64,000 nucleotides of DNA from Clostridia bacterium. Lineage in GTDB: Bacteria > Bacillota > Clostridia > Christensenellales > Aristaeellaceae. Of the stretch, positions 1 through 64,000 are shown one piece after another; positions within the stretch are counted from its first letter, which is position 1, and each line of letters begins with the position of its first letter. The notes under the pieces were generated by a model. The model was not told where the DNA came from. It searched no databases and saw only the letters and a list, made by a program, of their open reading frames with translations. Location: the NCBI GenBank assembly GCA_017532155.1, contig JAFXJP010000008.1, forward strand, positions 35,659-99,658, written 5' to 3'. A program made the translations under genes and the position numbers.

Positions 1-1
1 T

Positions 2-313
2 CTGGCCATTTTCTGCTACAGCATGTTCATTTCCCCGCTGCGCGCCTACGGCAAACACATCCATCATGCCCTCAATGGCCGCACCCGCCAGATCACCGGC
101 GCCTTCCTGACAATGGAAGAAGAGACCGTCTGGCGCGATGGCGTGCAGTTTTATCCCTTCATGATCAGCGTTGGCGACAAAAAGGAAGAAGAGAATCATC
201 GTCTGTTCTACATGGACGCCAATTTCCCCCGCCCCGAATGGAAGGAAGACGACGTGCTGCTGATCACCTCCTTTGATAACCGCGTAACCGCCTGGGAATA
301 TGTAAAAGAATAA
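2..313 (+). CDS. C-terminal fragment of an unrecognised membrane-associated protein (cut by left edge)
   Basis: The reading frame is open from base 2, so the gene starts outside the window. The first visible residues (LAIFCYSMF) look like the end of a membrane helix. The rest is a soluble tail of about 95 residues rich in charged and aromatic residues (RPEWKEDDVLLITSFDNR) ending at TAA 311-313. An internal ATG at 23 has no convincing ribosome binding site, which fits an internal position. A bidirectional terminator follows directly. I do not recognise the family, and the tail could be a small beta domain on the cytoplasmic side of a membrane protein. Confidence 0.6.
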   Translation: MAIFCYSMFISPLRAYGKHIHHALNGRTRQITGAFLTMEEETVWRDGVQFYPFMISVGDKKEEENHRLFYMDANFPRPEWKEDDVLLITSFDNRVTAWEYVKE

Positions 314-327
314 TAGCCGCACTAAAA

Positions 328-360
328 CAGCGAAGGAATGTTATTCCTTCGCTGTTTTTT
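328..360. terminator. Bidirectional rho-independent terminator
   Basis: A 12-bp perfect stem (328-339 with 343-354) with a 3-base loop is flanked by AAAA on the left and a T run on the right. It can therefore serve both the plus-strand gene ending at 313 and the minus-strand gene ending at 359. Confidence 0.9.
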
Positions 361-751
361 ATTGATGCATATTTTTGCCGCACTTGGGACAATACGTAAA
401 GCTGCGCTTGACGCTTTCGCCGCAGTAAGGACAAAATCCCTTTTCTTCCGTCTTTTCCTCCAGCATATGCCCTTCGCCGCCTGCGCCAAAGTACGCATTG
501 AGCGGATCAGGCTCTTCGTCATCCTCCACAATGTCAATCACCGAGTGACGATTCTTCGCCGTTGCATTGTAAAACTGGAATCCGGCAGCCACCAGGCACA
601 TGATCACGCCAATCACACCAAAGAGAACAAAAAATGACGGCGCGCCCATCGATGCTGCGCTTGCGCTCCAGATCACGCAAAAAACCGCGCCAAAGATATA
701 CGCAATCCCGCCCTGCATGCTGGGCCCGCGGCCAGGCTTGATGCTTTTCAT
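359..751 (-). CDS. Small membrane protein with C-terminal zinc ribbon
   Basis: A 130-residue protein of unknown role. Two hydrophobic segments occupy roughly residues 15-33 and 38-60. A charged linker follows, then a C-terminal double CxxC knuckle (CPYCGES and CPKCGKN, about residues 106-126) that should bind one zinc. The ATG at 751 is preceded by AAGGAGG at good spacing. It stands alone between a terminator and the divergent sulfatase gene. Proteins of this shape (two helices plus zinc ribbon) are common in Clostridia and are usually annotated only as zinc-ribbon domain proteins. No function is proposed. Confidence 0.8.
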   Translation of the reverse strand: MKSIKPGRGPSMQGGIAYIFGAVFCVIWSASAASMGAPSFFVLFGVIGVIMCLVAAGFQFYNATAKNRHSVIDIVEDDEEPDPLNAYFGAGGEGHMLEEKTEEKGFCPYCGESVKRSFTYCPKCGKNMHQ

Positions 752-889
752 TTTTCTTCCTCCTTTCCTGAAAGCAGCTTAAGCATACCATACTTTCTGC
801 AAAAAATCACTCAAAATGCACAATTCATACATTTGGTCGCCCCAAAACCGCTTCTTTTTGCACGAAGCATGCAATTATCCCGGAAACAA

Positions 890-919
890 TTGCAGATTAC
901 CCCAAAAACGTGATATGAT
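890..919 (+). promoter_or_regulatory. Sigma-A-like promoter for the sulfatase gene
   Basis: TTGCAG (890-895) and TATGAT (914-919) with an 18-base spacer, about 50 bases upstream of the sulfatase start. Confidence 0.6.
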
Positions 920-971
920 ATAGGTGTTCATTTGTGCTTATCGCAGTTTTATATACAGGAGGAATTATTTC

Positions 972-2519
972 ATGTCCAACACGCAGCATCCCAATCTTTT
1001 GTTCGTCATGACCGATGATATGGGCGCCTGGGCCATGCACTGCGCCGGCAACGATGAAATCCATACCCCCAATCTGGACCGTCTGGCCCAAATGGGCATG
1101 CGCTTTGAAAACCTTTTCTGCGTATCGCCCGTATGCTCGCCCGCGCGCGTATCGGTCTATACCGGTCAGATTCCCTCCCAGCACGGCGTGCATGACTGGC
1201 TGTGCAAGGGCCACTTTGACACAGAGAAATTCCTCTCCGACGAATTGAAGGAGGGCTTCAAGATTGAGCCCGCGCCCTTTGAATTTATGTGGCCGCGCGT
1301 GCACCTCTCCTCCGACCAGCCCATCCACTATCTGCGCGGTGAGGATGCTTTTACCGATTATCTGGCCGGCGCCGGCTATGAATGCGGCCTCTCCGGCAAG
1401 TGGCACATGGGCGACAGCGCCGTGCCGCAGGCAGGCTTCACCTACTGGCACACCACAGCCAACGGCGGCGAAAACTATTTCTATCCCATCGTGTTTGACC
1501 AGGATCAGCAGAAAATGGTGCTCAAGCGCGAATATTATGTGACGGATTATATCGCCGATCAGGCGCTCAATTTCCTTGATGTGCGCGAAAAGGAAAAGCC
1601 CTTCTGCCTGTCCGTGCACTTCACCGCGCCGCACTCCCCCTGGGCCGAAAAGTGCCATCCCAAGGAATTTTACGATCTGTACCGCGACTGCCCGATGGAT
1701 TCCATCCCCTTCGAGGAAATCCACAAGTGGGTGCCGCACGCCGATCAGCCCTTTGAAGAATGGAAGAAAAAGCCCCATCCTGGCGTGCGCTTCATCGGCG
1801 CCAATTATGCGCCCATCAAGGAAACCTGGTATGAATACTGCCGCGAAAGCCAGAAGGGCTATTACGCAGCCGTCAGCGCCATGGACCATAACCTCGGCCG
1901 CATTCTCGATCGCCTGGAAAAAGACGGCCTGATGGACAACACCATCATCGTGTTCACCTCCGACAACGGCAGCAACATGGGCCATCACGGCATCGTGGGC
2001 AAGGGCAACGGCACCTATCCTATGAACATGTACGATACCTCCGTCAAGGTGCCCGGCATCTTCGCGTGGAAAAATCACATTCCCGCCGGCGTTGTCAGCC
2101 AGACGATGGTCAGCCATTACGATTTCCTGCCCACCCTGCTGGATCTGTGCAGCGTGCCCTACACCTGCCCCGATCGTCTGCCCGGCCAGTCCTTCAAAGA
2201 AGTGCTGGAAGGCAAGACCGATTCCTTCCGCGATGACGTGGTCGTTTACGACGAATACGGCCCCGTGCGCATGATCCGCACCAGGGATTGGAAATACGTG
2301 CACCGCTACATGGACGGCTACGAAAACGAGCTGTATGACCTTGTCAATGATCCCGGCGAGCGCAACAATCTGATCGACGATCCCGCTCAGCAGGAGCGCA
2401 TCCAGCAGATGCAGCAAAAGCTTACCGGCTGGTTTGAAGCCTACGTTGATCCCGCGCTGGACGGCAGCCGCGAGGACGTGCGCGGCGGCGGCCAGGTGCA
2501 CAGCCACGAATTCAAGTAA
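972..2519 (+). CDS. Type I sulfatase, Cys-type, cytoplasmic
   Basis: A 515-residue arylsulfatase-family hydrolase that should cleave sulfate esters. The N terminus has the metal-binding start (LLFVMTDDMG). The catalytic motif C55-S-P-A-R matches the CxPxR rule, so Cys55 would be converted to formylglycine. Downstream are SGKWHMG, TAPHSPW and a FTSDNGSNMGHHG metal site. ATG 972 was chosen over the in-frame ATG at 924 because AGGAGG lies at 957-962. No signal peptide is visible, so it probably acts inside the cell on imported small sulfated sugars. An anSME-type maturase lies 6 kb away (8704-9810). The sugar kinase gene follows after 47 bases. The true substrate cannot be read from sequence. 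Confidence 0.92.
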   Translation: MSNTQHPNLLFVMTDDMGAWAMHCAGNDEIHTPNLDRLAQMGMRFENLFCVSPVCSPARVSVYTGQIPSQHGVHDWLCKGHFDTEKFLSDELKEGFKIEPAPFEFMWPRVHLSSDQPIHYLRGEDAFTDYLAGAGYECGLSGKWHMGDSAVPQAGFTYWHTTANGGENYFYPIVFDQDQQKMVLKREYYVTDYIADQALNFLDVREKEKPFCLSVHFTAPHSPWAEKCHPKEFYDLYRDCPMDSIPFEEIHKWVPHADQPFEEWKKKPHPGVRFIGANYAPIKETWYEYCRESQKGYYAAVSAMDHNLGRILDRLEKDGLMDNTIIVFTSDNGSNMGHHGIVGKGNGTYPMNMYDTSVKVPGIFAWKNHIPAGVVSQTMVSHYDFLPTLLDLCSVPYTCPDRLPGQSFKEVLEGKTDSFRDDVVVYDEYGPVRMIRTRDWKYVHRYMDGYENELYDLVNDPGERNNLIDDPAQQERIQQMQQKLTGWFEAYVDPALDGSREDVRGGGQVHSHEFK

Positions 2520-2526
2520 AATTTCC

Positions 2527-2553
2527 AAACGCCGACCACTGTCGGCGTTTTTT
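2527..2553 (+). terminator. Intercistronic terminator between sulfatase and kinase
   Basis: A 10-bp stem (2527-2536 with 2541-2550), CACT loop, then T's. It lies only 14 bases before the kinase start and no promoter fits in the gap, so it probably lets part of transcription through and lowers kinase expression relative to sulfatase. Confidence 0.8.
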
Positions 2554-2566
2554 CAAAGGAGCAAAT

Positions 2567-3508
2567 ATGTCTTACTATATTGCCATGGATGCCGGCGGCA
2601 CCAAGACCGAAACGATCCTCTTTGACGAAACCGGCCACATCCTTTTGCGCGACATCAACAAAGGCGCCACCGCCATGGATTTTGGCGCTGACACCTGCAT
2701 TGCGCGCGTAACAGAATCCCTTCGCCGCGTAGCTGCGCACATTCCCTCCGGCAAGCCGGATTACGCCTTCTGCGGCGTATCCTCGGTCATTTATTACGGA
2801 AAGCTGCTCACCGACCGCCTGAACGCAGCGTTTGCCGGCTGGAACATCCATTGGGAGGACGACGGCCCGGGCATGATTTCCTCCGTGCTTGATCAGCAGG
2901 ACGGCGGCTGCATTGTGTGCGGCACGGGCTGCAGCCTGTTTTTGCGCACCAAGGGCGAGCTATATCACATCGGCGGCCTGGGCTATCTCATCGATACCCA
3001 CGGCAGCGGTTTCTGGCTGGGGCAACAGGCGATTCTTGCGGCGCTGAAATACAGAGAGGAACGCGGCGAGGCGACCATCCTGTACGATCTGATCAAGCAG
3101 CAGATGGGCAAGAATCCGGAGGACGCCATCCCGGAGATTTACGCCGGCGGCCGCGCATACATCGCCTCCTTCGCACGCTGTGTATTTGCAGCGCGCAAAA
3201 TGGGCGACAAGGTTGCCCGCGATATTTTTGAGCGCGGCGCGCTGGCGCTGTCTGAGCTCACCTGGACGGCAGATCGTCACGCCGGCAAGGAATTTTCTGT
3301 GGTGCTCAGCGGCGGCATTTTCCTCAGCTATCCCGAATACGTGGAGGCCGTAGTCGCCAAGGGCTCGCCGCGCATGAAGCTGATTCGCGCGGACATTGCG
3401 CCCGTTCTCGGCTGCGCCAAGGAGGCGGTTTGGCGGCACGGCGGCACGGTAGATGCGGCGTTTGAAGAGAAGTTTATGGCGGAATATCGGGCCATTTGCA
3501 AGAAGTGA
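2567..3508 (+). CDS. BadF/BadG/BcrA/BcrD-type ATPase, probable N-acetylglucosamine-type sugar kinase
   Basis: A 313-residue ASKHA-fold protein. The phosphate-1 motif (MDAGGTKTE) sits at residues 7-15, a phosphate-2 region (CIVCGTGCSLF) near 112-122 and the adenosine motif (VLSGGIFLS) near 246-254. Length and motif spacing match the single-domain BadF family that contains GlcNAc kinases, rather than the benzoyl-CoA reductase activators. The start has AAAGGAG at 2556-2562. It follows the sulfatase, so a reasonable inference is that the pair desulfates and then phosphorylates an amino sugar such as GlcNAc-6-sulfate. Other amino-sugar or glucosamine kinase activities are possible. Confidence 0.8.
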   Translation: MSYYIAMDAGGTKTETILFDETGHILLRDINKGATAMDFGADTCIARVTESLRRVAAHIPSGKPDYAFCGVSSVIYYGKLLTDRLNAAFAGWNIHWEDDGPGMISSVLDQQDGGCIVCGTGCSLFLRTKGELYHIGGLGYLIDTHGSGFWLGQQAILAALKYREERGEATILYDLIKQQMGKNPEDAIPEIYAGGRAYIASFARCVFAARKMGDKVARDIFERGALALSELTWTADRHAGKEFSVVLSGGIFLSYPEYVEAVVAKGSPRMKLIRADIAPVLGCAKEAVWRHGGTVDAAFEEKFMAEYRAICKK

Positions 3509-4065
3509 GAGGGACGTTCGAGAGGCTGCTTTGGAGGGCCAAAGCACCTCTCGAGCTCTCCCGAAAGCCAGTTTTGGCATTGGAAGTTGGCTGTTTCCTT
3601 TGTCGCAGCAGTCTATATGAAAAAGGGTTTGGAATCCGATCTGTGAGCAAGCTCACGCTCGGTTTCCAAGCCCTTTTTCAGTTTGCTTCGCAAACCCGGA
3701 CGGCAAAGCCGTCCGGACTGCCGCTTTTGTTGACTTATGCGAATGTGTCGCCGTTTTTGCTGCGGCAAAAACGAGCGGGTTAGGGAACGCCAGCTGCGGC
3801 TGGCGCGCTCGTTTCGCTGCAGCGAAACGGCGTTCCCCCGCGGGCGGTTCCGAGCAGCAGGCCGATTGCGCAGCAATCGCACCCGCGAAGCGGGTAGAAA
3901 AAGAAAGTAGAAACCATCGGGGCAAGCTTGCTTGCACCCGTGGGGTCTGCTCTCTTTTTCGTATAGCCTGCGTCAAACTTTTACGTCCACAAAACCGGCT
4001 TTCGGGGAGAGCTCGAGAGGGGGCTTTGGCCTTCCAAAGCCGCCCTCTCGATCGTCCCCGCCCCC
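3509..4065. repeat. Hairpin-rich intergenic element, copy A, with long imperfect terminal inverted repeats
   Basis: No credible gene occupies these 557 bases. The ends (3511-3575 and 3991-4059) are imperfect inverted repeats of about 65 bases. Between them lie at least seven stem-loops, including 3620-3678, 3681-3695, 3696-3716, 3752-3773, 3863-3879, 3881-3895 and a long helix closing around 3896-3959. A related copy lies at 29580-30105. The segments 3751-3779 and 3955-3971 are identical in both copies, whereas several stems differ in sequence but still pair. It begins two bases after the kinase stop codon and ends next to the PFOR terminator. It is either a large structured RNA or a non-autonomous mobile repeat. 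ORFs here are not conserved as protein and are left out. Confidence 0.75.
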
Positions 4066-4069
4066 ACAC

Positions 4070-4099
4070 AAAAACCCCGGAAGGAAACACCTTCCGGGG
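4070..4099 (-). terminator. Terminator of the PFOR gene
   Basis: On the minus strand, a 10-bp GC-rich stem (4090-4099 with 4075-4084) is followed by TTTTT, 15 bases past the PFOR stop. Confidence 0.9.
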
Positions 4100-4114
4100 C
4101 AGCTTGTTGCTTAA

Positions 4115-7100
4115 TTACTCAGCAGCCAGCTTCTTGTAGCTGTCCAGACGCGCCTTAGCGTCTTCCTCGTTCTTCTTGAACAGCTCCTCAGCAGCTTCGG
4201 GGAACTGCTTGAGCAGGGTCGCATAACGAGTTTCGCTGCGGATGAAGGCCTGGTAGTCTTCGGTGGGATCCTTGCTGTCGATGGTCAGGGGGTTCTTGCC
4301 CTGATCGGCCAGATCGGGATTGAAGCGATACAGCGGCCAGTAGCCCGCGGCCACCGCCTTGCGGATCTCAGCCTGCGCCAGGGACATGTTGATGCCGTGG
4401 TTGATGCAGGGAGCGTAGGCGATGATCAGGGAGGGACCATGGTAAGCTTCGGCTTCGTTCATGGCCTTGAGCAGCTGAGCGGGGTTAGCGCTCATAGCGA
4501 CGGTGGCAACGTAAACGTAGCCGTAGCTCATCGCCATCATGCCCAGATCCTTCTTCTTGGTGCGCTTACCGGCAGCGGCGAACTTGGCCACAGAGCCAGT
4601 AGGCGTGGACTTGGAGGACTGACCACCGGTGTTGGAGTACACTTCGGTATCCAGTACGAGGATGTTGACATCCTGGTTCTGAGCCAGAACGTGGTCAACG
4701 CCGCCGTAACCGATGTCATAAGCCCAACCGTCGCCGCCGAAGATCCAGATGGACTTCTTGACGAGCATATCCTTGGACTCGAGCACTTCGCGGGCCAGGG
4801 TGCAGGCTTCGCAGGGGCAGCCATCGACGATGTTCTCTTCGCAGGCGGCAACCAGCTTGGCAGCGGCGGCCTTGGAGCCTTCGGCTTCGTCGATGTTCTC
4901 CAGCCATTCCTTACCGGCGGCCTTGATGTCTTCGGCGGCATAAGCCACGTTGATCAGGGCTTCGACGGTAGCGGCCAGCTTGGCGCGGCGCTGGTTGACG
5001 GCCAGGTTCATACCGAAGCCGAACTCAGCGTTATCTTCGAAGAGGCTGTTGGCCCAGGCAGGACCATGGCCCTTATCGTTCACGGTGTAGGGGCAGGTGG
5101 GAGCAGAACCACCGTAGATGGAAGAGCAGCCGGTAGCGTTGGCAACGATCATGCGATCGCCGAACAGCTGGGTAACCAGCTTGACATAAGGCGTTTCGCC
5201 GCAGCCCGCGCAGGCGCCGGAGAACTCAAACAGGGGCTTCATGAACTGGCTGCCCTTGACCGTGTTCTTGTTGAACGCGATTTCGGGTTCAGGCTGCTTC
5301 ATGGCGAACTCCCAGTTCGCTTCCTCGGCCTTCTGGGTGGCCAGGGGTTCCATGGTCAGGGCCTTGGTCTTGGCGGGGCAGACTTCCACGCAGTTGCCGC
5401 AGCCGGTGCAGTCCAGAGGACTTACCTGCATACGATACTGGTAGCCGGCCACTTCCTTGCCGATGGCCTTCTTGGTAACGAATTCAGCGGGCACTTCGGT
5501 GCCATCCTTGACCAGGATGGGACGGATGCAGGCATGGGGGCAAACCAGAGAGCACTGGCCGCACTGCACGCAGTTATCCGCAATCCAGGCAGGAACCTTC
5601 ACGGCGATACCGCGCTTCTCGTACTTGGTGGTGCCGGTGGGCACAACGCCGTCGGGAGTGAAGGCGGACACGGGCAGCTGATCGCCGGCCTGAGCCAGGA
5701 TGGGCTTGATGACATTGTCGAAGTACTCGGTCGCTTCAACCTTTACGGGAACAGCGCCAACGGTAGCGGTAGCCCACTCAGCGGGAACCTTCACTTCGCG
5801 CAGACCGGAGATGGCGATGTCAATCGCATCCCAGTTCTTCTTAACGATGGCGTCGCCCTTCTTGCCGTAGGTCTTCTTGGCATACGCCTTCATGTATTCA
5901 TCCGCCTGATCGTAGGGGATGATGTCAGCCAGCTTGAAGAAGGCAGCCTGCATGATGGTGTTGATACGGTTGCCCATGCCAACTTCGGCAGCCAGCTTCA
6001 CGGCGTTGATGATGTAGAACTTGGCGTTCTTCTTGGCCAGCAGCTGCTTCATGGAAGCGGGCAGCTGAGCGTCAAGCTCTTCGGGCTCCCACTGGCAGTT
6101 CAGCAGGAAGGTGCCGCCGTCCTTCAGAGAGGACACCATGTCGTAAGCGGTCACATAAGCCTGGTTGTGGCAGGCGATGAAGTCGGCCGCGTCGATCAGG
6201 TAGGTGGAGCGGATGGGGGTATCGCCAAAGCGCAGGTGAGAAACGGTCAGGCCGCCGGACTTCTTGGAGTCGTAGCTGAAGTAAGCCTGAGCGTACTTGT
6301 CGGTGTGGTCACCGATGATCTTGATGGAGTTCTTGTTGGCGCCAACGGTACCATCGGAACCCAAACCATAGAACTTGCAGCTGACGGTGCCGGCGGGAGC
6401 GGCGTTGAACTGCTCGCCCAGGGTCAGGCTGGTGCCCGTCAGATCGTCCACGATACCGACGGTGAAGTGGTTCTTACACTCGCCTTCGAGGTTCTCGTAC
6501 ACGGCCTTAACCATGGTGGGGTTGAATTCCTTGCTGCCCAGACCATAACGGCCGCCCACAACGGTGATGCAGCACTTGCCGGCTTCACGCAGCGCGGTGC
6601 AGACATCCTCGTACAGAGGCTCGCCCAGAGAGCCGGGCTCCTTGGTGCGGTCAAGAACGGCGATCTTCTTGCTGGTCTCGGGGATCGCGGCCAGGAAGTG
6701 CTCGGCGGAGAAGGGACGATACAGATGTACCTTCACCAGGCCGTACTTCTTGCCCTGCGCGTTCAGCGCAGTGATGGTCTCGTCGACAGTCTCGGTGCCG
6801 CTGCCCATGACGATGATGACTTCTTCAGCATCGGGAGCGCCAACGTAGTCGAACAGGTTGTAGTGACGGCCGGTCAGCTCGCCCACCTGCTTCATGCACG
6901 CTTCAACGATCGCGGGCGTAGCCAGGTAGTGCTTGTTGGCGGCTTCACGGTTCTGGAAGTAAATATCGGGGTTCTGAGCGGTACCGCCCTGATGGGGATG
7001 CTCGGGATTGAGCGCGCGCTCACGGAAGGCCTTCACGGCGTCCCAGTCAACCAGCTTGGCGATGTCTTCGTAATCGATGGCATCGATCTTCTGGATTTCA

Positions 7101-7630
7101 TGGCTGGTGCGGAAGCCATCAAAGAAATGCAGGAAGGGTACGCTGGACTTGAGGCTGGACAGATGAGCAACCAGCGCCATATCCATCGCTTCCTGAACAG
7201 AGCCGGAGGCCAGCATGGCAAAACCGGTCTGACGGCAGGCCATAACGTCCTGATGATCGCCGAAGATGCTCAGAGCGTGAGCAGCCAGCGCACGCGCAGA
7301 CACGTGGAAAACGCCGGGCAGCAGTTCGCCGGAGATCTTGTACATGTTGGGGATCATCAGCAGCAAGCCCTGAGAAGCGGTGAAGGTGGTGGTCAGAGCA
7401 CCAGCCTTCAGAGAGCCGTGCACAGCGCCGGCAGCGCCAGCTTCGGACTGCATTTCGGCAACATGAACGGTCTGGCCAAACAGGTTCTTACGGCCCTGGG
7501 CAGCCCATTCGTCCACATACTCAGCCATCGTAGAAGAAGGCGTGATGGGGTAGATGGCGGCAACATCGCTGAACGCGTACGCGATATGGCTAACCGCGCC
7601 GTTACCGTCGATCGTGTACTTGAAAGACAT
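4115..7630 (-). CDS. nifJ: Pyruvate:ferredoxin (flavodoxin) oxidoreductase
   Basis: A 1171-residue single-chain PFOR, the normal length for the homodimeric enzyme. It oxidises pyruvate with CoA to acetyl-CoA and CO2 and reduces ferredoxin. The N terminus has the pyruvate/TPP domain start (YPITPSSTMAEYVDEWA). Two [4Fe-4S] motifs of ferredoxin type lie mid-chain (CVQCGQCSLVCP and CTGCGNCVEVCP). A further cluster Cys pair and the TPP site follow (CAGCGETPYVK, ATGCSSIYGG, GDGWAYDIGYGG). ATG 7630 was chosen because AGGAGG precedes it, rather than the upstream ATG at 7696. It has its own promoter and terminator. Frequent GCT and GGT codons, unlike neighbouring genes, fit very high expression. Confidence 0.97.
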   Translation of the reverse strand: MSFKYTIDGNGAVSHIAYAFSDVAAIYPITPSSTMAEYVDEWAAQGRKNLFGQTVHVAEMQSEAGAAGAVHGSLKAGALTTTFTASQGLLLMIPNMYKISGELLPGVFHVSARALAAHALSIFGDHQDVMACRQTGFAMLASGSVQEAMDMALVAHLSSLKSSVPFLHFFDGFRTSHEIQKIDAIDYEDIAKLVDWDAVKAFRERALNPEHPHQGGTAQNPDIYFQNREAANKHYLATPAIVEACMKQVGELTGRHYNLFDYVGAPDAEEVIIVMGSGTETVDETITALNAQGKKYGLVKVHLYRPFSAEHFLAAIPETSKKIAVLDRTKEPGSLGEPLYEDVCTALREAGKCCITVVGGRYGLGSKEFNPTMVKAVYENLEGECKNHFTVGIVDDLTGTSLTLGEQFNAAPAGTVSCKFYGLGSDGTVGANKNSIKIIGDHTDKYAQAYFSYDSKKSGGLTVSHLRFGDTPIRSTYLIDAADFIACHNQAYVTAYDMVSSLKDGGTFLLNCQWEPEELDAQLPASMKQLLAKKNAKFYIINAVKLAAEVGMGNRINTIMQAAFFKLADIIPYDQADEYMKAYAKKTYGKKGDAIVKKNWDAIDIAISGLREVKVPAEWATATVGAVPVKVEATEYFDNVIKPILAQAGDQLPVSAFTPDGVVPTGTTKYEKRGIAVKVPAWIADNCVQCGQCSLVCPHACIRPILVKDGTEVPAEFVTKKAIGKEVAGYQYRMQVSPLDCTGCGNCVEVCPAKTKALTMEPLATQKAEEANWEFAMKQPEPEIAFNKNTVKGSQFMKPLFEFSGACAGCGETPYVKLVTQLFGDRMIVANATGCSSIYGGSAPTCPYTVNDKGHGPAWANSLFEDNAEFGFGMNLAVNQRRAKLAATVEALINVAYAAEDIKAAGKEWLENIDEAEGSKAAAAKLVAACEENIVDGCPCEACTLAREVLESKDMLVKKSIWIFGGDGWAYDIGYGGVDHVLAQNQDVNILVLDTEVYSNTGGQSSKSTPTGSVAKFAAAGKRTKKKDLGMMAMSYGYVYVATVAMSANPAQLLKAMNEAEAYHGPSLIIAYAPCINHGINMSLAQAEIRKAVAAGYWPLYRFNPDLADQGKNPLTIDSKDPTEDYQAFIRSETRYATLLKQFPEAAEELFKKNEEDAKARLDSYKKLAAE

Positions 7631-7702
7631 GGTAGGGTTCCTCCTTTGTTGCATGTATCCAATGCTGAAAAGCATAGTACGGTCAACTATACCCAATTAT
7701 GT

Positions 7703-7732
7703 ATTATAGATATGTTATTACCTATTTGTCAA
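7703..7732 (-). promoter_or_regulatory. Promoter of PFOR
   Basis: On the minus strand TTGACA (7732-7727) and TATAAT (7708-7703) are separated by 18 bases, about 75 bases before the start codon. Confidence 0.8.
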
Positions 7733-7846
7733 GGCAAACGCCGCATTTTTCCTATTTAAATATCAAATTTGACAAAGAATGTTCAGAGTGTAGCGACATT
7801 TTAAATCAAACCTGCTCGTTTTGTCGCAGCAAATAGGCGTCCCCCG

Positions 7847-8689
7847 TCAAATCTCCACATCCAGCCCGTCGTAGGCCACCTTGATTCCGTGCTTGGCCGC
7901 TTCCGCGCTCAGTTCATCATGCGTCATATCCGTCAGGTGGCTGATATGCGTCACATATTTGACCGCGTCCGCCTTCAGCTTGCCGGCCTTCTCCAGCCGC
8001 TCAATCACCTCTACGCACTGGGGCAGGCACATATGGCTGGGCGTGATGCGCTCCACAGCGTGCAGCGTGCAGTCAAGCACCACGCCATCCAGCACGCCAT
8101 CCCACTTGTTTTCAATATAATCCCACGTCTCATCCGGGAAATAGCCCGTGTCCGTGCCCCAAAGCAGGTTCTTTTCGCCGTCATTGATGATATAGATAGC
8201 TGCCTGCAGTTCAGGGCCCACATGGCGTGCCACCAGCGGAATCACGGTATGCCCCACGATTTCAATGGGCTCAAAATATTTCACTTCATGCCAGACCGGG
8301 AACATGCGCGGGCGCGGATGGCCTGTCTGATCAAGCTTTTTGCCGGCCTCTTCCTTTTCGCGGATCTTCGTCCCCGAGCCCCAGGTGGTGTAATAATGAT
8401 GAGGCGTTGCGCCGATGGGACGATCCACCAGCTCCTGATGCAGAAAATGATCATAATGATCGTGCGTAATCAGCACATGATGGTACTTGCGCACATCCAG
8501 CCCGCCATAAAAGCAGTGCATCATGGTATCCACAGGAAATTCGATCAGCAGCGCGTCATTGAGCAGCGCCTGCGAGCGAGAGCGCATATCGGGGCCGCGA
8601 TGCTCGCGCGCGTAATTGCAAATGCGGCAGCTGCAATAAAGCTCGGGCTGCGCGCCGCCGCCGCTGGTACCGTAAAAATGCAGTTTCAT
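7847..8689 (-). CDS. Metallo-beta-lactamase-fold hydrolase, PhnP-like
   Basis: A 280-residue MBL-fold protein. It carries the metal-binding signature T-H-D-H-Y-D-H at about residues 75-81, a later His (ARHVG, about 156) and an Asp-bearing strand (GTDTGYF). Near the N terminus a Cys pair (YCSCRICNY, about residues 18-26) resembles the extra zinc site of PhnP-type cyclic phosphodiesterases. The gene follows the radical SAM maturase by 14 bases and should be co-transcribed. An AAGGAGG ribosome binding site precedes ATG 8689. The substrate is unknown; a cyclic sugar phosphate or another small phosphodiester is a guess from the fold. Confidence 0.8.
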   Translation of the reverse strand: MKLHFYGTSGGGAQPELYCSCRICNYAREHRGPDMRSRSQALLNDALLIEFPVDTMMHCFYGGLDVRKYHHVLITHDHYDHFLHQELVDRPIGATPHHYYTTWGSGTKIREKEEAGKKLDQTGHPRPRMFPVWHEVKYFEPIEIVGHTVIPLVARHVGPELQAAIYIINDGEKNLLWGTDTGYFPDETWDYIENKWDGVLDGVVLDCTLHAVERITPSHMCLPQCVEVIERLEKAGKLKADAVKYVTHISHLTDMTHDELSAEAAKHGIKVAYDGLDVEI

Positions 8690-8703
8690 ATCATTTTCCT
8701 CCT

Positions 8704-9810
8704 TTATTTACCCTGCGCCACGCGCTGCGCGATCAGCTGCAGACGCGGCAGCGCATAGGGGAAAAACTCCTGATACGCGCCGCAAAGACGCGATCTTTTC
8801 AGCTCGCCGTCTCCATCGTCGCGGTCGCGGCGGCAGCCGCCGCGGCACAAGGGATGCCACGGACACTTGTAGCAATCGGCGTCCTTTTCCATCGACGCCT
8901 CGATAAAGCGCATCTCGCGGCGTTTCTGATCTACTTCTTCAAAGCTCTGATCCTTCAGGCTGCCCAGACGATATTGATCCAGCACATAAAAGTCGCACGG
9001 ATACACGCCGCCGTCAGCCTCCACCACATACTGCATGGAGAAGCAGCCCATCATGCCACAGCTTTCCGCCGGCCTTCCCAGCAGCATGCCAATGTAATTT
9101 TCAAACTGCCGGATGTAAATGAACCGGCCGCTTAACACATCCTCCGCCCAGCGGTCAAACAGCTTTTTGAGGAAGGTGGCATAGCCCTTGCCCGTCAGCC
9201 AGCCGTCATCCTCGCCGAAAGCGTCCAGGCAGGGAATATACTGCTGCCAGCGCAGATCATGCCGCGCAAAAAAATCATAGATCAGATCAATTTTCTGCGC
9301 CGTATCATCCGTTACAACAGTCAAAACGTTAAAATCGCACTTATACTTTTTCAGCCGCTCGGCAGCCTCCAGTACGCGGCGCAGCGTGCCCTCGCCCTTT
9401 GCATCCACGCGGTTTTTGTTATGCACAGCGGAGCTTCCGTCGATGGACAGCCCCACCAGGAATTTATTCTCCGCCAGAAACTGCGCCCATTCGTCGTCGA
9501 TGAGCAAGCCGTTGGTCTGCAGGGCATTTTCAATCACCAGGTTTTTGTGGTTATATTTTTTCTGCAGTTCCACCACACGGCGGTAAAAATCGAGCCCGCA
9601 CAGCGTAGGCTCGCCGCCCTGGAAGCCAAACGTGCACTTAAAATCAGCATAGCTGAGCGCCTTTTGCACCAGTACTTCCAGCGTATCCTCCTGCATGATG
9701 CCGTAGTCCTTCACCGCACGGCGGGCAGTCTCATCAGCATAAAAACAATAGCGGCAGCGCATATTGCAGCGGCCGGAAGCGGGCTTAATCAGCAAATTGA
9801 TAGGCGGCAT
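8704..9810 (-). CDS. Anaerobic sulfatase-maturating radical SAM enzyme (SPASM)
   Basis: A 368-residue radical SAM protein. The SAM cluster motif is C15-N-M-R-C19-R-Y-C22-F-Y. A C-terminal SPASM region with clustered cysteines (CGMMGCFSMQYVVEADGGVYPCDF, split here as CGMMGC and GVYPCDF; then CYKCPWHPLCRGGC) binds two auxiliary clusters. Length and motifs match anSME, which oxidises the sulfatase active-site Cys or Ser to formylglycine without oxygen. Two Cys-type sulfatases in this window (C55 of 972-2519, C57 of 28043-29527) are obvious clients. The gene heads a two-gene operon with the MBL-fold hydrolase. AGGAGG lies 9 bases before ATG 9810. Confidence 0.9.
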   Translation of the reverse strand: MPPINLLIKPASGRCNMRCRYCFYADETARRAVKDYGIMQEDTLEVLVQKALSYADFKCTFGFQGGEPTLCGLDFYRRVVELQKKYNHKNLVIENALQTNGLLIDDEWAQFLAENKFLVGLSIDGSSAVHNKNRVDAKGEGTLRRVLEAAERLKKYKCDFNVLTVVTDDTAQKIDLIYDFFARHDLRWQQYIPCLDAFGEDDGWLTGKGYATFLKKLFDRWAEDVLSGRFIYIRQFENYIGMLLGRPAESCGMMGCFSMQYVVEADGGVYPCDFYVLDQYRLGSLKDQSFEEVDQKRREMRFIEASMEKDADCYKCPWHPLCRGGCRRDRDDGDGELKRSRLCGAYQEFFPYALPRLQLIAQRVAQGK

Positions 9811-9840
9811 AGCGCATTTCCTCCTGTGTACGATATACTG

Positions 9841-9869
9841 ATTATATCAAATCACGGGTGTTTTCTCAA
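9841..9869 (-). promoter_or_regulatory. Promoter of the maturase operon
   Basis: On the minus strand TTGAGA (9869-9864), 17-base spacer, TATAAT (9846-9841), about 30 bases before ATG 9810. Confidence 0.8.
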
Positions 9870-9897
9870 TTGATTATTCCAACATAAAAGGGAAAAG

Positions 9898-9926
9898 TTG
9901 AAGTTTTATTGAGTTTATGATAATAT
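9898..9926 (+). promoter_or_regulatory. Promoter of degV (first copy)
   Basis: TTGAAG (9898-9903), 17-base spacer, TAATAT (9921-9926), about 57 bases before the TTG start. It is back to back with the maturase promoter. Confidence 0.65.
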
Positions 9927-9983
9927 ACTAAATAAGCAAGAAAATATTGACAGCCCCGCTGTTTTCCGAAAGGAGCTATACCG

Positions 9984-10829
9984 TTGAAAATCAGGATTAC
10001 CTCCGACAGCACCTGCGACTTTTCCCATGAGATGAAAAAGCGCTTCCATGTAGGCGTTGTGCCGCTGTATGTGATCAAGGACGGCATTGCCTACCGCGAC
10101 AGCAAGGACATCACCTGCGATGAGATTTTTGCGCACGTTGCCGCCGGCGGCGCACTGTGCACCACCAGCGCCGTCAGCCAGAGCGAGTATGAGGATTTCT
10201 TTGAAAAGCAGCTGGAAGGCTATGACGGGCTGGTACATGTAAACCTCAGCAGCGAAATGTCCTCCTGCCACCAGAACGCCGTAGTCGCAGCCGAAAAATT
10301 TAAGAACGTGCATGTCGTCGACAGCCGCAATCTTTCCTCCGGCCAGGGTCTGATCGTCATTCGCGGCGCGGAATTGGCCGAAAAGGGCGAGATGACCGCC
10401 GAAGAAATTGCCGCCGATCTGCGCAACTTTGCCAGCAAGGTGGACGCCAGCTTTATCGTGGATAACCTTGAATACCTGCGCAAGGGCGGCCGCTGCTCCA
10501 CGCTCACGGCGCTGGGCGCCAATCTGCTTGGCATCAAGCCCTGCATCGAAGTGAAGGACGGCAAAATGAGCGTGGGCCGCAAGTACCGCGGCACTTTCCA
10601 AAAGGCGCTGAAACTGTACGTGCGCGACCGTTTGAAGGAAGACGACACCATCGATCCGCGCCGAATTTTCATCACCCACACGCCCGTGGGCGAAGGCGTG
10701 GTGGATACCGTGCGTACCGAAGTGGAAAACTGCAAAAAGTTTGACGAAATTCTCGAGTCCGACGCCTACTGCGTGATCTCCTGCCACTGCGGCCCGAACA
10801 CCCTGGGTATTCTGTATACGCACAAATAA
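9984..10829 (+). CDS. DegV family fatty-acid-binding protein
   Basis: A 281-residue DegV protein, which binds a fatty acid for the FakA/FakB type fatty acid kinase. Family marks are the start (RITSDSTCDF), the CTTSAVSQ loop near residue 53 (TTS in place of the usual TSQPS), a LSS segment (HVNLSSEMSS), VVDSRNLSSGQG and LEYLRKGGR. The start is TTG at 9984 with AAAGGAGC at 9970-9977. It stands alone between its own promoter and a strong terminator. A second DegV (44923-45756) is in this window, as is usual for Bacillota with several FakB proteins of different lipid preference. Confidence 0.92.
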   Translation: MKIRITSDSTCDFSHEMKKRFHVGVVPLYVIKDGIAYRDSKDITCDEIFAHVAAGGALCTTSAVSQSEYEDFFEKQLEGYDGLVHVNLSSEMSSCHQNAVVAAEKFKNVHVVDSRNLSSGQGLIVIRGAELAEKGEMTAEEIAADLRNFASKVDASFIVDNLEYLRKGGRCSTLTALGANLLGIKPCIEVKDGKMSVGRKYRGTFQKALKLYVRDRLKEDDTIDPRRIFITHTPVGEGVVDTVRTEVENCKKFDEILESDAYCVISCHCGPNTLGILYTHK

Positions 10830-10840
10830 AAACACAGTTC

Positions 10841-10876
10841 AAAAGCCAGACTGCATTTCGCAGTCTGGCTTTTTTT
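10841..10876 (+). terminator. Terminator of degV (first copy)
   Basis: A 14-bp stem (10841-10854 with 10860-10873), 5-base loop, then a run of T's. Confidence 0.92.
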
Positions 10877-10898
10877 GCGTCTCCCAATGAAAATTTGA

Positions 10899-11615
10899 TC
10901 ACCTGTTGGCTTTAAAGTTGATATCGGCCTTTCTCGCCTGCGCGCACAGCTCTTTTGTCTGTAATTTATACGTCTTGCCGTCTTTGATAAAATACGTTCC
11001 GCATTGTCTGAATTCAAAAGACACGTTTTTTCTGATACATTGTTCGCGAATATCAAGCACCCAGGCATAGTCAAGCGGTCTTGCATCCTGATCCGACTCG
11101 CCGCCGACAACCACAAGCTCAATGCCGTCCAGATAGCGCTCTATATCAACCGCTTCTATAAGAGGCTGCGCCGTGATGCATTTGTGCTTGATCGGAAGGC
11201 GGTTAAACATGGCAAGCTTGTAATCTGCGTTCTTCTGATTCTCAATCGTACAGCAAACCACTACGTTTTCATACCCATCGCCCCAGTCATCGGGGATGCA
11301 ATCCATAAACCTGTCGATGCGCTTTGTGAGAAACAAAAATGTGCAATCCTGGCGTTTTTTCATCATCTGCCAGCATTCAGGACGCCAGGCGTCAGCCTCT
11401 TCGATCAAAAAATCGGTAGAAAAACAGGTATATACAATGCCAGGCTTCATTTTGAATTGACCATTCTTCAATTGCTCTGCGGGTTTCAAAAAGTCTTTTG
11501 TTTTTTCAATGATGCCTGTATCAACGCCGCGCTTTATATCGCCTTTATGAATGTAGCAATAGCGGCAGCCTTCACTGCACTTTTTGCAGCCTCTCCATGG
11601 ATTCCACATTGCCAT
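10899..11615 (-). CDS. DUF5131 / phage Gp37-Gp68 family protein
   Basis: A 238-residue protein with the family start MAMWNPWRGCKKCSEGC followed by RYCYIHKGD, a Cys cluster that resembles a radical SAM core (CxxC...CxYCY). Further marks are FLTKRIDR, CCTIENQ, AQPLIEAVD and VVGGESDQDARP. The family is widespread in phages and gut bacteria and has no settled activity. A GGAGGTG site precedes ATG 11615. It is isolated, with A/T-richer codon use than its neighbours, so recent transfer is possible. The Gp37/Gp68 assignment is from recall of the family motifs. Confidence 0.85.
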   Translation of the reverse strand: MAMWNPWRGCKKCSEGCRYCYIHKGDIKRGVDTGIIEKTKDFLKPAEQLKNGQFKMKPGIVYTCFSTDFLIEEADAWRPECWQMMKKRQDCTFLFLTKRIDRFMDCIPDDWGDGYENVVVCCTIENQKNADYKLAMFNRLPIKHKCITAQPLIEAVDIERYLDGIELVVVGGESDQDARPLDYAWVLDIREQCIRKNVSFEFRQCGTYFIKDGKTYKLQTKELCAQARKADINFKANR

Positions 11616-11692
11616 ATTCCCACCTCCGCAAAATCCGCATTTGCTTTTTTATATTAGCACACAGAAGCACGCTGCACAAGAACAGGCACAGC

Positions 11693-11721
11693 CAAAGCCC
11701 GGCTGTGCCTGAAAACTATTT
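11693..11721 (-). terminator. Stem-loop downstream of the T-box ABC operon
   Basis: An 11-bp inverted repeat (CAGGCACAGCC with its complement) lies just past the ATPase gene on the minus strand. The following T run is poor (TTCTTGT), so it is a weak terminator or an mRNA 3' end. Confidence 0.6.
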
Positions 11722-11733
11722 TTTGCGTTGCTT

Positions 11734-12528
11734 TTATGACAAAAGCATGCGGTCGTTGGCAAGCTCCTGTCCGCTGGATGCGGCAAACAGCGCCATCAGA
11801 TCCTCGCGGGTAAGCTTTTGTTTTTCTTCGCCCGCAATGTCCACGGCAATGTGGCCGTTGTTCATCATGATCAGGCGATTGCCCAGACGAATGGCGTCCT
11901 GCATATTATGCGTAACCATCAGCGTCGTCAGCTGATTTTCGCCCACCAGCTTTTGCGTCATGTCCAGCACCTTCTGCGCCGTTTTGGGATCCAGTGCCGC
12001 CGTGTGCTCGTCCAGAAGCAAAAGTTTCGGCGCCTTGAGCGTGGCCATCAGCAGCGTCAGCGCCTGGCGCTGACCGCCGGAAAGCAGGCCCACCTTGTCG
12101 CTCATACGGTTCTCCAGACCCAAATCCAGCTGTTTGAGCAGTTCCTTGTACTTCGCGCGTTCGGCATTGGTCACGCCCCAGCGCAGCGTACGCATCCTGC
12201 CGCGGCGATACGCCAGCGCCAGGTTTTCTTCAATATTCATATCCGCCGCCGTACCCATCATGGGATCCTGGAACACGCGGCCCAGATATCTGGCGCGCTT
12301 ATGCTCGGGCAGACGCGTAACGTCCACATGATCCAGCACAATGTGTCCCTCATCCACAGGGAATACGCCGGCAATGCTGTTGAGGAGCGTAGATTTACCC
12401 GCGCCGTTGCCGCCGATCACCGTGATAAAATCGCCGTCATTGAGCGTGAGATTCACATCCGACAACGCCACTTTTTCGTTGACGGTTCCGGCGTTGAATA
12501 CCTTCTTGAGTTTTTTGACTTCCAGCAT
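11734..12528 (-). CDS. ABC transporter ATPase, TrpZ-like
   Basis: A 264-residue ABC ATPase with Walker A (GGNGAGKST), Q-loop region (RVFQDPMMGT), signature LLSGGQRQALT, Walker B LLLLDEHTAALDPK and the switch His (VTHNM). The start is ATG 12528, one base after the permease stop, rather than the upstream in-frame ATG at 12603. It energises the importer with the permease and binding protein encoded upstream. Organisation and sequence type match the TrpXYZ group (ABC_sub_bind importers) of Firmicutes, but the leader points to phenylalanine (see the T-box entry). Confidence 0.92.
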   Translation of the reverse strand: MLEVKKLKKVFNAGTVNEKVALSDVNLTLNDGDFITVIGGNGAGKSTLLNSIAGVFPVDEGHIVLDHVDVTRLPEHKRARYLGRVFQDPMMGTAADMNIEENLALAYRRGRMRTLRWGVTNAERAKYKELLKQLDLGLENRMSDKVGLLSGGQRQALTLLMATLKAPKLLLLDEHTAALDPKTAQKVLDMTQKLVGENQLTTLMVTHNMQDAIRLGNRLIMMNNGHIAVDIAGEEKQKLTREDLMALFAASSGQELANDRMLLS

Positions 12529-12529
12529 A

Positions 12530-13429
12530 TCACGCCGCCTCCTTCTTGAGCGATTTCGTAAACGTGCGCAGAATTTCCTTGCCCTGCGGCAGCCACAGCG
12601 CAATGGCTACGGTAATGGCGGTGAACAGTTTCAGATCGTTGGGGTTCATACCGAACTTCAGCACCATGGCGATAATCAGGCGGTATACCAGCGCGCCCAG
12701 AATCAGCGCAAACAGTCTGCCGTAGAAGCCGCGGCTGTTAAACAGCACTTCGCCGATAATCAGCGACGCCAAACCGATTACGATACTGCCCGTGCCCATC
12801 TGCACGTCGGCAAAGCTCTGGTTCTGCGCAATGAACGCACCGCTAAGCGCCACCAAACCGTTGCTGATCATCAGGCCCAGGATCTTCATCGTATCGGTAT
12901 TGATGCCCTGCGCACGCACCATGCGCTGATTGTTGCCGGTTGCGCGGATAGCGCTGCCCAGCTCCGTACCGAAGAACCAGTACAGAATGCTGATAATCAG
13001 CATCGCGCAGACAAATCCCACGATGATCATGGACAGATTGGCATCCAGACCCAGGTTCTGCAAGGGCTTAAAGACAGTAGGCTTGCGCAGGATATACACG
13101 CTGGGACTGTTGCCCATAATGCGCATGTTGATCGAATAGAGCGCCGTCATCGTCAAAATACCCGACAAAAGCGCGGGAATCTTCAGCTTCGTATGCAGCA
13201 GACCCGTCACCATACCCGCTGCGCAGCCGCACAGCATGGCAATCAACGAAGCCAGATAGGGATTTGTGTCCTTGGTAATCAGCATGCAGGCGACCGCAGC
13301 GCCCAGCGGCAGCGTGCCCTCCACTGACAGATCAGCGATATCCAGTACACGATAGGTGATATACACGCCAATCGTCATGATGGCCCACAAAAGGCCCAGC
13401 GACACCGCGCCCAGCAATACCTGTGTCAT
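12530..13429 (-). CDS. ABC transporter permease, TrpY-like
   Basis: A 299-residue inner membrane permease of the branched-chain/ribose type, with about eight to nine hydrophobic helices (for example LLGAVSLGLLWAIMTIGVYI at the start). The conserved cytoplasmic loop GNNQRMVRAQGINTDTMKILG would contact the ATPase. It sits between the binding protein (86-base gap) and the ATPase (1-base gap) in one operon. It presumably moves an aromatic amino acid or a related small substrate. Confidence 0.9.
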   Translation of the reverse strand: MTQVLLGAVSLGLLWAIMTIGVYITYRVLDIADLSVEGTLPLGAAVACMLITKDTNPYLASLIAMLCGCAAGMVTGLLHTKLKIPALLSGILTMTALYSINMRIMGNSPSVYILRKPTVFKPLQNLGLDANLSMIIVGFVCAMLIISILYWFFGTELGSAIRATGNNQRMVRAQGINTDTMKILGLMISNGLVALSGAFIAQNQSFADVQMGTGSIVIGLASLIIGEVLFNSRGFYGRLFALILGALVYRLIIAMVLKFGMNPNDLKLFTAITVAIALWLPQGKEILRTFTKSLKKEAA

Positions 13430-13470
13430 AGTTCAACCGTCCTTACAAAAAAATCAATAAACTGCGCAAT

Positions 13471-13498
13471 CTCCGGACGGATTTCCCGCCCGGAGATA
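13471..13498 (-). promoter_or_regulatory. Intercistronic stem-loop after the binding-protein gene
   Basis: An inverted repeat ATCTCCGG / CCGGAGAT with no following T run lies between the binding-protein and permease genes. Such a hairpin typically protects the upstream message end and makes binding protein more abundant than permease. Confidence 0.55.
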
Positions 13499-13515
13499 TG
13501 CATTTTTCACCGTTT

Positions 13516-14487
13516 TTATTCGGTCATTTCCTGCGCGTAGGGCAGGTACTTTTCGGGAATTTCGAAGCCAATCATATCCGCCACGGTCTTGTTGAAGCAG
13601 TACTCAAAGCCGGTAGTGGCGAACTGAACGGGCATTTCGGAAATATTGGCGCCCTGCAGAACCTTCACCGCCATCAGGCCGGTTTCGTAGCCCAGGTCGT
13701 AGTAGCTGATACCCAGCGTGCACAGGCCGCCGGACATCGTCATGCCGCTTTCACCGGGGATAACGGGCGTCTTGCTGTTCTGGGTCACGCTCAGAACGCC
13801 GGGCATGGAGGCCGCGAATACGTTATCGGTGGGGATGTAGATAGCGTCGCACATGCCGACGATCTGCTGGGTGGCCTGCTGCACGTCATTGGTGTTGGCA
13901 ACGGTCACTTCCACATACTTCATGCCCAGGGCTTCGATGGATTCCTTGGCCATCTTCGCCTGCAGCACAGAGTTCATTTCACCGGAGGTGTACAGAACGC
14001 CGACCGTCTTGGTTTCAGGGAACAGCTCCTGGATCAATTTAATCTGCGCATCCACGGGGTTCATATCCGAAGTACCGGAAATATTATAACCGGGCTTTTC
14101 GTTGCTTTCAACCAGGCCGGGCTCCACATAATCGGTAATGGCGGTGCCCAGTACGGGGATGGGATTATTGATGGTCTTGGTAGCCATGGTGGTGGCAGCA
14201 TTGGTAGCGATCGCCAGTACCAAATCAGCGTTATCGCCCACAAAGAGATCGGCGATGGTCGCCAGGTTGGACATTTCGCCCTGGCCGTTCTGGATGTTCA
14301 GCTTGATGTTCTGGCCATCGACATAGCCGTTATCTTCCAGCGCCTTGATAAAGCCGTCGCGCGCGGCATTGAGCGCCACGTGATCCATCTGCTGGATGAC
14401 GCCAATATAAAGGGGCTCATCCGCAAAAGCGGTCATGCAAGAGATGCACAGAACAATGCACAGAAGAGTAGCAAGCAGCTTTTTCAT
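13516..14487 (-). CDS. ABC transporter substrate-binding protein, TrpX-like (ABC_sub_bind)
   Basis: A 323-residue exported binding protein. The signal peptide is about residues 1-22 (MKKLLATLLCIVLCISCMTAFA before DEPLYIGV). The mature part has the ABC_sub_bind pattern: IGVIQQMDHVALNAARDGF, VLAIATNAATTM, VGVLYTSGEMNS and IYIPTDN. The Cys residues in the leader do not form a proper lipobox, so cleavage at AFA-D by signal peptidase I is equally possible. It is the first gene of the T-box-controlled operon, with AGGAGG before ATG 14487. The closest named relative by family is TrpX, but the ligand here may be phenylalanine. Confidence 0.88.
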   Translation of the reverse strand: MKKLLATLLCIVLCISCMTAFADEPLYIGVIQQMDHVALNAARDGFIKALEDNGYVDGQNIKLNIQNGQGEMSNLATIADLFVGDNADLVLAIATNAATTMATKTINNPIPVLGTAITDYVEPGLVESNEKPGYNISGTSDMNPVDAQIKLIQELFPETKTVGVLYTSGEMNSVLQAKMAKESIEALGMKYVEVTVANTNDVQQATQQIVGMCDAIYIPTDNVFAASMPGVLSVTQNSKTPVIPGESGMTMSGGLCTLGISYYDLGYETGLMAVKVLQGANISEMPVQFATTGFEYCFNKTVADMIGFEIPEKYLPYAQEMTE

Positions 14488-14542
14488 AGTTGGTTCCTCC
14501 TAAAAATAATCTATCATAACCGGTTTTCCCGGTAATGAACGG

Positions 14543-14817
14543 AAAATAAAAACCGCCCTCTGAATAACAGAGGGCGGATAATAACAAATCCGCGGGACCA
14601 CCTCAATTTTGCTAAGCCAATGGCAAAGCCTCACGAAGCAACCATCATTGCCTCTTCCCTGTAACGGTGGAACTCCGGCGCGCCCTACCAAGCCAATCCC
14701 TTCAGGCGGCAGCTCACGGGATGAATCCTTGCCTTGCATTCTGTCTCCTTCCCAGCCCCGGAGACTCTCTGTGAAAATGCATTCCCGGCAATACGTTTCC
14801 CGGTCTTTGCTTTTATG
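14543..14817 (-). ncRNA. T-box riboswitch leader, probable tRNA-Phe specificity
   Basis: The minus-strand leader of the ABC operon has the T-box bulge sequence UGGUCCCGCG (reverse of 14591-14600) followed by a 10-bp intrinsic terminator (14568-14577 with 14553-14562) and a T-rich tail. Stem I folds with an apical GUCUCC/GGAGAC helix and GAGAGU and GGAAGG loop segments. A UUGCC/GGCAA helix below it sets a specifier loop whose 3' side is GGAUUCA, giving codon UUC (14725-14723, Phe) followed by A. The T-box base after UGG is U, which pairs with discriminator A. That fits tRNA-Phe and argues against tRNA-Trp (usually G). Uncharged tRNA should favour antitermination. Confidence 0.85.
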
Positions 14818-14823
14818 GGAATG

Positions 14824-14852
14824 ATTATATGCACTCAAACGGCATCTGTCAA
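14824..14852 (-). promoter_or_regulatory. Promoter of the T-box operon
   Basis: Consensus TTGACA (14852-14847), 17-base spacer, TATAAT (14829-14824) on the minus strand. Transcription would start near 14817, at the 5' end of Stem I. Confidence 0.92.
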
Positions 14853-14899
14853 GCATAAAAATGCACAAATACAATCTTTGTACAATATTTATTCATGCA

Positions 14900-16456
14900 T
14901 CAGTTTTGACGGATCAGCGCCGTATTGCGCATAAACTCACCCGGCAGATACATATATCCGCACAGCGACTGCGGCTGCGCGCCGGCAATAAACAGCGCCG
15001 TTGCCGAAATGCCCGGCAATTCAGTCAGCGTGTTCACCAGCGCATAAATCAGCAGCTTTTCCTGCGTTTCGCTGTATTCCGCGCAGGCGTTCATGAAGGC
15101 CTGCGACAGATTGATCAGCGCGCGCTGATCCTTCACCGCCACGCCCAGCACATCTGCATCCTTCATTTCTACAGGCATAACACCCGCAAGCCCCGTCACG
15201 CTGTCATACATCTGCGGCCCCTGCAAAAGGCAGTTGATCAGATAGCGCAGCGACCGCGCCTGATAGTAGGGCACCGGCCGCTCGGTGGCTACCAGCTTAC
15301 CCGTATCATCGCCAAAGTACAGCGTGCACTGCGACAAAAGGAAATGCGAAAAATGGCTGCGGCGCATCAGTCCGCCTTCAAAGCTGATGGTCTCGCCCGC
15401 GCCATCGTAAACGCCGCTGGGCACAATGGCCGTGATCAGCTCATCGCCGATATACACCGTCACCCCACTGATGCCCGGCACAAAGGTGGTGATGGTATAG
15501 GTCAGGGAAGAAAGCATCACCGAGCGCGGAATGCCCGCAGAAATCAGCGCATCATTAAAGGAGGAACGGAAATGCAATACCGCCTGCTGTCCGCCTGATA
15601 CCGCCACATCGCCCACCTCGGGCGATTTTTCCAGATAGCCCGCCAGCGCAGGCACCGCCGGCACACCCTGCAGCGTCTGCGCCCCGGAGGACAAGCCGTC
15701 CAGCAGCGCTTCAATCAGCAGCGATTTATCACGCGAAGGGAAGTTGAGCACGCGCGTTTCCGCCAAAATGCCCTTGCCGGCATAGGTTGGGAAGTACAGC
15801 GTTGCCGCCGTGCTGAAGCGCCGGTCTGCGCTGGATTGACTCAGCGACTGCGCATAGGAAGAAAGCGTGTCGATGGTGTCGCTCAAATTCTGCGTAAAGC
15901 AGCCCGCCGGCACGCTGGCCGCCACGTCAAGACCGGGCTGGGACGAGCTGACCAGCACATTCACATACTTGATATCGCCCCACTGGCACAGCGTATTGGC
16001 AATGGCCTGACACACCACATACAATTCCTGATGCGCCAGCGTCAGCGCCGACGCGCCCAGATTGACCGTCGCTGTATCGCCTGAGATTTCCACCGGATTG
16101 ACCGTGGACAGCTGCAGCGTGATTTCCTGCGTCAGCTTTGCCGCCGCACTGTTGCCCGCGAAGGAAAACAGATGCTTCAGCGTCGCCTCTGCCGGATGGC
16201 GCGAGGCCGAATAGCTGATGCGGTCAGGCTGCGCAATCAGCCTGGTGCCCGTCACATCCGGCACATACAAAAGCACAGTCTGTGAAATCTCCTGACTGGT
16301 ATCGCCCGTCGGCGCCTTCCAGTTCACCTGCACGGGCGGCAGCGTCACGCTGTCGTCATGATCCAGCGCCGCAAGATTGCTCGTGCAGCCCGACAGCATG
16401 CATGCCGCAAGCAGGCTCATGCACAGCGCTCCGGCACGTTTGATCTTACCTTTCAT
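14900..16456 (-). CDS. Lipoprotein with two GerMN-type domains
   Basis: A 518-residue secreted lipoprotein. The start MKGKIKRAGALCMSLLAACMLSGC gives a lipobox LSGC, so Cys24 would be lipid-modified and anchored. Two repeats carry GerMN-like features: AEATLKHLFSF...TATVNLGASAL in the N-terminal half and a second copy with VPYYQARSLRYLINCLLQG...ALINLSQAF in the C-terminal half. ATG 16456 is preferred, with GGGGGAT upstream; a TGATG-overlapping start at 16468 is an alternative. It directly follows another GerMN lipoprotein. GerM acts in spore envelope and germination in Bacillus, but these domains also occur in other envelope lipoproteins. Confidence 0.8.
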   Translation of the reverse strand: MKGKIKRAGALCMSLLAACMLSGCTSNLAALDHDDSVTLPPVQVNWKAPTGDTSQEISQTVLLYVPDVTGTRLIAQPDRISYSASRHPAEATLKHLFSFAGNSAAAKLTQEITLQLSTVNPVEISGDTATVNLGASALTLAHQELYVVCQAIANTLCQWGDIKYVNVLVSSSQPGLDVAASVPAGCFTQNLSDTIDTLSSYAQSLSQSSADRRFSTAATLYFPTYAGKGILAETRVLNFPSRDKSLLIEALLDGLSSGAQTLQGVPAVPALAGYLEKSPEVGDVAVSGGQQAVLHFRSSFNDALISAGIPRSVMLSSLTYTITTFVPGISGVTVYIGDELITAIVPSGVYDGAGETISFEGGLMRRSHFSHFLLSQCTLYFGDDTGKLVATERPVPYYQARSLRYLINCLLQGPQMYDSVTGLAGVMPVEMKDADVLGVAVKDQRALINLSQAFMNACAEYSETQEKLLIYALVNTLTELPGISATALFIAGAQPQSLCGYMYLPGEFMRNTALIRQN

Positions 16457-16467
16457 CTTATCCCCCA

Positions 16468-17418
16468 TCACAGCTGCATCAGCGCCTGCAAGGCGCTCAG
16501 CGATACCTTCCACGCGCCCATCTCGCGCTTGATGCGCAGCGGCCAGCCCGTCAGCACATATTCACTGCCGTCCGCGCGGCGCAGCGTCATATCCACGCAC
16601 ACCACCGCGCTCTGCCCATCCACCGAAATGCTGCCCGGCGTGAGCGTATAGGCAATCAGCGCATCGCTTTGCGCAAAGGCTTCGGAAAACAGCGATTGCG
16701 CCGGCAACAGCTTGGTATCCTCCTGCGAGGACAAAAGCGGATACAGCGTATCAAAGCTGCGCTGCTGCCAGGCGCGCAGCAGGCTGTGCGCCACATTGGC
16801 CGGCGTCATCAGATGCTCCTCGCAGCGCGTGAGCACCTCGCAGGGCAATTCGCTCTCCTCCAGAAAATAGCTGTTCTTCAGCCGCATGGAAGCACCTACC
16901 TGCGCCTCGGCACGCACCAGCACCTGCACGGCGCGGTACTGCCCGCTCTCCGTCAGCGTGGCCACCAGCGCATCCATCGCCAGTTCCCGGCGCAAAACTG
17001 CCTCGGCCGTGGCAGTCTGGCCGTTTTCATTTTCATAGCGCCCGTAGAGCGCCTCATTGAACGTCACAAACACTACATCGCCCTGCACCTGTGTGCTCAG
17101 CGCCGCTACGCCCGGCGGAAACAGCGCTTCGCCGCCCTCCTTGGAGCCCGCCAGCAGGGCATTGACCAGCGCAAGCTCGCGCGTTTCATTGGGCAATATC
17201 TCCAGCGTCCGCATTTCCTGCTTGAGCATGGACGTATCCTGATAGCGGAAGTACAGCGTCGCATGGCGCTCATCCACAGCCGCTGCATCGGGATACGCCG
17301 AGATCGTCAGCGCGCCGGACGGCGTCGACGTGGCGCCAGGCTGGGCAGCGGGCGTCTGGCAGCCCGTCAGCAGCAGTGCACACAGCAAAAGGCATTTAAG
17401 CCCCGTAAATCTTTTCAT
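16468..17418 (-). CDS. GerMN-domain lipoprotein
   Basis: A 316-residue lipoprotein with signal MKRFTGLKCLLLCALLLTGC (lipobox LLTGC) and a Thr/Pro/Ser linker. A GerMN-like domain follows at roughly residues 50-165 (ATLYFRYQDT, ELALVNALLAG, VVFVTFNEAL). The C-terminal half holds a second unassigned fold with the strands ALIAYTLTPGSISVDGQ and VCVDMTLRR. ATG 17418 lies 7 bases after the upstream stop, with AAGGA as site. It sits between the Cys-motif protein and the larger GerMN lipoprotein in one three-gene operon. Loss of lipobox or fold similarity in structure prediction would change the call. Confidence 0.78.
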   Translation of the reverse strand: MKRFTGLKCLLLCALLLTGCQTPAAQPGATSTPSGALTISAYPDAAAVDERHATLYFRYQDTSMLKQEMRTLEILPNETRELALVNALLAGSKEGGEALFPPGVAALSTQVQGDVVFVTFNEALYGRYENENGQTATAEAVLRRELAMDALVATLTESGQYRAVQVLVRAEAQVGASMRLKNSYFLEESELPCEVLTRCEEHLMTPANVAHSLLRAWQQRSFDTLYPLLSSQEDTKLLPAQSLFSEAFAQSDALIAYTLTPGSISVDGQSAVVCVDMTLRRADGSEYVLTGWPLRIKREMGAWKVSLSALQALMQL

Positions 17419-17425
17419 CGGCTGA

Positions 17426-18202
17426 TCAATCCTTCGGATTCGGTTCTGCACCCACGCACCAGCCGCGCAGCTTGGTCACAGCGCGCTCCAGCGCATCGCG
17501 GCTGTTGTTCCAGGGCTTGTCGGCATTGCGGTAATCAAACTTGAGCGTAAACCACTCCAGATCCTTTTCCACGCGGGAGAGGTTTTCCTCCATCAGCTTC
17601 TGCAGCGTCGCAGCAAAATCCGCCTGTTTTTTCACATCCAGCGCTTCGCCCGCCATGCGCAGCAGCAGCGCCGCATCCTTGAGACACACGCCTTTGCTTT
17701 CTTCAAAGGCCTTGCGGAAGGACGCCTCCTTGCCGTACAGATACAGCATCGTATAAGCATAGCGCTGCATATTTTCGTTGATGCTCTCGCACAGAATGCA
17801 GCTGCCCGTCAGCTTGTCCAGCTGATCCGCCGCTTCCTTGAGCGCCTCGCGGCTGCCGTCCTTTTTCATCAGGCGCTTGGTCAGCGGCGCATCAGCGCCT
17901 GCCTGCGCGCCCTGCGCAGCCTGCGCAAAAATTTTCTGCGCCTTTTTTTCTGTCTCCTGCAGATGCGTATGCGTCATCAGCGCATGACCGAGCTTATTCT
18001 GCTGCATGAAAATCAGCATATGATGGCGCTGGCAATAGCCCTTTTCATTGACGCGCACGCGGGTATCCGGCTCCATGACCGAGCCGCCCAGGCAGCGCTC
18101 CACATCCGCCAGCTCAATTTTTCTTCTCAATGCGCACAGCGGGCATTCGCCGCCCAGTTTCAACGCATCCCAAACGGGTATAGTATCAATATGGTATTGC
18201 AT
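17426..18202 (-). CDS. Cysteine-motif protein of DUF6062 type
   Basis: A 258-residue cytoplasmic helical protein with two CPLC/CILC-type motifs: GGECPLCALRRK near residue 20 and TGSCILCESINEN near 133. CQRHH (near residue 57) and KGVCLKD (near 171) may complete metal sites. It resembles what is annotated as DUF6062 in Clostridia (from recall). No enzymatic residues are recognised. It is the first gene of the operon with the two GerMN lipoproteins, a link that suggests an envelope or sporulation-related role only by association. Confidence 0.75.
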   Translation of the reverse strand: MQYHIDTIPVWDALKLGGECPLCALRRKIELADVERCLGGSVMEPDTRVRVNEKGYCQRHHMLIFMQQNKLGHALMTHTHLQETEKKAQKIFAQAAQGAQAGADAPLTKRLMKKDGSREALKEAADQLDKLTGSCILCESINENMQRYAYTMLYLYGKEASFRKAFEESKGVCLKDAALLLRMAGEALDVKKQADFAATLQKLMEENLSRVEKDLEWFTLKFDYRNADKPWNNSRDALERAVTKLRGWCVGAEPNPKD

Positions 18203-18235
18203 ATTTCACAGCTCCTTATCCGGTGCAATCAATAT

Positions 18236-18265
18236 AGTATAGCATACCTGCAGGGTAAATGTCAT
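18236..18265 (-). promoter_or_regulatory. Promoter of the DUF6062/GerMN operon
   Basis: On the minus strand ATGACA (18265-18260), 18-base spacer, TATACT (18241-18236), about 35 bases before ATG 18202. Confidence 0.55.
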
Positions 18266-18290
18266 GGATTTTCGTGAAATAATGCATTTC

Positions 18291-18319
18291 TTGCTGTCGC
18301 GGCTTTTATCCTGTATAAT
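18291..18319 (+). promoter_or_regulatory. Promoter of the dehydrogenase operon
   Basis: TTGCTG (18291-18296), 17-base spacer, TATAAT (18314-18319), about 38 bases before ATG 18358. Confidence 0.8.
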
Positions 18320-18357
18320 ATTTATAAGTGCTCCACAAGAAGAAAGGATGGTCAGCC

Positions 18358-19572
18358 ATGCATACTGTGTATAAAGCCTTCTGCCGTATCTATCAGGGTG
18401 TTTTCCGTCTGGCGCTGCCGTTTTTGCCTTACCGGGAGCCAAAGTGCTTTGACAGCGTGGACGATCTGCTTCCGCTGATGCGCTCCCTCAAGCCTTCCGC
18501 CGCGCTGCTGGTGACAGACCGTTTCCTCCGCCAAAGCGGCCTGACACAAAGCATTGAAAAGGTTTTGCAAACAGCAGGGGTAAACTGCGTTATCTATGAC
18601 GAAACGCAGCCCAATCCCACGGTTAAAAATGTAGAGGACGCGCGCAAACTCTATGTGGAAAATAACTGCGGCTGCCTGATCGCGCTGGGCGGCGGTTCTG
18701 CCATGGACTGCGCCAAGGGCGTTGGTGCGCGCATTGCCTATCCCCGCAAAACACTCTCTCAGCTCAAGGGGCTTTTGCGCGTACTCAAGCCCATTCCGCC
18801 GCTCATTGCCATTCCCACCACCGCAGGCACAGGCAGCGAGGTAACGCTGGCCGCCGTGCTGACCGATCACGAAACGCGCCATAAATACCCCATGAACTCC
18901 TTTACGCTCATCCCGCGCTACGCCGTGCTTGATCCCGCCTTCACCCGCACGCTGCCGCCGCACCTGACGGCAACCACCGGCATGGATGCGCTCACCCATG
19001 CGGTGGAAGCTTACATCGGCCGCTCCACCACGAAGGAAACGCGCAGGCTTGCATTAGAGGCTGTTCAGCTCATTTTTGAAAACCTGGAAAACGCCTTCCG
19101 TGACGGCAGCGATATGACTGCCCGCCGCCGCATGCTGCGCGCGGCCTACGCCGCCGGCATTGCCTTTTCAAAATCATACGTTGGCTATGTGCACGCTGTG
19201 GCACACTCGCTGGGCGGGCAGTATAATCTCCCCCACGGGCTGACCAACGCCGTGCTGCTGCCTTATGTATTAGAGCATTACGGCAGCGCCATACACCACA
19301 AGCTGCACGCCCTTGCCGTCGCTGCCGGCATCGCCAAGGAAAGCGATTCGCCGGATGTCGCCGCGAAGCGGTTCATCTCTTCCATCCGGCAGATAAACCA
19401 GCGCATGGGCATTCCGCAAACGCTTTCAGGCATCCGCCCCGAGGACGTTCCGCACATGGCCGCGCACGCCGCCAAGGAAGCCAATCCGCTCTATCCCGTG
19501 CCCGTGCTGATGGACGCGCAGGAGCTTTCCGTCTTTTATGAAAAAGTTCGAGACAGGAGGGAAACGCCGTGA
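18358..19572 (+). CDS. Iron-containing alcohol dehydrogenase
   Basis: A 404-residue group III Fe-ADH. The NAD(P) loop is GGGSAMDCAKG (near residue 115) and the second family block is IPTTAGTGSEVT. Metal-ligand segments are MDALTHAVEAYIG and VHAVAHSLGGQYNLPHGLTNAVLLP. AGAAAGGA precedes ATG 18358. The stop overlaps the GTG start of the aldehyde dehydrogenase, so the pair is translationally coupled. Together they interconvert alcohol, aldehyde and acid. The partner is a class-3-like aldehyde dehydrogenase, so medium-chain or lactaldehyde-like substrates are possible; none is fixed by sequence. Confidence 0.93.
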   Translation: MHTVYKAFCRIYQGVFRLALPFLPYREPKCFDSVDDLLPLMRSLKPSAALLVTDRFLRQSGLTQSIEKVLQTAGVNCVIYDETQPNPTVKNVEDARKLYVENNCGCLIALGGGSAMDCAKGVGARIAYPRKTLSQLKGLLRVLKPIPPLIAIPTTAGTGSEVTLAAVLTDHETRHKYPMNSFTLIPRYAVLDPAFTRTLPPHLTATTGMDALTHAVEAYIGRSTTKETRRLALEAVQLIFENLENAFRDGSDMTARRRMLRAAYAAGIAFSKSYVGYVHAVAHSLGGQYNLPHGLTNAVLLPYVLEHYGSAIHHKLHALAVAAGIAKESDSPDVAAKRFISSIRQINQRMGIPQTLSGIRPEDVPHMAAHAAKEANPLYPVPVLMDAQELSVFYEKVRDRRETP

Positions 19573-20948
19573 CCGAACATGAAATTGATCTGCTGCTTGA
19601 AAAACAGCGCGCTTACTATCAAAGCGGCGCCACGCTGAACGTCGACAAGCGCATCGATGCGCTGCGCCGGCTGCGCGCCGTCATCCAGAAATATCAGCCC
19701 GAAATTGCCCAGGCGCTGCAGGCGGACCTTGGCAAAAGCGAGTACGAAGCGTACATGTGCGAAATCGGCTTGTCGCTGACGGAGATTTCCTACATGATCC
19801 GCCATACGCGCCGTTTTGCCGGCAAAAGATGGCGCTATACGCCGCTTGCGCAGTTTGCCGCCACCAGCTATCAGCTGGCTTCGCCCCTGGGCTGCACGCT
19901 GATCATGAGCCCGTGGAATTATCCTTTCCTGCTCACCATCGAGCCCTTGGCCGACGCCGTCGCCGCAGGCAACACCTGCCTTGTAAAGCCCAGCGCCTAT
20001 TCCCCGCATACCAGCGCCATCATTGAAAAGATCATCCGCGCTGTTTTCCCGCCGGAGCACGTCTCCGTCGTCACGGGCGGACGCAAGGAAAACTCCTATC
20101 TGTTGCACAAGCGTTTTGATTTCATCTTCTTTACCGGCAGTCAAAGCGTAGGCCGCGAGGTGCTGCGCAGCGCTGCCGAAACGCTCACGCCCGCCGTGCT
20201 GGAGCTGGGCGGCAAAAGTCCCTGCATTGTGGATGACACCGCGAATCTCGCCCTGGCTGCCCGCCGCATTGTCTTTGGCAAGTTTCTCAATTGCGGGCAG
20301 ACCTGCGTCGCGCCGGATTTCATTTTATGCGACGCCGCCGTGAAAGACACGCTCGTCAAGGAAATCATATCGCAGATCCGCCTGCAGTTCTCCGATCATC
20401 CGCTGCAAAATCCCAATTACGGCAAAATCATCAATGAAAAGCATTTCGACCGGCTGCTTGCGCTGATCGATGAAAACAAGCTTGTGCACGGCGGCGAAAG
20501 CAACCGAGAAACGCTGCAGATTGCGCCTGCCGTGCTGGATAACGTAACGATGGATGATCCCGTCATGCAGGAAGAAATCTTCGGTCCCATCCTGCCCATT
20601 CTCACCTATGAGCGCTTTGAGGACGTCATCCCGCTGCTGTCCTCCCGCGAAAAACCGCTGGCGCTGTATCTGTTCTCTGAAGATAAGCAGCACATCGAAC
20701 AGATTACCCATCGGCTGTCCTATGGCGGCGGCTGCATCAATGACGTTGTCATCCACCTGGCGACAAGCGAAATGCCCTTTGGCGGCGTAGGCGAAAGCGG
20801 CATGGGAGCGTATCACGGCAAAATGGGCTTTGATACCTTCTCGCACGTCAAAAGCATCGTTAATAAAAAGACGTTCATGGATCTGCCCATGCGCTATCAG
20901 CCGTACCAGAATTTTTATCGCAAGCTGCTTTCCTTCTTCCTGCGCTGA
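19569..20948 (+). CDS. NAD(P)-dependent aldehyde dehydrogenase (class 3 / fatty aldehyde type)
   Basis: A 459-residue ALDH without the long N-terminal extension of class 1 enzymes, the usual size for class 3. Marks are MSPWNYPFLL, KPSAYSP, FFTGSQSVGREV, the general base Glu in LELGGKSPCIV, the catalytic Cys in NCGQTCVAPD (second Cys) and EEIFGPILP. The start is GTG 19569, overlapping the preceding stop by four bases, with GACAGGAGGG upstream. The short hydrophobic tail (FYRKLLSFFLR) resembles the membrane-associated tails of fatty aldehyde dehydrogenases. It oxidises aldehydes to acids, or acts with the upstream Fe-ADH. Confidence 0.93.
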   Translation: MTEHEIDLLLEKQRAYYQSGATLNVDKRIDALRRLRAVIQKYQPEIAQALQADLGKSEYEAYMCEIGLSLTEISYMIRHTRRFAGKRWRYTPLAQFAATSYQLASPLGCTLIMSPWNYPFLLTIEPLADAVAAGNTCLVKPSAYSPHTSAIIEKIIRAVFPPEHVSVVTGGRKENSYLLHKRFDFIFFTGSQSVGREVLRSAAETLTPAVLELGGKSPCIVDDTANLALAARRIVFGKFLNCGQTCVAPDFILCDAAVKDTLVKEIISQIRLQFSDHPLQNPNYGKIINEKHFDRLLALIDENKLVHGGESNRETLQIAPAVLDNVTMDDPVMQEEIFGPILPILTYERFEDVIPLLSSREKPLALYLFSEDKQHIEQITHRLSYGGGCINDVVIHLATSEMPFGGVGESGMGAYHGKMGFDTFSHVKSIVNKKTFMDLPMRYQPYQNFYRKLLSFFLR

Positions 20949-20960
20949 AAAAACAGGCAT

Positions 20961-21007
20961 GCCCTCCCTTTTGAAAGCATAGCTTTTACAAAAAGGGAGG
21001 GCTTTTT
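20961..21007 (+). terminator. Terminator whose 3' arm contains the next gene's ribosome binding site
   Basis: A 12-bp outer stem (20961-20972 with 20991-21002), an inner AAAGC/GCTTT stem, then TTTTT. The right arm's GGGAGGG lies 7 bases before ATG 21008 and is the only visible ribosome binding site for the SPOR gene. Confidence 0.85.
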
Positions 21008-21853
21008 ATGCGTGCACAGGGATTAAAAACGCAAAGCTATAAATCAGGCGGCGTATGGCGGCGCTTTGTTTTGTGCGTGCTGCTGGGCGCGCTGATCTGG
21101 GGCTCAGGCGCGCTTTTACGCGAAAAAATGGGCATTCCGCTGGCCTTTTCCCTCTCGCCCAAGGCCACCGCTGCACCGCAGCACACCGCCTCGCCTACCG
21201 AAAAGCCCGCCTATGACGCCTGCGACATTTCCCTTTCCGCCCGCAATTGGTACGCGCTGCAGCTGGGCGCATTCACCCAGGAAAACGCCGCGCATCAGCT
21301 GTCGCAGGAGTTCATCCCCCGCGGCGCAGCCGGCTATATTCACCGGCAGGACGACGTCTATCGCGTGTATGCCGCCGCTTATCCTACGCGCGCCGAGGCG
21401 CAAAGCGTGCAGACACACTTGAGCAATCAGGGCGTAACAACCTATATTCAGCCCTGCAACGAAGCCGCTTTCACGCTGCGCGCAACCGGCACGAAGGCGC
21501 AGCTCGGCGCCGTGAAAGATATTTTCACCTATCTGGATGCGCTGAGCATGAAATTCTTCACATTATCCAGCCAATTGGACAAAGGCGACATGAGCGTCGG
21601 CGAAGCGCTCGGCGCACTGTCTTCCGAAGCCGCCACCTGCCGCGCGCTTGCACAGGCGCTGAAGGATACCTTTTCCGGTGACACGCCGTCTGCCGCCGCG
21701 CACGTTGTTTCGCTGCTGGATTCCATCGCCCTGTCCTGCGAAAACGCCCAAAACAGCCAAAGCGCCGCACGGTCAGGCGCGGCGCTGAAAAGCTGTCAGT
21801 TGATGGTGATCACAGGCCTGCAGGCGCTCTCCTGCAGCCTGTCCCAGCCGTGA
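21008..21853 (+). CDS. SPOR-domain membrane-anchored protein
   Basis: A 281-residue protein. A cytoplasmic basic start is followed by one membrane helix (FVLCVLLGALIWGSGALL, about residues 21-38), a Thr/Pro linker, and a SPOR domain at about residues 78-150 (WYALQLGAFTQENAAHQL, DDVYRVYAAAYPTRAEAQ, GVTTYIQP). SPOR domains bind denuded glycan strands at division septa or sporulation sites. The remaining C-terminal 130 residues are helical and unassigned. It lies after the aldehyde dehydrogenase terminator, and its ribosome binding site is sequestered in that hairpin if transcription reads through. It converges tail to tail, with no gap, on the next gene. Confidence 0.85.
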   Translation: MRAQGLKTQSYKSGGVWRRFVLCVLLGALIWGSGALLREKMGIPLAFSLSPKATAAPQHTASPTEKPAYDACDISLSARNWYALQLGAFTQENAAHQLSQEFIPRGAAGYIHRQDDVYRVYAAAYPTRAEAQSVQTHLSNQGVTTYIQPCNEAAFTLRATGTKAQLGAVKDIFTYLDALSMKFFTLSSQLDKGDMSVGEALGALSSEAATCRALAQALKDTFSGDTPSAAAHVVSLLDSIALSCENAQNSQSAARSGAALKSCQLMVITGLQALSCSLSQP

Positions 21854-22948
21854 TCAGCGGTTGGGGGCATTGCACTTCGAGCAGGGCTTCAGATCATAAT
21901 TGCCAATCTCGCTGTACAGGAAGGAACCCTTGAGCGGCAGATATTTAATGCTCGTACTGGAGCAGTTTTCATCCGTATGATAGAACGAACCGCCGTCCGG
22001 GTTATAATACAGCTTCATATTGGGATCGGGGCTGTTGGTGGGCATCAGCGTGTAGTTGGGCGTAGGCGTGCCCGCGTTCACAATCTTGGTCGCCGCCGTC
22101 AGCGAGGCGGGATCCACATACCACTGGCCGTTCACGCGCAGCATCAGCACTTCATAGCGATATCTGGTCGGTTCATTGCCGTCGCCGCGGTCAATCAGCG
22201 CTTCCATGGTGATCGTGCGCGAATCGTCTGCATCATTGCCCGAAACATAGATAACATCAAAGTTCGTAGGTGTCTGCGTGCCGCGCACCTTGAAAATCGC
22301 CTGTTCGGGATTGGACTGGGCATTTTTCCATGCGGGCGAGCAGTAATTGAGCATGGCCGTATAATCCAGGTTCATCCAGCTGTTCATAAACTGCTCCAGA
22401 CGCTCCTGCGCAAGCGAACGCGAATCCGGCGTTTCTTCCGGCTTGGCGGCAGGCTGTGCGTTATTGGCATTGACCGTATCCGCATATGTGCCCACCTGGC
22501 TGGCTGTCACATCGCGGCCAAAGAGATTGGACAGATCGCCGTTGTTATACGCGCTGGTCGGATCAGCCGGTGGCTGCATCAGCGACGTGGTAAACCACAG
22601 CGCCGCCGCCACCGACACCATCATCAGCGCGGTGTAAATCAGCGTCATGGTCTTGCGCGCCTGGGGAATGAACGCGCCAAACGCCCACATGCAAAGGAGT
22701 GCCAGCGCCGACAGCGCCACAAAGCCCCAATGCACCTCACTGTAGCCCAGAATCAGCGCCACAATGAAAATAATGGGCAGGATCAGCGTCATGCACACCT
22801 GCAAAAAAACGAAATTGCGCTTTCTCTGCACCCTTTCCACAGGCCGCGGCTCATCCATACGCACCTGGAAGCCGCCGCCCTGTGTGCGGCCGGAATTTTT
22901 CAGCCCATACAGCGGCGCAGAAGAATATCTCTTGCGGTTTTCGCTCAT
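21854..22948 (-). CDS. Membrane protein with C-terminal Cys/His motif
   Basis: A 364-residue protein. The N-terminal cytoplasmic part is basic; three hydrophobic segments lie at about residues 45-115 (FLQVCMTLILPIIFIVALILG, WGFVALSALALLCMWAFGA, LIYTALMMVSVAAALWF). An extracytoplasmic NTF2-like middle follows (ERLEQFMNSWMNLDYTAMLNYCSPAWK). The tail (FYHTDENCSST...YLPLKGSF...LKPCSKCN) may bind metal through His and Cys. ATG 22948 has AAAGGGG upstream and is preferred to ATG 22987. No named function is recognised. Confidence 0.78.
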   Translation of the reverse strand: MSENRKRYSSAPLYGLKNSGRTQGGGFQVRMDEPRPVERVQRKRNFVFLQVCMTLILPIIFIVALILGYSEVHWGFVALSALALLCMWAFGAFIPQARKTMTLIYTALMMVSVAAALWFTTSLMQPPADPTSAYNNGDLSNLFGRDVTASQVGTYADTVNANNAQPAAKPEETPDSRSLAQERLEQFMNSWMNLDYTAMLNYCSPAWKNAQSNPEQAIFKVRGTQTPTNFDVIYVSGNDADDSRTITMEALIDRGDGNEPTRYRYEVLMLRVNGQWYVDPASLTAATKIVNAGTPTPNYTLMPTNSPDPNMKLYYNPDGGSFYHTDENCSSTSIKYLPLKGSFLYSEIGNYDLKPCSKCNAPNR

Positions 22949-22992
22949 GCGCAATCCCCTTTCTGAAACATTTTTGTCATAAAGCATCTTAT

Positions 22993-23020
22993 ATTATAAC
23001 ACATCGAAACAAAAAGTAAA
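22993..23020 (-). promoter_or_regulatory. Promoter of the Cys/His membrane protein gene
   Basis: On the minus strand TTTACT (23020-23015), 16-base spacer, TATAAT (22998-22993). Confidence 0.6.
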
Positions 23021-23056
23021 TATTCATTCTGACCAAAGATGGTAAATTCTGTGCCG

Positions 23057-24238
23057 TTACGGCACGATATGATTTTCTTTGCGCGGAAAGCGCAGCTTTT
23101 TCATGCCGTTCATCCGCATCAACCGCTCAAGCGCCTCCCGCAGCGCCGCGCGGTCATACTTTTCTTCCGGCCAAAATGTGCGCACCTGCAATTCCTGCGC
23201 CTTTTTGTCGCGCACGCATTCGATGCGGCCTATCAGCTTTTCGCCCTGCAGCACCGGTAGCACATAATAGCCATATTTGCGTTTCTCTGCCGGCGTGTAA
23301 ATTTCCCATGTATAGGAAAAGCCAAACAGCGCCTCAATCTGCTTTCTGTCCCACAGGAAGGAATCCAGCGGAGCAATCAATTCCGTGCGCGGCGCATATT
23401 CCGTGTGCAGGCTCTCCTCCAGCAGCTCCGCATCCGCGCTTTGCAGATAGAAAATATCTTTCAGTCCCTCTACTTTTACCGGCAGTATTTTTCCCTGCTG
23501 CAGCAATTGCTGATATGCCTTTTCACGATTTTTCGCTGTAAAATCAGGGATGCACAAGTGCGCATCGCTGCGCCGATTCCACAATAAGCCTACCGCGCCG
23601 ATCCGCCGCTGCAGCAGATACGCGCGATGGTCGTCATCCTCCGGATACGGATCAGGCGCAGAGAGGATTTCCTGCGGCAGGCAGTTTTCGGCAAAATCAA
23701 AGCAGCGGCGCGTGCCGTCCTTGTGATGCACGCACAGTTCGCCGCGGAAATAGAGCATTTCCATCGTCGCCCGCGCGCCGGAGGTACGGCTCCAGTACCA
23801 GTCTGCCTGGCCCAGATCCGGCAAATCCTCCGAGCATGCCGGCCCGTGCTCCCGCAAAAACGCCCGCACCCTGGGAGCAAGCGCCTCCACAATTTCATAG
23901 CTGCGGCGCTCGCTGCTTGCATGATACGCCCGTGTACGCGCAAAGCAGGGGTAATCCGCCGATGGCAGAATGCACAGATTCTTATCAAAATAATCCACCA
24001 GCGCGCGCCTTTCATACAGCGCCTCGTGCATGTGCGCCGGACAATAATCGCTCACACGCGACAGATATGTAATCTCCGGGCTGCGGCCGCACACATCCAC
24101 CGGATCATACTGCACACAGCCCGCCGCGCGTGTAAAGTCAATCACGCCATCCGTGCCGTGATAGCGGTATGCGCCGACAAGCCCTTGCCGCCGCAAAATA
24201 AATCTGCGCGCCTGCGCCAGAGTAATGGTGCGTTCCAT
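23057..24238 (-). CDS. YcaQ/AlkX-family winged-helix DNA glycosylase
   Basis: A 393-residue protein of the HTH_42 (YcaQ) family, whose E. coli member unhooks DNA interstrand crosslinks. The start (ITLAQARRFILRRQGL) and the catalytic QxD motif (VQYDPVDV, near residue 37) are present. Further blocks are YEYERRALVDYFDKN-like (ALYERRALVDYFDKNLCILP), TSGARATMEMLYFRGEL and LDSFLWDRKQIEALFGF. ATG 24238 has GGGAGG upstream and is preferred to 24280. It is monocistronic. The family link is strong; the exact lesion is inference. Confidence 0.88.
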   Translation of the reverse strand: MERTITLAQARRFILRRQGLVGAYRYHGTDGVIDFTRAAGCVQYDPVDVCGRSPEITYLSRVSDYCPAHMHEALYERRALVDYFDKNLCILPSADYPCFARTRAYHASSERRSYEIVEALAPRVRAFLREHGPACSEDLPDLGQADWYWSRTSGARATMEMLYFRGELCVHHKDGTRRCFDFAENCLPQEILSAPDPYPEDDDHRAYLLQRRIGAVGLLWNRRSDAHLCIPDFTAKNREKAYQQLLQQGKILPVKVEGLKDIFYLQSADAELLEESLHTEYAPRTELIAPLDSFLWDRKQIEALFGFSYTWEIYTPAEKRKYGYYVLPVLQGEKLIGRIECVRDKKAQELQVRTFWPEEKYDRAALREALERLMRMNGMKKLRFPRKENHIVP

Positions 24239-24305
24239 GCTGCCGCCTCCCGTCCTTTTCATTTTGATTATAGCAAACATTTGTTCTTATTTCAAGTGCG
24301 ATCCA

Positions 24306-24335
24306 TTGCGCCGCTTCCCGCTTTTATGCTATAAT
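24306..24335 (+). promoter_or_regulatory. Promoter of the ttcA-like/recD2/comF operon
   Basis: TTGCGC (24306-24311), 18-base spacer, TATAAT (24330-24335), 35 bases before ATG 24371. Confidence 0.7.
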
Positions 24336-24370
24336 AAAAAATAATCCTTCTCACGAAAAGAGGTGTGCGC

Positions 24371-25090
24371 ATGAAACGCTTGCTGGGCGATATTCGCCGG
24401 GCAGACACGGATTTTTCCATGATTCAGATGGGCGACCGCGTAGCCGTCGGCGTGTCGGGCGGCAAAGACAGCCTTGTGCTTCTGCGCGCACTGAAAACAT
24501 ATTCTCAGTTTTCCGTCAAGCCCTTTGAGGTGATCGCGCTCACACTCAAAACGGGCGATCCCTTTGACGTATCGCCCATCCGAAAGCTGTGCGAGGAGCT
24601 TGAGATCCCCTATATTGTAGAAGAGTGCGACCTTCTGTATCAGCTGTTTGAGGTCAGGAAGGCCGAAAATCCCTGTGCGCTGTGCGCAAGGCTCAGGCGC
24701 GGCGCGCTCCTCCGCATGGCCAGGGAAAACGGCTGCAACAAGCTGGCTCTGGGGCATCACCGCGAGGATGCAGAGGAAACGCTGCTGATGAGCGTGCTGT
24801 ACGAAGCGCGGCTGCACACCTTCCATCCTGTCACGCATATGGACGAGCAGGGCGTCACCGTTATCCGCCCGATGATCTACGCGCCCGAAAAGGACGTGAT
24901 TCATCTGGCGAAAAAGCTTTCCGTGCCCGTGGTCAAAAACCCCTGTCCAGTGGATGGGCATACCACGCGGCAGGAGATCAAAGAGCTTCTTGACGATCTC
25001 ACGCGCCGCTATCCGCGCGCAAAGGAATATCTGCTCACCGCGCTCAAGGATGAAGACCGTTACGGCCTTTGGAACAAAAACAAGGACTAA
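24371..25090 (+). CDS. PP-loop ATPase of TtcA type (tRNA 2-thiocytidine synthesis)
   Basis: A 239-residue N-type ATP pyrophosphatase with PP-loop VGVSGGKDSLV (residues about 26-36), a central Cys pair in NPCALCARLRRGAL and GHHREDAEETLL. These are the signatures of TtcA, which thiolates C32 of certain tRNAs through an Fe-S cluster. The length is shorter than E. coli TtcA (about 310), as in the compact Clostridia versions. ATG 24371 follows AAAAGAGG; a GTG at 24365 is an in-frame alternative. It is the first gene of a three-gene operon with recD2 and comF. Confidence 0.85.
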   Translation: MKRLLGDIRRADTDFSMIQMGDRVAVGVSGGKDSLVLLRALKTYSQFSVKPFEVIALTLKTGDPFDVSPIRKLCEELEIPYIVEECDLLYQLFEVRKAENPCALCARLRRGALLRMARENGCNKLALGHHREDAEETLLMSVLYEARLHTFHPVTHMDEQGVTVIRPMIYAPEKDVIHLAKKLSVPVVKNPCPVDGHTTRQEIKELLDDLTRRYPRAKEYLLTALKDEDRYGLWNKNKD

Positions 25091-25096
25091 TAATAT

Positions 25097-27298
25097 ATGG
25101 AAGAAATCCGCGGCACCATCACAGAAACGCTGTTTCGCAATGAAGAAAACGGCTATACGGTTTTGCAGATCCGCGCCGGACGTGAAAACGTAGGCGTGGT
25201 TGGCGTCATGCCCGAAATAGCTGTCGGCGAGCAGGCCGTCTTCCAGGGTGAATGGGTCATGCACCCGCAGTACGGCAAGCAGTTTAAGGCCGCGCAATGC
25301 GAAATATTAAAGCCCTCCACGCTGCTGGGTGTGGAAAGGTATCTCTCCTCCGGCCTCATTCGCGGCGTCGGCCCTGCTACCGCCAAGCTGATCGTGCAGG
25401 AATTTGGCGTAAAAGCGCTGGATATCATCAGCGAACAGCCGCACCGCTTAACCGAAATCGCCGGCATTGGCACCAAGCGCGCCGCGCAGATTGCCGATAG
25501 CTTCCGCGAGCAGTATGCCGTGCGCCAGGCGATGGTCTTTTTGCAGTCCTATGGCGTATCGCCAGCCCTGGCTGTTAAAATCAGCAAGGTATACGGCGAC
25601 CGCGTCAAGGAAATCATCCTCGCCAATCCCTACCGTCTGGTAGAGGATGTAGACGGCGTGGGCTTTCTCACCGCCGACCGCATCGCCCTGTCCATGGGCA
25701 TCGCCGCCGAAAGCGAAGGGCGTTTGCGCGCCGGCCTCATTTACGCCCTGCAGGAGGCCGCAGTCTCCTCAGGCCATACCTACCTGCCGCTCAGCGAATT
25801 GATGCAGCGCGCCGGGCAGCTTTTGCGTGTGGAAAAAAGCCTTTTGGAAACGCACATCTCCGCCCTGCTCCTCAGCCGCAAGCTGCGCAGCCATATCATG
25901 GAGGACGGCACAGAAGGCATTTTCCTGCCACAAATGTGGCAGGCCGAAACAGAAATCGCACGGCGGCTGCACGAGCAGCTGGGCGCAGCGCAGGTGGTAA
26001 TGCGCGCCACCGTTGCCACGCAAATCACCGCTTATGAAAATGCCAACGGCATTTCTTTTTCTCCGACACAACGTCAAGCCATCTCCATGGCCGTACAGGA
26101 AGGCCTGCTGGTCATTACCGGCGGCCCCGGCACAGGCAAAACGACGATCATCAACTGCATCTTGTCGCTGCTGGACAGCGAAAGCGTATGCCTTGCCGCG
26201 CCGACCGGCCGCGCCGCCAAGCGTATGAGCGAGGCCACCGGCAAGGAAGCCTCCACGCTGCACCGGCTGCTGGAATACGGCGGCGATGAAGGCGAATTTA
26301 TCCGCGACGAGGAAAACCCGCTGGATTGCACCTGCCTGATTGTGGATGAAATGTCGATGGTGGATGTATTTTTGATGCGCGCGCTGCTGCGTGCGCTGCC
26401 GGTTGGCGCCCGGCTCATTCTGGTGGGCGACGCCGATCAATTGCCATCCGTAGGCGCAGGCAATGTGCTGGGCGACATCCTGCAAAGCAGCGTCATCCCC
26501 TCCGTCCGTCTTACCGAAATCTTCCGTCAGGCAGAATCCAGCCTGATTGTCCGCAATGCCCACGCCATCAATCACGGCGAAATGCCGCAGGTGAATTTGA
26601 AGGGCAGCAATTTCTTCCTCGAGCGCAAGCCTTACGCCGAATCTGCCGCGCAGACAATCGTGGAGCTGTGCAAAACGCGCCTGCCCAACTTCCTGAATTC
26701 CGGCGATCCCATCCGGCAGATTCAGGTGCTGGCTCCCACCAAGAAGGGCGCGTGCGGCGTGAATGCGCTCAACTGCATGCTGCAGGCTGCGCTCAATCCG
26801 CCCTCGCCCGAAAAAGAAGAAATCGCCTACGGCGACGGCGTTTTCCGCACGGGCGACAAGGTGATGCACATCAAAAACAACTATAACCTTGAGTGGGAAG
26901 ACGAAAAAGGTCACGAAGGCCAGGGCGTGTTCAACGGCGATATGGGCACGGTGCTATTGGTAGACAATGATGACAAAACGCTCTCCGTGCTCTTTGATGA
27001 CGGCCGCATGGCCGAATATGAATACGGCATGCTGGAAGAACTGGAGCTTGCATACTGCCTTTCCGTGCACAAAAGCCAGGGCAGTGAATTCCGTGCGGTG
27101 GTGATGCCCGCCGTCGGCGGCCCGCCGATGCTGCTCACCCGCAATCTCTTTTACACCGCTCTCACCCGTGCAAGGGAATTGGTCGTACTCGTCGGCCGCG
27201 AGGACGCCATCGCCGCCATGGTCAATAACAATCACATTGCCCGCCGCTACACCGGCCTTTGCCAGCGTCTGCAGGAAATTCCCAAGGTGCGCCTATGA
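25097..27298 (+). CDS. recD2: ATP-dependent 5'-3' DNA helicase RecD2
   Basis: A 733-residue SF1B helicase of the RecD2 (RecD-like, RecBC-independent) family. It has the characteristic N-terminal region with helix-hairpin-helix repeats (IAGIGTKRAAQIADSF, LVEDVDGVGFLTADRIA), Walker A ITGGPGTGKTTI near residue 342, Walker B LIVDEMSMVD near residue 414, motif III LVGDADQLPSVG and the C-terminal CLSVHKSQGSEF and FYTALTRARE motifs. It starts 6 bases after the ttcA-like stop. RecD2 acts in replication-fork maintenance and repair in Bacillus and Deinococcus. Its stop overlaps the comF start (ATGA). Confidence 0.95.
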   Translation: MEEIRGTITETLFRNEENGYTVLQIRAGRENVGVVGVMPEIAVGEQAVFQGEWVMHPQYGKQFKAAQCEILKPSTLLGVERYLSSGLIRGVGPATAKLIVQEFGVKALDIISEQPHRLTEIAGIGTKRAAQIADSFREQYAVRQAMVFLQSYGVSPALAVKISKVYGDRVKEIILANPYRLVEDVDGVGFLTADRIALSMGIAAESEGRLRAGLIYALQEAAVSSGHTYLPLSELMQRAGQLLRVEKSLLETHISALLLSRKLRSHIMEDGTEGIFLPQMWQAETEIARRLHEQLGAAQVVMRATVATQITAYENANGISFSPTQRQAISMAVQEGLLVITGGPGTGKTTIINCILSLLDSESVCLAAPTGRAAKRMSEATGKEASTLHRLLEYGGDEGEFIRDEENPLDCTCLIVDEMSMVDVFLMRALLRALPVGARLILVGDADQLPSVGAGNVLGDILQSSVIPSVRLTEIFRQAESSLIVRNAHAINHGEMPQVNLKGSNFFLERKPYAESAAQTIVELCKTRLPNFLNSGDPIRQIQVLAPTKKGACGVNALNCMLQAALNPPSPEKEEIAYGDGVFRTGDKVMHIKNNYNLEWEDEKGHEGQGVFNGDMGTVLLVDNDDKTLSVLFDDGRMAEYEYGMLEELELAYCLSVHKSQGSEFRAVVMPAVGGPPMLLTRNLFYTALTRARELVVLVGREDAIAAMVNNNHIARRYTGLCQRLQEIPKVRL

Positions 27299-28002
27299 AA
27301 ACGCTGCAGGATATTCTCTTCCCGCGCGCAGCCACCTGTCTGTATTGCCAGCATCCGCGCAAGGCTGTATGGCCCGGCGGCCTGTGCCCCGATTGCCTTG
27401 AAAAGCTGGAAGAAAACAGGCCGGGGGAAAACGTCTGTCCGCGCTGTATGACACCGCTTGACGACGAGGGCAAGTGCCTTTTCTGCCTGCAAAAAGCGAT
27501 GGGGCCTTTGCAATACGCCTATGCGCCCTTCCGCTACAAGACCGTAGCGCGGCACTTGATATTGCAGCTCAAATTTCACTATCAGGATGATGCTGCACCT
27601 TTGCTTGCCCAGCACATGCTTCCACTGATTCCATCCGGCAAATTTGATGCGCTGGTTCCTGTGCCGCTGCATAAGCGCAAAGAGCGCTTCCGCGGCGCCA
27701 ATCAGGCCGAAATCCTCTGTCAGTTACTATCGCCCAAGGCAGGCTTGCCCGTGCTGACGCCGCTGGAGCGTACGCGCTATACGCGTCCGCAGAAAAACCT
27801 GACGCCTTCCCAGCGCCAGAAAAATGTGCGCGACGCATTCACGCTGACAACCCCGGTGGAAGGGCTGCATCTGCTGTTGGTGGATGATATACGCACCACC
27901 GGCGCTACCGCCCGCGAATGCGCCCGTGCGCTGCTGCGCGGCAAGGCGGCGAGCGTTTCTCTGCTCACCGCCGCCATCGCTACCAGAGACGACGAAAAAT
28001 AA
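27295..28002 (+). CDS. ComF family phosphoribosyltransferase-like competence protein
   Basis: A 235-residue ComFC-type protein. Four zinc-binding Cys pairs at the N terminus (CLYCQH, CPDCLEK, CPRCMTP, CLFCLQ) are followed by a PRTase domain with VPVPLHKRKERFRGANQAE and the PRPP loop LLLVDDIRTTGATARECA. The start ATG 27295 overlaps the recD2 stop. ComFC links to DNA uptake and repair in naturally competent bacteria; in Clostridia it is common without known competence. Its coupling to recD2 supports a role in DNA metabolism. Confidence 0.92.
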   Translation: MKTLQDILFPRAATCLYCQHPRKAVWPGGLCPDCLEKLEENRPGENVCPRCMTPLDDEGKCLFCLQKAMGPLQYAYAPFRYKTVARHLILQLKFHYQDDAAPLLAQHMLPLIPSGKFDALVPVPLHKRKERFRGANQAEILCQLLSPKAGLPVLTPLERTRYTRPQKNLTPSQRQKNVRDAFTLTTPVEGLHLLLVDDIRTTGATARECARALLRGKAASVSLLTAAIATRDDEK

Positions 28003-28046
28003 AACCGATCCGAAGCTGAACCGCCCGGATCGGTTTATTCTTTTAC
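27999..28046. terminator. Bidirectional terminator between comF and sulfatase
   Basis: An 11-bp stem (28002-28012 with 28026-28036) flanked by an A run and T-rich DNA separates two convergent genes. Confidence 0.85.
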
Positions 28047-29527
28047 TTTTTATCCGTTCCCCAGTCGCTGACCTGGTTTTTCATATTGGAGCCCTTCGGC
28101 CCACCCAGATTGGGCAAAGCCGCTTCCTCATACCGGCGATACTGCTGCCAGAAATGCGCGCCAAATTCCATCTTTTCGTCATCCCATTCGTCGCGCAGCG
28201 CAAACATGCGCTCACGCAGATGCGCCGTAACCGCCTCATAGCCCTGCACGCCAAAGAGATTTTCCGTCTCCCACGGATCCGCTTTCAGGTTGAACAGCTG
28301 TGTGAGCTTCAGCTCCTTCGTGCGGTATTCAATCAGCTTATAGCCATTCTCAATCACACCGCGCATGCGGGAATGGAAGGCCAGATACAGCGCCTCGCGG
28401 CTGACATAGCGGTCATCCGTGAACATTTTGGCAAAGCTTTTGCCGTCCACGGTAGCAGGAATCTCCAGGCCGCACAGCTCGCACAGCGTGGGATACACAT
28501 CCAGCAGATACACATAGCGCTCATCGACCTTGTCCTTCGAAATGCCCGGGCCGGCCATGATCAGCGGCACGCACACACTGTGCTCATAAATATTCTGCTT
28601 ACCCATCAGCCCATGCTGGCCAATCGCCAATCCGTTGTCGCCCGCCAGCACAATGATCGTATTCTCCAGCTCGCCCTTTTCTTCCAGCGCGGTAAGAATT
28701 TTGCCGATATTGTAGTCGATATGGCTGATCATCGCGTAATAATCAGCGATATGCTGCTTTACCTTCATCGGATCGCGCGGATAGGCCTCAACCGTTTCAT
28801 CGCGGCCCGCTGCCCAGCCAAAGTTAACCGTTGGCATGGTGCTGAAGTTTTCAGGCAGAGAAATATCCTCCGCCTTGTACATATGGCGGAATTCCTCCGG
28901 CATCGTGCGCGGATCGTGCGGCGCAAGATAAGCAATATACATAAAGAAAGGCGCGTCGCTGTTGTATTCCTGAATATACTTTACCGCCGAGTCGGAGAAA
29001 AGATCGGTGGAGTGATAGCCGGCATTGATCCGCTGAGCGCGCACGCGCACCACATCGCTGGCGGCGGAAAAATTGGGCGTGAAGGGGATTTCCTTTTCAT
29101 ACTTGCCCTGCTCGTCGTAGTCGTTCACCGGCACATTCCAGTGATCCCACATGCCGCCAAAGAAAATATTCTCACCCGCGTCAAAACTGCGCGCAAAGCT
29201 CTCCACGCCATTATGCCACTTGCCGCTCTCCATCGCATGATAGCCGTTCTGCAAGAAGCACTGGCCCATCGTCACCTGATCTTTGGGAATATTGCGACCG
29301 CATTCTTCCAGATGAAACAGCGTTTTGCCCGAATTGATCATCGCGCGGCTGGGCATGCACACAGCGCTGGCCGTGCCGCCCGGAATATGCGCATTGACAA
29401 AGGAGGTGCCCATATGCACCAGGCGATCAATATTGGGCGTTTTGATCTCATTGTTTCCCAGGGCGCGGACCGTTCCATAGCGCTGGTCATCCGTCAGAAG
29501 AAACAATACATTCGGGCGCTTTTTCAT
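28043..29527 (-). CDS. Type I sulfatase, Cys-type (second copy)
   Basis: A 494-residue sulfatase without a signal peptide. Metal-binding start NVLFLLTDDQRYGT; catalytic motif C57-M-P-S-R in TASAVCMPSRAMINSG; then SGKWHNG, IAYLAPHDPR and VLAGDNGLAIGQHGLMGKQ. It is only distantly similar to the sulfatase at 972-2519, so the two probably have different substrates. It needs formylglycine formation, for which the anSME at 8704-9810 is the likely enzyme. It is transcribed leftward out of the region holding element B; AAGGAGC precedes ATG 29527, and a TATACT box lies about 45 bases upstream. Confidence 0.92.
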   Translation of the reverse strand: MKKRPNVLFLLTDDQRYGTVRALGNNEIKTPNIDRLVHMGTSFVNAHIPGGTASAVCMPSRAMINSGKTLFHLEECGRNIPKDQVTMGQCFLQNGYHAMESGKWHNGVESFARSFDAGENIFFGGMWDHWNVPVNDYDEQGKYEKEIPFTPNFSAASDVVRVRAQRINAGYHSTDLFSDSAVKYIQEYNSDAPFFMYIAYLAPHDPRTMPEEFRHMYKAEDISLPENFSTMPTVNFGWAAGRDETVEAYPRDPMKVKQHIADYYAMISHIDYNIGKILTALEEKGELENTIIVLAGDNGLAIGQHGLMGKQNIYEHSVCVPLIMAGPGISKDKVDERYVYLLDVYPTLCELCGLEIPATVDGKSFAKMFTDDRYVSREALYLAFHSRMRGVIENGYKLIEYRTKELKLTQLFNLKADPWETENLFGVQGYEAVTAHLRERMFALRDEWDDEKMEFGAHFWQQYRRYEEAALPNLGGPKGSNMKNQVSDWGTDKK

Positions 29528-29559
29528 GAGAATTGCTCCTTATTGTGTGATTGTATGTA

Positions 29560-30110
29560 GTATAACACATTTGGAGGAAAAGGAAAAGAGGATAGGGGAA
29601 ACGTTTCTCTTTTGAGTCAAAAGAGAAACAGAAAACCAGTCGGGGGCGGGAGTTGGCGGCGGTGGTGACGCGGACTGCCGCTTTGGTGTCTTGTGCGAAA
29701 GTGATCGCCGTTTTTGCTGCGGCAAAAACGAGCGGGAGGATACGCCGCTGCGGCGGCGATCCCCCGCGGGCGTTACCACACAAGCCGGCGGCAGACCGAT
29801 CACGCAACGCGTGATCGCGCCCGCTTCAACGGGCTAGAAAAAGAGCGTGCAAATCATCGGGTCGAGCTTGCTCGCAACCGTGATTTCACGCTCCTTTTTC
29901 GTATAGCCTGCCGAAACAAGCCAACCAAAGACTGGCTTTCGGGTGGGTCTTAGGGGAACGAAATCCGCCGCTGCCCTTTGGCAGATAAAGGCGGATGAAG
30001 TTCCAATGAGGCACAGAGTAAAGTGAACTCTCGTTCACTTTACGACAATGCCGAATTGTGGACTGGCTTTGGCCTTCCAAAGCCGCCTCCCTAACGTCTC
30101 CCCTCTCCCC
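29560..30110. repeat. Hairpin-rich intergenic element, copy B
   Basis: The 630 bases between 29527 and 30158 hold no credible gene. From about 29600 to 30105 they align with copy A (3509-4065). The 29-base segment around 29708-29736 and the segment 29895-29911 are identical to copy A. Stems at 29602-29628, 29743-29758, 29797-29817, 29819-29834 and the long helix around 29841-29894 replace copy A stems of different sequence at the same places. The left terminal repeat of copy A is absent, and the right arm is interrupted by about 100 extra bases (about 29957-30060). The element sits between the terminator of the minus-strand gene at 30158 and the start of the sulfatase. Confidence 0.72.
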
Positions 30111-30113
30111 ACG

Positions 30114-30141
30114 AAAAAAGGACTGCCCTTACGGGCAGCCC
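30114..30141 (-). terminator. Terminator of the hydrolase-membrane protein gene
   Basis: On the minus strand, a 9-bp stem (one G-U pair) with a UAAG-like loop is followed by TTTTTT. Confidence 0.88.
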
Positions 30142-30157
30142 TCTTTTTGCTTAGAAA

Positions 30158-32137
30158 TTACTGATGATATACGCAGGTGTTGGCGATGGTCATCAGGGTC
30201 ATCAGGATGGCGTTGAAGAACGCGGGAGTCCAGATGTTGCCAGTGCGCTTATAGAGCGCCTTGCTGAAGCAAGCAGCGATGGCCAGGGTGGGAACCATGG
30301 CAACCAGCAGGATGCCGGGCAACGCCATGCCGGGGTACACAGCGGTACCGGTGGCGAACAGCGTGCCATACTGGTTGATCAGCAGAACGGTGATGCCGCC
30401 AGCGTTGAGCAGCATGGCCAGCACGTAGCCCTTCCAGCCCTGCAGCTTCTCGGTATTGCAGTTGATAGCAATCGCGGAAGAAGAAACGATGTAGTACAGC
30501 AGGAAGGTGGGCAGATAGTAGAAGATCTTGGGCAGGATGGAGAATTCGAAGGTCTTGAAGGCAAATACCCACAGACGGAAGTCGGTCTTGAAGATCAGAT
30601 CGACCACGAAGACGACCACGTACACAGCGATCACGCCAACGATGGCAGTGCACAGAGAGGCAACGATCGCGATGGGGCTGGCCTTGAGGCCGTAGTTCTC
30701 AGCCTTGGCGCCCTGATCGGCCTTAACGAACAAGTAAACCAGAGACAGAACGGTGATGGCCAGGAAAGCGCAAGCCAGAGTCCAGAAAGCGATGTCGTTC
30801 ACAGAGGGAGCATCGCCAGCGTAGGACACAGCCGTCATGGTCACAGCCAGACCGGTGCCGCCAACGAACAGGCCGATGCCGCCGATCAGGTTCTTCAGTT
30901 CCTTATTCTTCAGCCAGGAAACAACAGACACGATGCCGACCAGAGCCAGCAGAGCGCCGATCTTGTAGATCCAATCCTTGGAGCCGCCAGCACCCACGCA
31001 AGCGGGGAAGATCAGAGCGGGAACCAGGATGGCGAACAGCAGGATAGCGAAGGTGCCAACGCCAGCGCCGCTCTTCATGGGAGCAACGGTGCCGGTGACG
31101 GCCTTAGAGAAGAAGGGCAGCTTGACGATCAGCATGATGACGGGAACGACCATCAGCATCAGACCGATCAGAGCAACGCAGGAGAAGATTTCCTTCCACA
31201 GCCAAACCTGTTCGTTGGCGGGAATCGCCTTGATGCCGTCGTTGTAATCGGCGAAGGCTTCGGTGTAGAACTCAACCACATAACCGGTAGAGGTAGTGGA
31301 GAAGTGGTTCCAGGGATGGGTTTCGTAGGGCTGATAGATGATACGCTTGCCGCCGTCAGCGGTTTCGTACCAAACGCCAGCTTCGGGAGCTTCCTGCTCC
31401 AGCCAAGCCTTGGCCTGAGCAGTCTTCACATAGTCCTTCTTGATAACGGTGCCAGCGCCGCCTTCATCAGGATTGAAGAAGAATTCGTCGAACTGCGCAG
31501 CAATCTTACCCATGGTGCGGCCGCCGCCAGCAGCAGCAGCGCCTTCAGCGCTCAGGCCCAGCCAGCCAGTGTAGCCGAAGTCAGAACCCATGGAGATACC
31601 GGTGTAGATCTTGCGGATGCCGGTGGTGGCGAAATCCTGCTCGTCATAGTACAGAGCCATGGAGGAGGAGAAGCCGCCCATGGAGTGACCGGTCACGCCG
31701 ATGATGCCGTTGCCAGCCTCGTCCTTGAGGACGTATTTCTGATCGTACATATACTGAGCAGCATCATACAGAGAGCGGGGCCAGAAGCTCAGGAAGGAGC
31801 CAGTGTTGGCTTCGTTACCAGCGGAATGACCGTGATCATACATATCCAGCGCCAGAACGACGTAGCCGCGGCGGGACAGTTCGATCGCATTGGCGTCCTG
31901 CATCTCAGCAGAGTTCAGGTAGCCGTGCGTTACGATGACAGCAGGACGGGGATTGCTTTCAGAAGCATCCTTGGGCATATACAGCAGACCGCTGAGTACG
32001 CCGCGCTCAGTCTCGAAGGAAATGCGCTTCACGCTCGTCGAATAGAGACCGGTATTGAAGGCCTGGGCAGCGATGCTGCCAACGATGACCAATACCAGAG
32101 CAACGATGAGCAGAAGCTGAGGGATCTTCTTTTTCAT
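30158..32137 (-). CDS. Alpha/beta hydrolase fused to a polytopic membrane domain
   Basis: A 659-residue protein. An N-terminal helix (residues about 7-26) is followed by an extracytoplasmic alpha/beta-hydrolase domain of about 280 residues: RPAVIVTHGYLNS holds the oxyanion region, GVTGHSMGGFSS the nucleophile elbow (GHSMGG), and ALDMYDHGHS a strand of this fold. From about residue 300 to the end there are roughly ten hydrophobic helices. Promoter, ribosome binding site (AAGGAG) and terminator are all strong, and codon choice (GCT, GGT, CGT, AAG) is that of a highly expressed gene. The substrate is unknown; a cell-surface or lipid ester is a guess. Confidence 0.85.
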   Translation of the reverse strand: MKKKIPQLLLIVALVLVIVGSIAAQAFNTGLYSTSVKRISFETERGVLSGLLYMPKDASESNPRPAVIVTHGYLNSAEMQDANAIELSRRGYVVLALDMYDHGHSAGNEANTGSFLSFWPRSLYDAAQYMYDQKYVLKDEAGNGIIGVTGHSMGGFSSSMALYYDEQDFATTGIRKIYTGISMGSDFGYTGWLGLSAEGAAAAGGGRTMGKIAAQFDEFFFNPDEGGAGTVIKKDYVKTAQAKAWLEQEAPEAGVWYETADGGKRIIYQPYETHPWNHFSTTSTGYVVEFYTEAFADYNDGIKAIPANEQVWLWKEIFSCVALIGLMLMVVPVIMLIVKLPFFSKAVTGTVAPMKSGAGVGTFAILLFAILVPALIFPACVGAGGSKDWIYKIGALLALVGIVSVVSWLKNKELKNLIGGIGLFVGGTGLAVTMTAVSYAGDAPSVNDIAFWTLACAFLAITVLSLVYLFVKADQGAKAENYGLKASPIAIVASLCTAIVGVIAVYVVVFVVDLIFKTDFRLWVFAFKTFEFSILPKIFYYLPTFLLYYIVSSSAIAINCNTEKLQGWKGYVLAMLLNAGGITVLLINQYGTLFATGTAVYPGMALPGILLVAMVPTLAIAACFSKALYKRTGNIWTPAFFNAILMTLMTIANTCVYHQ

Positions 32138-32238
32138 GATCGATCATACTCCTTTTCTCTTGCCCTGCCGACAGGAAAAAGCGCGTTTATTCAACACACT
32201 TTTTCCTTATTCGGCATTTTCAGGCTTTTGTTGTAACG

Positions 32239-32267
32239 ATTTTATCACAGTTATTTGTCAGTGTCAA
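32239..32267 (-). promoter_or_regulatory. Promoter of the hydrolase-membrane protein gene
   Basis: On the minus strand TTGACA (32267-32262), 17-base spacer, TAAAAT (32244-32239), about 100 bases before ATG 32137. Confidence 0.85.
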
Positions 32268-32314
32268 ATATTATGTTGAACTTTGACACAATTTGTAACC
32301 GTGTTCGTACCGAA

Positions 32315-34273
32315 TTATTGCGCGGCGGCAGGGAAGCGGGTCTGGATGATGTTTTCAGGCAGGTACGCATCGCTCATCTGACCGTTCATGGTCTTGGCGT
32401 AGTAGTACATCGCCGTCCAGGCCTTCAGCTCCAGATCAGTGCCTTCCAGCACGCCAACGCCCTTGGCGTAGGGAGCCCAGAAAGCATAGTATTCGTCGGA
32501 GGTGTTGTCAGCGGGAACTTCAGCGTAGGTGCCGGTCGCTTCATCATAGGGAGCGAAGGGCGCGCCGCCGGTCAGCATGGGCATATAGGAAACCAGGTTC
32601 TGCGTAGATTCGAAGGTGAAGGAGCACAGATAGCCCTTCTTCAGATCAAGGGGTTCCCAAGCCTGGGTTTCCTTGCTGAAGACCTCAATAGAGGAGGTAT
32701 CGCAGCTCAGCTTGCCGTCGGTAATCTTGTAGTTGTAGCGCATGCCGGCGGTATGCAGGGTGCCAGCGCCGCCGTAGAGGATGGTGCCGTTTTCAGCCGT
32801 ACCGGAGCACATGGCGTCAAACACGCAGATGCCCATCAGCTGCAGGCCGCTCAGAGGAGCCACGATCAGGCTGGCGCCCGCGCTGCGGTCGATAGCGGAT
32901 TCACCGGTGGACTGGATGTTGAACGCATCGGACACGGTGAATTCACCCTGGAACACGGAGGAACGAACGTAGCCGCCAAAGATGAAGGCCACGTCAGAAC
33001 CGGCAGCGTAGTTGAAGGAGTCGCCGATGAAGGCGGTCAGGGGGGACTGCACGTAGGTGTAGCCGTAGGACTTGCCGTTCACCTTCTGGATGTAAGGCAT
33101 GGCCTGGGGAACCTTAACCAGCACGTCATTCGCGCCTTCGGTAATGCCCAGCTTGGAGAAGTAGCCGCCATCAGCAACCAGCTCGGCGTCATACTTCTTA
33201 ATCAGTTCGTTCATCGCGTTATAAGCCTTGGCTTCAGCGGTATCGGCAGTAGTATCAACCGCATACGCATCGTCCAGCGCGTTGGCGCGGGTTTCGCCCT
33301 TTACCCAATCCCAACCGGTCTCGGTCTTTTTGAGGCTCAGCACGCCCAGGTTCTGCGCATAGCAGCCGGTGGACATGATGATAACATCATTCACAACAAT
33401 GGGCTCATCATAGGGAGTGTGGCTGTGGGCGCTCTGGATGACATCCAGATAGCCTTCGGAAGCTTCGGCAAACGCAACGTCTTCGCTGTCGCCGCAGTGG
33501 CTGATGCAGATAACGATGTCGCAGCCCTTTTCTTCCTTAAGGAACTTGGCATAAACATTAGCAACAGCAGAGCACTCCATACGGGTGAGGTCAGAGTTCT
33601 TGCAGTAGCCATACGCATTGGAGCCAACCAGACCAAACAGACCAACCTTGTAGCCGTTCACTTCGGTCACGGCATAGTTGACAGCACCGGTCTCAGCATA
33701 TTCGCCGGTAGCAAAAGCATTGGTAGTCAGATCATCGGGAACGATGTTGGCTTCGGTGTATTCGATCACGTTGCCAGCTTCGTCATACTTGATGAACATA
33801 TTGGAAACAACCAGCTGGGGAATTTCCACGTCCAGGCCGTACTTTTCGGCGTTGGCACGGGCATTCACATAGGAGTTTTCGATGGCCTGATCGCCAACGT
33901 CAAATTCGTGGTTGCCCAAGGTGGTAAAATCAATACCCAGAGCGCCCATCGCCATCAGTTCCCAGCCCTTCTGATAGCCGTCCTGATAAGGCGTGCCCTG
34001 AGAATAGTCACCGCCATCCAGCGCGAGGGCTTTTTCGCCAGCCTTGGCGCGCTCAGCCGTCACAGCAGCAGCCAGACGGGCCATACCGCCGATCACGACA
34101 GTCTGACCGTTGTCGTCCATGATCTTGGACGGGCCGAGATTGGAATGCATATCATTGGTGAGGAACAGTACCAGATCGCCGGTGTATTCCGTCACTTCGT
34201 TTTCCGCCATGGCGGGAACGAGAGACAGCATCATCGCCAGCACCAACAGGATAGAGAGAATTCTGCGTTTCAT
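32315..34273 (-). CDS. Secreted 5'-nucleotidase / metallophosphoesterase
   Basis: A 652-residue exported protein with signal peptide MKRRILSILLVLAMMLSLVPAMA. The N-terminal calcineurin-like domain has the metal motifs LFLTNDMHSN, LDGGDYSQGTP, TLGNHEFDVG, ICISHCGDSEDV and SAHSHTPYD. The C-terminal part (from about residue 360) matches the 5'-nucleotidase substrate domain (AFIGDSFNYAAGSDVAFIFGG..., RSSVFQGEFTVSDAFNIQ). It should dephosphorylate extracellular nucleotides. There is no lipobox, LPxTG or membrane tail, so it is released or held non-covalently. Codon use suggests strong expression. Confidence 0.93.
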   Translation of the reverse strand: MKRRILSILLVLAMMLSLVPAMAENEVTEYTGDLVLFLTNDMHSNLGPSKIMDDNGQTVVIGGMARLAAAVTAERAKAGEKALALDGGDYSQGTPYQDGYQKGWELMAMGALGIDFTTLGNHEFDVGDQAIENSYVNARANAEKYGLDVEIPQLVVSNMFIKYDEAGNVIEYTEANIVPDDLTTNAFATGEYAETGAVNYAVTEVNGYKVGLFGLVGSNAYGYCKNSDLTRMECSAVANVYAKFLKEEKGCDIVICISHCGDSEDVAFAEASEGYLDVIQSAHSHTPYDEPIVVNDVIIMSTGCYAQNLGVLSLKKTETGWDWVKGETRANALDDAYAVDTTADTAEAKAYNAMNELIKKYDAELVADGGYFSKLGITEGANDVLVKVPQAMPYIQKVNGKSYGYTYVQSPLTAFIGDSFNYAAGSDVAFIFGGYVRSSVFQGEFTVSDAFNIQSTGESAIDRSAGASLIVAPLSGLQLMGICVFDAMCSGTAENGTILYGGAGTLHTAGMRYNYKITDGKLSCDTSSIEVFSKETQAWEPLDLKKGYLCSFTFESTQNLVSYMPMLTGGAPFAPYDEATGTYAEVPADNTSDEYYAFWAPYAKGVGVLEGTDLELKAWTAMYYYAKTMNGQMSDAYLPENIIQTRFPAAAQ

Positions 34274-34392
34274 TGTCGTACGCTCCTTTCATTTTTTCCA
34301 CGGTTGCTTCATTTGTTTTCCCCTTCATTGATACACAGATATTGCATGAAGAGAAAAAGTATGACAGCACTACTATGGAATTCGTTGAATTG

Positions 34393-34421
34393 ATTGTACC
34401 ACGTTTATTTTCCAAATGCAA
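34393..34421 (-). promoter_or_regulatory. Promoter of the 5'-nucleotidase gene
   Basis: On the minus strand TTGCAT (34421-34416), 17-base spacer, TACAAT (34398-34393), about 120 bases before ATG 34273. Together with the marR promoter it accounts for the 328-base gap 34274-34601, in which I see nothing else. Confidence 0.75.
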
Positions 34422-34489
34422 GAATATTATCCCAATTTGTAAAAAATATCACAAAGATGTCACAATCGATCATATCGTTACAAAATAAC

Positions 34490-34518
34490 TTGCATTTTTT
34501 GCAATCATTCGGTATAAT
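34490..34518 (+). promoter_or_regulatory. Promoter of the MarR gene
   Basis: TTGCAT (34490-34495), 17-base spacer, TATAAT (34513-34518). The leader to ATG 34602 is about 75 bases. Confidence 0.8.
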
Positions 34519-34601
34519 AAAAAATGGTTTTTGTGTTTTTTCTTCCTTATAAAAATGCAAAAATGCTCAATACAAAATACAATGCACAGGAGAGATCAAT
34601 C

Positions 34602-35114
34602 ATGCAGCTGCAATGGATGGGCGAATATCGTGAAATAGTGGAAAAACTGATCCACTACTGCAACGTTTATGCGTCCGTGTACAAAAAAGAATGCATCACC
34701 AAGTCCGGCGTTACCTTCTCTTTCTCTCAGATTCAGGTATTGGAATATCTGCTGGAAAATGAAGAAAGCAACGACAATATGTCCATTGTTGCCGCACGTC
34801 TCGGTATTGCGTTGTCCACCTTCTCCAAGCTCGTCTCCGCGCTGGAGAAAAAGGGCCTGCTGGAAAAATATTTCCTGGAGGGCAATAAAAAGAATATCGT
34901 CGTGCGCGTCAGCGATCTTGGCCGCGAAGTATATGCCGGTTATGCGGAAGAGATTTATAAGAATCACTTCTCCAATATGTTTGACGTGCTCAAGGATATC
35001 CCCAAGGAATATCTGCCCGTCATCGCGCAGGCCCTGGCTAAGCCCATGGGCCAGCGCAGCTATACCAAACAGCCCAAGCCCGTGCTGATTCCCTGCCATC
35101 GTCATGACGATTGA
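34602..35114 (+). CDS. MarR family transcriptional regulator
   Basis: A 170-residue winged-helix protein. The recognition part is QIQVLEYLLENEE...VAARLGIALSTFSKLVSALEKKGLLEKYFLEGNKKNIVVRVSDLGREV, the usual MarR order of helix, HTH and beta wing. ATG 34602 follows AGGAGA (34588-34593). The downstream glycolytic gene has its own strong promoter whose -35 overlaps the marR stop, so the two are separately transcribed even though adjacent. Targets are unknown; the divergent 5'-nucleotidase or its own promoter is the natural guess. Confidence 0.9.
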   Translation: MQLQWMGEYREIVEKLIHYCNVYASVYKKECITKSGVTFSFSQIQVLEYLLENEESNDNMSIVAARLGIALSTFSKLVSALEKKGLLEKYFLEGNKKNIVVRVSDLGREVYAGYAEEIYKNHFSNMFDVLKDIPKEYLPVIAQALAKPMGQRSYTKQPKPVLIPCHRHDD

Positions 35115-35139
35115 CAGCAGAAAGCATCTTCCCTATAAT
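35111..35139 (+). promoter_or_regulatory. Promoter of gpmI
   Basis: TTGACA (35111-35116, overlapping the marR stop codon), 17-base spacer, TATAAT (35134-35139). Confidence 0.9.
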
Positions 35140-35196
35140 AAATAAGATCGGTTTTCCCGATCGATACGGATATACTTAGAAAGGATCTGACCTGCA

Positions 35197-36771
35197 ATGA
35201 ATAAAAAGCCCGTTGTGCTCGTCGTCATGGACGGCGTTGGCAAAACCGAAAAAGACCTGGGCAACATGGTTATGCATGCCCACACCCCCACGCTGGATGA
35301 AATGATCGCCACCTGCCCCAACAACGTTATCCAGGCGCACGGCACCGCCGTCGGCCTGCCCTCCGATGATGACATGGGCAACAGCGAAGTAGGCCACAAT
35401 GCGCTGGGCTGCGGCCAGATCTACGCCCAGGGCGCCAAGCTGGTTAATGAATCCATCGAGTCCGGCAGCCTGTTCGCCTCCGCCGTCTGGCAGGAGCTGA
35501 CCGGCCGCTGCGTTGAAAAAGCTTCCACCATGCACTTTATCGGCTTGCTGTCTGACGGCAACGTGCACAGCAACATTTCCCATCTCAAGGCGCTGATTGA
35601 AAACGCCAAGGTACAGGGCGTGAAGAACGTGCGCGTGCATGCGCTCATCGACGGCCGCGACGTGCCCGCCACCAGCGCGCTGCAGTACATTGACGATATC
35701 GAAGCCTTCATGGCTTCCCTCAACGACGATACTTTCCACGCCTGCATCGCCTCCGGCGGCGGCCGCATGAAGGTGACCATGGACCGCTACCAGGCCAACT
35801 GGAATATGGTCAAGCTCGGCTGGGAAACCCACGTACACGGCGAAGGCCGTCAGTTCTCCTCTGCCCGCGAGGCTGTTGAAACCTACCGCGCTGAAGAAAA
35901 CGTGATCGACCAGGATCTGCCCGCCTTCGTGATCGCCAAGGACGGCAAGCCCGTTGGCACCATCGAAGATGGCGACAGCGTGGTGCTGTACAACTTCCGC
36001 GGCGACCGTGCGCTGGAAATCTCCATGGCGTTCGATCATGCTGATTTCCCCTACTTTGATCGCGGCCGCAAGCCCGACGTGCTGTTTGCCGGTATGCTGC
36101 AGTATGACGGCGACCTCAAGCTTCCCGAGCGCTTCCTGGTTTCTCCGCCCGCCATCCGCAATACCCTCAGCGAAGTGCTGGTAGCCGCCGGCATTCCCCA
36201 ATACGCTGTGTCCGAAACCCAGAAGTACGGCCATGTGACCTATTTCTGGAACGGCAACCGCTCCGAAAAGTTCTCCGAGGAGCTGGAAACCTTTGAAGAA
36301 ATCCCCTCCGACGTGCGCTCCTTTGACGAAGCGCCCTGGATGAAGGCCGCCGAAGTGACCGACAAGGTGATCGAAGCGATCGAAAGCAAGAAGTACGGCT
36401 TCATCCGCTGCAACTACCCCAACGGCGACATGGTCGGCCACACTGGCAACATGGACGCCACCCGCATTGCGGTAGAGAGCGTTGACCTGGAGCTGCGCCG
36501 CGTATGGAATGCCTGCAAGGCAAACGGCTGCATCCTGATGGTCACCGCCGACCACGGCAACGCCGACGAAATGCTGCAGAAGGGCAAGAAGGGCGATATG
36601 CAGCCCAAGACCGCTCATTCCCTCAATCCCGTCCCCTTCATCCTGTGGGACGACGAGCCTCACACCCTGAAGGAAGGCGCCTTCGGTCTTGGCAACGTTG
36701 CCCCCACCGTCGCGCAGATCATGGGCCTGACCGCGCCCGAGTGCTGGCTGCCCGGCATGCTGGCCGACTGA
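35197..36771 (+). CDS. gpmI: 2,3-bisphosphoglycerate-independent phosphoglycerate mutase
   Basis: A 524-residue alkaline-phosphatase-superfamily enzyme that interconverts 3- and 2-phosphoglycerate with Mn. The start VVLVVMDGVG holds the first metal Asp. The phosphoserine nucleophile sits in DDDMGNSEVGHNALG. Further motifs are HFIGLLSDGNVHSN, HALIDGRDVPATS, NYPNGDMVGHTGN and VTADHGNADEM. The length is normal. It has its own promoter and terminator. Pyruvate kinase is encoded 2.5 kb downstream, so two lower-glycolysis steps lie together. Confidence 0.97.
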   Translation: MNKKPVVLVVMDGVGKTEKDLGNMVMHAHTPTLDEMIATCPNNVIQAHGTAVGLPSDDDMGNSEVGHNALGCGQIYAQGAKLVNESIESGSLFASAVWQELTGRCVEKASTMHFIGLLSDGNVHSNISHLKALIENAKVQGVKNVRVHALIDGRDVPATSALQYIDDIEAFMASLNDDTFHACIASGGGRMKVTMDRYQANWNMVKLGWETHVHGEGRQFSSAREAVETYRAEENVIDQDLPAFVIAKDGKPVGTIEDGDSVVLYNFRGDRALEISMAFDHADFPYFDRGRKPDVLFAGMLQYDGDLKLPERFLVSPPAIRNTLSEVLVAAGIPQYAVSETQKYGHVTYFWNGNRSEKFSEELETFEEIPSDVRSFDEAPWMKAAEVTDKVIEAIESKKYGFIRCNYPNGDMVGHTGNMDATRIAVESVDLELRRVWNACKANGCILMVTADHGNADEMLQKGKKGDMQPKTAHSLNPVPFILWDDEPHTLKEGAFGLGNVAPTVAQIMGLTAPECWLPGMLAD

Positions 36772-36786
36772 TTGTAAAAACAACAT

Positions 36787-36813
36787 AAGCGGAAGCCATA
36801 CCGGCTTCCGCTT
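36787..36813 (+). terminator. Terminator of gpmI
   Basis: An 11-bp stem (36787-36797 with 36803-36813), then TTTT. It lies 22 bases before the next start codon. Confidence 0.85.
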
Positions 36814-36834
36814 TTCCATAGAAAGGATTTTACT

Positions 36835-37773
36835 ATGCACATCGTCCTTGCCGAGCCCCTGGGCATTTCCGAAAGCACCCTGCGCGATTTCGCTGCGCCG
36901 CTCATCGCTGCCGGGCATGAATTTACCCATTATCCGGACAAAGCCTCCGATGACGTGATGCTGTTAGAGCGCCTCAAAGACGCGGACATTGCGCTGATTG
37001 CCAATCGTCCGCTGCCCGAAAGCGTTTTGAAAAACTGCCCGAAATTGCAGTACGTTGACGTCGCTTTCACAGGCGTTGATCACGTGGCGATGGATTATTG
37101 CCGCGAAAAGGGCATTCCCGTCAGCAACTGCGCAGGCTACTCCGACCAGACGGTGGCAGAACTGACTATCGGCTTTACCATCGCCCTTTTGCGCAAGCTG
37201 CCCGCCTGTGACAGCGCCACGCGCAGCGGCGGCACCTCCGCGCTTCTCCGCGGCCGCGAAATCGCCGGGCGCACGGTGGGCGTCATCGGCCTTGGCCTCA
37301 TTGGCCGCCGCACAGCCCAGCTGTTTGAGGCCTTCGGCGCGCATGTGATCGCCTGTGATCCCGTCCCCTCCAGCGATTATCCCATGGTGTCGCTGGATGA
37401 GCTGCTGCAAAAAAGCGACATCGTCACCCTGCACGCGCCGAATATCCCCGCCACGCGAAAAATGCTGGGCAAAAAGCAGTTTGCCCAGATGCAGCCCCAT
37501 GCGCTGTTCATCAATTGCGCCCGCGGTGCGCTGGTGGATTCTCAGGCGCTTGCCGACGCGCTGAACCGCGAGCTGATTGCCGGCGCCGCGGTGGACGTAT
37601 TCGATCTTGAGCCCCCGCTGCCCGCAGACGAACCGCTGCTGCACGCAAAAAACTGCATCCTTGCGCCGCATGTTGCCTATCTCAGCGACGAAAGCATGCT
37701 GCGCCGCGCGCGTATTGCCTTTGATAACCTTGCCGCCTATCTGAACGGCACGCCGCAAAACATCTGCCAATAA
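36835..37773 (+). CDS. D-2-hydroxyacid dehydrogenase (NAD-binding)
   Basis: A 312-residue member of the D-isomer-specific 2-hydroxyacid dehydrogenases. The nucleotide-binding loop is VGVIGLGLIGRRTAQ (near residue 147). Catalytic residues are visible as Arg in INCARGALVD, Glu in FDLEPPLP and His in LAPHVAYLS. AGAAAGGA precedes ATG 36835. Candidate substrates include phosphoglycerate, glycerate and other 2-oxo acids. The lack of an ACT domain argues against a classical SerA, and its place beside gpmI suggests glycerate-type chemistry only weakly. Confidence 0.9.
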   Translation: MHIVLAEPLGISESTLRDFAAPLIAAGHEFTHYPDKASDDVMLLERLKDADIALIANRPLPESVLKNCPKLQYVDVAFTGVDHVAMDYCREKGIPVSNCAGYSDQTVAELTIGFTIALLRKLPACDSATRSGGTSALLRGREIAGRTVGVIGLGLIGRRTAQLFEAFGAHVIACDPVPSSDYPMVSLDELLQKSDIVTLHAPNIPATRKMLGKKQFAQMQPHALFINCARGALVDSQALADALNRELIAGAAVDVFDLEPPLPADEPLLHAKNCILAPHVAYLSDESMLRRARIAFDNLAAYLNGTPQNICQ

Positions 37774-37776
37774 AGT

Positions 37777-37805
37777 AAAAGGCGACGGTTAAACCGTCGC
37801 CTTTT
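37777..37805. terminator. Shared terminator overlapping the 3' end of the next gene
   Basis: A 14-bp A/T-flanked stem serves the plus-strand dehydrogenase. Its left arm also encodes the last codons and TAA of the minus-strand gene ending at 37789, so that message ends inside its own coding tail hairpin. Confidence 0.85.
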
Positions 37806-39099
37806 TCATTTTTAAATCTCGTTTAATACGTTTGATCAGGCTGATCCGCGGCTGCTGCTTGACCCCCTCTGTCAGGCAGTCTGCACGCGACAAAAAGATA
37901 AACAGCGCATAATAAATGGGATCGTTGTGGAAAATCTCTGCCACGCCCATGATGGCAAGCGTACAGACAAGCAGCGTCACAGCTTTAACAGCCAGGCTTC
38001 GCCGATACAGCAGCGCTTCCTTCGTCGCAAAATATATCGCCGCCAGATACATTCCTACCGCAATTGCGCCGCCGTGCAGCATCAATTCCAGCAGCTGGTT
38101 GTGCGTGTGAGAATAGGCGCCGCCCATAATTTCTTTCATATAGGCTACCGGAAAATACCCCACGCCCGTCAACGGATTTTTAAAGATAATATCCATGATC
38201 TTATCCCAAAGCACCGTACGGTTGGACAGCGTCATACTCTTATGCAGCACCTCTGTTATCAGTGTGCTGAAGAGATTGAGCAAATCAAAAAACTGAATGC
38301 CGATCAGAATCATCGCCGCCAGCACTGTAAACAATACCGGTGAAATATACCTGGGCAGCGCGCGCCGATTGCACCAGACCGTCAGCAGCAGCAAAACAGC
38401 TATGCCAATCAGCGCTGTGCCGCCGCGCTGATATGCGATCGTCACGCCGGCGGCCAGCGCCATAATGACCGTGCGCAGCAGATACGTTTTTCCCAACACA
38501 AAATACCGAACAAACGCCAGCGTCAGCGCCGGAAACACAATCCGGTAATAAAACACATGGTTCCCCAGCAGCCACTCAGGATGTCTTCCGGCAGGCAGCA
38601 GAGAATTGGGAAACACCACAAAGCAAATCACATTCAGATACACCCAGCATTCAAGCGCGCCCGTCAGCCCGCGAAGAAGGCTGTCTCTTTCGCGCTGCAG
38701 GCCCATATCGATCATCATCATCAGGGCAAATCCCGCATGCCAGTCGATATGATAGCCGCTTGCTCCATCAAACACAAATGTGATACCATCCAGATATAAA
38801 AACATACCCAGAATGCTGATCAGCGTCGGATTCACGCGCCTGATATCCTTCAGCGCCCATCTGAGCACATAGCTAATCAGTACCAGCGTCACAATCAGAT
38901 AAGTTGTCGTATAGAACAGGGGAAATCTCTCAACGCCCAGCACCGACGCCAGCAGCGCATCCACATCGCACAGCACGCGCGGCTTGAGCGCAATGACTGA
39001 AAAAAACGCATATAAATAAGGCTGCGAAAAAATCAAATCCAAAATGGCGCTGACTTTTCCGCGCTCATGTACTTGTTTATTGTCCAAAGCAGCTTGCAT
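37789..39099 (-). CDS. O-antigen ligase-like polytopic membrane protein
   Basis: A 436-residue protein with about ten to twelve hydrophobic helices. The family's extracytoplasmic loop motif is present late in the chain: SNRTVLWDKIMDIIFKNPLTGVGYF followed by HTHNQLLELMLHGG, with Arg and His residues typical of WaaL/Wzy/TuaE proteins. Such proteins ligate or polymerise lipid-linked glycans at the outer membrane face. GAGGAGG precedes ATG 39099. It could supply the surface-polymer region that begins at 41 kb, though it is not in that operon. Confidence 0.85.
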   Translation of the reverse strand: MQAALDNKQVHERGKVSAILDLIFSQPYLYAFFSVIALKPRVLCDVDALLASVLGVERFPLFYTTTYLIVTLVLISYVLRWALKDIRRVNPTLISILGMFLYLDGITFVFDGASGYHIDWHAGFALMMMIDMGLQRERDSLLRGLTGALECWVYLNVICFVVFPNSLLPAGRHPEWLLGNHVFYYRIVFPALTLAFVRYFVLGKTYLLRTVIMALAAGVTIAYQRGGTALIGIAVLLLLTVWCNRRALPRYISPVLFTVLAAMILIGIQFFDLLNLFSTLITEVLHKSMTLSNRTVLWDKIMDIIFKNPLTGVGYFPVAYMKEIMGGAYSHTHNQLLELMLHGGAIAVGMYLAAIYFATKEALLYRRSLAVKAVTLLVCTLAIMGVAEIFHNDPIYYALFIFLSRADCLTEGVKQQPRISLIKRIKRDLKMKKATV

Positions 39100-39164
39100 C
39101 TTTCGTCCTCCTCAATTTTTTATCATAGCACAAACTTATCGTATTTACAACCATACACTCCGTC

Positions 39165-39193
39165 TTGCATCCCTTGACAATATCCGTTATACT
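39165..39193 (+). promoter_or_regulatory. Promoter of pyk
   Basis: TTGCAT (39165-39170), 17-base spacer, TATACT (39188-39193). A TTGACA at 39174 lies too close to this -10 and has no good partner. Confidence 0.65.
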
Positions 39194-39226
39194 ATCAGTA
39201 ATTCTTTTTCATAAACGAAGTAATGT

Positions 39227-40645
39227 ATGCGCAAAACCAAGATTGTTTGCACGCTGGGCCCCGCCAGCGCTGATGAATCCATTATGGAAGAAATGCTGCG
39301 CAGCGGCATGAACGTCGCCCGCTTCAATTTTTCTCACGGCACCCATGAATCTCACGAAGAAATGATCGCCCGCTTCCGCGCCGTACGCGACAGGCTGAAT
39401 GTTCCCGCCGCCGTGCTGCTGGATACCAAGGGACCGGAGATCCGCCTGGGCGAAGTGCAGGATGGCAGCGCGCTTTTGAAAACGGGCGCTGATTTTACCC
39501 TCACCACCCGCAATGTAACGGGCGGCGTCCAGGAAGTTTCCATCAGCTACCGCGATCTGCCCAGCCAGCTCAAGGAAGGCGACAGCGTGCTGATCGACGA
39601 TGGCCGTGTGCATCTGCTGGTCAAGGATACAACGGAAACCGATATCCATTGCACCGTGCTCAGCGGCGGAAAAATCGCCACGCGCAAGGGCGTTAACGTC
39701 CCCGGCGTGCACCTGACCATGCCCTATCTGAGTGAAAAGGACAAAAGCGATTTGCTCTTTGGCATCGAGCATGATGTCGATTTCATCGCCGCCTCCTTTG
39801 TCCGCACCGCCAAAGACGTTATTGACATGCGCAAATTCCTCAATTATAACGGCGGTCACAACATCCGCATTATCGCTAAAATCGAAAATGAGGAGGGCGT
39901 CGAGCATTTTGACGAAATCCTCAAAAACTGCGACGGCATCATGATCGCCCGCGGCGACATGGGCGTTGAAATTGCCTATGAGCGTCTGCCCGGTCTACAA
40001 AAGCGCTTTATTCGCCGCTGCTATCAGGCGGGCAAAATGGTCATCACTGCCACGCAGATGCTGGAATCCATGATCAATAATCCCAACCCCACCCGCGCAG
40101 AGATCACCGACGTTGCCAACGCCGTCTTTGACGGCACTTCCGCTGTGATGCTCTCTGGCGAAAGCGCCTCGGGCAAATACCCTATCCAGGCCGTCCGCGC
40201 CATGGCGCGCATTGCCGCCCAGGCTGAATGTGATGCAATGTCCATGGATATCTACTCTGGCCTGCCGCATGATATGGACGCCAGCGACACTACCAACGCC
40301 ATCTGCGACGCTGCCTGCACCACCGCCCGTGACGTAGGCGCAAAGGCTATCCTGACGGTAACCATGACGGGCCGCAGCGCGCGCGGTATTTCCAAATTCC
40401 GTCCTGCCGAGCGCATCGTCGCCGCCACGCCCGATCGTAAAACCTATCATCAGCTGTCTCTCTCCTGGGGCGTTTACCCCGTGCTGGCGCTCAAGCAATC
40501 CACAACTGAGGATTTGTGCCGCCACGCCATTGATTGTGCGCGCAACATCGACGCTGTCGATGCAGGCGATCTGGTGGTCATCACAGCCGGCGCTCCGCTG
40601 GATGTATCTGGAAGCACCAATCTTCTGCGCGTGCAGAGCGTATAA
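39227..40645 (+). CDS. pyk: Pyruvate kinase
   Basis: A 472-residue pyruvate kinase, converting PEP and ADP to pyruvate and ATP. Family blocks are TKIVCTLGPAS, NVARFNFSHG, LLDTKGPEIR, the active-site region IAKIENEEGVEHFDEIL...IMIARGDMGVEI and MVITATQMLESMI. The C-terminal domain is complete (ILTVTMTGRSARGISKFRP), and the additional PEP-utiliser tail seen in Bacillus is absent. Its terminator is displaced by the MITE-like insertion described next. Confidence 0.97.
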   Translation: MRKTKIVCTLGPASADESIMEEMLRSGMNVARFNFSHGTHESHEEMIARFRAVRDRLNVPAAVLLDTKGPEIRLGEVQDGSALLKTGADFTLTTRNVTGGVQEVSISYRDLPSQLKEGDSVLIDDGRVHLLVKDTTETDIHCTVLSGGKIATRKGVNVPGVHLTMPYLSEKDKSDLLFGIEHDVDFIAASFVRTAKDVIDMRKFLNYNGGHNIRIIAKIENEEGVEHFDEILKNCDGIMIARGDMGVEIAYERLPGLQKRFIRRCYQAGKMVITATQMLESMINNPNPTRAEITDVANAVFDGTSAVMLSGESASGKYPIQAVRAMARIAAQAECDAMSMDIYSGLPHDMDASDTTNAICDAACTTARDVGAKAILTVTMTGRSARGISKFRPAERIVAATPDRKTYHQLSLSWGVYPVLALKQSTTEDLCRHAIDCARNIDAVDAGDLVVITAGAPLDVSGSTNLLRVQSV

Positions 40646-40660
40646 TTTCTCGCTAAAAAA

Positions 40661-40675
40661 GACCGGAGACGGTCT
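40661..40675 (+). repeat. Left target-site duplicate (half of the split pyk terminator)
   Basis: The 15-base sequence GACCGGAGACGGTCT is preceded by AAAAAA but not followed by T's. Its twin at 40910-40924 is followed by TTTTTTT. The pair flanks the inserted hairpin element. Confidence 0.8.
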
Positions 40676-40909
40676 CAGGGTGTCGAAAAAATGTTTTCGA
40701 CACCCTGCGCACGAAAGTCAGCTAAAGCAGACTTTCATGCGGAGCATCATTTTCCTGTGAGGCTGCGCCTCACGGTCGGAAAATGATATCGGAAGCAGTA
40801 TTTCAACTGCTCCTCGCGGCGTACACGCCGCCGCTGCGGATTAAAAATGAAGGGCTGGCCGCCCTTCATTGCATCCCGCTGAGTTAGCTACGATTTTTTG
40901 ACAGACTGC
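40676..40909. mobile_element. MITE-like hairpin element inserted in the pyk terminator
   Basis: These 234 bases have no gene and are flanked by 15-base direct repeats. At least five hairpins are packed end to end: 40677-40706 (13-bp stem), 40709-40740, 40746-40787 (with an inner GTGAGGC/GCCTCAC stem), 40794-40811 and 40846-40870. The ends are imperfect inverted repeats (GGTGTCGAAAAAATG against CTGTCAAAAAATCG read from the other side). This is the structure of a non-autonomous element mobilised by an absent transposase. Stable hairpins also mean that read-through from pyk would meet strong structure. Confidence 0.75.
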
Positions 40910-40930
40910 GACCGGAGACGGTCTTTTTTT
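40910..40930 (+). terminator. Right target-site duplicate with T tract (displaced pyk terminator)
   Basis: GACCG GAGA CGGTC stem followed by seven T's, now 265 bases past the pyk stop. Confidence 0.75.
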
Positions 40931-40954
40931 ATGCCTGTAAACTGCCAAAATTGC

Positions 40955-40984
40955 TTGTCTTTTTCCATTCAGCTGTTATATAAT
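40955..40984 (+). promoter_or_regulatory. Promoter of the LtaS-like gene
   Basis: TTGTCT (40955-40960), 18-base spacer, TATAAT (40979-40984), about 40 bases before ATG 41025. Confidence 0.65.
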
Positions 40985-41024
40985 AAGAAGGATATTGTTT
41001 TACCGCAAAGGAGACAACGCACCG

Positions 41025-42752
41025 ATGAAACCCGCCCGCAAAAAACACCGCTATGGCCGTCGGCTGAAAACCGCCTTCCTGCCCTGTTTACTGCTATCCT
41101 TCATGGTTTGCATCTGGGGCTCTATGGAAGTTTTCGTTGGCAATGCCGCCAATTTCCGCTTCTCTTTCCTGGAAGCCTTCGTGCCGCTGTTTGCGCTGTG
41201 TCTTGCCTCCACCCTCATCGCTGCGCTGGTTATCGCCATTTTCCGCAAGTTTCCTTACCGGCTGCTCGTATCGCTTGTCTTCTCTCTGGCGCTGGTTGGC
41301 TATGTGCAGAATGTATTTCTCAATCTGGATCTGGGCCTGATGGAGGGCGACGGCGTTGACTGGTCGCTCTATACCGCGCACGGGCACAGCAATCTGATCA
41401 TCTGGGCCGTATCTCTCCTTGCACTGCTGACTGTGCTTTTGCTGCTCAAGGTCAAGGTTCGCCGCGCTGTCATCACCTATGGCTCGCTTGTGCTTTTGCT
41501 GATTCAAGGGCTGACCTTTGGCATTGTCAGCGCGCAGCATTTGGTCAGCGACGCCAGCAGCAAGCACGAAACCGCTTATGTCCTTGCCGGCAACGAACAA
41601 TACAAGGTTTCTCCTAACGGCAACGTCATCGTTATCATGCTCGATTATTTTTCCAACGACTATATCGACAGCATGCTCAAGCAGTTCCCCGACGCGCTGA
41701 ATGATCTGAAAGACTTCACCTATTACGATAACTGCGATCCCACCTATATCGGCACCTTTCCCTCCGTGGTGCACATGCTGACCGGCCATGAATTTGACCA
41801 CACCATTCCCATTGAAAAGTGGTTCAGCGACGCCTGGAACAGTGACAGCGCGCAGTATTTCTACCAGACGCTGGCGGATAACGGCTACGAAGCGCGTTTC
41901 TTTGATTCCTCCAGCAGCTACTTCGGCATCAAATATGCCACGCCCTATTTTTCCAATTTGATCGAACAAGAGCGCACCGTGCGTTATGACCGCCTGGTCA
42001 AGAACATGCTCAAGCTCAGCCTGTACCGCTACGCGCCGCATGCGCTCAAGCAGTATGTTGAGCCGCACTCCTATGACCTGACTGCCGCCGTCACCCTGAC
42101 GGGCAACGGCATCATCAACTCTTGGAATCAGAACGCTTTCTACAACATGCTGCGCCTTGACAGGCTGCAGCCCAACGAAACCGATAAAAAGTATTTCATC
42201 ATCGAGTTCCTGCGCGGCACGCATCCGCCCTATCAGGTGAATGAACACGCCGCCTGGGATACCGAAGCCACGCTGGAAGAATGCGCCGCCGGTTATATGC
42301 TGATGGTTTCCGAGTATATCAATCAGCTCAAAGCGCTTGATCTGTACGACGACGCCACCATCATCATTACCTCCGATCACGGCGATAAAGAAAACAGCAT
42401 GCAGGTGCTCTACTTTATCAAGGAGCCGCATGTCACCCGTACGGAAATGGCCGTCAACTCTGCGCCCATTTCGCACAAGGAATTTATCGGCACTGTGCTG
42501 CATAATATCGGTGCAGAATATCCCTATGGTCAAACCATCTATGATTTCTCTGAGGATGAAGAGCGCGAGCGCACCATTATGCGCAATTTCATTGATACGA
42601 ATTACCCTGCCGTGCCTAAATACATGAGCACCGCCGACGGCACGCACACCGTGATGTACGCCTACACCTACGAGGGGGATCGCAAAGACCTGCGCAAGCA
42701 GATCCGCCGCGGTCCTACGGAAATCCTGCCCCTGACCGAATCCTTTAACTAA
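41025..42752 (+). CDS. LtaS-like membrane phosphotransferase (alkaline phosphatase superfamily, Thr-type)
   Basis: A 575-residue protein: five membrane helices (residues about 20-175), then an extracytoplasmic sulfatase-fold domain. The first metal Asp is in VIVIMLDYF. At the sulfatase Cys position stands Thr244 (YIGTFPSVVHMLTG), the residue type used by lipoteichoic acid synthases and phosphoethanolamine transferases. The late metal site is IITSDHGDKENS. These features argue for transfer of a polyol-phosphate group rather than sulfate hydrolysis, although the surrounding sequence is not that of classical LtaS. ATG 41025 has AAAGGAGA upstream. A secreted paralogue (51978-53861) shares the stretch DYF.N.Y......DFT.Y.NCDP.YIGT.PS..HMLTG. 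Confidence 0.82.
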   Translation: MKPARKKHRYGRRLKTAFLPCLLLSFMVCIWGSMEVFVGNAANFRFSFLEAFVPLFALCLASTLIAALVIAIFRKFPYRLLVSLVFSLALVGYVQNVFLNLDLGLMEGDGVDWSLYTAHGHSNLIIWAVSLLALLTVLLLLKVKVRRAVITYGSLVLLLIQGLTFGIVSAQHLVSDASSKHETAYVLAGNEQYKVSPNGNVIVIMLDYFSNDYIDSMLKQFPDALNDLKDFTYYDNCDPTYIGTFPSVVHMLTGHEFDHTIPIEKWFSDAWNSDSAQYFYQTLADNGYEARFFDSSSSYFGIKYATPYFSNLIEQERTVRYDRLVKNMLKLSLYRYAPHALKQYVEPHSYDLTAAVTLTGNGIINSWNQNAFYNMLRLDRLQPNETDKKYFIIEFLRGTHPPYQVNEHAAWDTEATLEECAAGYMLMVSEYINQLKALDLYDDATIIITSDHGDKENSMQVLYFIKEPHVTRTEMAVNSAPISHKEFIGTVLHNIGAEYPYGQTIYDFSEDEERERTIMRNFIDTNYPAVPKYMSTADGTHTVMYAYTYEGDRKDLRKQIRRGPTEILPLTESFN

Positions 42753-42774
42753 AGCAACAAAGGAGAAATGCACG

Positions 42775-43818
42775 ATGACCCGTCTGTTCACGCGCTTCCT
42801 ATCCCTTCTGGCCGCGCTTCTTCTCGCGGTTTCGCCCGCTCTGGCGCAGTCTGCGCAGATCGAAGGTGAAATCACGCTGGAAGCCGAGGCACTGGCGCAG
42901 ATTTTCCCGCTGGACGCCGCGCTGCTCGCTTCTCTGAACGGCGAATTAACCGCTCAGCAGACGCAAAGCGGCCTGCACGCCACCTGGGATAGCGGCTTTA
43001 CCGCCTCCTGCAATCAGCTTGGCGACGGCTCTGTGCTTTTTGCCACGGGCGATATGCAGTCCGCCGGTCGTGCCTTGATGCTGCCTGCGCAGACGCAGGG
43101 CAATCCGCTTGACCGCATCCACGCCTGGCTGGATCAGCTGGGCGATGAGCAGACCTTCGCCAACGCCGTGTACTCCTCGCTGTTCACGCGCGCGCTGTCG
43201 GTAGATCTGACCGGCCAGATGCTCTCCCCCATCCTGGGCGAAGTGCTGGCGCAGTACCCCTTCCTGCCCGGCCTGCTGGGTCTGGACGCCGCCGCCGTCA
43301 CGCGCCTGGCCTCCTCTGCGCAGACCGACGCCGTATGGGGCAATATCACCCGCTATAAGGGCGATGCGCAGCAGTATCCCGATCTGGCGCTGCTCGTTCT
43401 GTCGCTGCATATTCCTTCGCTGCCGCATATGTATCTTTGGCTGCGCACGGATGAATTTGGCTCCACCATCAAATTTGCCCTGGAAGAAAAAGACGTGACC
43501 GACTGGGATGAAACGCTGCTCGCACTGGAAGAGCGCAAGAGCGATACCGGCTTTTTGATCAACGGCTTCACGCTGAATTTCGAGGATGACGAGGAGCTGA
43601 ACATTTATTTCGAAGCCGCCATCACCACGCCCGCGCATGCACTGACCGTGGAGTGCGATTATTATGTTGATTACACCGGCGATTATCTGTGGGCCATTGA
43701 ACTTGTCGCCAGCGAAGCTACGCTCGGCGATGTCTTGGAGCTGGAGATCGAAGCAGCCCAAACGGACGATGGCGCCGTCATTCCCGATCTGAGCGGTCTT
43801 TCTATCGAAAGCATCTAA
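42775..43818 (+). CDS. Secreted protein of unknown function
   Basis: A 347-residue exported protein with a clear signal peptide (about residues 1-24, ...SLLAALLLAVSPALAQ). The mature chain is acidic, with repeated QS/GE-rich strands and no Cys; no domain is recognised. It starts 22 bases after the LtaS-like gene with AAAGGAGAAATG and shares its terminator, so it is likely a partner exported with that enzyme. No membrane tail or sorting motif is seen. Confidence 0.75.
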   Translation: MTRLFTRFLSLLAALLLAVSPALAQSAQIEGEITLEAEALAQIFPLDAALLASLNGELTAQQTQSGLHATWDSGFTASCNQLGDGSVLFATGDMQSAGRALMLPAQTQGNPLDRIHAWLDQLGDEQTFANAVYSSLFTRALSVDLTGQMLSPILGEVLAQYPFLPGLLGLDAAAVTRLASSAQTDAVWGNITRYKGDAQQYPDLALLVLSLHIPSLPHMYLWLRTDEFGSTIKFALEEKDVTDWDETLLALEERKSDTGFLINGFTLNFEDDEELNIYFEAAITTPAHALTVECDYYVDYTGDYLWAIELVASEATLGDVLELEIEAAQTDDGAVIPDLSGLSIESI

Positions 43819-43824
43819 TATAAA

Positions 43825-43856
43825 ACCGCCGTGCATGCTTGGTACGGCGATTTTTT
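43825..43856 (+). terminator. Terminator of the LtaS-like operon
   Basis: A CGCCGT / ACGGCG stem with an 11-base loop, then TTTTTT. Confidence 0.75.
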
Positions 43857-43857
43857 G

Positions 43858-43901
43858 CAAAAATAAGCGGCGTCCGATCTTGCATCGAACGCCGTTTATT
43901 T
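43858..43901 (-). terminator. Terminator of rpmE
   Basis: An 18-base near-perfect inverted repeat (43861-43878 with 43884-43901) immediately follows the rpmE stop on the minus strand, with a TTATTTTTG tail. Confidence 0.85.
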
Positions 43902-43904
43902 GCA

Positions 43905-44111
43905 TTACTTGTTGATGTTCGCGTAACGCTTCTTGAACTTGTCCACGCGGCCGCCGGTATCTACCAGCTTCTGCTTGCCGGTGAAGTAGGGGTGGCACTT
44001 GGAGCAGATTTCGACCTTCAGCTCCTTCTTGGTGGAGCCGGTGGTGAAGGTTTCACCGCATACGCAGCGAACGATCGCCTCACCGTACTTCGGATGGATG
44101 CCTTCCTTCAT
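43905..44111 (-). CDS. rpmE: 50S ribosomal protein L31 (bL31, zinc-binding form)
   Basis: A 68-residue protein with the family start [12 protein letters not shown], Cys pair [40 protein letters not shown] and the usual basic tail. All four zinc Cys are present (the C+ form used when zinc is available). ATG 44111 is preferred to the upstream GTG 44120 because GAGGTG ends at that GTG. It is monocistronic, with its own terminator. Confidence 0.97.
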
Positions 44112-44224
44112 TGTTTTCACCTCTTCTGCGCTTCAATGATGGATTCATGGCGCGCGACCATGAGCCACTTTGCATAGTATACCACATCCTGCGCGGCATT
44201 GCAAGAAAGAAAAACATCTTTTCT

Positions 44225-44824
44225 TCATTTCTTTTGGCCTGCGTTTTGTAAAATTTCAATGATCACCGACGACAGCGTCACCGTAATCAGCGAAAAGATA
44301 ATTCGCCGCAGCGGAATATAGCTCAGCGACAGCAAAAGCACCGTCAAATCCGTCAGCAGATACGCCCGTGACAAATGCCAGCCCGTCCATTTTGCAATTG
44401 ACAGCGCCAGCGCGTCATCGCCGCCGGCAGAACCGCCCGCGCGCACAATCAGGCCCACGCCAACGCCTACGAACGCAGCGCCCAGAATAGCCGCCAGCAG
44501 CGGCTGATCCTGCATGGAAGGCAGCGCGTAGGGCAGCATCTCCCACAATTTAAAAAACAACGCCACAAAGCCCGTGGACAGCGCCGACCAGCATAGAAAC
44601 TTACCGCCCAGCGCGCGGAAAGCCACCGCATAGCACAGCACATCCATCACCGGCGTCAGGATCGCAGGCGATATTTTCAGCCAATGATTGAGCAAAAGCA
44701 TCATGCCCAGCACGCCGCCCTCTGTCACGCCGCTTTGCCGGTGGATATTGTGAATGCCAAAGGAACCAATCGCCGCGCCCAGGAGCATCAGCAAAATCCG
44801 TATCCAGAAAGATTTCTTCTTCAT
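44225..44824 (-). CDS. YitT-family membrane protein (short form)
   Basis: A 199-residue protein with about five to six hydrophobic helices (start KKKSFWIRILLMLLGAAIGSFGIHNIHRQSG). The conserved AGGSAGGDDALA motif lies near residue 135. It is shorter than YitT proteins with a C-terminal DUF2179 domain (about 280 residues), which is absent here. ATG 44824 has GAGGTG upstream. The function of the family is unknown. Confidence 0.85.
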   Translation of the reverse strand: MKKKSFWIRILLMLLGAAIGSFGIHNIHRQSGVTEGGVLGMMLLLNHWLKISPAILTPVMDVLCYAVAFRALGGKFLCWSALSTGFVALFFKLWEMLPYALPSMQDQPLLAAILGAAFVGVGVGLIVRAGGSAGGDDALALSIAKWTGWHLSRAYLLTDLTVLLLSLSYIPLRRIIFSLITVTLSSVIIEILQNAGQKK

Positions 44825-44878
44825 TATGCACCTCGCACGGCCTATCTTATCCAATTTTCCAGCTTCTGTCAACCATAC

Positions 44879-44906
44879 AAAAAAGGGCAGAGAAAAATCT
44901 CTGCCC
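44879..44906 (-). terminator. Terminator of degV (second copy)
   Basis: A 9-bp stem (GGGCAGAGA / TCTCTGCCC) followed on the minus strand by TTTTTT. Confidence 0.9.
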
Positions 44907-44922
44907 CTGAACACTTTTCCTT

Positions 44923-45756
44923 TTACGCCGTTTCAAATCCCACCAGCATGCCGCCGTCTTCCGCATAGAAGCTGCACAGGCCGCCTGCGGTATCAATGGT
45001 GATCTTAGCCAGCGGGTTGATCTCCAGCAGCTTTTGCTTAAAGGCCTCCGCTGCCGGCAGATTTTCGCAATGATGAATCAGCACCTTGCCGCCCTTGTAG
45101 CCCAGATCCTTCATGATCTTAATCATATCCGCCATGGCGCGCTTATCGCCGCGGCTCTTGGCCATCTGCTGCAGATCGCCGTGATCGCTGGCAATGCCCA
45201 CAATGCGAATGCCAAGCAGCCCCACCAGCGCCGCAACAGCAGAATTAACGCGGCCGTTATTGGCCAGATTGCGCACAGACTGCAGCATGAAAGTCAGCTT
45301 GGTCTTTTTCAGATAGGCCATAATATCATGGCAAATCGTCTCATAATCACAGCCTTCGCAGATCATCTCTTCCAGTTTTTCAATGATCAGCGCCATCTCA
45401 GGGCCCGTGGACAGCGTATCGATGACAAACACCTTGCGGCCAGGATGCGCATTTTCATAATCACGGGCCGCCAGGCGCGCGGCATTGCAGCTGCCGGAAA
45501 GCGTGCTGGTAATCGCCACGCAGAACACACGGTCCGCATCGCCAAAGCGCTCCAGCCAATCCTCCGGGCTGGGGCAGGCCGTGATGGAGCGGCCCTTGAA
45601 AGTGCGCAGCGTCTGCGTCAGTTCGCCGACGTTGAGATCATTATCATCCACATAAGTGGTATCGCCCACCGTGATTTTCAGCGGAGCACTGGCAAAATCC
45701 ACATGTTCCAGACGGCGAACATCCGAGGAGGAATCGGCAACGATTTTGTACTGCAT
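44923..45756 (-). CDS. DegV family fatty-acid-binding protein (second copy)
   Basis: A 277-residue DegV protein: start KIVADSSSDV, loop SITACPSPEDW in place of the first copy's CTTSAVSQ, AITSTLSGSCNAARLA, VIDTLSTGPEM and VRNLANNGRVNSA. It is clearly diverged from the copy at 9984, which suggests different fatty-acid preference. ATG 45756 is chosen; an in-frame TTG at 45774 is possible. It has a consensus promoter and terminator of its own. Confidence 0.92.
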   Translation of the reverse strand: MQYKIVADSSSDVRRLEHVDFASAPLKITVGDTTYVDDNDLNVGELTQTLRTFKGRSITACPSPEDWLERFGDADRVFCVAITSTLSGSCNAARLAARDYENAHPGRKVFVIDTLSTGPEMALIIEKLEEMICEGCDYETICHDIMAYLKKTKLTFMLQSVRNLANNGRVNSAVAALVGLLGIRIVGIASDHGDLQQMAKSRGDKRAMADMIKIMKDLGYKGGKVLIHHCENLPAAEAFKQKLLEINPLAKITIDTAGGLCSFYAEDGGMLVGFETA

Positions 45757-45806
45757 ATACTGCGAACCTCGCAATCTAATCGGTTTTTCAAAAACTTGTC
45801 TATAAT

Positions 45807-45835
45807 ATTATATCGGGTACAGGAAAACCTGTCAA
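45807..45835 (-). promoter_or_regulatory. Promoter of degV (second copy)
   Basis: On the minus strand TTGACA (45835-45830), 17-base spacer, TATAAT (45812-45807). Confidence 0.92.
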
Positions 45836-45854
45836 GCAATTTTCTGTATCTTCC

Positions 45855-45883
45855 TTGACGCTTTTTGCATCCCGTTGTATAAT
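45855..45883 (+). promoter_or_regulatory. Promoter of the DUF1836 gene
   Basis: TTGACG (45855-45860), 17-base spacer, TATAAT (45878-45883), 23 bases before ATG 45906; divergent from the degV promoter. Confidence 0.85.
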
Positions 45884-45905
45884 GCCTGTATGGGAGGATG
45901 ACTTT

Positions 45906-46436
45906 ATGCCTGTATCCATTGAAAAATTCCGTCTGCCGCGTTACAGGGAAATCCCCAATGTGGGCCTGTATCTGGATCAGACCGTCAAATATATTAATCC
46001 ATTCCTGGCCCCGCTGGGCTTCAGCGAGGTTACGCCCTCAATGATCAGCAACTATGTCAAGAAGGGCTATATCTCCAATCCTGTCCGCAAACAGTACAAT
46101 GCCGACCAGATCGCCAGCCTGTTTTTCATCGCCATCGCCAAGAACGTGGTTTCCATGGAAAACATCGGCCGGCTCTTCGAAATGCAGGAAAGCTCTTATG
46201 AGCGCCCGGTGGCGTATGATTATTTCTGCGCCGAATTGGAAAACATGCTGGAGTACACCTTCGGCCTGAAGGATGAAATGGACGACATTGGCACCACCGA
46301 CACCGAGCAGCGCAAAATCCTGCAAAGCGTCATCATCGCCGTAGTGCATATTATTTACCTCACCAGCCAGTTTGATGCCTATACGCAGGAGCACGCACCC
46401 GCGCTGCTGCCCGGCGGTGAAGGAGAAATCAAATAA
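45906..46436 (+). CDS. DUF1836 protein (MerR-like helix-turn-helix)
   Basis: A 176-residue protein. The N-terminal half has the MerR-like pattern LPRYREIPNVGLYLDQTVKYINPFL...TPSMISNYVKKGYISNPVRKQYNADQIASLFFIAIAKNVVSMENIGRLF, typical of DUF1836 family proteins in Clostridia. The C-terminal half is helical. GGGAGGATG precedes ATG 45906. It is a probable DNA-binding protein with unknown targets, divergent from degV. Confidence 0.88.
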   Translation: MPVSIEKFRLPRYREIPNVGLYLDQTVKYINPFLAPLGFSEVTPSMISNYVKKGYISNPVRKQYNADQIASLFFIAIAKNVVSMENIGRLFEMQESSYERPVAYDYFCAELENMLEYTFGLKDEMDDIGTTDTEQRKILQSVIIAVVHIIYLTSQFDAYTQEHAPALLPGGEGEIK

Positions 46437-46447
46437 ATCAATGTATT

Positions 46448-46483
46448 TGAGGGACGGTTTTTTCAAACCGTCCCTCATTTTTT
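46448..46483 (+). terminator. Terminator of the DUF1836 gene
   Basis: A 13-bp stem (46448-46460 with 46465-46477) followed by TTTTTT; it abuts the stop of the convergent gene. Confidence 0.92.
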
Positions 46484-47423
46484 AATTCTGAATAAACCTC
46501 AGCACCTTTTCGGCCACTTTTTCACCGTTCACCACGCAATAAACCGATCTTTCACCGTCCAGCGTACCGCGAAGCTTAACGGGCAAATCTACGCTGCCAT
46601 TTGCTTCTACCGTCACATCGCCCCAGTTATACAAGCTGCCGTTTACGCTGTCGCATACGCGCACCGTCACCTTTTCCGCGCTGCTATTGCGCACATGCAT
46701 GACATAGCCCCAATGCTGACCCACGTCAATCTGCGCACGACGTACTGTATCGCCAAAATCGCGCACCCATGCGCCCGATCCATCCATCTCGCAGGCAGAA
46801 ATATCAACCGTAACGCCCTCTGGCGCGCCCGTCAGCGCAAAGGTGATCGTCCCCTCTGCCGCCGTTTCTCCATTGACTGTATATACCGTGTGACGCGCAG
46901 CCTCTGCCGGCGTAGCATAATAGCGCCAGAAGCTATAGCGTTTTCCGCTGTCAATCACAACCGTGCCGCGTTCAAACGCCGTGCCGTCCACCGTCTCCTG
47001 CACTTGCGCTTCGGCGGCTTTTTCCGCATAATTGGCAATGCTAAACTGCATACCCACCATGCTGCCTTCCGGCAAATTCTGCCAGCTGACCATGTCGCCC
47101 GTTGCATACAGCCAGTTGCCCTCTGCATCCAGCACACCGCCTGTCAGCTCATACACCAGCCCTGCCAAAGCCGCTTTTGCGGACAGCATTTCACCAATCT
47201 CGCCGCCCTCATTGATCACCGCAGGCGCAGGCGTAACAATGCTTCCGCCCTCGCTCTCAATATCAGAGGACTGTCTATTCGTTGTTGCTTCGCCAATCTC
47301 ACCAGCATCCAGTGCCGGCACAGGCGTCGGCGTTACCATTTCACCAATCTCACCTGCCAGCGCGCTGGTACAAAGCAACGCCGCTACACAAACCATGCAA
47401 ATCCATCTGCTCAGCTTCATCAT
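46482..47423 (-). CDS. Secreted protein with GEIGE repeats
   Basis: A 313-residue exported protein. After a signal peptide (ending ...LLCTSALA) come three short copies of GEIGE in the first 80 residues (GEIGEMVTPTPVP, DAGEIGEATT, EGGEIGEMLS), separated by Pro/Thr/Ser spacers. Three beta-rich segments follow that resemble immunoglobulin-like or CARDB-type domains (SMVGMQFSIANYAEKAAEAQVQE, HWGYVMHVRNSSAEKVTV). The start is one of three ATGs (47432, 47423, 47420); 47423 gives the best spacing to GAAAGG. It ends the CotH/glycosyltransferase operon. Confidence 0.7.
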   Translation of the reverse strand: MMKLSRWICMVCVAALLCTSALAGEIGEMVTPTPVPALDAGEIGEATTNRQSSDIESEGGSIVTPAPAVINEGGEIGEMLSAKAALAGLVYELTGGVLDAEGNWLYATGDMVSWQNLPEGSMVGMQFSIANYAEKAAEAQVQETVDGTAFERGTVVIDSGKRYSFWRYYATPAEAARHTVYTVNGETAAEGTITFALTGAPEGVTVDISACEMDGSGAWVRDFGDTVRRAQIDVGQHWGYVMHVRNSSAEKVTVRVCDSVNGSLYNWGDVTVEANGSVDLPVKLRGTLDGERSVYCVVNGEKVAEKVLRFIQN

Positions 47424-47442
47424 GCATGCCATCCTTTCAAGT

Positions 47443-48378
47443 TTACTTTTCCTTCCGCAGCATCATGGCAATTATATTGCGTCTGATTTCCGCATCCTGC
47501 TTATGATGCTGCGCCTGGGTATCGAGAATCAGCCCGCAAATCAGCGAACAGAATGCAAACAGCATCAGGAAGCAGCCAAAGAACAGCGTGGGGAAACGCG
47601 GCACCAGGCCCGTGGCAAAATACTCAATGAACACAGGCAGCAGCATGAAAAAGCCCACCAGGAAAGCCGCCGCCGCAATCAGCCCAAAGAACAAAAGCGG
47701 CTTGTAATAACGGAACAGGCGGAAGATCGTGCGCAGCACTTTGATGCCGTCCTGCACAGTATTCAGCTTGCTTTCGCTGCCCGCCGGACGATCACGATAC
47801 TGAATCGGCAATGATTTCAGGCACAGATTGTGATCCAGTGCATGAATGCTCATTTCCGTCTCAATTTCAAAGCCGCGCGACAGTACCGGGAAGGATTTGA
47901 CAAACTCCAGCGAAAAGGCGCGGTAGCCCGTCATAATATCCTTGATATCCCCTTTGAAAAACAGATTAACCAGCTTGCGCACAGTGGTATTGCCGGTATT
48001 ATGGAAGGGGCGCTTGTTCTCGGTAAAATAGGTAGCGCTCAGCCGGTCGCCCACCACCATGTCCGCGCCGCCCTCCAGCACCATCTTTACCATATCGCGC
48101 GCATGCTCTGCCGGATACGTATCATCGCCATCCGCCATCAGATAGCATTGGGCGTCAATATCGCGGAACATTGCGCGGATCACATTGCCCTTGCCCTGAC
48201 GGGGCTCATGGCGCACCACCGCGCCCGCCGCAGATGCAATCTCTGCCGTGCCGTCGGTGGAATTATTGTCATACACATACACCACCGCCTCGGGCAGCGC
48301 CGCACGGAAATCGCGCACCACCTTTTCAATGGTAGCAGCTTCATTGTAGCAGGGGAGCAGCACAGCGATCGTATCCAT
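47443..48378 (-). CDS. GT2 family glycosyltransferase with C-terminal membrane helices
   Basis: A 311-residue polyprenyl-phosphate glycosyltransferase-like protein. The GT-A core has VLLPCYNEAATIEKVV, VYDNNSTDGTAEIA, LMADGDDTYPAEH (DxD-type site) and IMTGYRAFSLEFV. Two hydrophobic helices lie near residues 230-290. This is the DPM1/GtrB/ArnC-like layout, which makes a lipid-linked sugar. It lies 17 bases after the GT-C-like membrane protein, its natural user of such a donor. Confidence 0.9.
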   Translation of the reverse strand: MDTIAVLLPCYNEAATIEKVVRDFRAALPEAVVYVYDNNSTDGTAEIASAAGAVVRHEPRQGKGNVIRAMFRDIDAQCYLMADGDDTYPAEHARDMVKMVLEGGADMVVGDRLSATYFTENKRPFHNTGNTTVRKLVNLFFKGDIKDIMTGYRAFSLEFVKSFPVLSRGFEIETEMSIHALDHNLCLKSLPIQYRDRPAGSESKLNTVQDGIKVLRTIFRLFRYYKPLLFFGLIAAAAFLVGFFMLLPVFIEYFATGLVPRFPTLFFGCFLMLFAFCSLICGLILDTQAQHHKQDAEIRRNIIAMMLRKEK

Positions 48379-48395
48379 AGCTTTTCCTTTCGTAA

Positions 48396-50549
48396 TTACG
48401 CAATCGTAAAGAGATTGAACAAATGCAGATATTTATCCGGCGAATACTCGCTAATAAAGCAGCGATAATTGCTGAATGTCATCGCCAGGCCCACCGCCAG
48501 CGTCAGCACACAGGCAATGGCCGCAATGCTCTGCAGCGCAGCGCGCTTATCTTCTATTTCAAGCGCCGTCACATCCAGCAGACACAATGCGCCAATCAGG
48601 CACAGCACCGGCAGAATATCGCACACATACCGCTGCGCCACACCCGCCACGATAAAGCCCGACACGGCGATCACCACCGTCATCATCACGCTGCATCCAT
48701 AGCAGGCAAGCTTGCCGCGATAGCGCTTGTTTTTCACCATCGGCAGCAGGAAAATGCCCAGCGTCAGCGGCATGGTGAAAGCGCCGGCATTGCATACGCC
48801 ATAGAAGAAATTGCCTGTGCGGTTGACAAAATGATCCGCCACCGTCAGATATGGGAATTGCGGCGTCATCTGCAAGCCATCCAGGAAGAAATAGTATATT
48901 GCCTGCCAGATACTGCGCAGATTGAAGGAATTATAGGCGATGCTCTCTGTTGTCAGCTGGTACTTCTGGCCAAATTCAAACGGCGAATCAAAGCGCGCCA
49001 GATTATACAGCATGATCACAGCGGCCCCAAGCGTCACCGGCAGCAGGAAGGAAACCGCATCCCGCACACGGTCAAAGAGCTTTTCCTTTTTGTTGAGCGC
49101 CACGCCAATAAACAGCGGCGCCACAAAGGCTGCGCCCGCCAGCGCGCCAGTTGCACGCGACCACACCAGCAGCACCGTGCTGACGCCGGAGAGGAAAAAC
49201 CACAGCGTCCTTCTGCCACGCGTCTTTTCCCGGCAGGCGCGCAGCGCCGCATAAAGCGTCAGGAAAAAGAACACCTGCATACTCTGAATGCTCAAATGAT
49301 ATCGGTCTGCGCAGCTTTGCAGCATCAGCACATTGCTGCCCAGCGTCAGCGCCGCACCGCACAGACACAGCATCACCAGCCCAGGCCTTTTAACAAAGCG
49401 CCGCGCCGCCTCCCACAGACACAGGAAAGCCGCCAGCACGCTCAGCAGCGCAAAGAACAGCGCCGCCGTGGTGTAGCTGGGCAAATAGCCCGTCACCGCG
49501 TAGAAGGGCGCATAAAATACCAGCACCGGCATCAGGCCAAAGTACGTATAATAATTGCCGTTATAGTAGGCATAGTCAAACATGTATTCAACACCCTGCG
49601 CGATGCGCTCAGTCGGATCATAGGGATCCTCCATAGCAGCCAGCGCCGCATCAGGGGCATGCGCCACCTGCGTCTGCACCCGCGCCAGAGAATCAAACAT
49701 CACCGCATGCGCAAACGTGCGGTAAGCATACGCCGTCTTTTCAAAAGGATACTCCAGTGCCCGGGTATACGGGAAGCGCTCCGTATCAAAAGGCGTGCAC
49801 AAATACTGCACCCAGATCACCAGCAGCACACAGGCCAGCGCCGTCAGCGCATAGGCCAGACGATGCGCACTGCTTTTACGATCCAGCACAACCAAATACC
49901 ACTTGTAATGCACAATCGCCGCAATCAGCAGCAGCGGCAAACAGAATACGCCATAGCGCAGCAGGCTGAACTGCCAGGCAATCGGCTCGTTAAGCGTTAC
50001 GCCTGTCAGCTTTGCTTCCGGATCTGCGGTGGTAAACACAATTTGCAGCCCCGTCATTTCGCCGTTGCTGTCCAGTATTGCCGCAGCGCTGTGATGCTCC
50101 TTGCTGCCCGGCGCCACCTTCACCGTGTTTGCCGGCGCATAGCCCACCGAATACGCAGCGTCCTGAATGTAGATTTCCACATTCATGATCACATTATCGC
50201 CCGTAAACGCCAGCAAAACCGTCTGCGTATCCACCGCCAGATTTTCAAAGGTAACCGTTGTGTGGTACACAGGCGCAATCTTCTGACCGGAAGGCGTTAC
50301 CGCAGACAAATAGGTTCTTTCCCCCGGCGCTTCCTCTACCACAGTCACAGCGTTTTCCACAGGAAGCGCAATAGGCGTCAGGTCTTTTGTGCTGATTGCA
50401 TTCAAATTGAACGCTACGCCCTCCAGCAAAAGGCACGAGAGCATGATGCAGCCCGCCTTGCGCAAAAAGCGCGGCATGCGCGGCAAAAAACCAGCCGCCA
50501 GACAAGCCGCCGAAATGACCAATATTACCATCGGAAGAAGAATGCTCAT
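48396..50549 (-). CDS. GT-C-like polytopic glycosyltransferase
   Basis: A 717-residue membrane protein. A first helix at about residues 1-22 is followed by an extracytoplasmic beta domain (about 60-195). About twelve helices then follow, with a loop resembling the mannosyltransferase family (YYNGNYYTYFGLMPVLVFYAPFYAVTG). PMT/ArnT-like enzymes use polyprenyl-phosphate sugars such as the one the downstream GT2 enzyme would make. The ATG at 50549 is preferred to the TTG at 50567. The acceptor is unknown: wall polymer or protein. Confidence 0.75.
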   Translation of the reverse strand: MSILLPMVILVISAACLAAGFLPRMPRFLRKAGCIMLSCLLLEGVAFNLNAISTKDLTPIALPVENAVTVVEEAPGERTYLSAVTPSGQKIAPVYHTTVTFENLAVDTQTVLLAFTGDNVIMNVEIYIQDAAYSVGYAPANTVKVAPGSKEHHSAAAILDSNGEMTGLQIVFTTADPEAKLTGVTLNEPIAWQFSLLRYGVFCLPLLLIAAIVHYKWYLVVLDRKSSAHRLAYALTALACVLLVIWVQYLCTPFDTERFPYTRALEYPFEKTAYAYRTFAHAVMFDSLARVQTQVAHAPDAALAAMEDPYDPTERIAQGVEYMFDYAYYNGNYYTYFGLMPVLVFYAPFYAVTGYLPSYTTAALFFALLSVLAAFLCLWEAARRFVKRPGLVMLCLCGAALTLGSNVLMLQSCADRYHLSIQSMQVFFFLTLYAALRACREKTRGRRTLWFFLSGVSTVLLVWSRATGALAGAAFVAPLFIGVALNKKEKLFDRVRDAVSFLLPVTLGAAVIMLYNLARFDSPFEFGQKYQLTTESIAYNSFNLRSIWQAIYYFFLDGLQMTPQFPYLTVADHFVNRTGNFFYGVCNAGAFTMPLTLGIFLLPMVKNKRYRGKLACYGCSVMMTVVIAVSGFIVAGVAQRYVCDILPVLCLIGALCLLDVTALEIEDKRAALQSIAAIACVLTLAVGLAMTFSNYRCFISEYSPDKYLHLFNLFTIA

Positions 50550-50621
50550 GCCTGCAAGCTCCCTCAATAATTCATCAGTTATCTTTTTTATTGTACACGA
50601 TTTGCCGCCAAAATGGAAGCA

Positions 50622-51860
50622 TTATTGCAAAAAGGCTGCGTCCAGCAAAGCAATTCGCTGCTGCATAAAACCGCGGATCAGCTCAATCTCGCCATATACA
50701 TTCAGCGCATGGGATTTTTGCGTGGTGATATCCGTGTACGTCCCAAAACGCTCTGCCTCGCGGGCCAGCGCGCCGCTCTCCGCCAGCAGATCTGCATACT
50801 CCGTAAAGCGCGCACACACCGCCTCCGGCAAAAAATGCGGCCGCAATTGCGCATAGCGCGCAGAAAGCAGCTGCTTAAACGCCTCGGTCTTGAGCAGCCT
50901 GTCAAACAGCGGCGAAGTATACCATGCATCTGCCGCCGAAAGCTCCGCATTATATATCCTGCCAAAGGCCGCATCCAGATCCCACGGCATGGGATACATC
51001 CTTTCGCCGTCCCAGGCCAGGAAAAGATTTTTCTGCAAATTGTCCGTTGCGCCAATCAGATTGACAAACAGATAGTAATCCGCAAAAGCAGTCAAATCCA
51101 GATACGCACCAATCTCCGCCGCAAAGGCTGCATCATCCGCCGTGCGCAGGAATGCATGCAGCGCCTGCATCGCCTGCCAGCCCGCATCTCCCGCCGGATA
51201 GATTTTTCCAATGTTGTACCAGCTCTCCCCCTCAGGCGCAGACGCTGCATGGCCGCTGAGAACATCTACCTGATCCACGCTCGCCGCCAGCACCCGATAC
51301 AGTGCGCCGTCCTTGGGAACCTTCGCCGTCTTGCGCTCCGGACGCTCTGCCAGCGTATAAACGCCCTTATAGTATTCGCCGAAATATACCTCGCACAGCG
51401 TGCCCTGCGCCGATGGTCCGCAGGTATCACGGAACAGATCCAGGCCCACCAGAATGCGCAGCCGCGAGGGATCGGAATAGCCGCCCAGCAACACATAATC
51501 ATCATCTTCCCGCAAGCCCAGCAATCCTGCTTTGCGCTGCGCGCCGTCCGGCGTTTTAAGGTGCAGCGTATAGTTGCGTTTGAGCGTAAAAGAAGCTGAA
51601 TATGTGCCGCGGTATTTGATCGTTATATCGCTTTCAAACACCTCCCCGGACGCATCCTTCACCAGGATTGTGCCGGGCTTTGTGGTCAGCATATTCAAAA
51701 GCGCCGCAGACAAACGCACCACCGGCAGAGAATGTGCCGCCGCGTCATCATTTTCCATTTCCGCCCGTGCAGCAGGCAGCAGGAAAATGATCCCTATGAC
51801 CAGTGCGCATATAAAAAGAAGAAATCTCGTCCTATTTTGTAAATTTTTTTGCTTTTTCAT
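50622..51860 (-). CDS. CotH-like kinase family protein, secreted
   Basis: A 412-residue protein with an N-terminal signal or anchor (FLLFICALVIGIIFLLPAARA). CotH family marks are TIKYRGTYSASFTLKRNYTLHLK, DYVLLGGYSDPSRLRILVGLDLF, EVYFGEYYKGVYTLAERPERK and, in the active-site half, DNLQKNLFLAWDGERMYPMPWDLDAAFG. CotH kinases phosphorylate spore coat proteins; many other members are extracytoplasmic with unknown targets. It is divergent from the Thr-type phosphotransferase operon and starts the operon with the GT-C-like and GT2 enzymes. Confidence 0.87.
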   Translation of the reverse strand: MKKQKNLQNRTRFLLFICALVIGIIFLLPAARAEMENDDAAAHSLPVVRLSAALLNMLTTKPGTILVKDASGEVFESDITIKYRGTYSASFTLKRNYTLHLKTPDGAQRKAGLLGLREDDDYVLLGGYSDPSRLRILVGLDLFRDTCGPSAQGTLCEVYFGEYYKGVYTLAERPERKTAKVPKDGALYRVLAASVDQVDVLSGHAASAPEGESWYNIGKIYPAGDAGWQAMQALHAFLRTADDAAFAAEIGAYLDLTAFADYYLFVNLIGATDNLQKNLFLAWDGERMYPMPWDLDAAFGRIYNAELSAADAWYTSPLFDRLLKTEAFKQLLSARYAQLRPHFLPEAVCARFTEYADLLAESGALAREAERFGTYTDITTQKSHALNVYGEIELIRGFMQQRIALLDAAFLQ

Positions 51861-51902
51861 CCTTTTTCCGCCGTTTTTCGTCTTTGTGTCACTCCGTATT
51901 GA

Positions 51903-51932
51903 TTGACGGCATCAAGCACCAGATGATATAAT
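51903..51932 (+). promoter_or_regulatory. Promoter of the surface-polymer operon
   Basis: TTGACG (51903-51908), 18-base spacer, TATAAT (51927-51932), 45 bases before ATG 51978. Confidence 0.8.
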
Positions 51933-51977
51933 AATCTGGGTTTTTGCCCAATTATCTAAACCGGAGGTTCTAAACAC

Positions 51978-53861
51978 ATGAAAGCATGCAAGCGCATCAT
52001 TTCCGTAGTGCTTGTTTTTTGTCTGATGCTCAGCCTGATGCCCTTCGCCTTTGCCGAAGTGCTGTACAAGGAAGGCGACAGCAGCGAAGAAGTAAAGAAA
52101 ATCAAGGATCGCATGTTCGACCTTGGTTATTATAACACGAAGTCCTCGCATAATCAATTTAACGCCACCATGACCGAGCGCGTCAAGCTGCTGCAGAAGA
52201 TGAATGATCTGGAGCAGACCGGCGTTATTGATGAAGAGCTCTATGCGTTGATTTTCTCCGACGCCTGCCGCGATAAGAACGGTCGCATTCAGGGCGAACT
52301 GCGCCAGGGCGATAACAACGACCGCGTGCTTGCCCTCAAAAAGCGCATGCAGGAGCTGCTTTATTTCAATTACGGCGTTTCCATGAGTTCTTCCTATAAC
52401 ACCACCATGACCGAGCGCGTTAAGCAGCTGCAGAAGGTCAACGGTCTGGAAGAAACGGGCATCGTTACCAAAGAATTGTACGATTTCATCATGAGCGATA
52501 ACTGCCTTAACAAAAACGGCAAGCTGTCGGGCATGATGGTAGAAGGCGATTCCAGCAGCAAGATCCGTGAACTGAAGCTGCGCATGCAGGAGCTGCTTTA
52601 TTTTGACCCCGACGCCAGCATGGGCAACGCCTTCAACGAAACCATGACCCAGCGCGTTAAGCTCCTGCAGGAGACCAATGGCTTTGAGCCCACCGGCGTT
52701 GTCTCTAAAGAGCTCTATAATTTCATCATGAGCGATGACTGCCTCAAGTGCGGCGACTGGCATGATCCCTACTATCAGGTAGAAGCGCGCGAAAACTATG
52801 CGCTGGATGGCGAAAAGCTTTTCTCCCTGTCTGAAAGCGGCAACGTCGTCGTCTTCGTGATCGACTATTTTGCCAACAACTATATGAAATCCCTCCTGCG
52901 CGCCTATCCCAATATCATGGACGAATTCAAGGATTTCACCTTCTACACCAACTGCGACCCGCGCTATATCGGCACCTATCCCTCCATCACGCACATGCTG
53001 ACCGGCGCAGAGTTTGATCCCTCCCTGATGGTGGCCGAATGGTTCCAGCAGGCCTGGTCCAGTGATAAGGCAAACTATCTGTACGATACTATTCATTCTC
53101 TGGGATATGAATTCCGCTATTACTATTACAGCGCCATTTCCAACGGCATGAAGGCCGAGGCCGTCGGCAAGGTGGATAACCTGATTGATCTGACGGTGGA
53201 AGGCGCCAAATCCCCCGAACCCATCTACTCCTACGCCAACTTCATGGAGCAGCTGCAAAAGCGCGGCCTTACCAAGGATCAGACGGATAAAAAGTACATC
53301 CAGATGATCCACCTGCGCGGCGCGCATGCCCCTTATACCGTGGACGCCAACGGCAATGAAAAGGAAGACGCTTCCCGCGATGAAAATATTGCCGGCTATC
53401 TCAAGATGATCAAAACCTACATGGAAGAAATGAAGCGCCTGGGCCTGTATGACGACGCTACCATCATCGTCACTGCCGACCACGGCGATAAGGACGCCAA
53501 CATGCAGGTTGTCTACTTCATCAAGGAAGCGGGCGAAACCCACGAAGAAATGGCCGAAAACGCCGCGCCCATCTCTCATGACGACTTCCCCGGCACCCTG
53601 CTGCATGTCATCGGCGGCGATTACAGCCAGTACGGCACCTCCATCTACGACTGGAGCGAAGATGACAAGCGTGAGCGCACCTGCAGCGTTGTTGGCCGCG
53701 ACGCCAATGTCTACCCCCTGGGCTCCAGCTACAGCGACAAGGGCATCGGCTCGCACAACCTCTGGAAAACCTATACCTACACCGGCGATGGTGATGATCT
53801 GGTAAAGATCCAGAAGCGCAACAAATATTCCCACGTACAGCTCAAGCAGTCCTTCAATTAA
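51978..53861 (+). CDS. Secreted Thr-type phosphotransferase/hydrolase with three peptidoglycan-binding-like repeats
   Basis: A 627-residue exported protein with a signal peptide (about residues 1-26, ...LMPFAFA). Three repeats of about 75 residues follow (pattern L..RM..L.YF......N.TMT.RVK.LQK.N.LE.TG....ELY.FI.S), resembling PG_binding_1 units. Then comes an AP-superfamily domain with VVVFVIDYF, Thr333 in YIGTYPSITHMLTG and IIVTADHGDKDAN. It is paralogous to 41025-42752 but has no membrane part. The Thr at the nucleophile site suggests phosphotransfer or phosphodiester chemistry. GGAGG lies before ATG 51978. It is the first gene of the polymer operon. Confidence 0.82.
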   Translation: MKACKRIISVVLVFCLMLSLMPFAFAEVLYKEGDSSEEVKKIKDRMFDLGYYNTKSSHNQFNATMTERVKLLQKMNDLEQTGVIDEELYALIFSDACRDKNGRIQGELRQGDNNDRVLALKKRMQELLYFNYGVSMSSSYNTTMTERVKQLQKVNGLEETGIVTKELYDFIMSDNCLNKNGKLSGMMVEGDSSSKIRELKLRMQELLYFDPDASMGNAFNETMTQRVKLLQETNGFEPTGVVSKELYNFIMSDDCLKCGDWHDPYYQVEARENYALDGEKLFSLSESGNVVVFVIDYFANNYMKSLLRAYPNIMDEFKDFTFYTNCDPRYIGTYPSITHMLTGAEFDPSLMVAEWFQQAWSSDKANYLYDTIHSLGYEFRYYYYSAISNGMKAEAVGKVDNLIDLTVEGAKSPEPIYSYANFMEQLQKRGLTKDQTDKKYIQMIHLRGAHAPYTVDANGNEKEDASRDENIAGYLKMIKTYMEEMKRLGLYDDATIIVTADHGDKDANMQVVYFIKEAGETHEEMAENAAPISHDDFPGTLLHVIGGDYSQYGTSIYDWSEDDKRERTCSVVGRDANVYPLGSSYSDKGIGSHNLWKTYTYTGDGDDLVKIQKRNKYSHVQLKQSFN

Positions 53862-53942
53862 CACTGTCTCACCATATAATTCATTGCGCGCGGAAGCTAC
53901 TCTCCTTCCGCGCGCATCATAGCGAAAGGAAAGATCTCTTTC

Positions 53943-56024
53943 ATGAATAGCGTGATCTCTCTTCTGGGCGTACCGCTTGGCTATGTGATGGGCGCATGCT
54001 TTGGTTTTCTCCAGAATTACGGCCTGTCCATCCTGCTCTTTACGCTGATCACCAAGGTCATTTTGCTGCCCATTGGCATCTGGGTGCACAAAAACGCCAT
54101 CAAAATGGTGCGCATGCAGCCGGATATCAATTTCATCAAGGCACGCTTTTTCGGCGACGCCGATCAGATTGCCGAAGAACAGAGCAAGCTGTACAAAAAG
54201 GAAAAGTATAATCCCCTGCTCTCGCTCATTCCCCTGGCCATCCAGATTGTGCTTTTGATGGGGCTGGTGCAGGTCATTTACCATCCCTTCACGCATCTTT
54301 TGCGCCTTCCCGAAGAGACGATCAACACGCTCAACGCACTTACTGTGCAATTGACACAGGTGGATCCCACCGTTTCCACGCTGCAGATCCACACCGTCAA
54401 CGCTATTCATTCCGGCCTGTATACCGCAGAGTTTGCCGCGCTGAATCTGCCCGAGGCCGTCTCTGCCATTGAAAACCTGAACGTTCATTTCCTGGGTATT
54501 GACCTGGGCCTCATGCCCATCAATGCCGGCGGCATTCTGTGGCTGATGCCCCTGCTGGCCGGCCTGTCCTCCTGGCTTTTGTGCGAGATTCAGAACCGCA
54601 AAAACGTTCTGCAGCACGAGCAGGGCAAAATGAACCAGTATTCCACCATGATCCTCTCCGTGGGCCTGAGCCTGTATCTGGGCGTATTCGTCCCCGCCGG
54701 CGTGGTGATCTACTGGATTGCCAGCAATCTTTTGGCCATCGTACAACTGCTCATCCTCAACCGCGTGATTGACCCGCGCAAGTTCGTCGATTACGAACGG
54801 CTGGAAGAGAGCAAAAAGGCCCTCGAAGGTCTCAAGAGCGTGGGCGGCCAGCGCACGCGTGAAGAAAAAGCCCGCGAAAAGGCGGATTATAAGCGCTTCT
54901 TCTCCATTTCCAACAAGCATCTGGTATTCTACAGCGAGGGAAGCGGCTTCTATAAATACTTTGAAAAGCTGATCGACGAGCTGCTGCGCCGCTCCAATGT
55001 GGTTATTCATTACGTCACCAGCGATCCCAACGACCAGATTTTCAAAATTGCAAAGGATAATGAGCGCATCCAGCCCTATTATATCGGCGAACGCAAGCTC
55101 ATCACCCTCTTTATGAAAATGGACGCTGACGTTGTCGTTATGACAATGAGCGATCTGAATAATTACCACTACAAGCGCAGCTATGTCCGCAAGGATGTCC
55201 GCTATATTTACCTTTTCCACTATCCCCTGTCCACGCACATGGTGCTGGGCACCGGCGCGCTCAACCACTATGACGAAGTCCTGTGCGTAGGCGAATTCCA
55301 GTTTGAAGAGATCCGCCAGGCAGAAAAGCTGTACGGCACCAGGGAAAAGAAGCTCATCGCCTGCGGCTACGGCCAGCTGGAAAACCTTCACGATGCCTAT
55401 CAGCAGATGGACAAAACGCCCCGCACCCGCCCGCAGATTCTCATCGCCCCCTCCTGGCAGCAGGATAATATACTTGATTCCTGCATCGATGATATGTTAC
55501 AATCTCTGTTGGGCAAGGGCTACGATGTCATCGTCCGTCCTCATCCCGAATACAAAAAGCGCTACGGCGCCAAGCTGGATGCACTGATCAACCGCTGGCA
55601 GGATTACAAGGGCGATGATCTGCGCTTCGAAACAGATTTCTCCGGCAACGAGACGATCTACGGCTCCGATCTGGTCATTACCGACTGGTCCGGCACGGCG
55701 TATGAATTCTCCTTCATCACGCTCAAGCCCTGTGTTTTCATCGATACGCCGCCCAAGATCAACAATCCTGATTACGACAAAATCACCGTTGCGCCGCTGG
55801 AATTCACCCTGCGCGATCGCATCGGCGTACGCGTCGCCATGGATGAAGTAAAATCCATGCACGAAAAAACAGCCGCCGTGCTTCAGGATAATCAGCGCTA
55901 TGCCGAGGAAATTCTCAGCATCCGCAACACCTACATCGCCAACTTTGGCTCCTTCGGCAAGGCTGCCTATCGCGTCGTAATGGACGCTATCAAAGAGCAG
56001 GCTGCTGCCCGCAAGGATGATTAA
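53943..56024 (+). CDS. YidC-type insertase fused to a CDP-glycerol glycerophosphotransferase-like domain
   Basis: A 693-residue two-part protein. Residues 1 to about 285 are YidC/Oxa1-like. NYGLSILLFTLITKVILLPI carries Lys38 where Bacillus SpoIIIJ has its groove Arg. A coiled loop with KYNPLLSLIPLAIQIVLLMG follows, then later helices with FVPAGVVIYWIASNLLAIVQLLI. After a charged linker, residues about 320-690 resemble TagB/TagF-type transferases, with VIVRPHPEYKKRY and SDLVITDWSGTAYEFSFITLKPCVFID. The reading frame is continuous with no sign of frameshift. It lies second in the operon, before a small membrane protein and a nucleotidyltransferase. Confidence 0.85.
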   Translation: MNSVISLLGVPLGYVMGACFGFLQNYGLSILLFTLITKVILLPIGIWVHKNAIKMVRMQPDINFIKARFFGDADQIAEEQSKLYKKEKYNPLLSLIPLAIQIVLLMGLVQVIYHPFTHLLRLPEETINTLNALTVQLTQVDPTVSTLQIHTVNAIHSGLYTAEFAALNLPEAVSAIENLNVHFLGIDLGLMPINAGGILWLMPLLAGLSSWLLCEIQNRKNVLQHEQGKMNQYSTMILSVGLSLYLGVFVPAGVVIYWIASNLLAIVQLLILNRVIDPRKFVDYERLEESKKALEGLKSVGGQRTREEKAREKADYKRFFSISNKHLVFYSEGSGFYKYFEKLIDELLRRSNVVIHYVTSDPNDQIFKIAKDNERIQPYYIGERKLITLFMKMDADVVVMTMSDLNNYHYKRSYVRKDVRYIYLFHYPLSTHMVLGTGALNHYDEVLCVGEFQFEEIRQAEKLYGTREKKLIACGYGQLENLHDAYQQMDKTPRTRPQILIAPSWQQDNILDSCIDDMLQSLLGKGYDVIVRPHPEYKKRYGAKLDALINRWQDYKGDDLRFETDFSGNETIYGSDLVITDWSGTAYEFSFITLKPCVFIDTPPKINNPDYDKITVAPLEFTLRDRIGVRVAMDEVKSMHEKTAAVLQDNQRYAEEILSIRNTYIANFGSFGKAAYRVVMDAIKEQAAARKDD

Positions 56025-56076
56025 GTCTCCCCTCAGCTTACAAAAGCATTTAAAATAAGAAAGGATTCTGATTCCC

Positions 56077-56343
56077 ATGAAAAAGTCCGAACGCATCTTC
56101 CTGTTGCTCATGTTCATGCTCTCGCTGAACATCATCTTCTGCTCCACCGCCTTCGCTTATATCGATCCCTCCACGACCACCTTCATCGTGCAGGCCGTCG
56201 CCGGCGTTGCTGTGGCTGTGGGCGCTGTATTCACCATCTGGTGGCGCAAAGCCAAGAAGAAGGTCCAGAAGACCCTGGGTATCGATGAAAATGCCAACAA
56301 AAAGCAGGAAGCCGACGTCATTGAAGACGAAGACGAGGATTAA
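56077..56343 (+). CDS. Small membrane protein with AYIDPST motif
   Basis: An 88-residue protein with a signal or first helix (IFLLLMFMLSLNIIFCSTAFA), then AYIDPSTTTFIVQAVAG leading into a second helix (VAVAVGAVFTIWW), a basic stretch (RKAKKKVQK) and an acidic tail (EDEDED). Small proteins with YIDP[SG]T followed by one helix often sit beside surface-polysaccharide phosphotransferases in Gram-positives (from recall). It is probably an accessory subunit of the enzyme encoded upstream. AAAGGA precedes ATG 56077. Confidence 0.8.
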   Translation: MKKSERIFLLLMFMLSLNIIFCSTAFAYIDPSTTTFIVQAVAGVAVAVGAVFTIWWRKAKKKVQKTLGIDENANKKQEADVIEDEDED

Positions 56344-56349
56344 TCATTT

Positions 56350-57078
56350 ATGAAAGCACTTATTCTTAATTCGGGTGTTGGCCGCCGCATGGGCGTGCTG
56401 ACCAGTGAACATCCCAAGTGCATGACGGATATTTCCGCACATGACACCATCCTCTCCCGCCAGCTCAGGCTCCTGAGCGAGGCGGGTGTTGAAGAAGTGA
56501 TCATGACCACCGGTCTGTTCAACGACATTCTGGTCGATTATTGCCACTCGCTTCAGCTGCCGCTGCGCTATACCTTCGTCTACAACCCCGATTACGCCAG
56601 CACCAACTATATCCAGTCCATCTACTGCGCGCGCGAATTGCTTCACAACGAAGATATTCTGCTGCTGCACGGTGATCTGGTATTTGAAAAGGAAGCGCTG
56701 AAGCAAGCGCTCTCCCATCCGGACAGTTGCGTGACAGTCTCTTCCACCCTGCCCTTGCCGCTCAAGGATTTCAAAGCAGTGATCGAGGGCGGCTGTGTGC
56801 GCAAGGTTGGCATCGAGTTTTTCGAGCATGCCATGGCCTGCCAGCCGCTGTACAAGCTCCTGGCCCGCGACTGGAACAAATGGCTTGACAGCATCATTCG
56901 CTTCTGCGAAGACGGCGTCAACACCTGTTATGCCGAAAACGCGCTCAACGAAATCTCTGCCGATATCTGCATCCGTCCTCTGGACGTCAAGGATATGCTG
57001 TGCAATGAGATTGACACACCCGAGGATCTGGCCTTCATGTCCATGCGTGTGCGCGAAGTGGAACGCCTCGGCAAATAA
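56350..57078 (+). CDS. LicC-like nucleotidyltransferase
   Basis: A 242-residue NTP-transferase with the Rossmann start MKALILNSGVGRRMG (GxGxRxx nucleotide loop), PKCM in place of the usual PK.L/PKP, and LLLHGDLVFE, the metal-binding Asp region. The size and single-domain form match LicC-type cytidylyltransferases and other sugar- or polyol-phosphate nucleotidyltransferases. As the last gene of the operon it could provide the CDP-linked donor for the transferase domain upstream. Whether the base is CTP and the acceptor glycerol-P, ribitol-P, choline-P or a sugar is not readable. Confidence 0.82.
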   Translation: MKALILNSGVGRRMGVLTSEHPKCMTDISAHDTILSRQLRLLSEAGVEEVIMTTGLFNDILVDYCHSLQLPLRYTFVYNPDYASTNYIQSIYCARELLHNEDILLLHGDLVFEKEALKQALSHPDSCVTVSSTLPLPLKDFKAVIEGGCVRKVGIEFFEHAMACQPLYKLLARDWNKWLDSIIRFCEDGVNTCYAENALNEISADICIRPLDVKDMLCNEIDTPEDLAFMSMRVREVERLGK

Positions 57079-57084
57079 TCCGCC

Positions 57085-57119
57085 AATGAAAAAAGAGCCC
57101 CTGAGGCTCTTTTTTCATT
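57085..57119 (+). terminator. Terminator of the surface-polymer operon
   Basis: A 15-bp stem (57085-57099 with 57105-57119) with an A-rich left and T-rich right arm. Confidence 0.92.
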
Positions 57120-57151
57120 GGCAGGAGGATTGTTTAGATACTTAACAGTAC

Positions 57152-57181
57152 AAAAAAAGAGCCCCGAAGGGCTCTTTTTTA
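57152..57181 (-). terminator. Terminator of the sugar ABC operon
   Basis: A 7-bp GC-rich stem (57158-57164 with 57169-57175) extended by A/T pairs; on the minus strand it is followed by a T tract. Two back-to-back terminators insulate the converging operons. Confidence 0.9.
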
Positions 57182-57194
57182 TTTAGTTTACCGA

Positions 57195-58487
57195 TTACTG
57201 AGCGTCCTCAATGATCTCGTTGATCAGCTCAGCGGCCTCTTCCAGGGTGTCTTCCACAGGAGCGCCTTCCTTGAAGATCTTGCCCAGGGCCTTCATCCAT
57301 TCATTGGCGCAGGTGGAGTAGTAGGTGCGAGCGTCAGTGGGCTGGATGTTGTCAACGTTAGCGAACAGGTTCTCGTAAGCGGGAGTCTTGGAGAACAGAG
57401 CTTCAGCAGCTTCACCCTGCATAGCAGAGTAACGGCCGGGCATATAGCCGGAGATTTCAGCCCAGTACAGGCTGGCTTCGCCAGAGGTGATCCAGTTGGC
57501 GAACAGGAAACCGGCGTTCTTCTGAGCCTGAGAGGCCTTCTTGGGGATTACCAGATGGTTACCGGACAGCAGGGTGTTGGCCTTGCCATCGACGGCCGGG
57601 AAGCCAGCGATGTCAAATTCGAAGGCGCCAGCGATCTTGTCGCGGTAGGTGGTGATCAGAGAGCAGGTATGAACAACAGCGAAAACCTTCTGATCCCAGA
57701 AGTCCTGACGCATGTTGGTGGAAGCGCCGGAGCCATAAGCCCAGTAGCAGTAGCCGTTGTCAATCCAATCCTTGATCTGCTTGGTGATTTCGATGGAAAT
57801 GTCATCAGCGATACCAGTGGTGCCGTCTTCCTTGATGACTTCTACACCGTAGTTGGTGAACATGGTCTCGAAGTACTGGGTGCCCCAGCCACCGAAAGCC
57901 ATCGCGTAGCGAGCAGTGGTGCCGTCAGCGTTCTTAACAGCAGCCTTCTTCACGAAAGCGTCCATGTCTTCCCACTTGGTGGGCACTTCAATGCCTTCAG
58001 CCTGGGCGATGGTCTTGTTGTAGTAGATTACCTGGGTGGAGGCCAGGAAGGGGAAGGAGTACATGTTGCCGTCTTCGGCCAGGGTAGCGCTCTGGCGATA
58101 GCCCTTTACGAAGTCGTCCTTGTTGATGCCATAGGCTTCAAAGTAGGGCTCCAGGTTGGTGGTAACGCCGGAAGCAGCATACTCAGCCAGGTAGCCAACG
58201 TTGCACTGAGAAACAGCGGGAACGGCGTCCGCAGCGTGCGCAGCGATCAGCTGCTCAGCCAGGGTGCCGCCAGAACCGATGTACATGGGAACGACGTCGA
58301 TCATGGGATACTCAGCTTCGAACATAGCTTCGAGCTTCTTGATGTCTTCGGTGTACTGGTCTTCGTTGCTGTGCCACCATTCAATGGTGATGGGCTCGGT
58401 CACAGCATAGGGATTGGCTTCGGCCATAGCGGCGCTCATAGAGAGAACCATCAGCAGGGCCATAAGCAGCGCGGTGATCTTTTTCAT
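57195..58487 (-). CDS. Carbohydrate ABC transporter substrate-binding protein (UgpB-like)
   Basis: A 430-residue cluster-1 sugar/glycerol-phosphate binding protein: ITIEWWHSNEDQYTEDIKKLEAMFEAEYP start, GYLAEYAASG, YSFPFLASTQVIYYNKTIAQAEG and AGFLFANWITSGEAS. The signal peptide (KKITALLMALLMVLSMSAAMA) is followed by EANPYA with no Cys, so the usual lipobox of Gram-positive binding proteins is missing. It is last in the operon after two permeases, behind a small intergenic hairpin (58521-58538). The ligand is inferred only as a sugar or polyol. Confidence 0.9.
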   Translation of the reverse strand: MKKITALLMALLMVLSMSAAMAEANPYAVTEPITIEWWHSNEDQYTEDIKKLEAMFEAEYPMIDVVPMYIGSGGTLAEQLIAAHAADAVPAVSQCNVGYLAEYAASGVTTNLEPYFEAYGINKDDFVKGYRQSATLAEDGNMYSFPFLASTQVIYYNKTIAQAEGIEVPTKWEDMDAFVKKAAVKNADGTTARYAMAFGGWGTQYFETMFTNYGVEVIKEDGTTGIADDISIEITKQIKDWIDNGYCYWAYGSGASTNMRQDFWDQKVFAVVHTCSLITTYRDKIAGAFEFDIAGFPAVDGKANTLLSGNHLVIPKKASQAQKNAGFLFANWITSGEASLYWAEISGYMPGRYSAMQGEAAEALFSKTPAYENLFANVDNIQPTDARTYYSTCANEWMKALGKIFKEGAPVEDTLEEAAELINEIIEDAQ

Positions 58488-58520
58488 GGGGAATCTCCTT
58501 TCTTTTTTATCCTAACAATT

Positions 58521-58538
58521 TAAAGCGTTTCCGCTTTA
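58521..58538 (-). promoter_or_regulatory. Intercistronic hairpin before the binding-protein gene
   Basis: TAAAGCG / CGCTTTA with a 4-base loop and no T tract lies between the second permease and the binding-protein gene; a likely mRNA processing or stabilising site. Confidence 0.5.
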
Positions 58539-58548
58539 GGATCATGGA

Positions 58549-59697
58549 TTACTTCATGCTGGCCTTAGAAAGACCTGTCATGATGTACTTCTGCAGGATC
58601 AGGAACAGCGCTACGATGGGCATGATGGCCAGTACGGCGGCCGCCATGATTTCATTGTAGTTCTGTACTTCCAGACCCGCAAACGTCTGACGGATGTGGT
58701 TGATACCAACAGCGATGGTGCGGCGGAAGTCGCTGGTGGTGATCATCTTGGGCCAGAAGTAAGAGTTCCAGCCGTTGATGAAGGTGATGATCGAAACCGT
58801 GATCAGCGTGGGCTTACACATGGGGCACAGCACATAGACGATGGACTGAATGCGGCCCATGCCGTCCAGCATACCGGCTTCGAGGTAGCTGTTATCCACC
58901 GACATGAAGTTCTGACGAAGCATGAAGATGAAGTAAGCAGATACCAGATGGGGAATGATCAGGCCGGGGAAGGAGTTCATCCAGCCCAGCTTGGAGATCA
59001 ACACGTAGATCGGCACGAAGGTAACCTGAAGAGGTACCATCAGGGCGCCCAGCACCACGATGAACAGCACGTTCTTGCCCTTGAATTCGCCCTTAGAGAA
59101 GCCGTAGGCAGCCATAACGCCGATGCCCAGCTGGAAGACGACCTGGAAGAAGGTGGTGTAGATGGTGTTGTAGAAGTAGCGGCCGAAGGGCGCGCGCTTG
59201 AGAACGTTGGGATAGGTATCAAACACCCAGGTCTCGGGCCACAGCGTGGGCGTAGGCGCGAGCAGCTCATCGGTGTGCTTGAAGGAAGAGATGATCATCC
59301 AGTACAGAGGGAAGATCATGATCAGCGCAACCACCGTGGCGCCCACGTTCTGGGCGATGCCGGCCATCTTGCGCATCTTCACCTGGCGCTGCACGTCGCT
59401 GGCAATCACGGGGCTGACAAAGCGGATCAGCAGCAGGCCGATAGCACCAAAGCCCACAAAGCCGGCAAACAGCGTAACCATAAAGCCGCGGTTTCTGGCG
59501 AACCAGTTCAGCGCCTGCGTGCGTTCATATTCGCCCATTTCGGCGGTGTAGGTAGCCGCAGTGCGTACATAGGAAATCTGACCAACCAACGCGATCAGGC
59601 CGAACACCAGGCCGATGCAAATAGCACGAACGAGGATATCAAACCAGCCGTGCATGCTCATGCGCGTCAGATGGGAAACTTTTCTTTCATTACTCAT
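58549..59697 (-). CDS. Sugar ABC permease of MalG/UgpE type with N-terminal extension
   Basis: A 382-residue permease; typical family members are about 275-280. The C-terminal 270 residues hold the normal core, with the EAA loop YLEAGMLDGMGRIQSIVYVLCPMCKPTL. The first 110 residues add two extra hydrophobic helices (ILVRAICIGLVFGLIALVG and GFMVTLFAGFVGFGAIGLLLI) around a short charged extracytoplasmic segment. It is followed 61 bases later by the binding-protein gene. Confidence 0.9.
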   Translation of the reverse strand: MSNERKVSHLTRMSMHGWFDILVRAICIGLVFGLIALVGQISYVRTAATYTAEMGEYERTQALNWFARNRGFMVTLFAGFVGFGAIGLLLIRFVSPVIASDVQRQVKMRKMAGIAQNVGATVVALIMIFPLYWMIISSFKHTDELLAPTPTLWPETWVFDTYPNVLKRAPFGRYFYNTIYTTFFQVVFQLGIGVMAAYGFSKGEFKGKNVLFIVVLGALMVPLQVTFVPIYVLISKLGWMNSFPGLIIPHLVSAYFIFMLRQNFMSVDNSYLEAGMLDGMGRIQSIVYVLCPMCKPTLITVSIITFINGWNSYFWPKMITTSDFRRTIAVGINHIRQTFAGLEVQNYNEIMAAAVLAIMPIVALFLILQKYIMTGLSKASMK

Positions 59698-59715
59698 TGT
59701 ATTTCCCTCCTTCGC

Positions 59716-60912
59716 TTACTGATCGTAGTTGACGTTCTTGTTGCCGAACTTCATCTGGATGATGGTGCACAGCAGCAGAATCAGGAAGAAGATAACAGAG
59801 GCAGCAGCAGCACGGTCAACACGGAACTGGTCGAACGAGAGCTTGTATACCCACTGTACCATCACCATCGTCGCGTCGTAGGGGCCGCCGCCGGTCATAA
59901 CGTCGACCGACTGGAAGACCTTCATGGAGCTTACGAAGGTGGTAACCACCAGGAACAGCGTGGTGGGCGCCAGCAGAGGCAGGGTGATGAAGCGGAAACG
60001 GTGCATGCCGTCGGCGCCGTCGATGGAGGCCGCTTCGTAATAATCCTGCGGGATGCCCTTCATGGCGGAGAGGAAGATCATCATGGCATAGCCAACCGTG
60101 CGCCAGAAGGTGAGGATCAGAATGCCGGGCAGCGCGTAGGTAGCGTCAGCCAGCCAGTCGGGACCCTGAACGCCAAATACAGCCAGCAGCCAGTTGATAA
60201 TACCGTGCTTGCCGTTGAGCATCCATACAAATACGATAGCGCTGGTAGAAACAGCGATGTACTTGGGCATGAATACCAGGGCACGCAGGGCATTGAAGTA
60301 GCGGGTCATGCGGTTGAACAGCATGGCCATGACCAGGCCGCCGCCCAGGGAGAAGAACACTTCCCAGAAGGTGTACTTGACGGTAACCAGCAGGGAGTTT
60401 TTCATATACTTCCAGCCGGAGCCGTCAAACAGCCACTTGTAGTTCTTCCAGCCGACGAACTTGTACTCTTCCTTCATCAGGTTCCAGTTGGTGAAGCTGA
60501 TGCGGAACAGGTCCAGCAGCGGATAGTACGTGAAGATGGCCAGCGCCACGATAGCGGGCAGCACGCACAGGAAGTCGCGGTAGCGCTCAAACTTCTGGCC
60601 TACCAGCATCCAGGCGTTGAGGATAAGCAGAAGACCGGCGATGATCACCAGCATGGCAAACTTGATGGTATAATACGAGATCGTATCAAACAGACCCATC
60701 TTGATGCCGGAATAGAGCTGATTCTCATAAACCGTCTTGACGTGCTCGTTGATTTCCGCGAAGGCAGGCACCTGCATATCGCCCACCAGGAAGCAGAAAA
60801 TGCCAACGATGGTGATGATCGCGCCCAACACGTAGAACACTGCGCTCATGGTCTTCTGATAAGGCTTGAGCACCAGCTGGCGCGGCTTGATGGCAACAGT
60901 GGACACAAACAT
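59716..60912 (-). CDS. Sugar ABC permease of MalF/UgpA type with N-terminal extension
   Basis: A 398-residue permease with the normal UgpA core (EAA loop YYEAASIDGADGMHRFRFITLPLLAPT) preceded by about 110 extra residues. The extension has two extra helices (VFYVLGAIITIVGIFCFLVG and TIKFAMLVIIAGLLLILNAW) and an intervening extracytoplasmic segment of about 40 residues. Cognate of the MalG-like permease, 18 bases away. No ATPase is encoded in the operon, so a shared MsmK/UgpC-type ATPase elsewhere is needed. Confidence 0.9.
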   Translation of the reverse strand: MFVSTVAIKPRQLVLKPYQKTMSAVFYVLGAIITIVGIFCFLVGDMQVPAFAEINEHVKTVYENQLYSGIKMGLFDTISYYTIKFAMLVIIAGLLLILNAWMLVGQKFERYRDFLCVLPAIVALAIFTYYPLLDLFRISFTNWNLMKEEYKFVGWKNYKWLFDGSGWKYMKNSLLVTVKYTFWEVFFSLGGGLVMAMLFNRMTRYFNALRALVFMPKYIAVSTSAIVFVWMLNGKHGIINWLLAVFGVQGPDWLADATYALPGILILTFWRTVGYAMMIFLSAMKGIPQDYYEAASIDGADGMHRFRFITLPLLAPTTLFLVVTTFVSSMKVFQSVDVMTGGGPYDATMVMVQWVYKLSFDQFRVDRAAAASVIFFLILLLCTIIQMKFGNKNVNYDQ

Positions 60913-60930
60913 TCCTCCTTACTATTTATA

Positions 60931-61566
60931 TCATTCCACGAGCGCTTTTTGCAGCGCCTTCATGGAGGAATACTGATATTCAGTGGGGGCTTTCCCCTCG
61001 CAGAAGTTCTCGGGATCAAACAGCGCGCCGCTCATGCCGGCGTTGAGGCCCGCTTCCACATCCAGCACACGGTCGCCCACCATGATGCTTTCCTTGGGAT
61101 CCAGGCCGTGCTTGTTGATCAGGTGCAGCAGCGCATCAGGCGCGGGCTTGCGCGGGAAATGATCATCCTTGGTGATGAAGTCGGCAAAATATTCCTTGAG
61201 ACCGTAATGCTCCAGCGCCTCGATGGATACATGATCGCGGTGGGAATAGAGATAATTCTTACCGCCGTGCTCGCAGATGGCCTTGAGCACTTCCTTCACG
61301 CCCTCGTAAGGCTGCATGGCCAGCATGGTTTCTTCTTCCGGCGCGAAGCCATAATAAGTAGAAAGAATTTCATCCGCCGGCACGTGATACTTCTCTTCCA
61401 GCTGCTTGGCCGTCCATCCCAGCGAATGCTTGGTCATCCAGCGCAGCTCTTCGAATGTAATATCAATGCCCAGCTTGGTCACCGCACGGTGATAAGCCCG
61501 GGTCACAGCATCATAGGTATCAAAAAGTGTACCGTCATAATCCCAGACGAAATGAATAAATTTCAT
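60931..61566 (-). CDS. HAD superfamily phosphatase (PGP/HAD-IA type)
   Basis: A 211-residue HAD hydrolase with the nucleophile motif DYDGTLFDT, YSHRDHV (motif II region, with S), Lys in FPRKPAPDALLHLI and the acidic motif MVGDRVLDVEAGLNAGM. The helical cap between residues about 15-80 is type C1. ATG 61566 with AAAGGGAAG upstream is preferred to the ORF's first ATG at 61698, which would run into the promoter. It leads the sugar ABC operon, so a sugar- or polyol-phosphate substrate is the natural inference. Confidence 0.9.
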   Translation of the reverse strand: MKFIHFVWDYDGTLFDTYDAVTRAYHRAVTKLGIDITFEELRWMTKHSLGWTAKQLEEKYHVPADEILSTYYGFAPEEETMLAMQPYEGVKEVLKAICEHGGKNYLYSHRDHVSIEALEHYGLKEYFADFITKDDHFPRKPAPDALLHLINKHGLDPKESIMVGDRVLDVEAGLNAGMSGALFDPENFCEGKAPTEYQYSSMKALQKALVE

Positions 61567-61627
61567 TGCAGCTTCCCTTTCCGGAAACAATGTATTTTTG
61601 TTTATCGAGCTATTATTTCTTATTAAC

Positions 61628-61656
61628 AAATTAAAACATATTAGTTGATTTGTCAA
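61628..61656 (-). promoter_or_regulatory. Promoter of the sugar ABC operon
   Basis: On the minus strand TTGACA (61656-61651), 17-base spacer, TAATTT (61633-61628). Confidence 0.75.
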
Positions 61657-61703
61657 GTGCCTAATTTGTCCAACCGAATATATAATTATATATATCACAA
61701 CTC

Positions 61704-61732
61704 TTGCGCCATGTCCAATTGCATGTTATAAT
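61704..61732 (+). promoter_or_regulatory. Promoter of the LysR gene
   Basis: TTGCGC (61704-61709), 17-base spacer, TATAAT (61727-61732). Confidence 0.7.
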
Positions 61733-61739
61733 ACTTTTC

Positions 61740-61756
61740 CATAAGCAATACTTATG
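61740..61756. promoter_or_regulatory. Candidate operator palindrome at the LysR gene start region
   Basis: CATAAG-N5-CTTATG, a perfect 6-bp dyad, lies just after the LysR -10 and over its expected transcription start. It fits the size of a self-repression site, but no binding data exist. Confidence 0.4.
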
Positions 61757-61771
61757 AAAGAAGGAACAAAA

Positions 61772-62698
61772 GTGGAATTTAAGGACATATCCTACATCAT
61801 TGCTGTAGTAGATAATAATAGTGTCTCACAGGCTGCGCGTGCGCTTTTCATCACCCAGCCCGCGCTTTCACAGCAAATCCACAAGATTGAACAGCAGCTG
61901 GGAAAACAGCTTTTCATTCGCACCGGCCATACCATGACGCCCACGCCCGCCTGCCGGATCATCGCCGAGCAAGGCCGCAAGATGCTGGCCGAGCGCGATA
62001 TGATGCTGTACGCCATCCAAAATTTGCAAGAATATACCGAAGAAAAACTCTCCTTTGCTATGTCGCCCTTTTATGCCCGGCGTATGCTTCCCGGCATTCT
62101 CAAGCATTTTCGCACCAATTTTCCCCAATACGTTCTTCATTTTCGCGATACCGGCAGCTCGATAAGATTGGAAAAAGATGTTATAGATGGTACGCTGGAC
62201 TGCTGCCTGCTGCCCACGCTGCCCGCCAACCCCGAGCTGGAATATGCGCCCATCGGCACTGAAAATATCCTGCTGGCTGTTCCGCGCGATCATCCCATCA
62301 ATCAGCTGGCCGATCCCGACGGCTCCATCGATATCAATCTGACACGTAACGAGTCGTATATCACCCACCTGGAAAGCGACAAAATTTCTCTGCTGCAGGA
62401 TATTCTGTTTTCCAGCATCAGCTTCACCCCGCAAAACAAATATTCCGCCTCCAGCTGGGATACTGTCATTTCCTTTGTGAGTAACGGCATGGGCATGAGC
62501 CTGATGACCGAATTGATTGCCAGCGATTATCGTCCGGAAACGCTGCCGAATTTCTATCGCATCAAGAATATGGATATGTCGCGTCAGTTTGCCCTGGCCT
62601 ACCGCCGCGGCCGCCCAGTTACGCCCATCATTGAGAAACTGATCGAATGCGCCTCCGACGAATTTGCCCGCCAGAAGGCCCGCGTAAAACTGAGATAA
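61772..62698 (+). CDS. LysR family transcriptional regulator
   Basis: A 308-residue LTTR with N-terminal HTH (MEFKDISYIIAVVDNNSVSQAARALFITQPALSQQIHKIEQQLG, given here in parts: SVSQAARALF, TQPALSQQI) and a C-terminal substrate domain. The start GTG 61772 is preferred to ATG 61754: AGAAGGA lies 7 bases upstream, and the protein then starts at the usual family position. It is divergent from the HAD/sugar ABC operon and probably regulates it. A LysR regulator is a less usual partner for a sugar importer than a LacI or AraC type. Confidence 0.92.
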   Translation: MEFKDISYIIAVVDNNSVSQAARALFITQPALSQQIHKIEQQLGKQLFIRTGHTMTPTPACRIIAEQGRKMLAERDMMLYAIQNLQEYTEEKLSFAMSPFYARRMLPGILKHFRTNFPQYVLHFRDTGSSIRLEKDVIDGTLDCCLLPTLPANPELEYAPIGTENILLAVPRDHPINQLADPDGSIDINLTRNESYITHLESDKISLLQDILFSSISFTPQNKYSASSWDTVISFVSNGMGMSLMTELIASDYRPETLPNFYRIKNMDMSRQFALAYRRGRPVTPIIEKLIECASDEFARQKARVKLR

Positions 62699-62727
62699 AA
62701 AAATATAAATAAAACGAAATAAACCCC

Positions 62728-62756
62728 TTGCATTTTTTGATGATATGATGTATAAT
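62728..62756 (+). promoter_or_regulatory. Promoter of tRNA-Thr
   Basis: TTGCAT (62728-62733), 17-base spacer, TATAAT (62751-62756), 22 bases before the tRNA. Confidence 0.85.
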
Positions 62757-62777
62757 ACATCTTGCGTCAAATGATGC

Positions 62778-62853
<76 letters not shown>

Positions 62854-62856
62854 AAG

Positions 62857-62882
62857 ACCGGTCAGTAATGACCGGTTTTTTG
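62857..62882 (+). terminator. Terminator of tRNA-Thr
   Basis: An 8-bp stem ACCGGTCA / TGACCGGT with GTAA loop and a T tract. Confidence 0.9.
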
Positions 62883-62956
62883 TTTGTGAAAAGATTGTTT
62901 TTGCATATTTTACAGGCAGGTTCTTGCAGAGCGGGGACCTCTTTTTGTTTTTGGAG

Positions 62957-63055
62957 CAGTTTTGTCAGTTTTTTGTCAGTTACCGCTTGCTTTTTATGCC
63001 CGCAAAGCCTTGATTTTCCTCGCTTTTTTAAGTATTGCCCGTGTCAGTAGTCTGT
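62957..63055. repeat. Short direct repeats between tRNA and integrase
   Basis: Four GTCAG-type units occur: two in TTTTGTCAGTTTTTTGTCAG near 62965-62980 and two in GTGTCAGTAGTCTGTCAGG near 63041-63058, the latter overlapping the integrase 3' end. They could be arm-type recombinase binding sites. The stretch 62883-63043 has no gene. Confidence 0.4.
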
Positions 63056-64000
63056 CAGGCCGTACAGATTGGCCACCGGCAAGGCAGTGTTCTTTTCTTC
63101 GTTCCTCCCGCGAACGTAATGCTTGAGCGTCATCGCCGCCGTTGTGTGGCCTGCTGACATTTGCGCCAGTTTGATATCACGGGTGGTGTCATACAAATCT
63201 GTCAGCACAGTTGTGCGGAACCGTCGGGGTGAAATCTTTTCTGCAAACTGCGTTTCCCGCTGAATACGGCGATACATTTTCACCGTTTGCGTGTAAGTCA
63301 GCGGCGTTTCTCCGCCCAGGACAAAATGCGAGGGGACGCCGCCTGTCAGGTAGCACGCAATTTGCGGCGCCAGATGAAGTGTGCGGCGACTCACCAATGT
63401 CTTTGGCGGCTTGATATGCGGTTCATTGCGCGTGGGATGCGTCACAGCCCGTTCAATGTGAAGCAGCCCCCTTTTCAAATCCACGTCCTGCCATTGCAGT
63501 CCCAACACTTCCTCCAGCCGCAGCGGATGCAAAGCCTGTAGTGCCAGATACCGCCTGTCTGTAGCATTGGAAAGCAAATCAATGCGCTGCACCAGAAACC
63601 GCATTTGGTCGAGGTATAGGGTTCCGTAGTTTTGCTGGGCTTCCCGGTAATATGGATGCTGCGGGAACGCAACGGATTCTTGGCGATGATTTCTTCCTCC
63701 AAGGCCTGCTCGAAAATCATATTGAGGATATTCCGCGTTTTGATTTTTGTTTCCTTCGCGCCATTCATCCGGTTGAATATCTGCTGAACGTCTGCAGGTT
63801 TGATTTCCTCCAGCATCATTTTTCCAAGAACGGGCAGCACATGATTTCTCAGCGCCTTTTCATAGGTTTGCGCCGTGGCAATTTCCACATTGGGCTTGGA
63901 GAAAACATCAAACCAATTCTGCATATACGTGCCAAAGGGATGCTTGGGCGGCTCTTTGTGCACTTCTGCGGTCATGGCAAGCAATTTATTCGCATATTCC
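63044..64000 (-). pseudogene. Frameshifted tyrosine recombinase (integrase), 5' end beyond the window
   Basis: Two overlapping frames make one integrase. The upstream frame (63475-64000, still open at the right edge) has the N-terminal SAM-like DNA-binding domain (TAQTYEKALRNHVLPVLGKMMLEEIKPADVQQIFN). The downstream frame (63044-63604) has the catalytic domain: LRLEEVLGLQW, ISPRRFRTT in place of the usual HxLRHT, AGHTTAAMTLKHY with the Tyr. The join lies near 63615, where one base appears missing between EPYT and DQMRFLVQR. The second-box His is also replaced by Arg. It lies 190 bases from tRNA-Thr, as integrases of genomic islands do. Confidence 0.85.

Follow-up and report, generated by a model that had tools for sequence, protein, structure and literature searches.

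A YidC/Oxa1-type domain joined to a PF04464-type transferase recurs in Clostridia, usually beside the same partners, and probably serves the cell surface

The window analysed in this study is a stretch of 64,000 nucleotides from a Clostridia bacterium (GenBank assembly GCA_017532155.1, contig JAFXJP010000008.1, positions 35,659 to 99,658). It carries a gene that joins a YidC/Oxa1-like domain to a PF04464-type transferase, together with the neighbouring genes given below.

51978..53861, plus strand: upstream partner of 627 aa, with a signal-like N-terminal segment, three peptidoglycan-binding domains (PF01471, three stretches) and a sulfatase-superfamily domain (PF00884)
53943..56024, plus strand: YidC/Oxa1–PF04464 transferase fusion gene, an ATG-start open reading frame of 693 aa (Pfam and NCBIfam)
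53943..54782, plus strand: YidC-like part of the fusion, residues 1-280 (Pfam, hydropathy, alignment and PDB profile hits)
54783..54917, plus strand: junction, residues 281-325 (alignments; dN/dS against the relative L070)
54918..56021, plus strand: transferase part, residues 326-693 (alignments A1 and A2; match to TarL, 8va1)
56077..56343, plus strand: downstream partner, the small 'AYIDPS' membrane protein of 88 aa (cluster and hydropathy)
56350..57078, plus strand: LicC/PntC-like nucleotidyltransferase of 242 aa, likely headgroup-activating (PF12804 and PF00483)

Residues 26-274 of the fusion matched the PF02096 profile over its full length (1-163 of 163; 110 bits, cut-off 35), and the YidC part also passed the cut-off of TIGR03592 in NCBIfam (107.5 vs 84.3 bits). 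In a PDB profile search, this first part matched YidC structures at 1e-18 to 1e-13 (best 1.3e-18). Its hydrophobic segments, counted like all those reported here with a Kyte-Doolittle window and not with a trained predictor, are residues 4-22, 30-48, 91-109, 188-206, 237-255, and 258-276. Meanwhile, residues 459-600 matched PF04464 (32.5 bits, cut-off 22.1) over a part of the profile (148-292 of 367). The sole plausible PDB match of the second part was the ribitol-phosphate polymerase TarL (8va1), found at 0.026 with the whole chain and at 3e-5 with the transferase half, and spanning the His-Pro and Asp-x-Ser motifs. The first-pass annotation of this DNA had described one continuous frame of 693 residues, an insertase joined to a CDP-glycerol-phosphotransferase-like domain. 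The position, the continuity and the length of the frame are exactly as it stated, and its naming of the domains is borne out by the two Pfam matches, both over cut-off. In addition, an antisense frame of 1159 residues (51912-55391, minus strand) overlaps the greater part of the sulfatase and fusion genes; it is one among several long shadow frames in the window and was not taken as a gene.

The two parts are inherited together as one conserved frame. D315, R318, and F319 in the junction are invariant in 31 family proteins (alignment A1), and D315 is invariant in 80. In the transferase part, H426, R532-P533-H534-P535, and D581-W582-S583 are invariant in both A1 and A2. It should be noted that the 31 rows of A1 leave out L060, L069, L031, L040, and L041, and that L060, L069, and L031 are the 3 of 38 loci without a fusion call, though their genomes gave long matches; A2 leaves out L135 (1420 aa). 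Compared with L070, an 89% identical relative, dN and dS were 0.097 and 0.89 for residues 1-280, 0.034 and 0.95 for the junction, and 0.066 and 0.80 for residues 326-693. The junction is under purifying selection, and no break was found at residues 285-320.

To estimate the distribution of the fusion, genomes at several taxonomic levels were searched. A full-length match was found in 34 of the 300 genomes of the family, in addition to a contig-end piece in G249. Among 398 genomes of the phylum (including that of the window, G000), the search at E <= 1e-60 added one full-length fusion, in G696, and a single transferase that is unfused, in G674; in the class of G674, 2 of 29 genomes gave a match, both from one genus and one of them a contig-end piece. 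Furthermore, a pattern scan of 84,980 species genomes found that at least 563 stretches encode a relative, and the best 80 were kept. The titles of these best 80 of at least 563 name Clostridia, Lachnospiraceae, Oscillospiraceae, Ruminococcus, Christensenellaceae, Solobacterium, and others, and many of the 80 loci come from rumen and gut samples. The fusion frame is present in all 81 sequences (the 80 kept and the window), with a length of 626-742 aa except for one of 1420 aa. A plasmid search with the transferase part gave no match. Among the literature matches listed, no description of such a fusion was found in the title or the start of the abstract, and InterPro or UniProt may already list the architecture.

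A frame of this kind could be an assembly or frameshift artefact, or the housekeeping insertase with a tail, the more so as G000 is a draft genome of 62 contigs and 82.5% complete. However, the same join occurs in 80 of 80 kept loci, the selection on the junction is purifying, and the genome has a second YidC. This protein of 354 aa, with Arg in the groove, is encoded on contig C56, where its gene stands after what we take, by eye, to be rnpA and before a presumed jag. The first-pass annotation had asked for precisely such a separate yidC near rnpA. Furthermore, a separate YidC match was found in 33 of the 34 fusion genomes of the family (G000 included), the exception being G023, which is 74% complete. 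In a quick tree built from 120 YidC domains, each of three groups, namely 81 fusions, 31 housekeeping copies, and eight copies of a YidC-sulfatase type described below, falls on one side of a branch, with support of 95, 97, and 100, respectively; the fusion gene has neither the rnpA-yidC-jag context nor a place on the housekeeping (SpoIIIJ type) branch. We therefore reject the artefact and the housekeeping explanation, which the separate yidC, the recurrent join, the selection, and the tree leave extremely improbable. The view of a dedicated second YidC is upheld by the C56 gene and the separate branch, and the join itself is real. The tree neither rules out nor proves a single origin of the join.

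The groove of the YidC fold was then compared among the three groups. At the position of Lys38, 79 of the 81 aligned fusions have Lys and 2 have Arg; among the 31 housekeeping YidCs, 23 have Arg and 8 have Lys; and all eight aligned YidC-sulfatase copies have Asn (L188 and L189 are outside these eight). The Lys38 pointed out in the first-pass annotation is thus present, but its reading as a special replacement of Arg was overstated, and we rejected Lys38 as a distinguishing feature since 8 of 31 housekeeping YidCs have Lys there. The residues F33, T34, P43, P60, P97, L105, P203, S243, Y257, W258, N262, Q268, and N273 are common to fusions and housekeeping YidCs. Meanwhile, N51, G71, Q101, Q217, Q224, and Q227 hardly vary among the fusions, and housekeeping YidCs have other or variable residues at these positions. 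Judged from these residues, the pattern fits a groove that may be retained but specialised. The passages of PMC8920935 that deal with the groove describe its basic residue as strictly conserved in YidC, and assign to its charge a role in hydration and not in charge pairing with the substrate.

The neighbourhood of the fusion is also recurrent. Together with the AYIDPS protein and an enzyme of the sulfatase superfamily, whose topology is usually LtaS-like, it makes up a cassette. When the neighbours were grouped into single-linkage BLAST clusters, 67 of 81 loci had a member of the AYIDPS cluster no more than five genes from the fusion, and 57 of 81 had one of the sulfatase cluster. The gene caller was a simple codon-usage script, which missed two small genes (in L071 and L079, recovered by a motif search) and maybe others; once missed genes and fused copies are counted, the AYIDPS protein is present in 75 of 81 loci. 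The six loci left comprise L076 and L133, where the sequence stops less than 150 bases past the downstream end of the fusion, and L085, L093, L095, and L145, in which no copy was found. Of the 78 loci in which at least 600 bases follow the fusion, 58 have the AYIDPS gene immediately downstream. The sulfatase gene immediately precedes the fusion, on its strand, in 40 of the 74 loci with 2 kb or more upstream, and both partners adjoin the fusion in 33 of the 61 loci with 2.5 kb on both sides. The AYIDPS protein of the window has two hydrophobic segments, of which the first is signal-like and is missing in many relatives.

The sulfatase cluster was checked with Pfam for six members, five of which were over cut-off and one (L090) below. 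Four or five hydrophobic segments were counted in 48 of the 65 members, and at most one in the enzymes of the window and its seven nearest loci (L070-L076). Searches of the PDB by phmmer with two sulfatase partners gave no meaningful match to a solved LtaS. The join is common to many relatives and usually comes with the same partners. Thus, it seems to be one component of an as yet undescribed machine of the cell surface, and the envelope setting proposed in the first-pass annotation is supported. Other genes recur beside the fusion as well. In the window, a CotH-like kinase gene, a gene for a 723-residue membrane protein, and a further gene lie divergently upstream (46482-51860, minus strand), and their clusters are found in 7, 7, and 4 loci, window included. 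A gene of the PGA_cap family (L099:8537-9895, minus strand) belongs to a cluster that lies divergently upstream of the fusion in 8 loci.

In addition, the parts of the cassette are fused to each other. In L135 (1223-5485), the YidC, PF04464, and sulfatase domains lie in one frame of 1420 residues, with the AYIDPS gene directly upstream. The AYIDPS protein is fused ahead of the sulfatase enzyme in seven proteins of six loci (L113, L116 twice, L117, L121, L127, and L147), five found by motif search and two (L113 and one of L116) by eye. A second type, YidC joined to a sulfatase-type part, was found in ten loci (L181-L190) of six genomes of the same family. Eight of these read as frames of 867-989 residues, L187 as two frames, and L189 is cut by a contig end. 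Among the three loci searched with Pfam, L182 and L183 matched both families and L190 matched YidC only. Two examples are as follows.

L182:7035-9731: YidC-sulfatase gene
L190:1949-4552: YidC-sulfatase gene

A stand-alone PF04464 gene directly adjoins the YidC-sulfatase gene in L181, L182, and L190, and a motif search found no AYIDPS protein in the YidC-sulfatase loci. Taken together, several combinations link the AYIDPS protein with the YidC domain, the transferase, and the sulfatase enzyme, which is the strongest evidence that they work in one machine.

What the YidC fold does in such a machine may be considered next. The first-pass annotation had offered, as possible roles, a groove that presents a lipid, or a YidC part serving as anchor or flippase. 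Another explanation is that the YidC domain is a dedicated insertase, which inserts or chaperones the AYIDPS protein or the LtaS-like partner, so that the attached transferase is built into the complex in place. Short membrane proteins of this size class are known YidC substrates, the AYIDPS protein is the most constant neighbour of the fusion, and the groove residues are kept. However, a covalent one-to-one coupling to an enzyme would be unusual for an insertion catalyst, nearly all fusion genomes already have a separate YidC, and the related YidC-sulfatase proteins have Asn in the groove and loci free of the AYIDPS motif. We consider the insertase explanation quite unlikely. With moderate confidence, we suggest that the YidC domain gives the transferase its seat in the membrane.

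The donor of the transferase may be sought among the activating enzymes beside the fusion. The best PDB matches of the nucleotidyltransferase of the window were LicC (1jyk, 3.7e-7) and PntC (6pd1, 7.6e-5). In L078, a PEP-mutase triple enzyme stands beside the fusion, and its first domain has 60% identity with the protein of the window. Enzymes of the LicC/PntC class, of types that activate small headgroups with CTP, were found in 39 of 81 loci, and the examined stretch of the other 42 has no activating enzyme. This count replaces a third BLAST cluster (41 loci), which was a mix of nucleotidyltransferases and enzymes linked via fused proteins. By type, LicC-like enzymes were found in 21, PEP mutases in 11, choline-kinase-like proteins in 3, and CobD-like proteins in 4 of the 81 loci. 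The PEP mutases tested were over the TIGR02320 cut-off (3 of 3), and a phosphonopyruvate decarboxylase was over cut-off in L085. Fe-alcohol dehydrogenases in 9 loci could reduce phosphonoacetaldehyde, and that of L081 scored 159.5 bits against the phosphonate model, under the cut-off of 423.7. The choline-kinase-like domains were over the Pfam cut-off in the two tested, and their best NCBIfam models were other kinases, below cut-off. The CobD-like decarboxylase domains of the 4 loci scored 184-190 bits, below the cut-off of 290.6, and 7 loci have a transporter similar to the 2-aminoethylphosphonate type, which stayed under the NCBIfam cut-offs in the cases tested. Triple enzymes made up of an NTP-transferase, a CTP-transferase-like domain, and a PEP mutase stand beside the fusion in the following loci.

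L077:2840-4849: triple enzyme (by Pfam or NCBIfam)
L078:2548-4563: triple enzyme (by Pfam or NCBIfam)
L081:5022-7034: triple enzyme (by BLAST)
L086:11850-13916: triple enzyme (by Pfam or NCBIfam)

In three loci (L093:13721-15526, L113:5849-7648, and L128:6476-8305), an NTP-transferase is fused to a CobD-like domain, and such proteins possibly convert a phospho-amino acid into CDP-ethanolamine or a similar group. An odd pairing was seen in L136 (12716-13621) and similar proteins, where a LicC-like nucleotidyltransferase has an N-terminal MarR-type winged helix. We read the common trait of these neighbours as the activation of a small phospho- or phosphono-alcohol or amine with CTP.

CDP-glycerol, the donor suggested by the first annotation of the transferase, fared less well. 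Of the 34 fusion genomes, 4 passed the cut-off of TIGR01518, the glycerol-3-phosphate cytidylyltransferase model, which had no match in G000; matches at E <= 0.001 were found in 26 of the 34, many of them inside PEP-mutase enzymes. From these counts and the 39 loci with activating enzymes, a CDP- or CMP-activated phospho- or phosphono-headgroup is a more likely donor than CDP-glycerol, and we infer this donor class fairly strongly. The same data bear on a further explanation, in which the fusion is a teichoic-acid-type polymerase or primase using CDP-glycerol or CDP-ribitol and the YidC fold is a mere membrane anchor. PF04464 is indeed the family of CDP-glycerol glycerophosphotransferases, TarL was the only plausible solved relative, and most members of the sulfatase cluster have an LtaS-like topology. 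However, the cytidylyltransferase is over cut-off in so few fusion genomes, the neighbours are of choline-, ethanolamine-, or phosphonate-activating types, and a mere anchor needs neither the groove Lys or Arg of all 81 fusions nor Y257, W258, and N262 as in housekeeping YidC. This explanation is therefore unlikely.

A link to phosphonates was seen in the genomes of the family. PEP mutase was found in 23 of 34 genomes with the fusion, compared with 72 of 266 without it (Fisher p 5.9e-6, a value for related draft genomes that ignores kinship). G000, at 82.5% completeness, gave no PEP mutase, and had matches below cut-off to phosphonopyruvate decarboxylase (one) and choline kinase (two). In addition, 40 fusion-free stretches around PEP mutase genes were searched by tblastn (E <= 1e-8, 35% of the query), with a motif search for the small protein; none of the 40 contained a transferase homologue, a sulfatase-enzyme homologue, or the small-protein motif. 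These stretches are 20 loci from 20 of the 72 PEP-mutase genomes without the fusion and 20 loci of 18 fusion genomes. G023, G090, G111, G165, and G269, with PEP mutase within about 3 kb of the fusion, were left out; in G163, some 14 kb separate the PEP mutase from a fusion, which falls just beyond the stretch, and several of the 40 end at contig ends. Thus, other users share the phosphonate supply. An exclusive role in phosphonate metabolism is weakened by these stretches and by the kinship-blind association, and different lineages probably use different headgroups.

The nearest unfused transferase found (G674, locus L195) is 39% identical over 361 residues. It belongs to an apparent 2-aminoethylphosphonate operon (L195:3694-12724) and is flanked by a 2-aminoethylphosphonate transaminase (449 bits, over the cut-off of 361) on one side and by two genes for sulfatase-family proteins on the other; PEP mutase, phosphonopyruvate decarboxylase, and a nucleotidyltransferase lie upstream of the transaminase. 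G674 gave one YidC match only, on a contig other than that of the transferase. Thus, a dedicated YidC is not needed for the chemistry.

Taken together, we propose as the best explanation, and think it reasonably probable, that the fusion is a membrane-bound headgroup transferase of the PF04464 fold, seated by its YidC domain and forming one machine with the AYIDPS protein and the sulfatase-superfamily enzyme. A small phospho- or phosphono-headgroup would be activated as a CDP- or CMP-donor by the LicC/PntC-like enzyme, encoded two genes downstream in the window, and the transferase would pass it to an acceptor located at the membrane's inner face. The YidC/Oxa1 domain, as a specialised copy apart from the housekeeping one, would seat the enzyme and may give it access to an acceptor embedded in the membrane. 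The external sulfatase-superfamily enzyme, usually LtaS-like, would then move the headgroup on to a surface polymer. In this way, the transferase probably decorates the cell surface with small charged groups. That the acceptor is a lipid, and that it is passed across the bilayer, is weakly suggested. The sections of PMC10491306 on lipid scrambling report this activity in vitro for E. coli YidC, Oxa1, and Get1, and the fold may likewise present a membrane acceptor or handle a lipid here. A bolder version, possible but doubtful, is that the YidC fold was recruited from protein insertion to lipid handling: the fusion would make an inner-leaflet lipid with a CMP-derived choline-, ethanolamine-, or phosphonate-type headgroup and pass it via the YidC groove, and the LtaS-like enzyme outside would spend it on surface polymers.

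In PMC6697681, the tailoring steps after C-P bond formation are called enigmatic; the CTP activation is characterised there, and activated 2-aminoethylphosphonate is presumably captured by carbohydrate or lipid nucleophiles. For Clostridia, the fusion family nominates a concrete candidate transferase for this capture, and its loci add an outside partner and candidate activating enzymes. Thus, the question becomes one of an enzyme assay. If the lipid-handling version is true, the family would provide the transfer that is missing once CMP-phosphonate has formed in Clostridia. The fusion would also offer a natural example of an enzyme permanently attached to an insertase fold, and a handle on whether the groove serves lipids as well as proteins, as the scrambling by E. 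coli YidC reported in that section of PMC10491306 suggests. Meanwhile, the CDP-glycerol label should yield to CDP-/CMP-headgroup transferase with the specificity left unspecified, and the unit of study should be the cassette and not the lone fusion.

The proposed machine shares features with four known systems. Like the YidC/Oxa1/Alb3 insertases, the fusion matches the profile over its whole length and has the basic groove residue and the Pro, Tyr-Trp, and Asn positions, but it differs by its separate branch, the lack of rnpA/jag context, and the C-terminal enzyme. The likeness to TagB, TagF, and TarL (PF04464) lies in the Pfam match and the His-Pro and Asp-x-Ser region; however, only a part of the profile is matched here, and the neighbours point to other activated groups. 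To our knowledge, no fused insertase is known in that family. Most members of the partner cluster resemble LtaS-type lipoteichoic acid synthases (five helices and then an extracellular sulfatase domain), but the partner in the window has a single N-terminal segment, and peptidoglycan-binding domains in place of the helices. Finally, the LicC/PntC-like enzymes and the PEP-mutase triple enzymes beside the fusion recall the Pnt/Lic tailoring systems (PntC, LicC, and LicD). The architecture of PEP mutase with PF12804 and PF01467 was already counted in 42 proteins in PMC6697681, and the neighbourhoods described there hold LicD-like phosphotransferases or glycosyltransferases; here, the YidC-PF04464 protein would fill that place.
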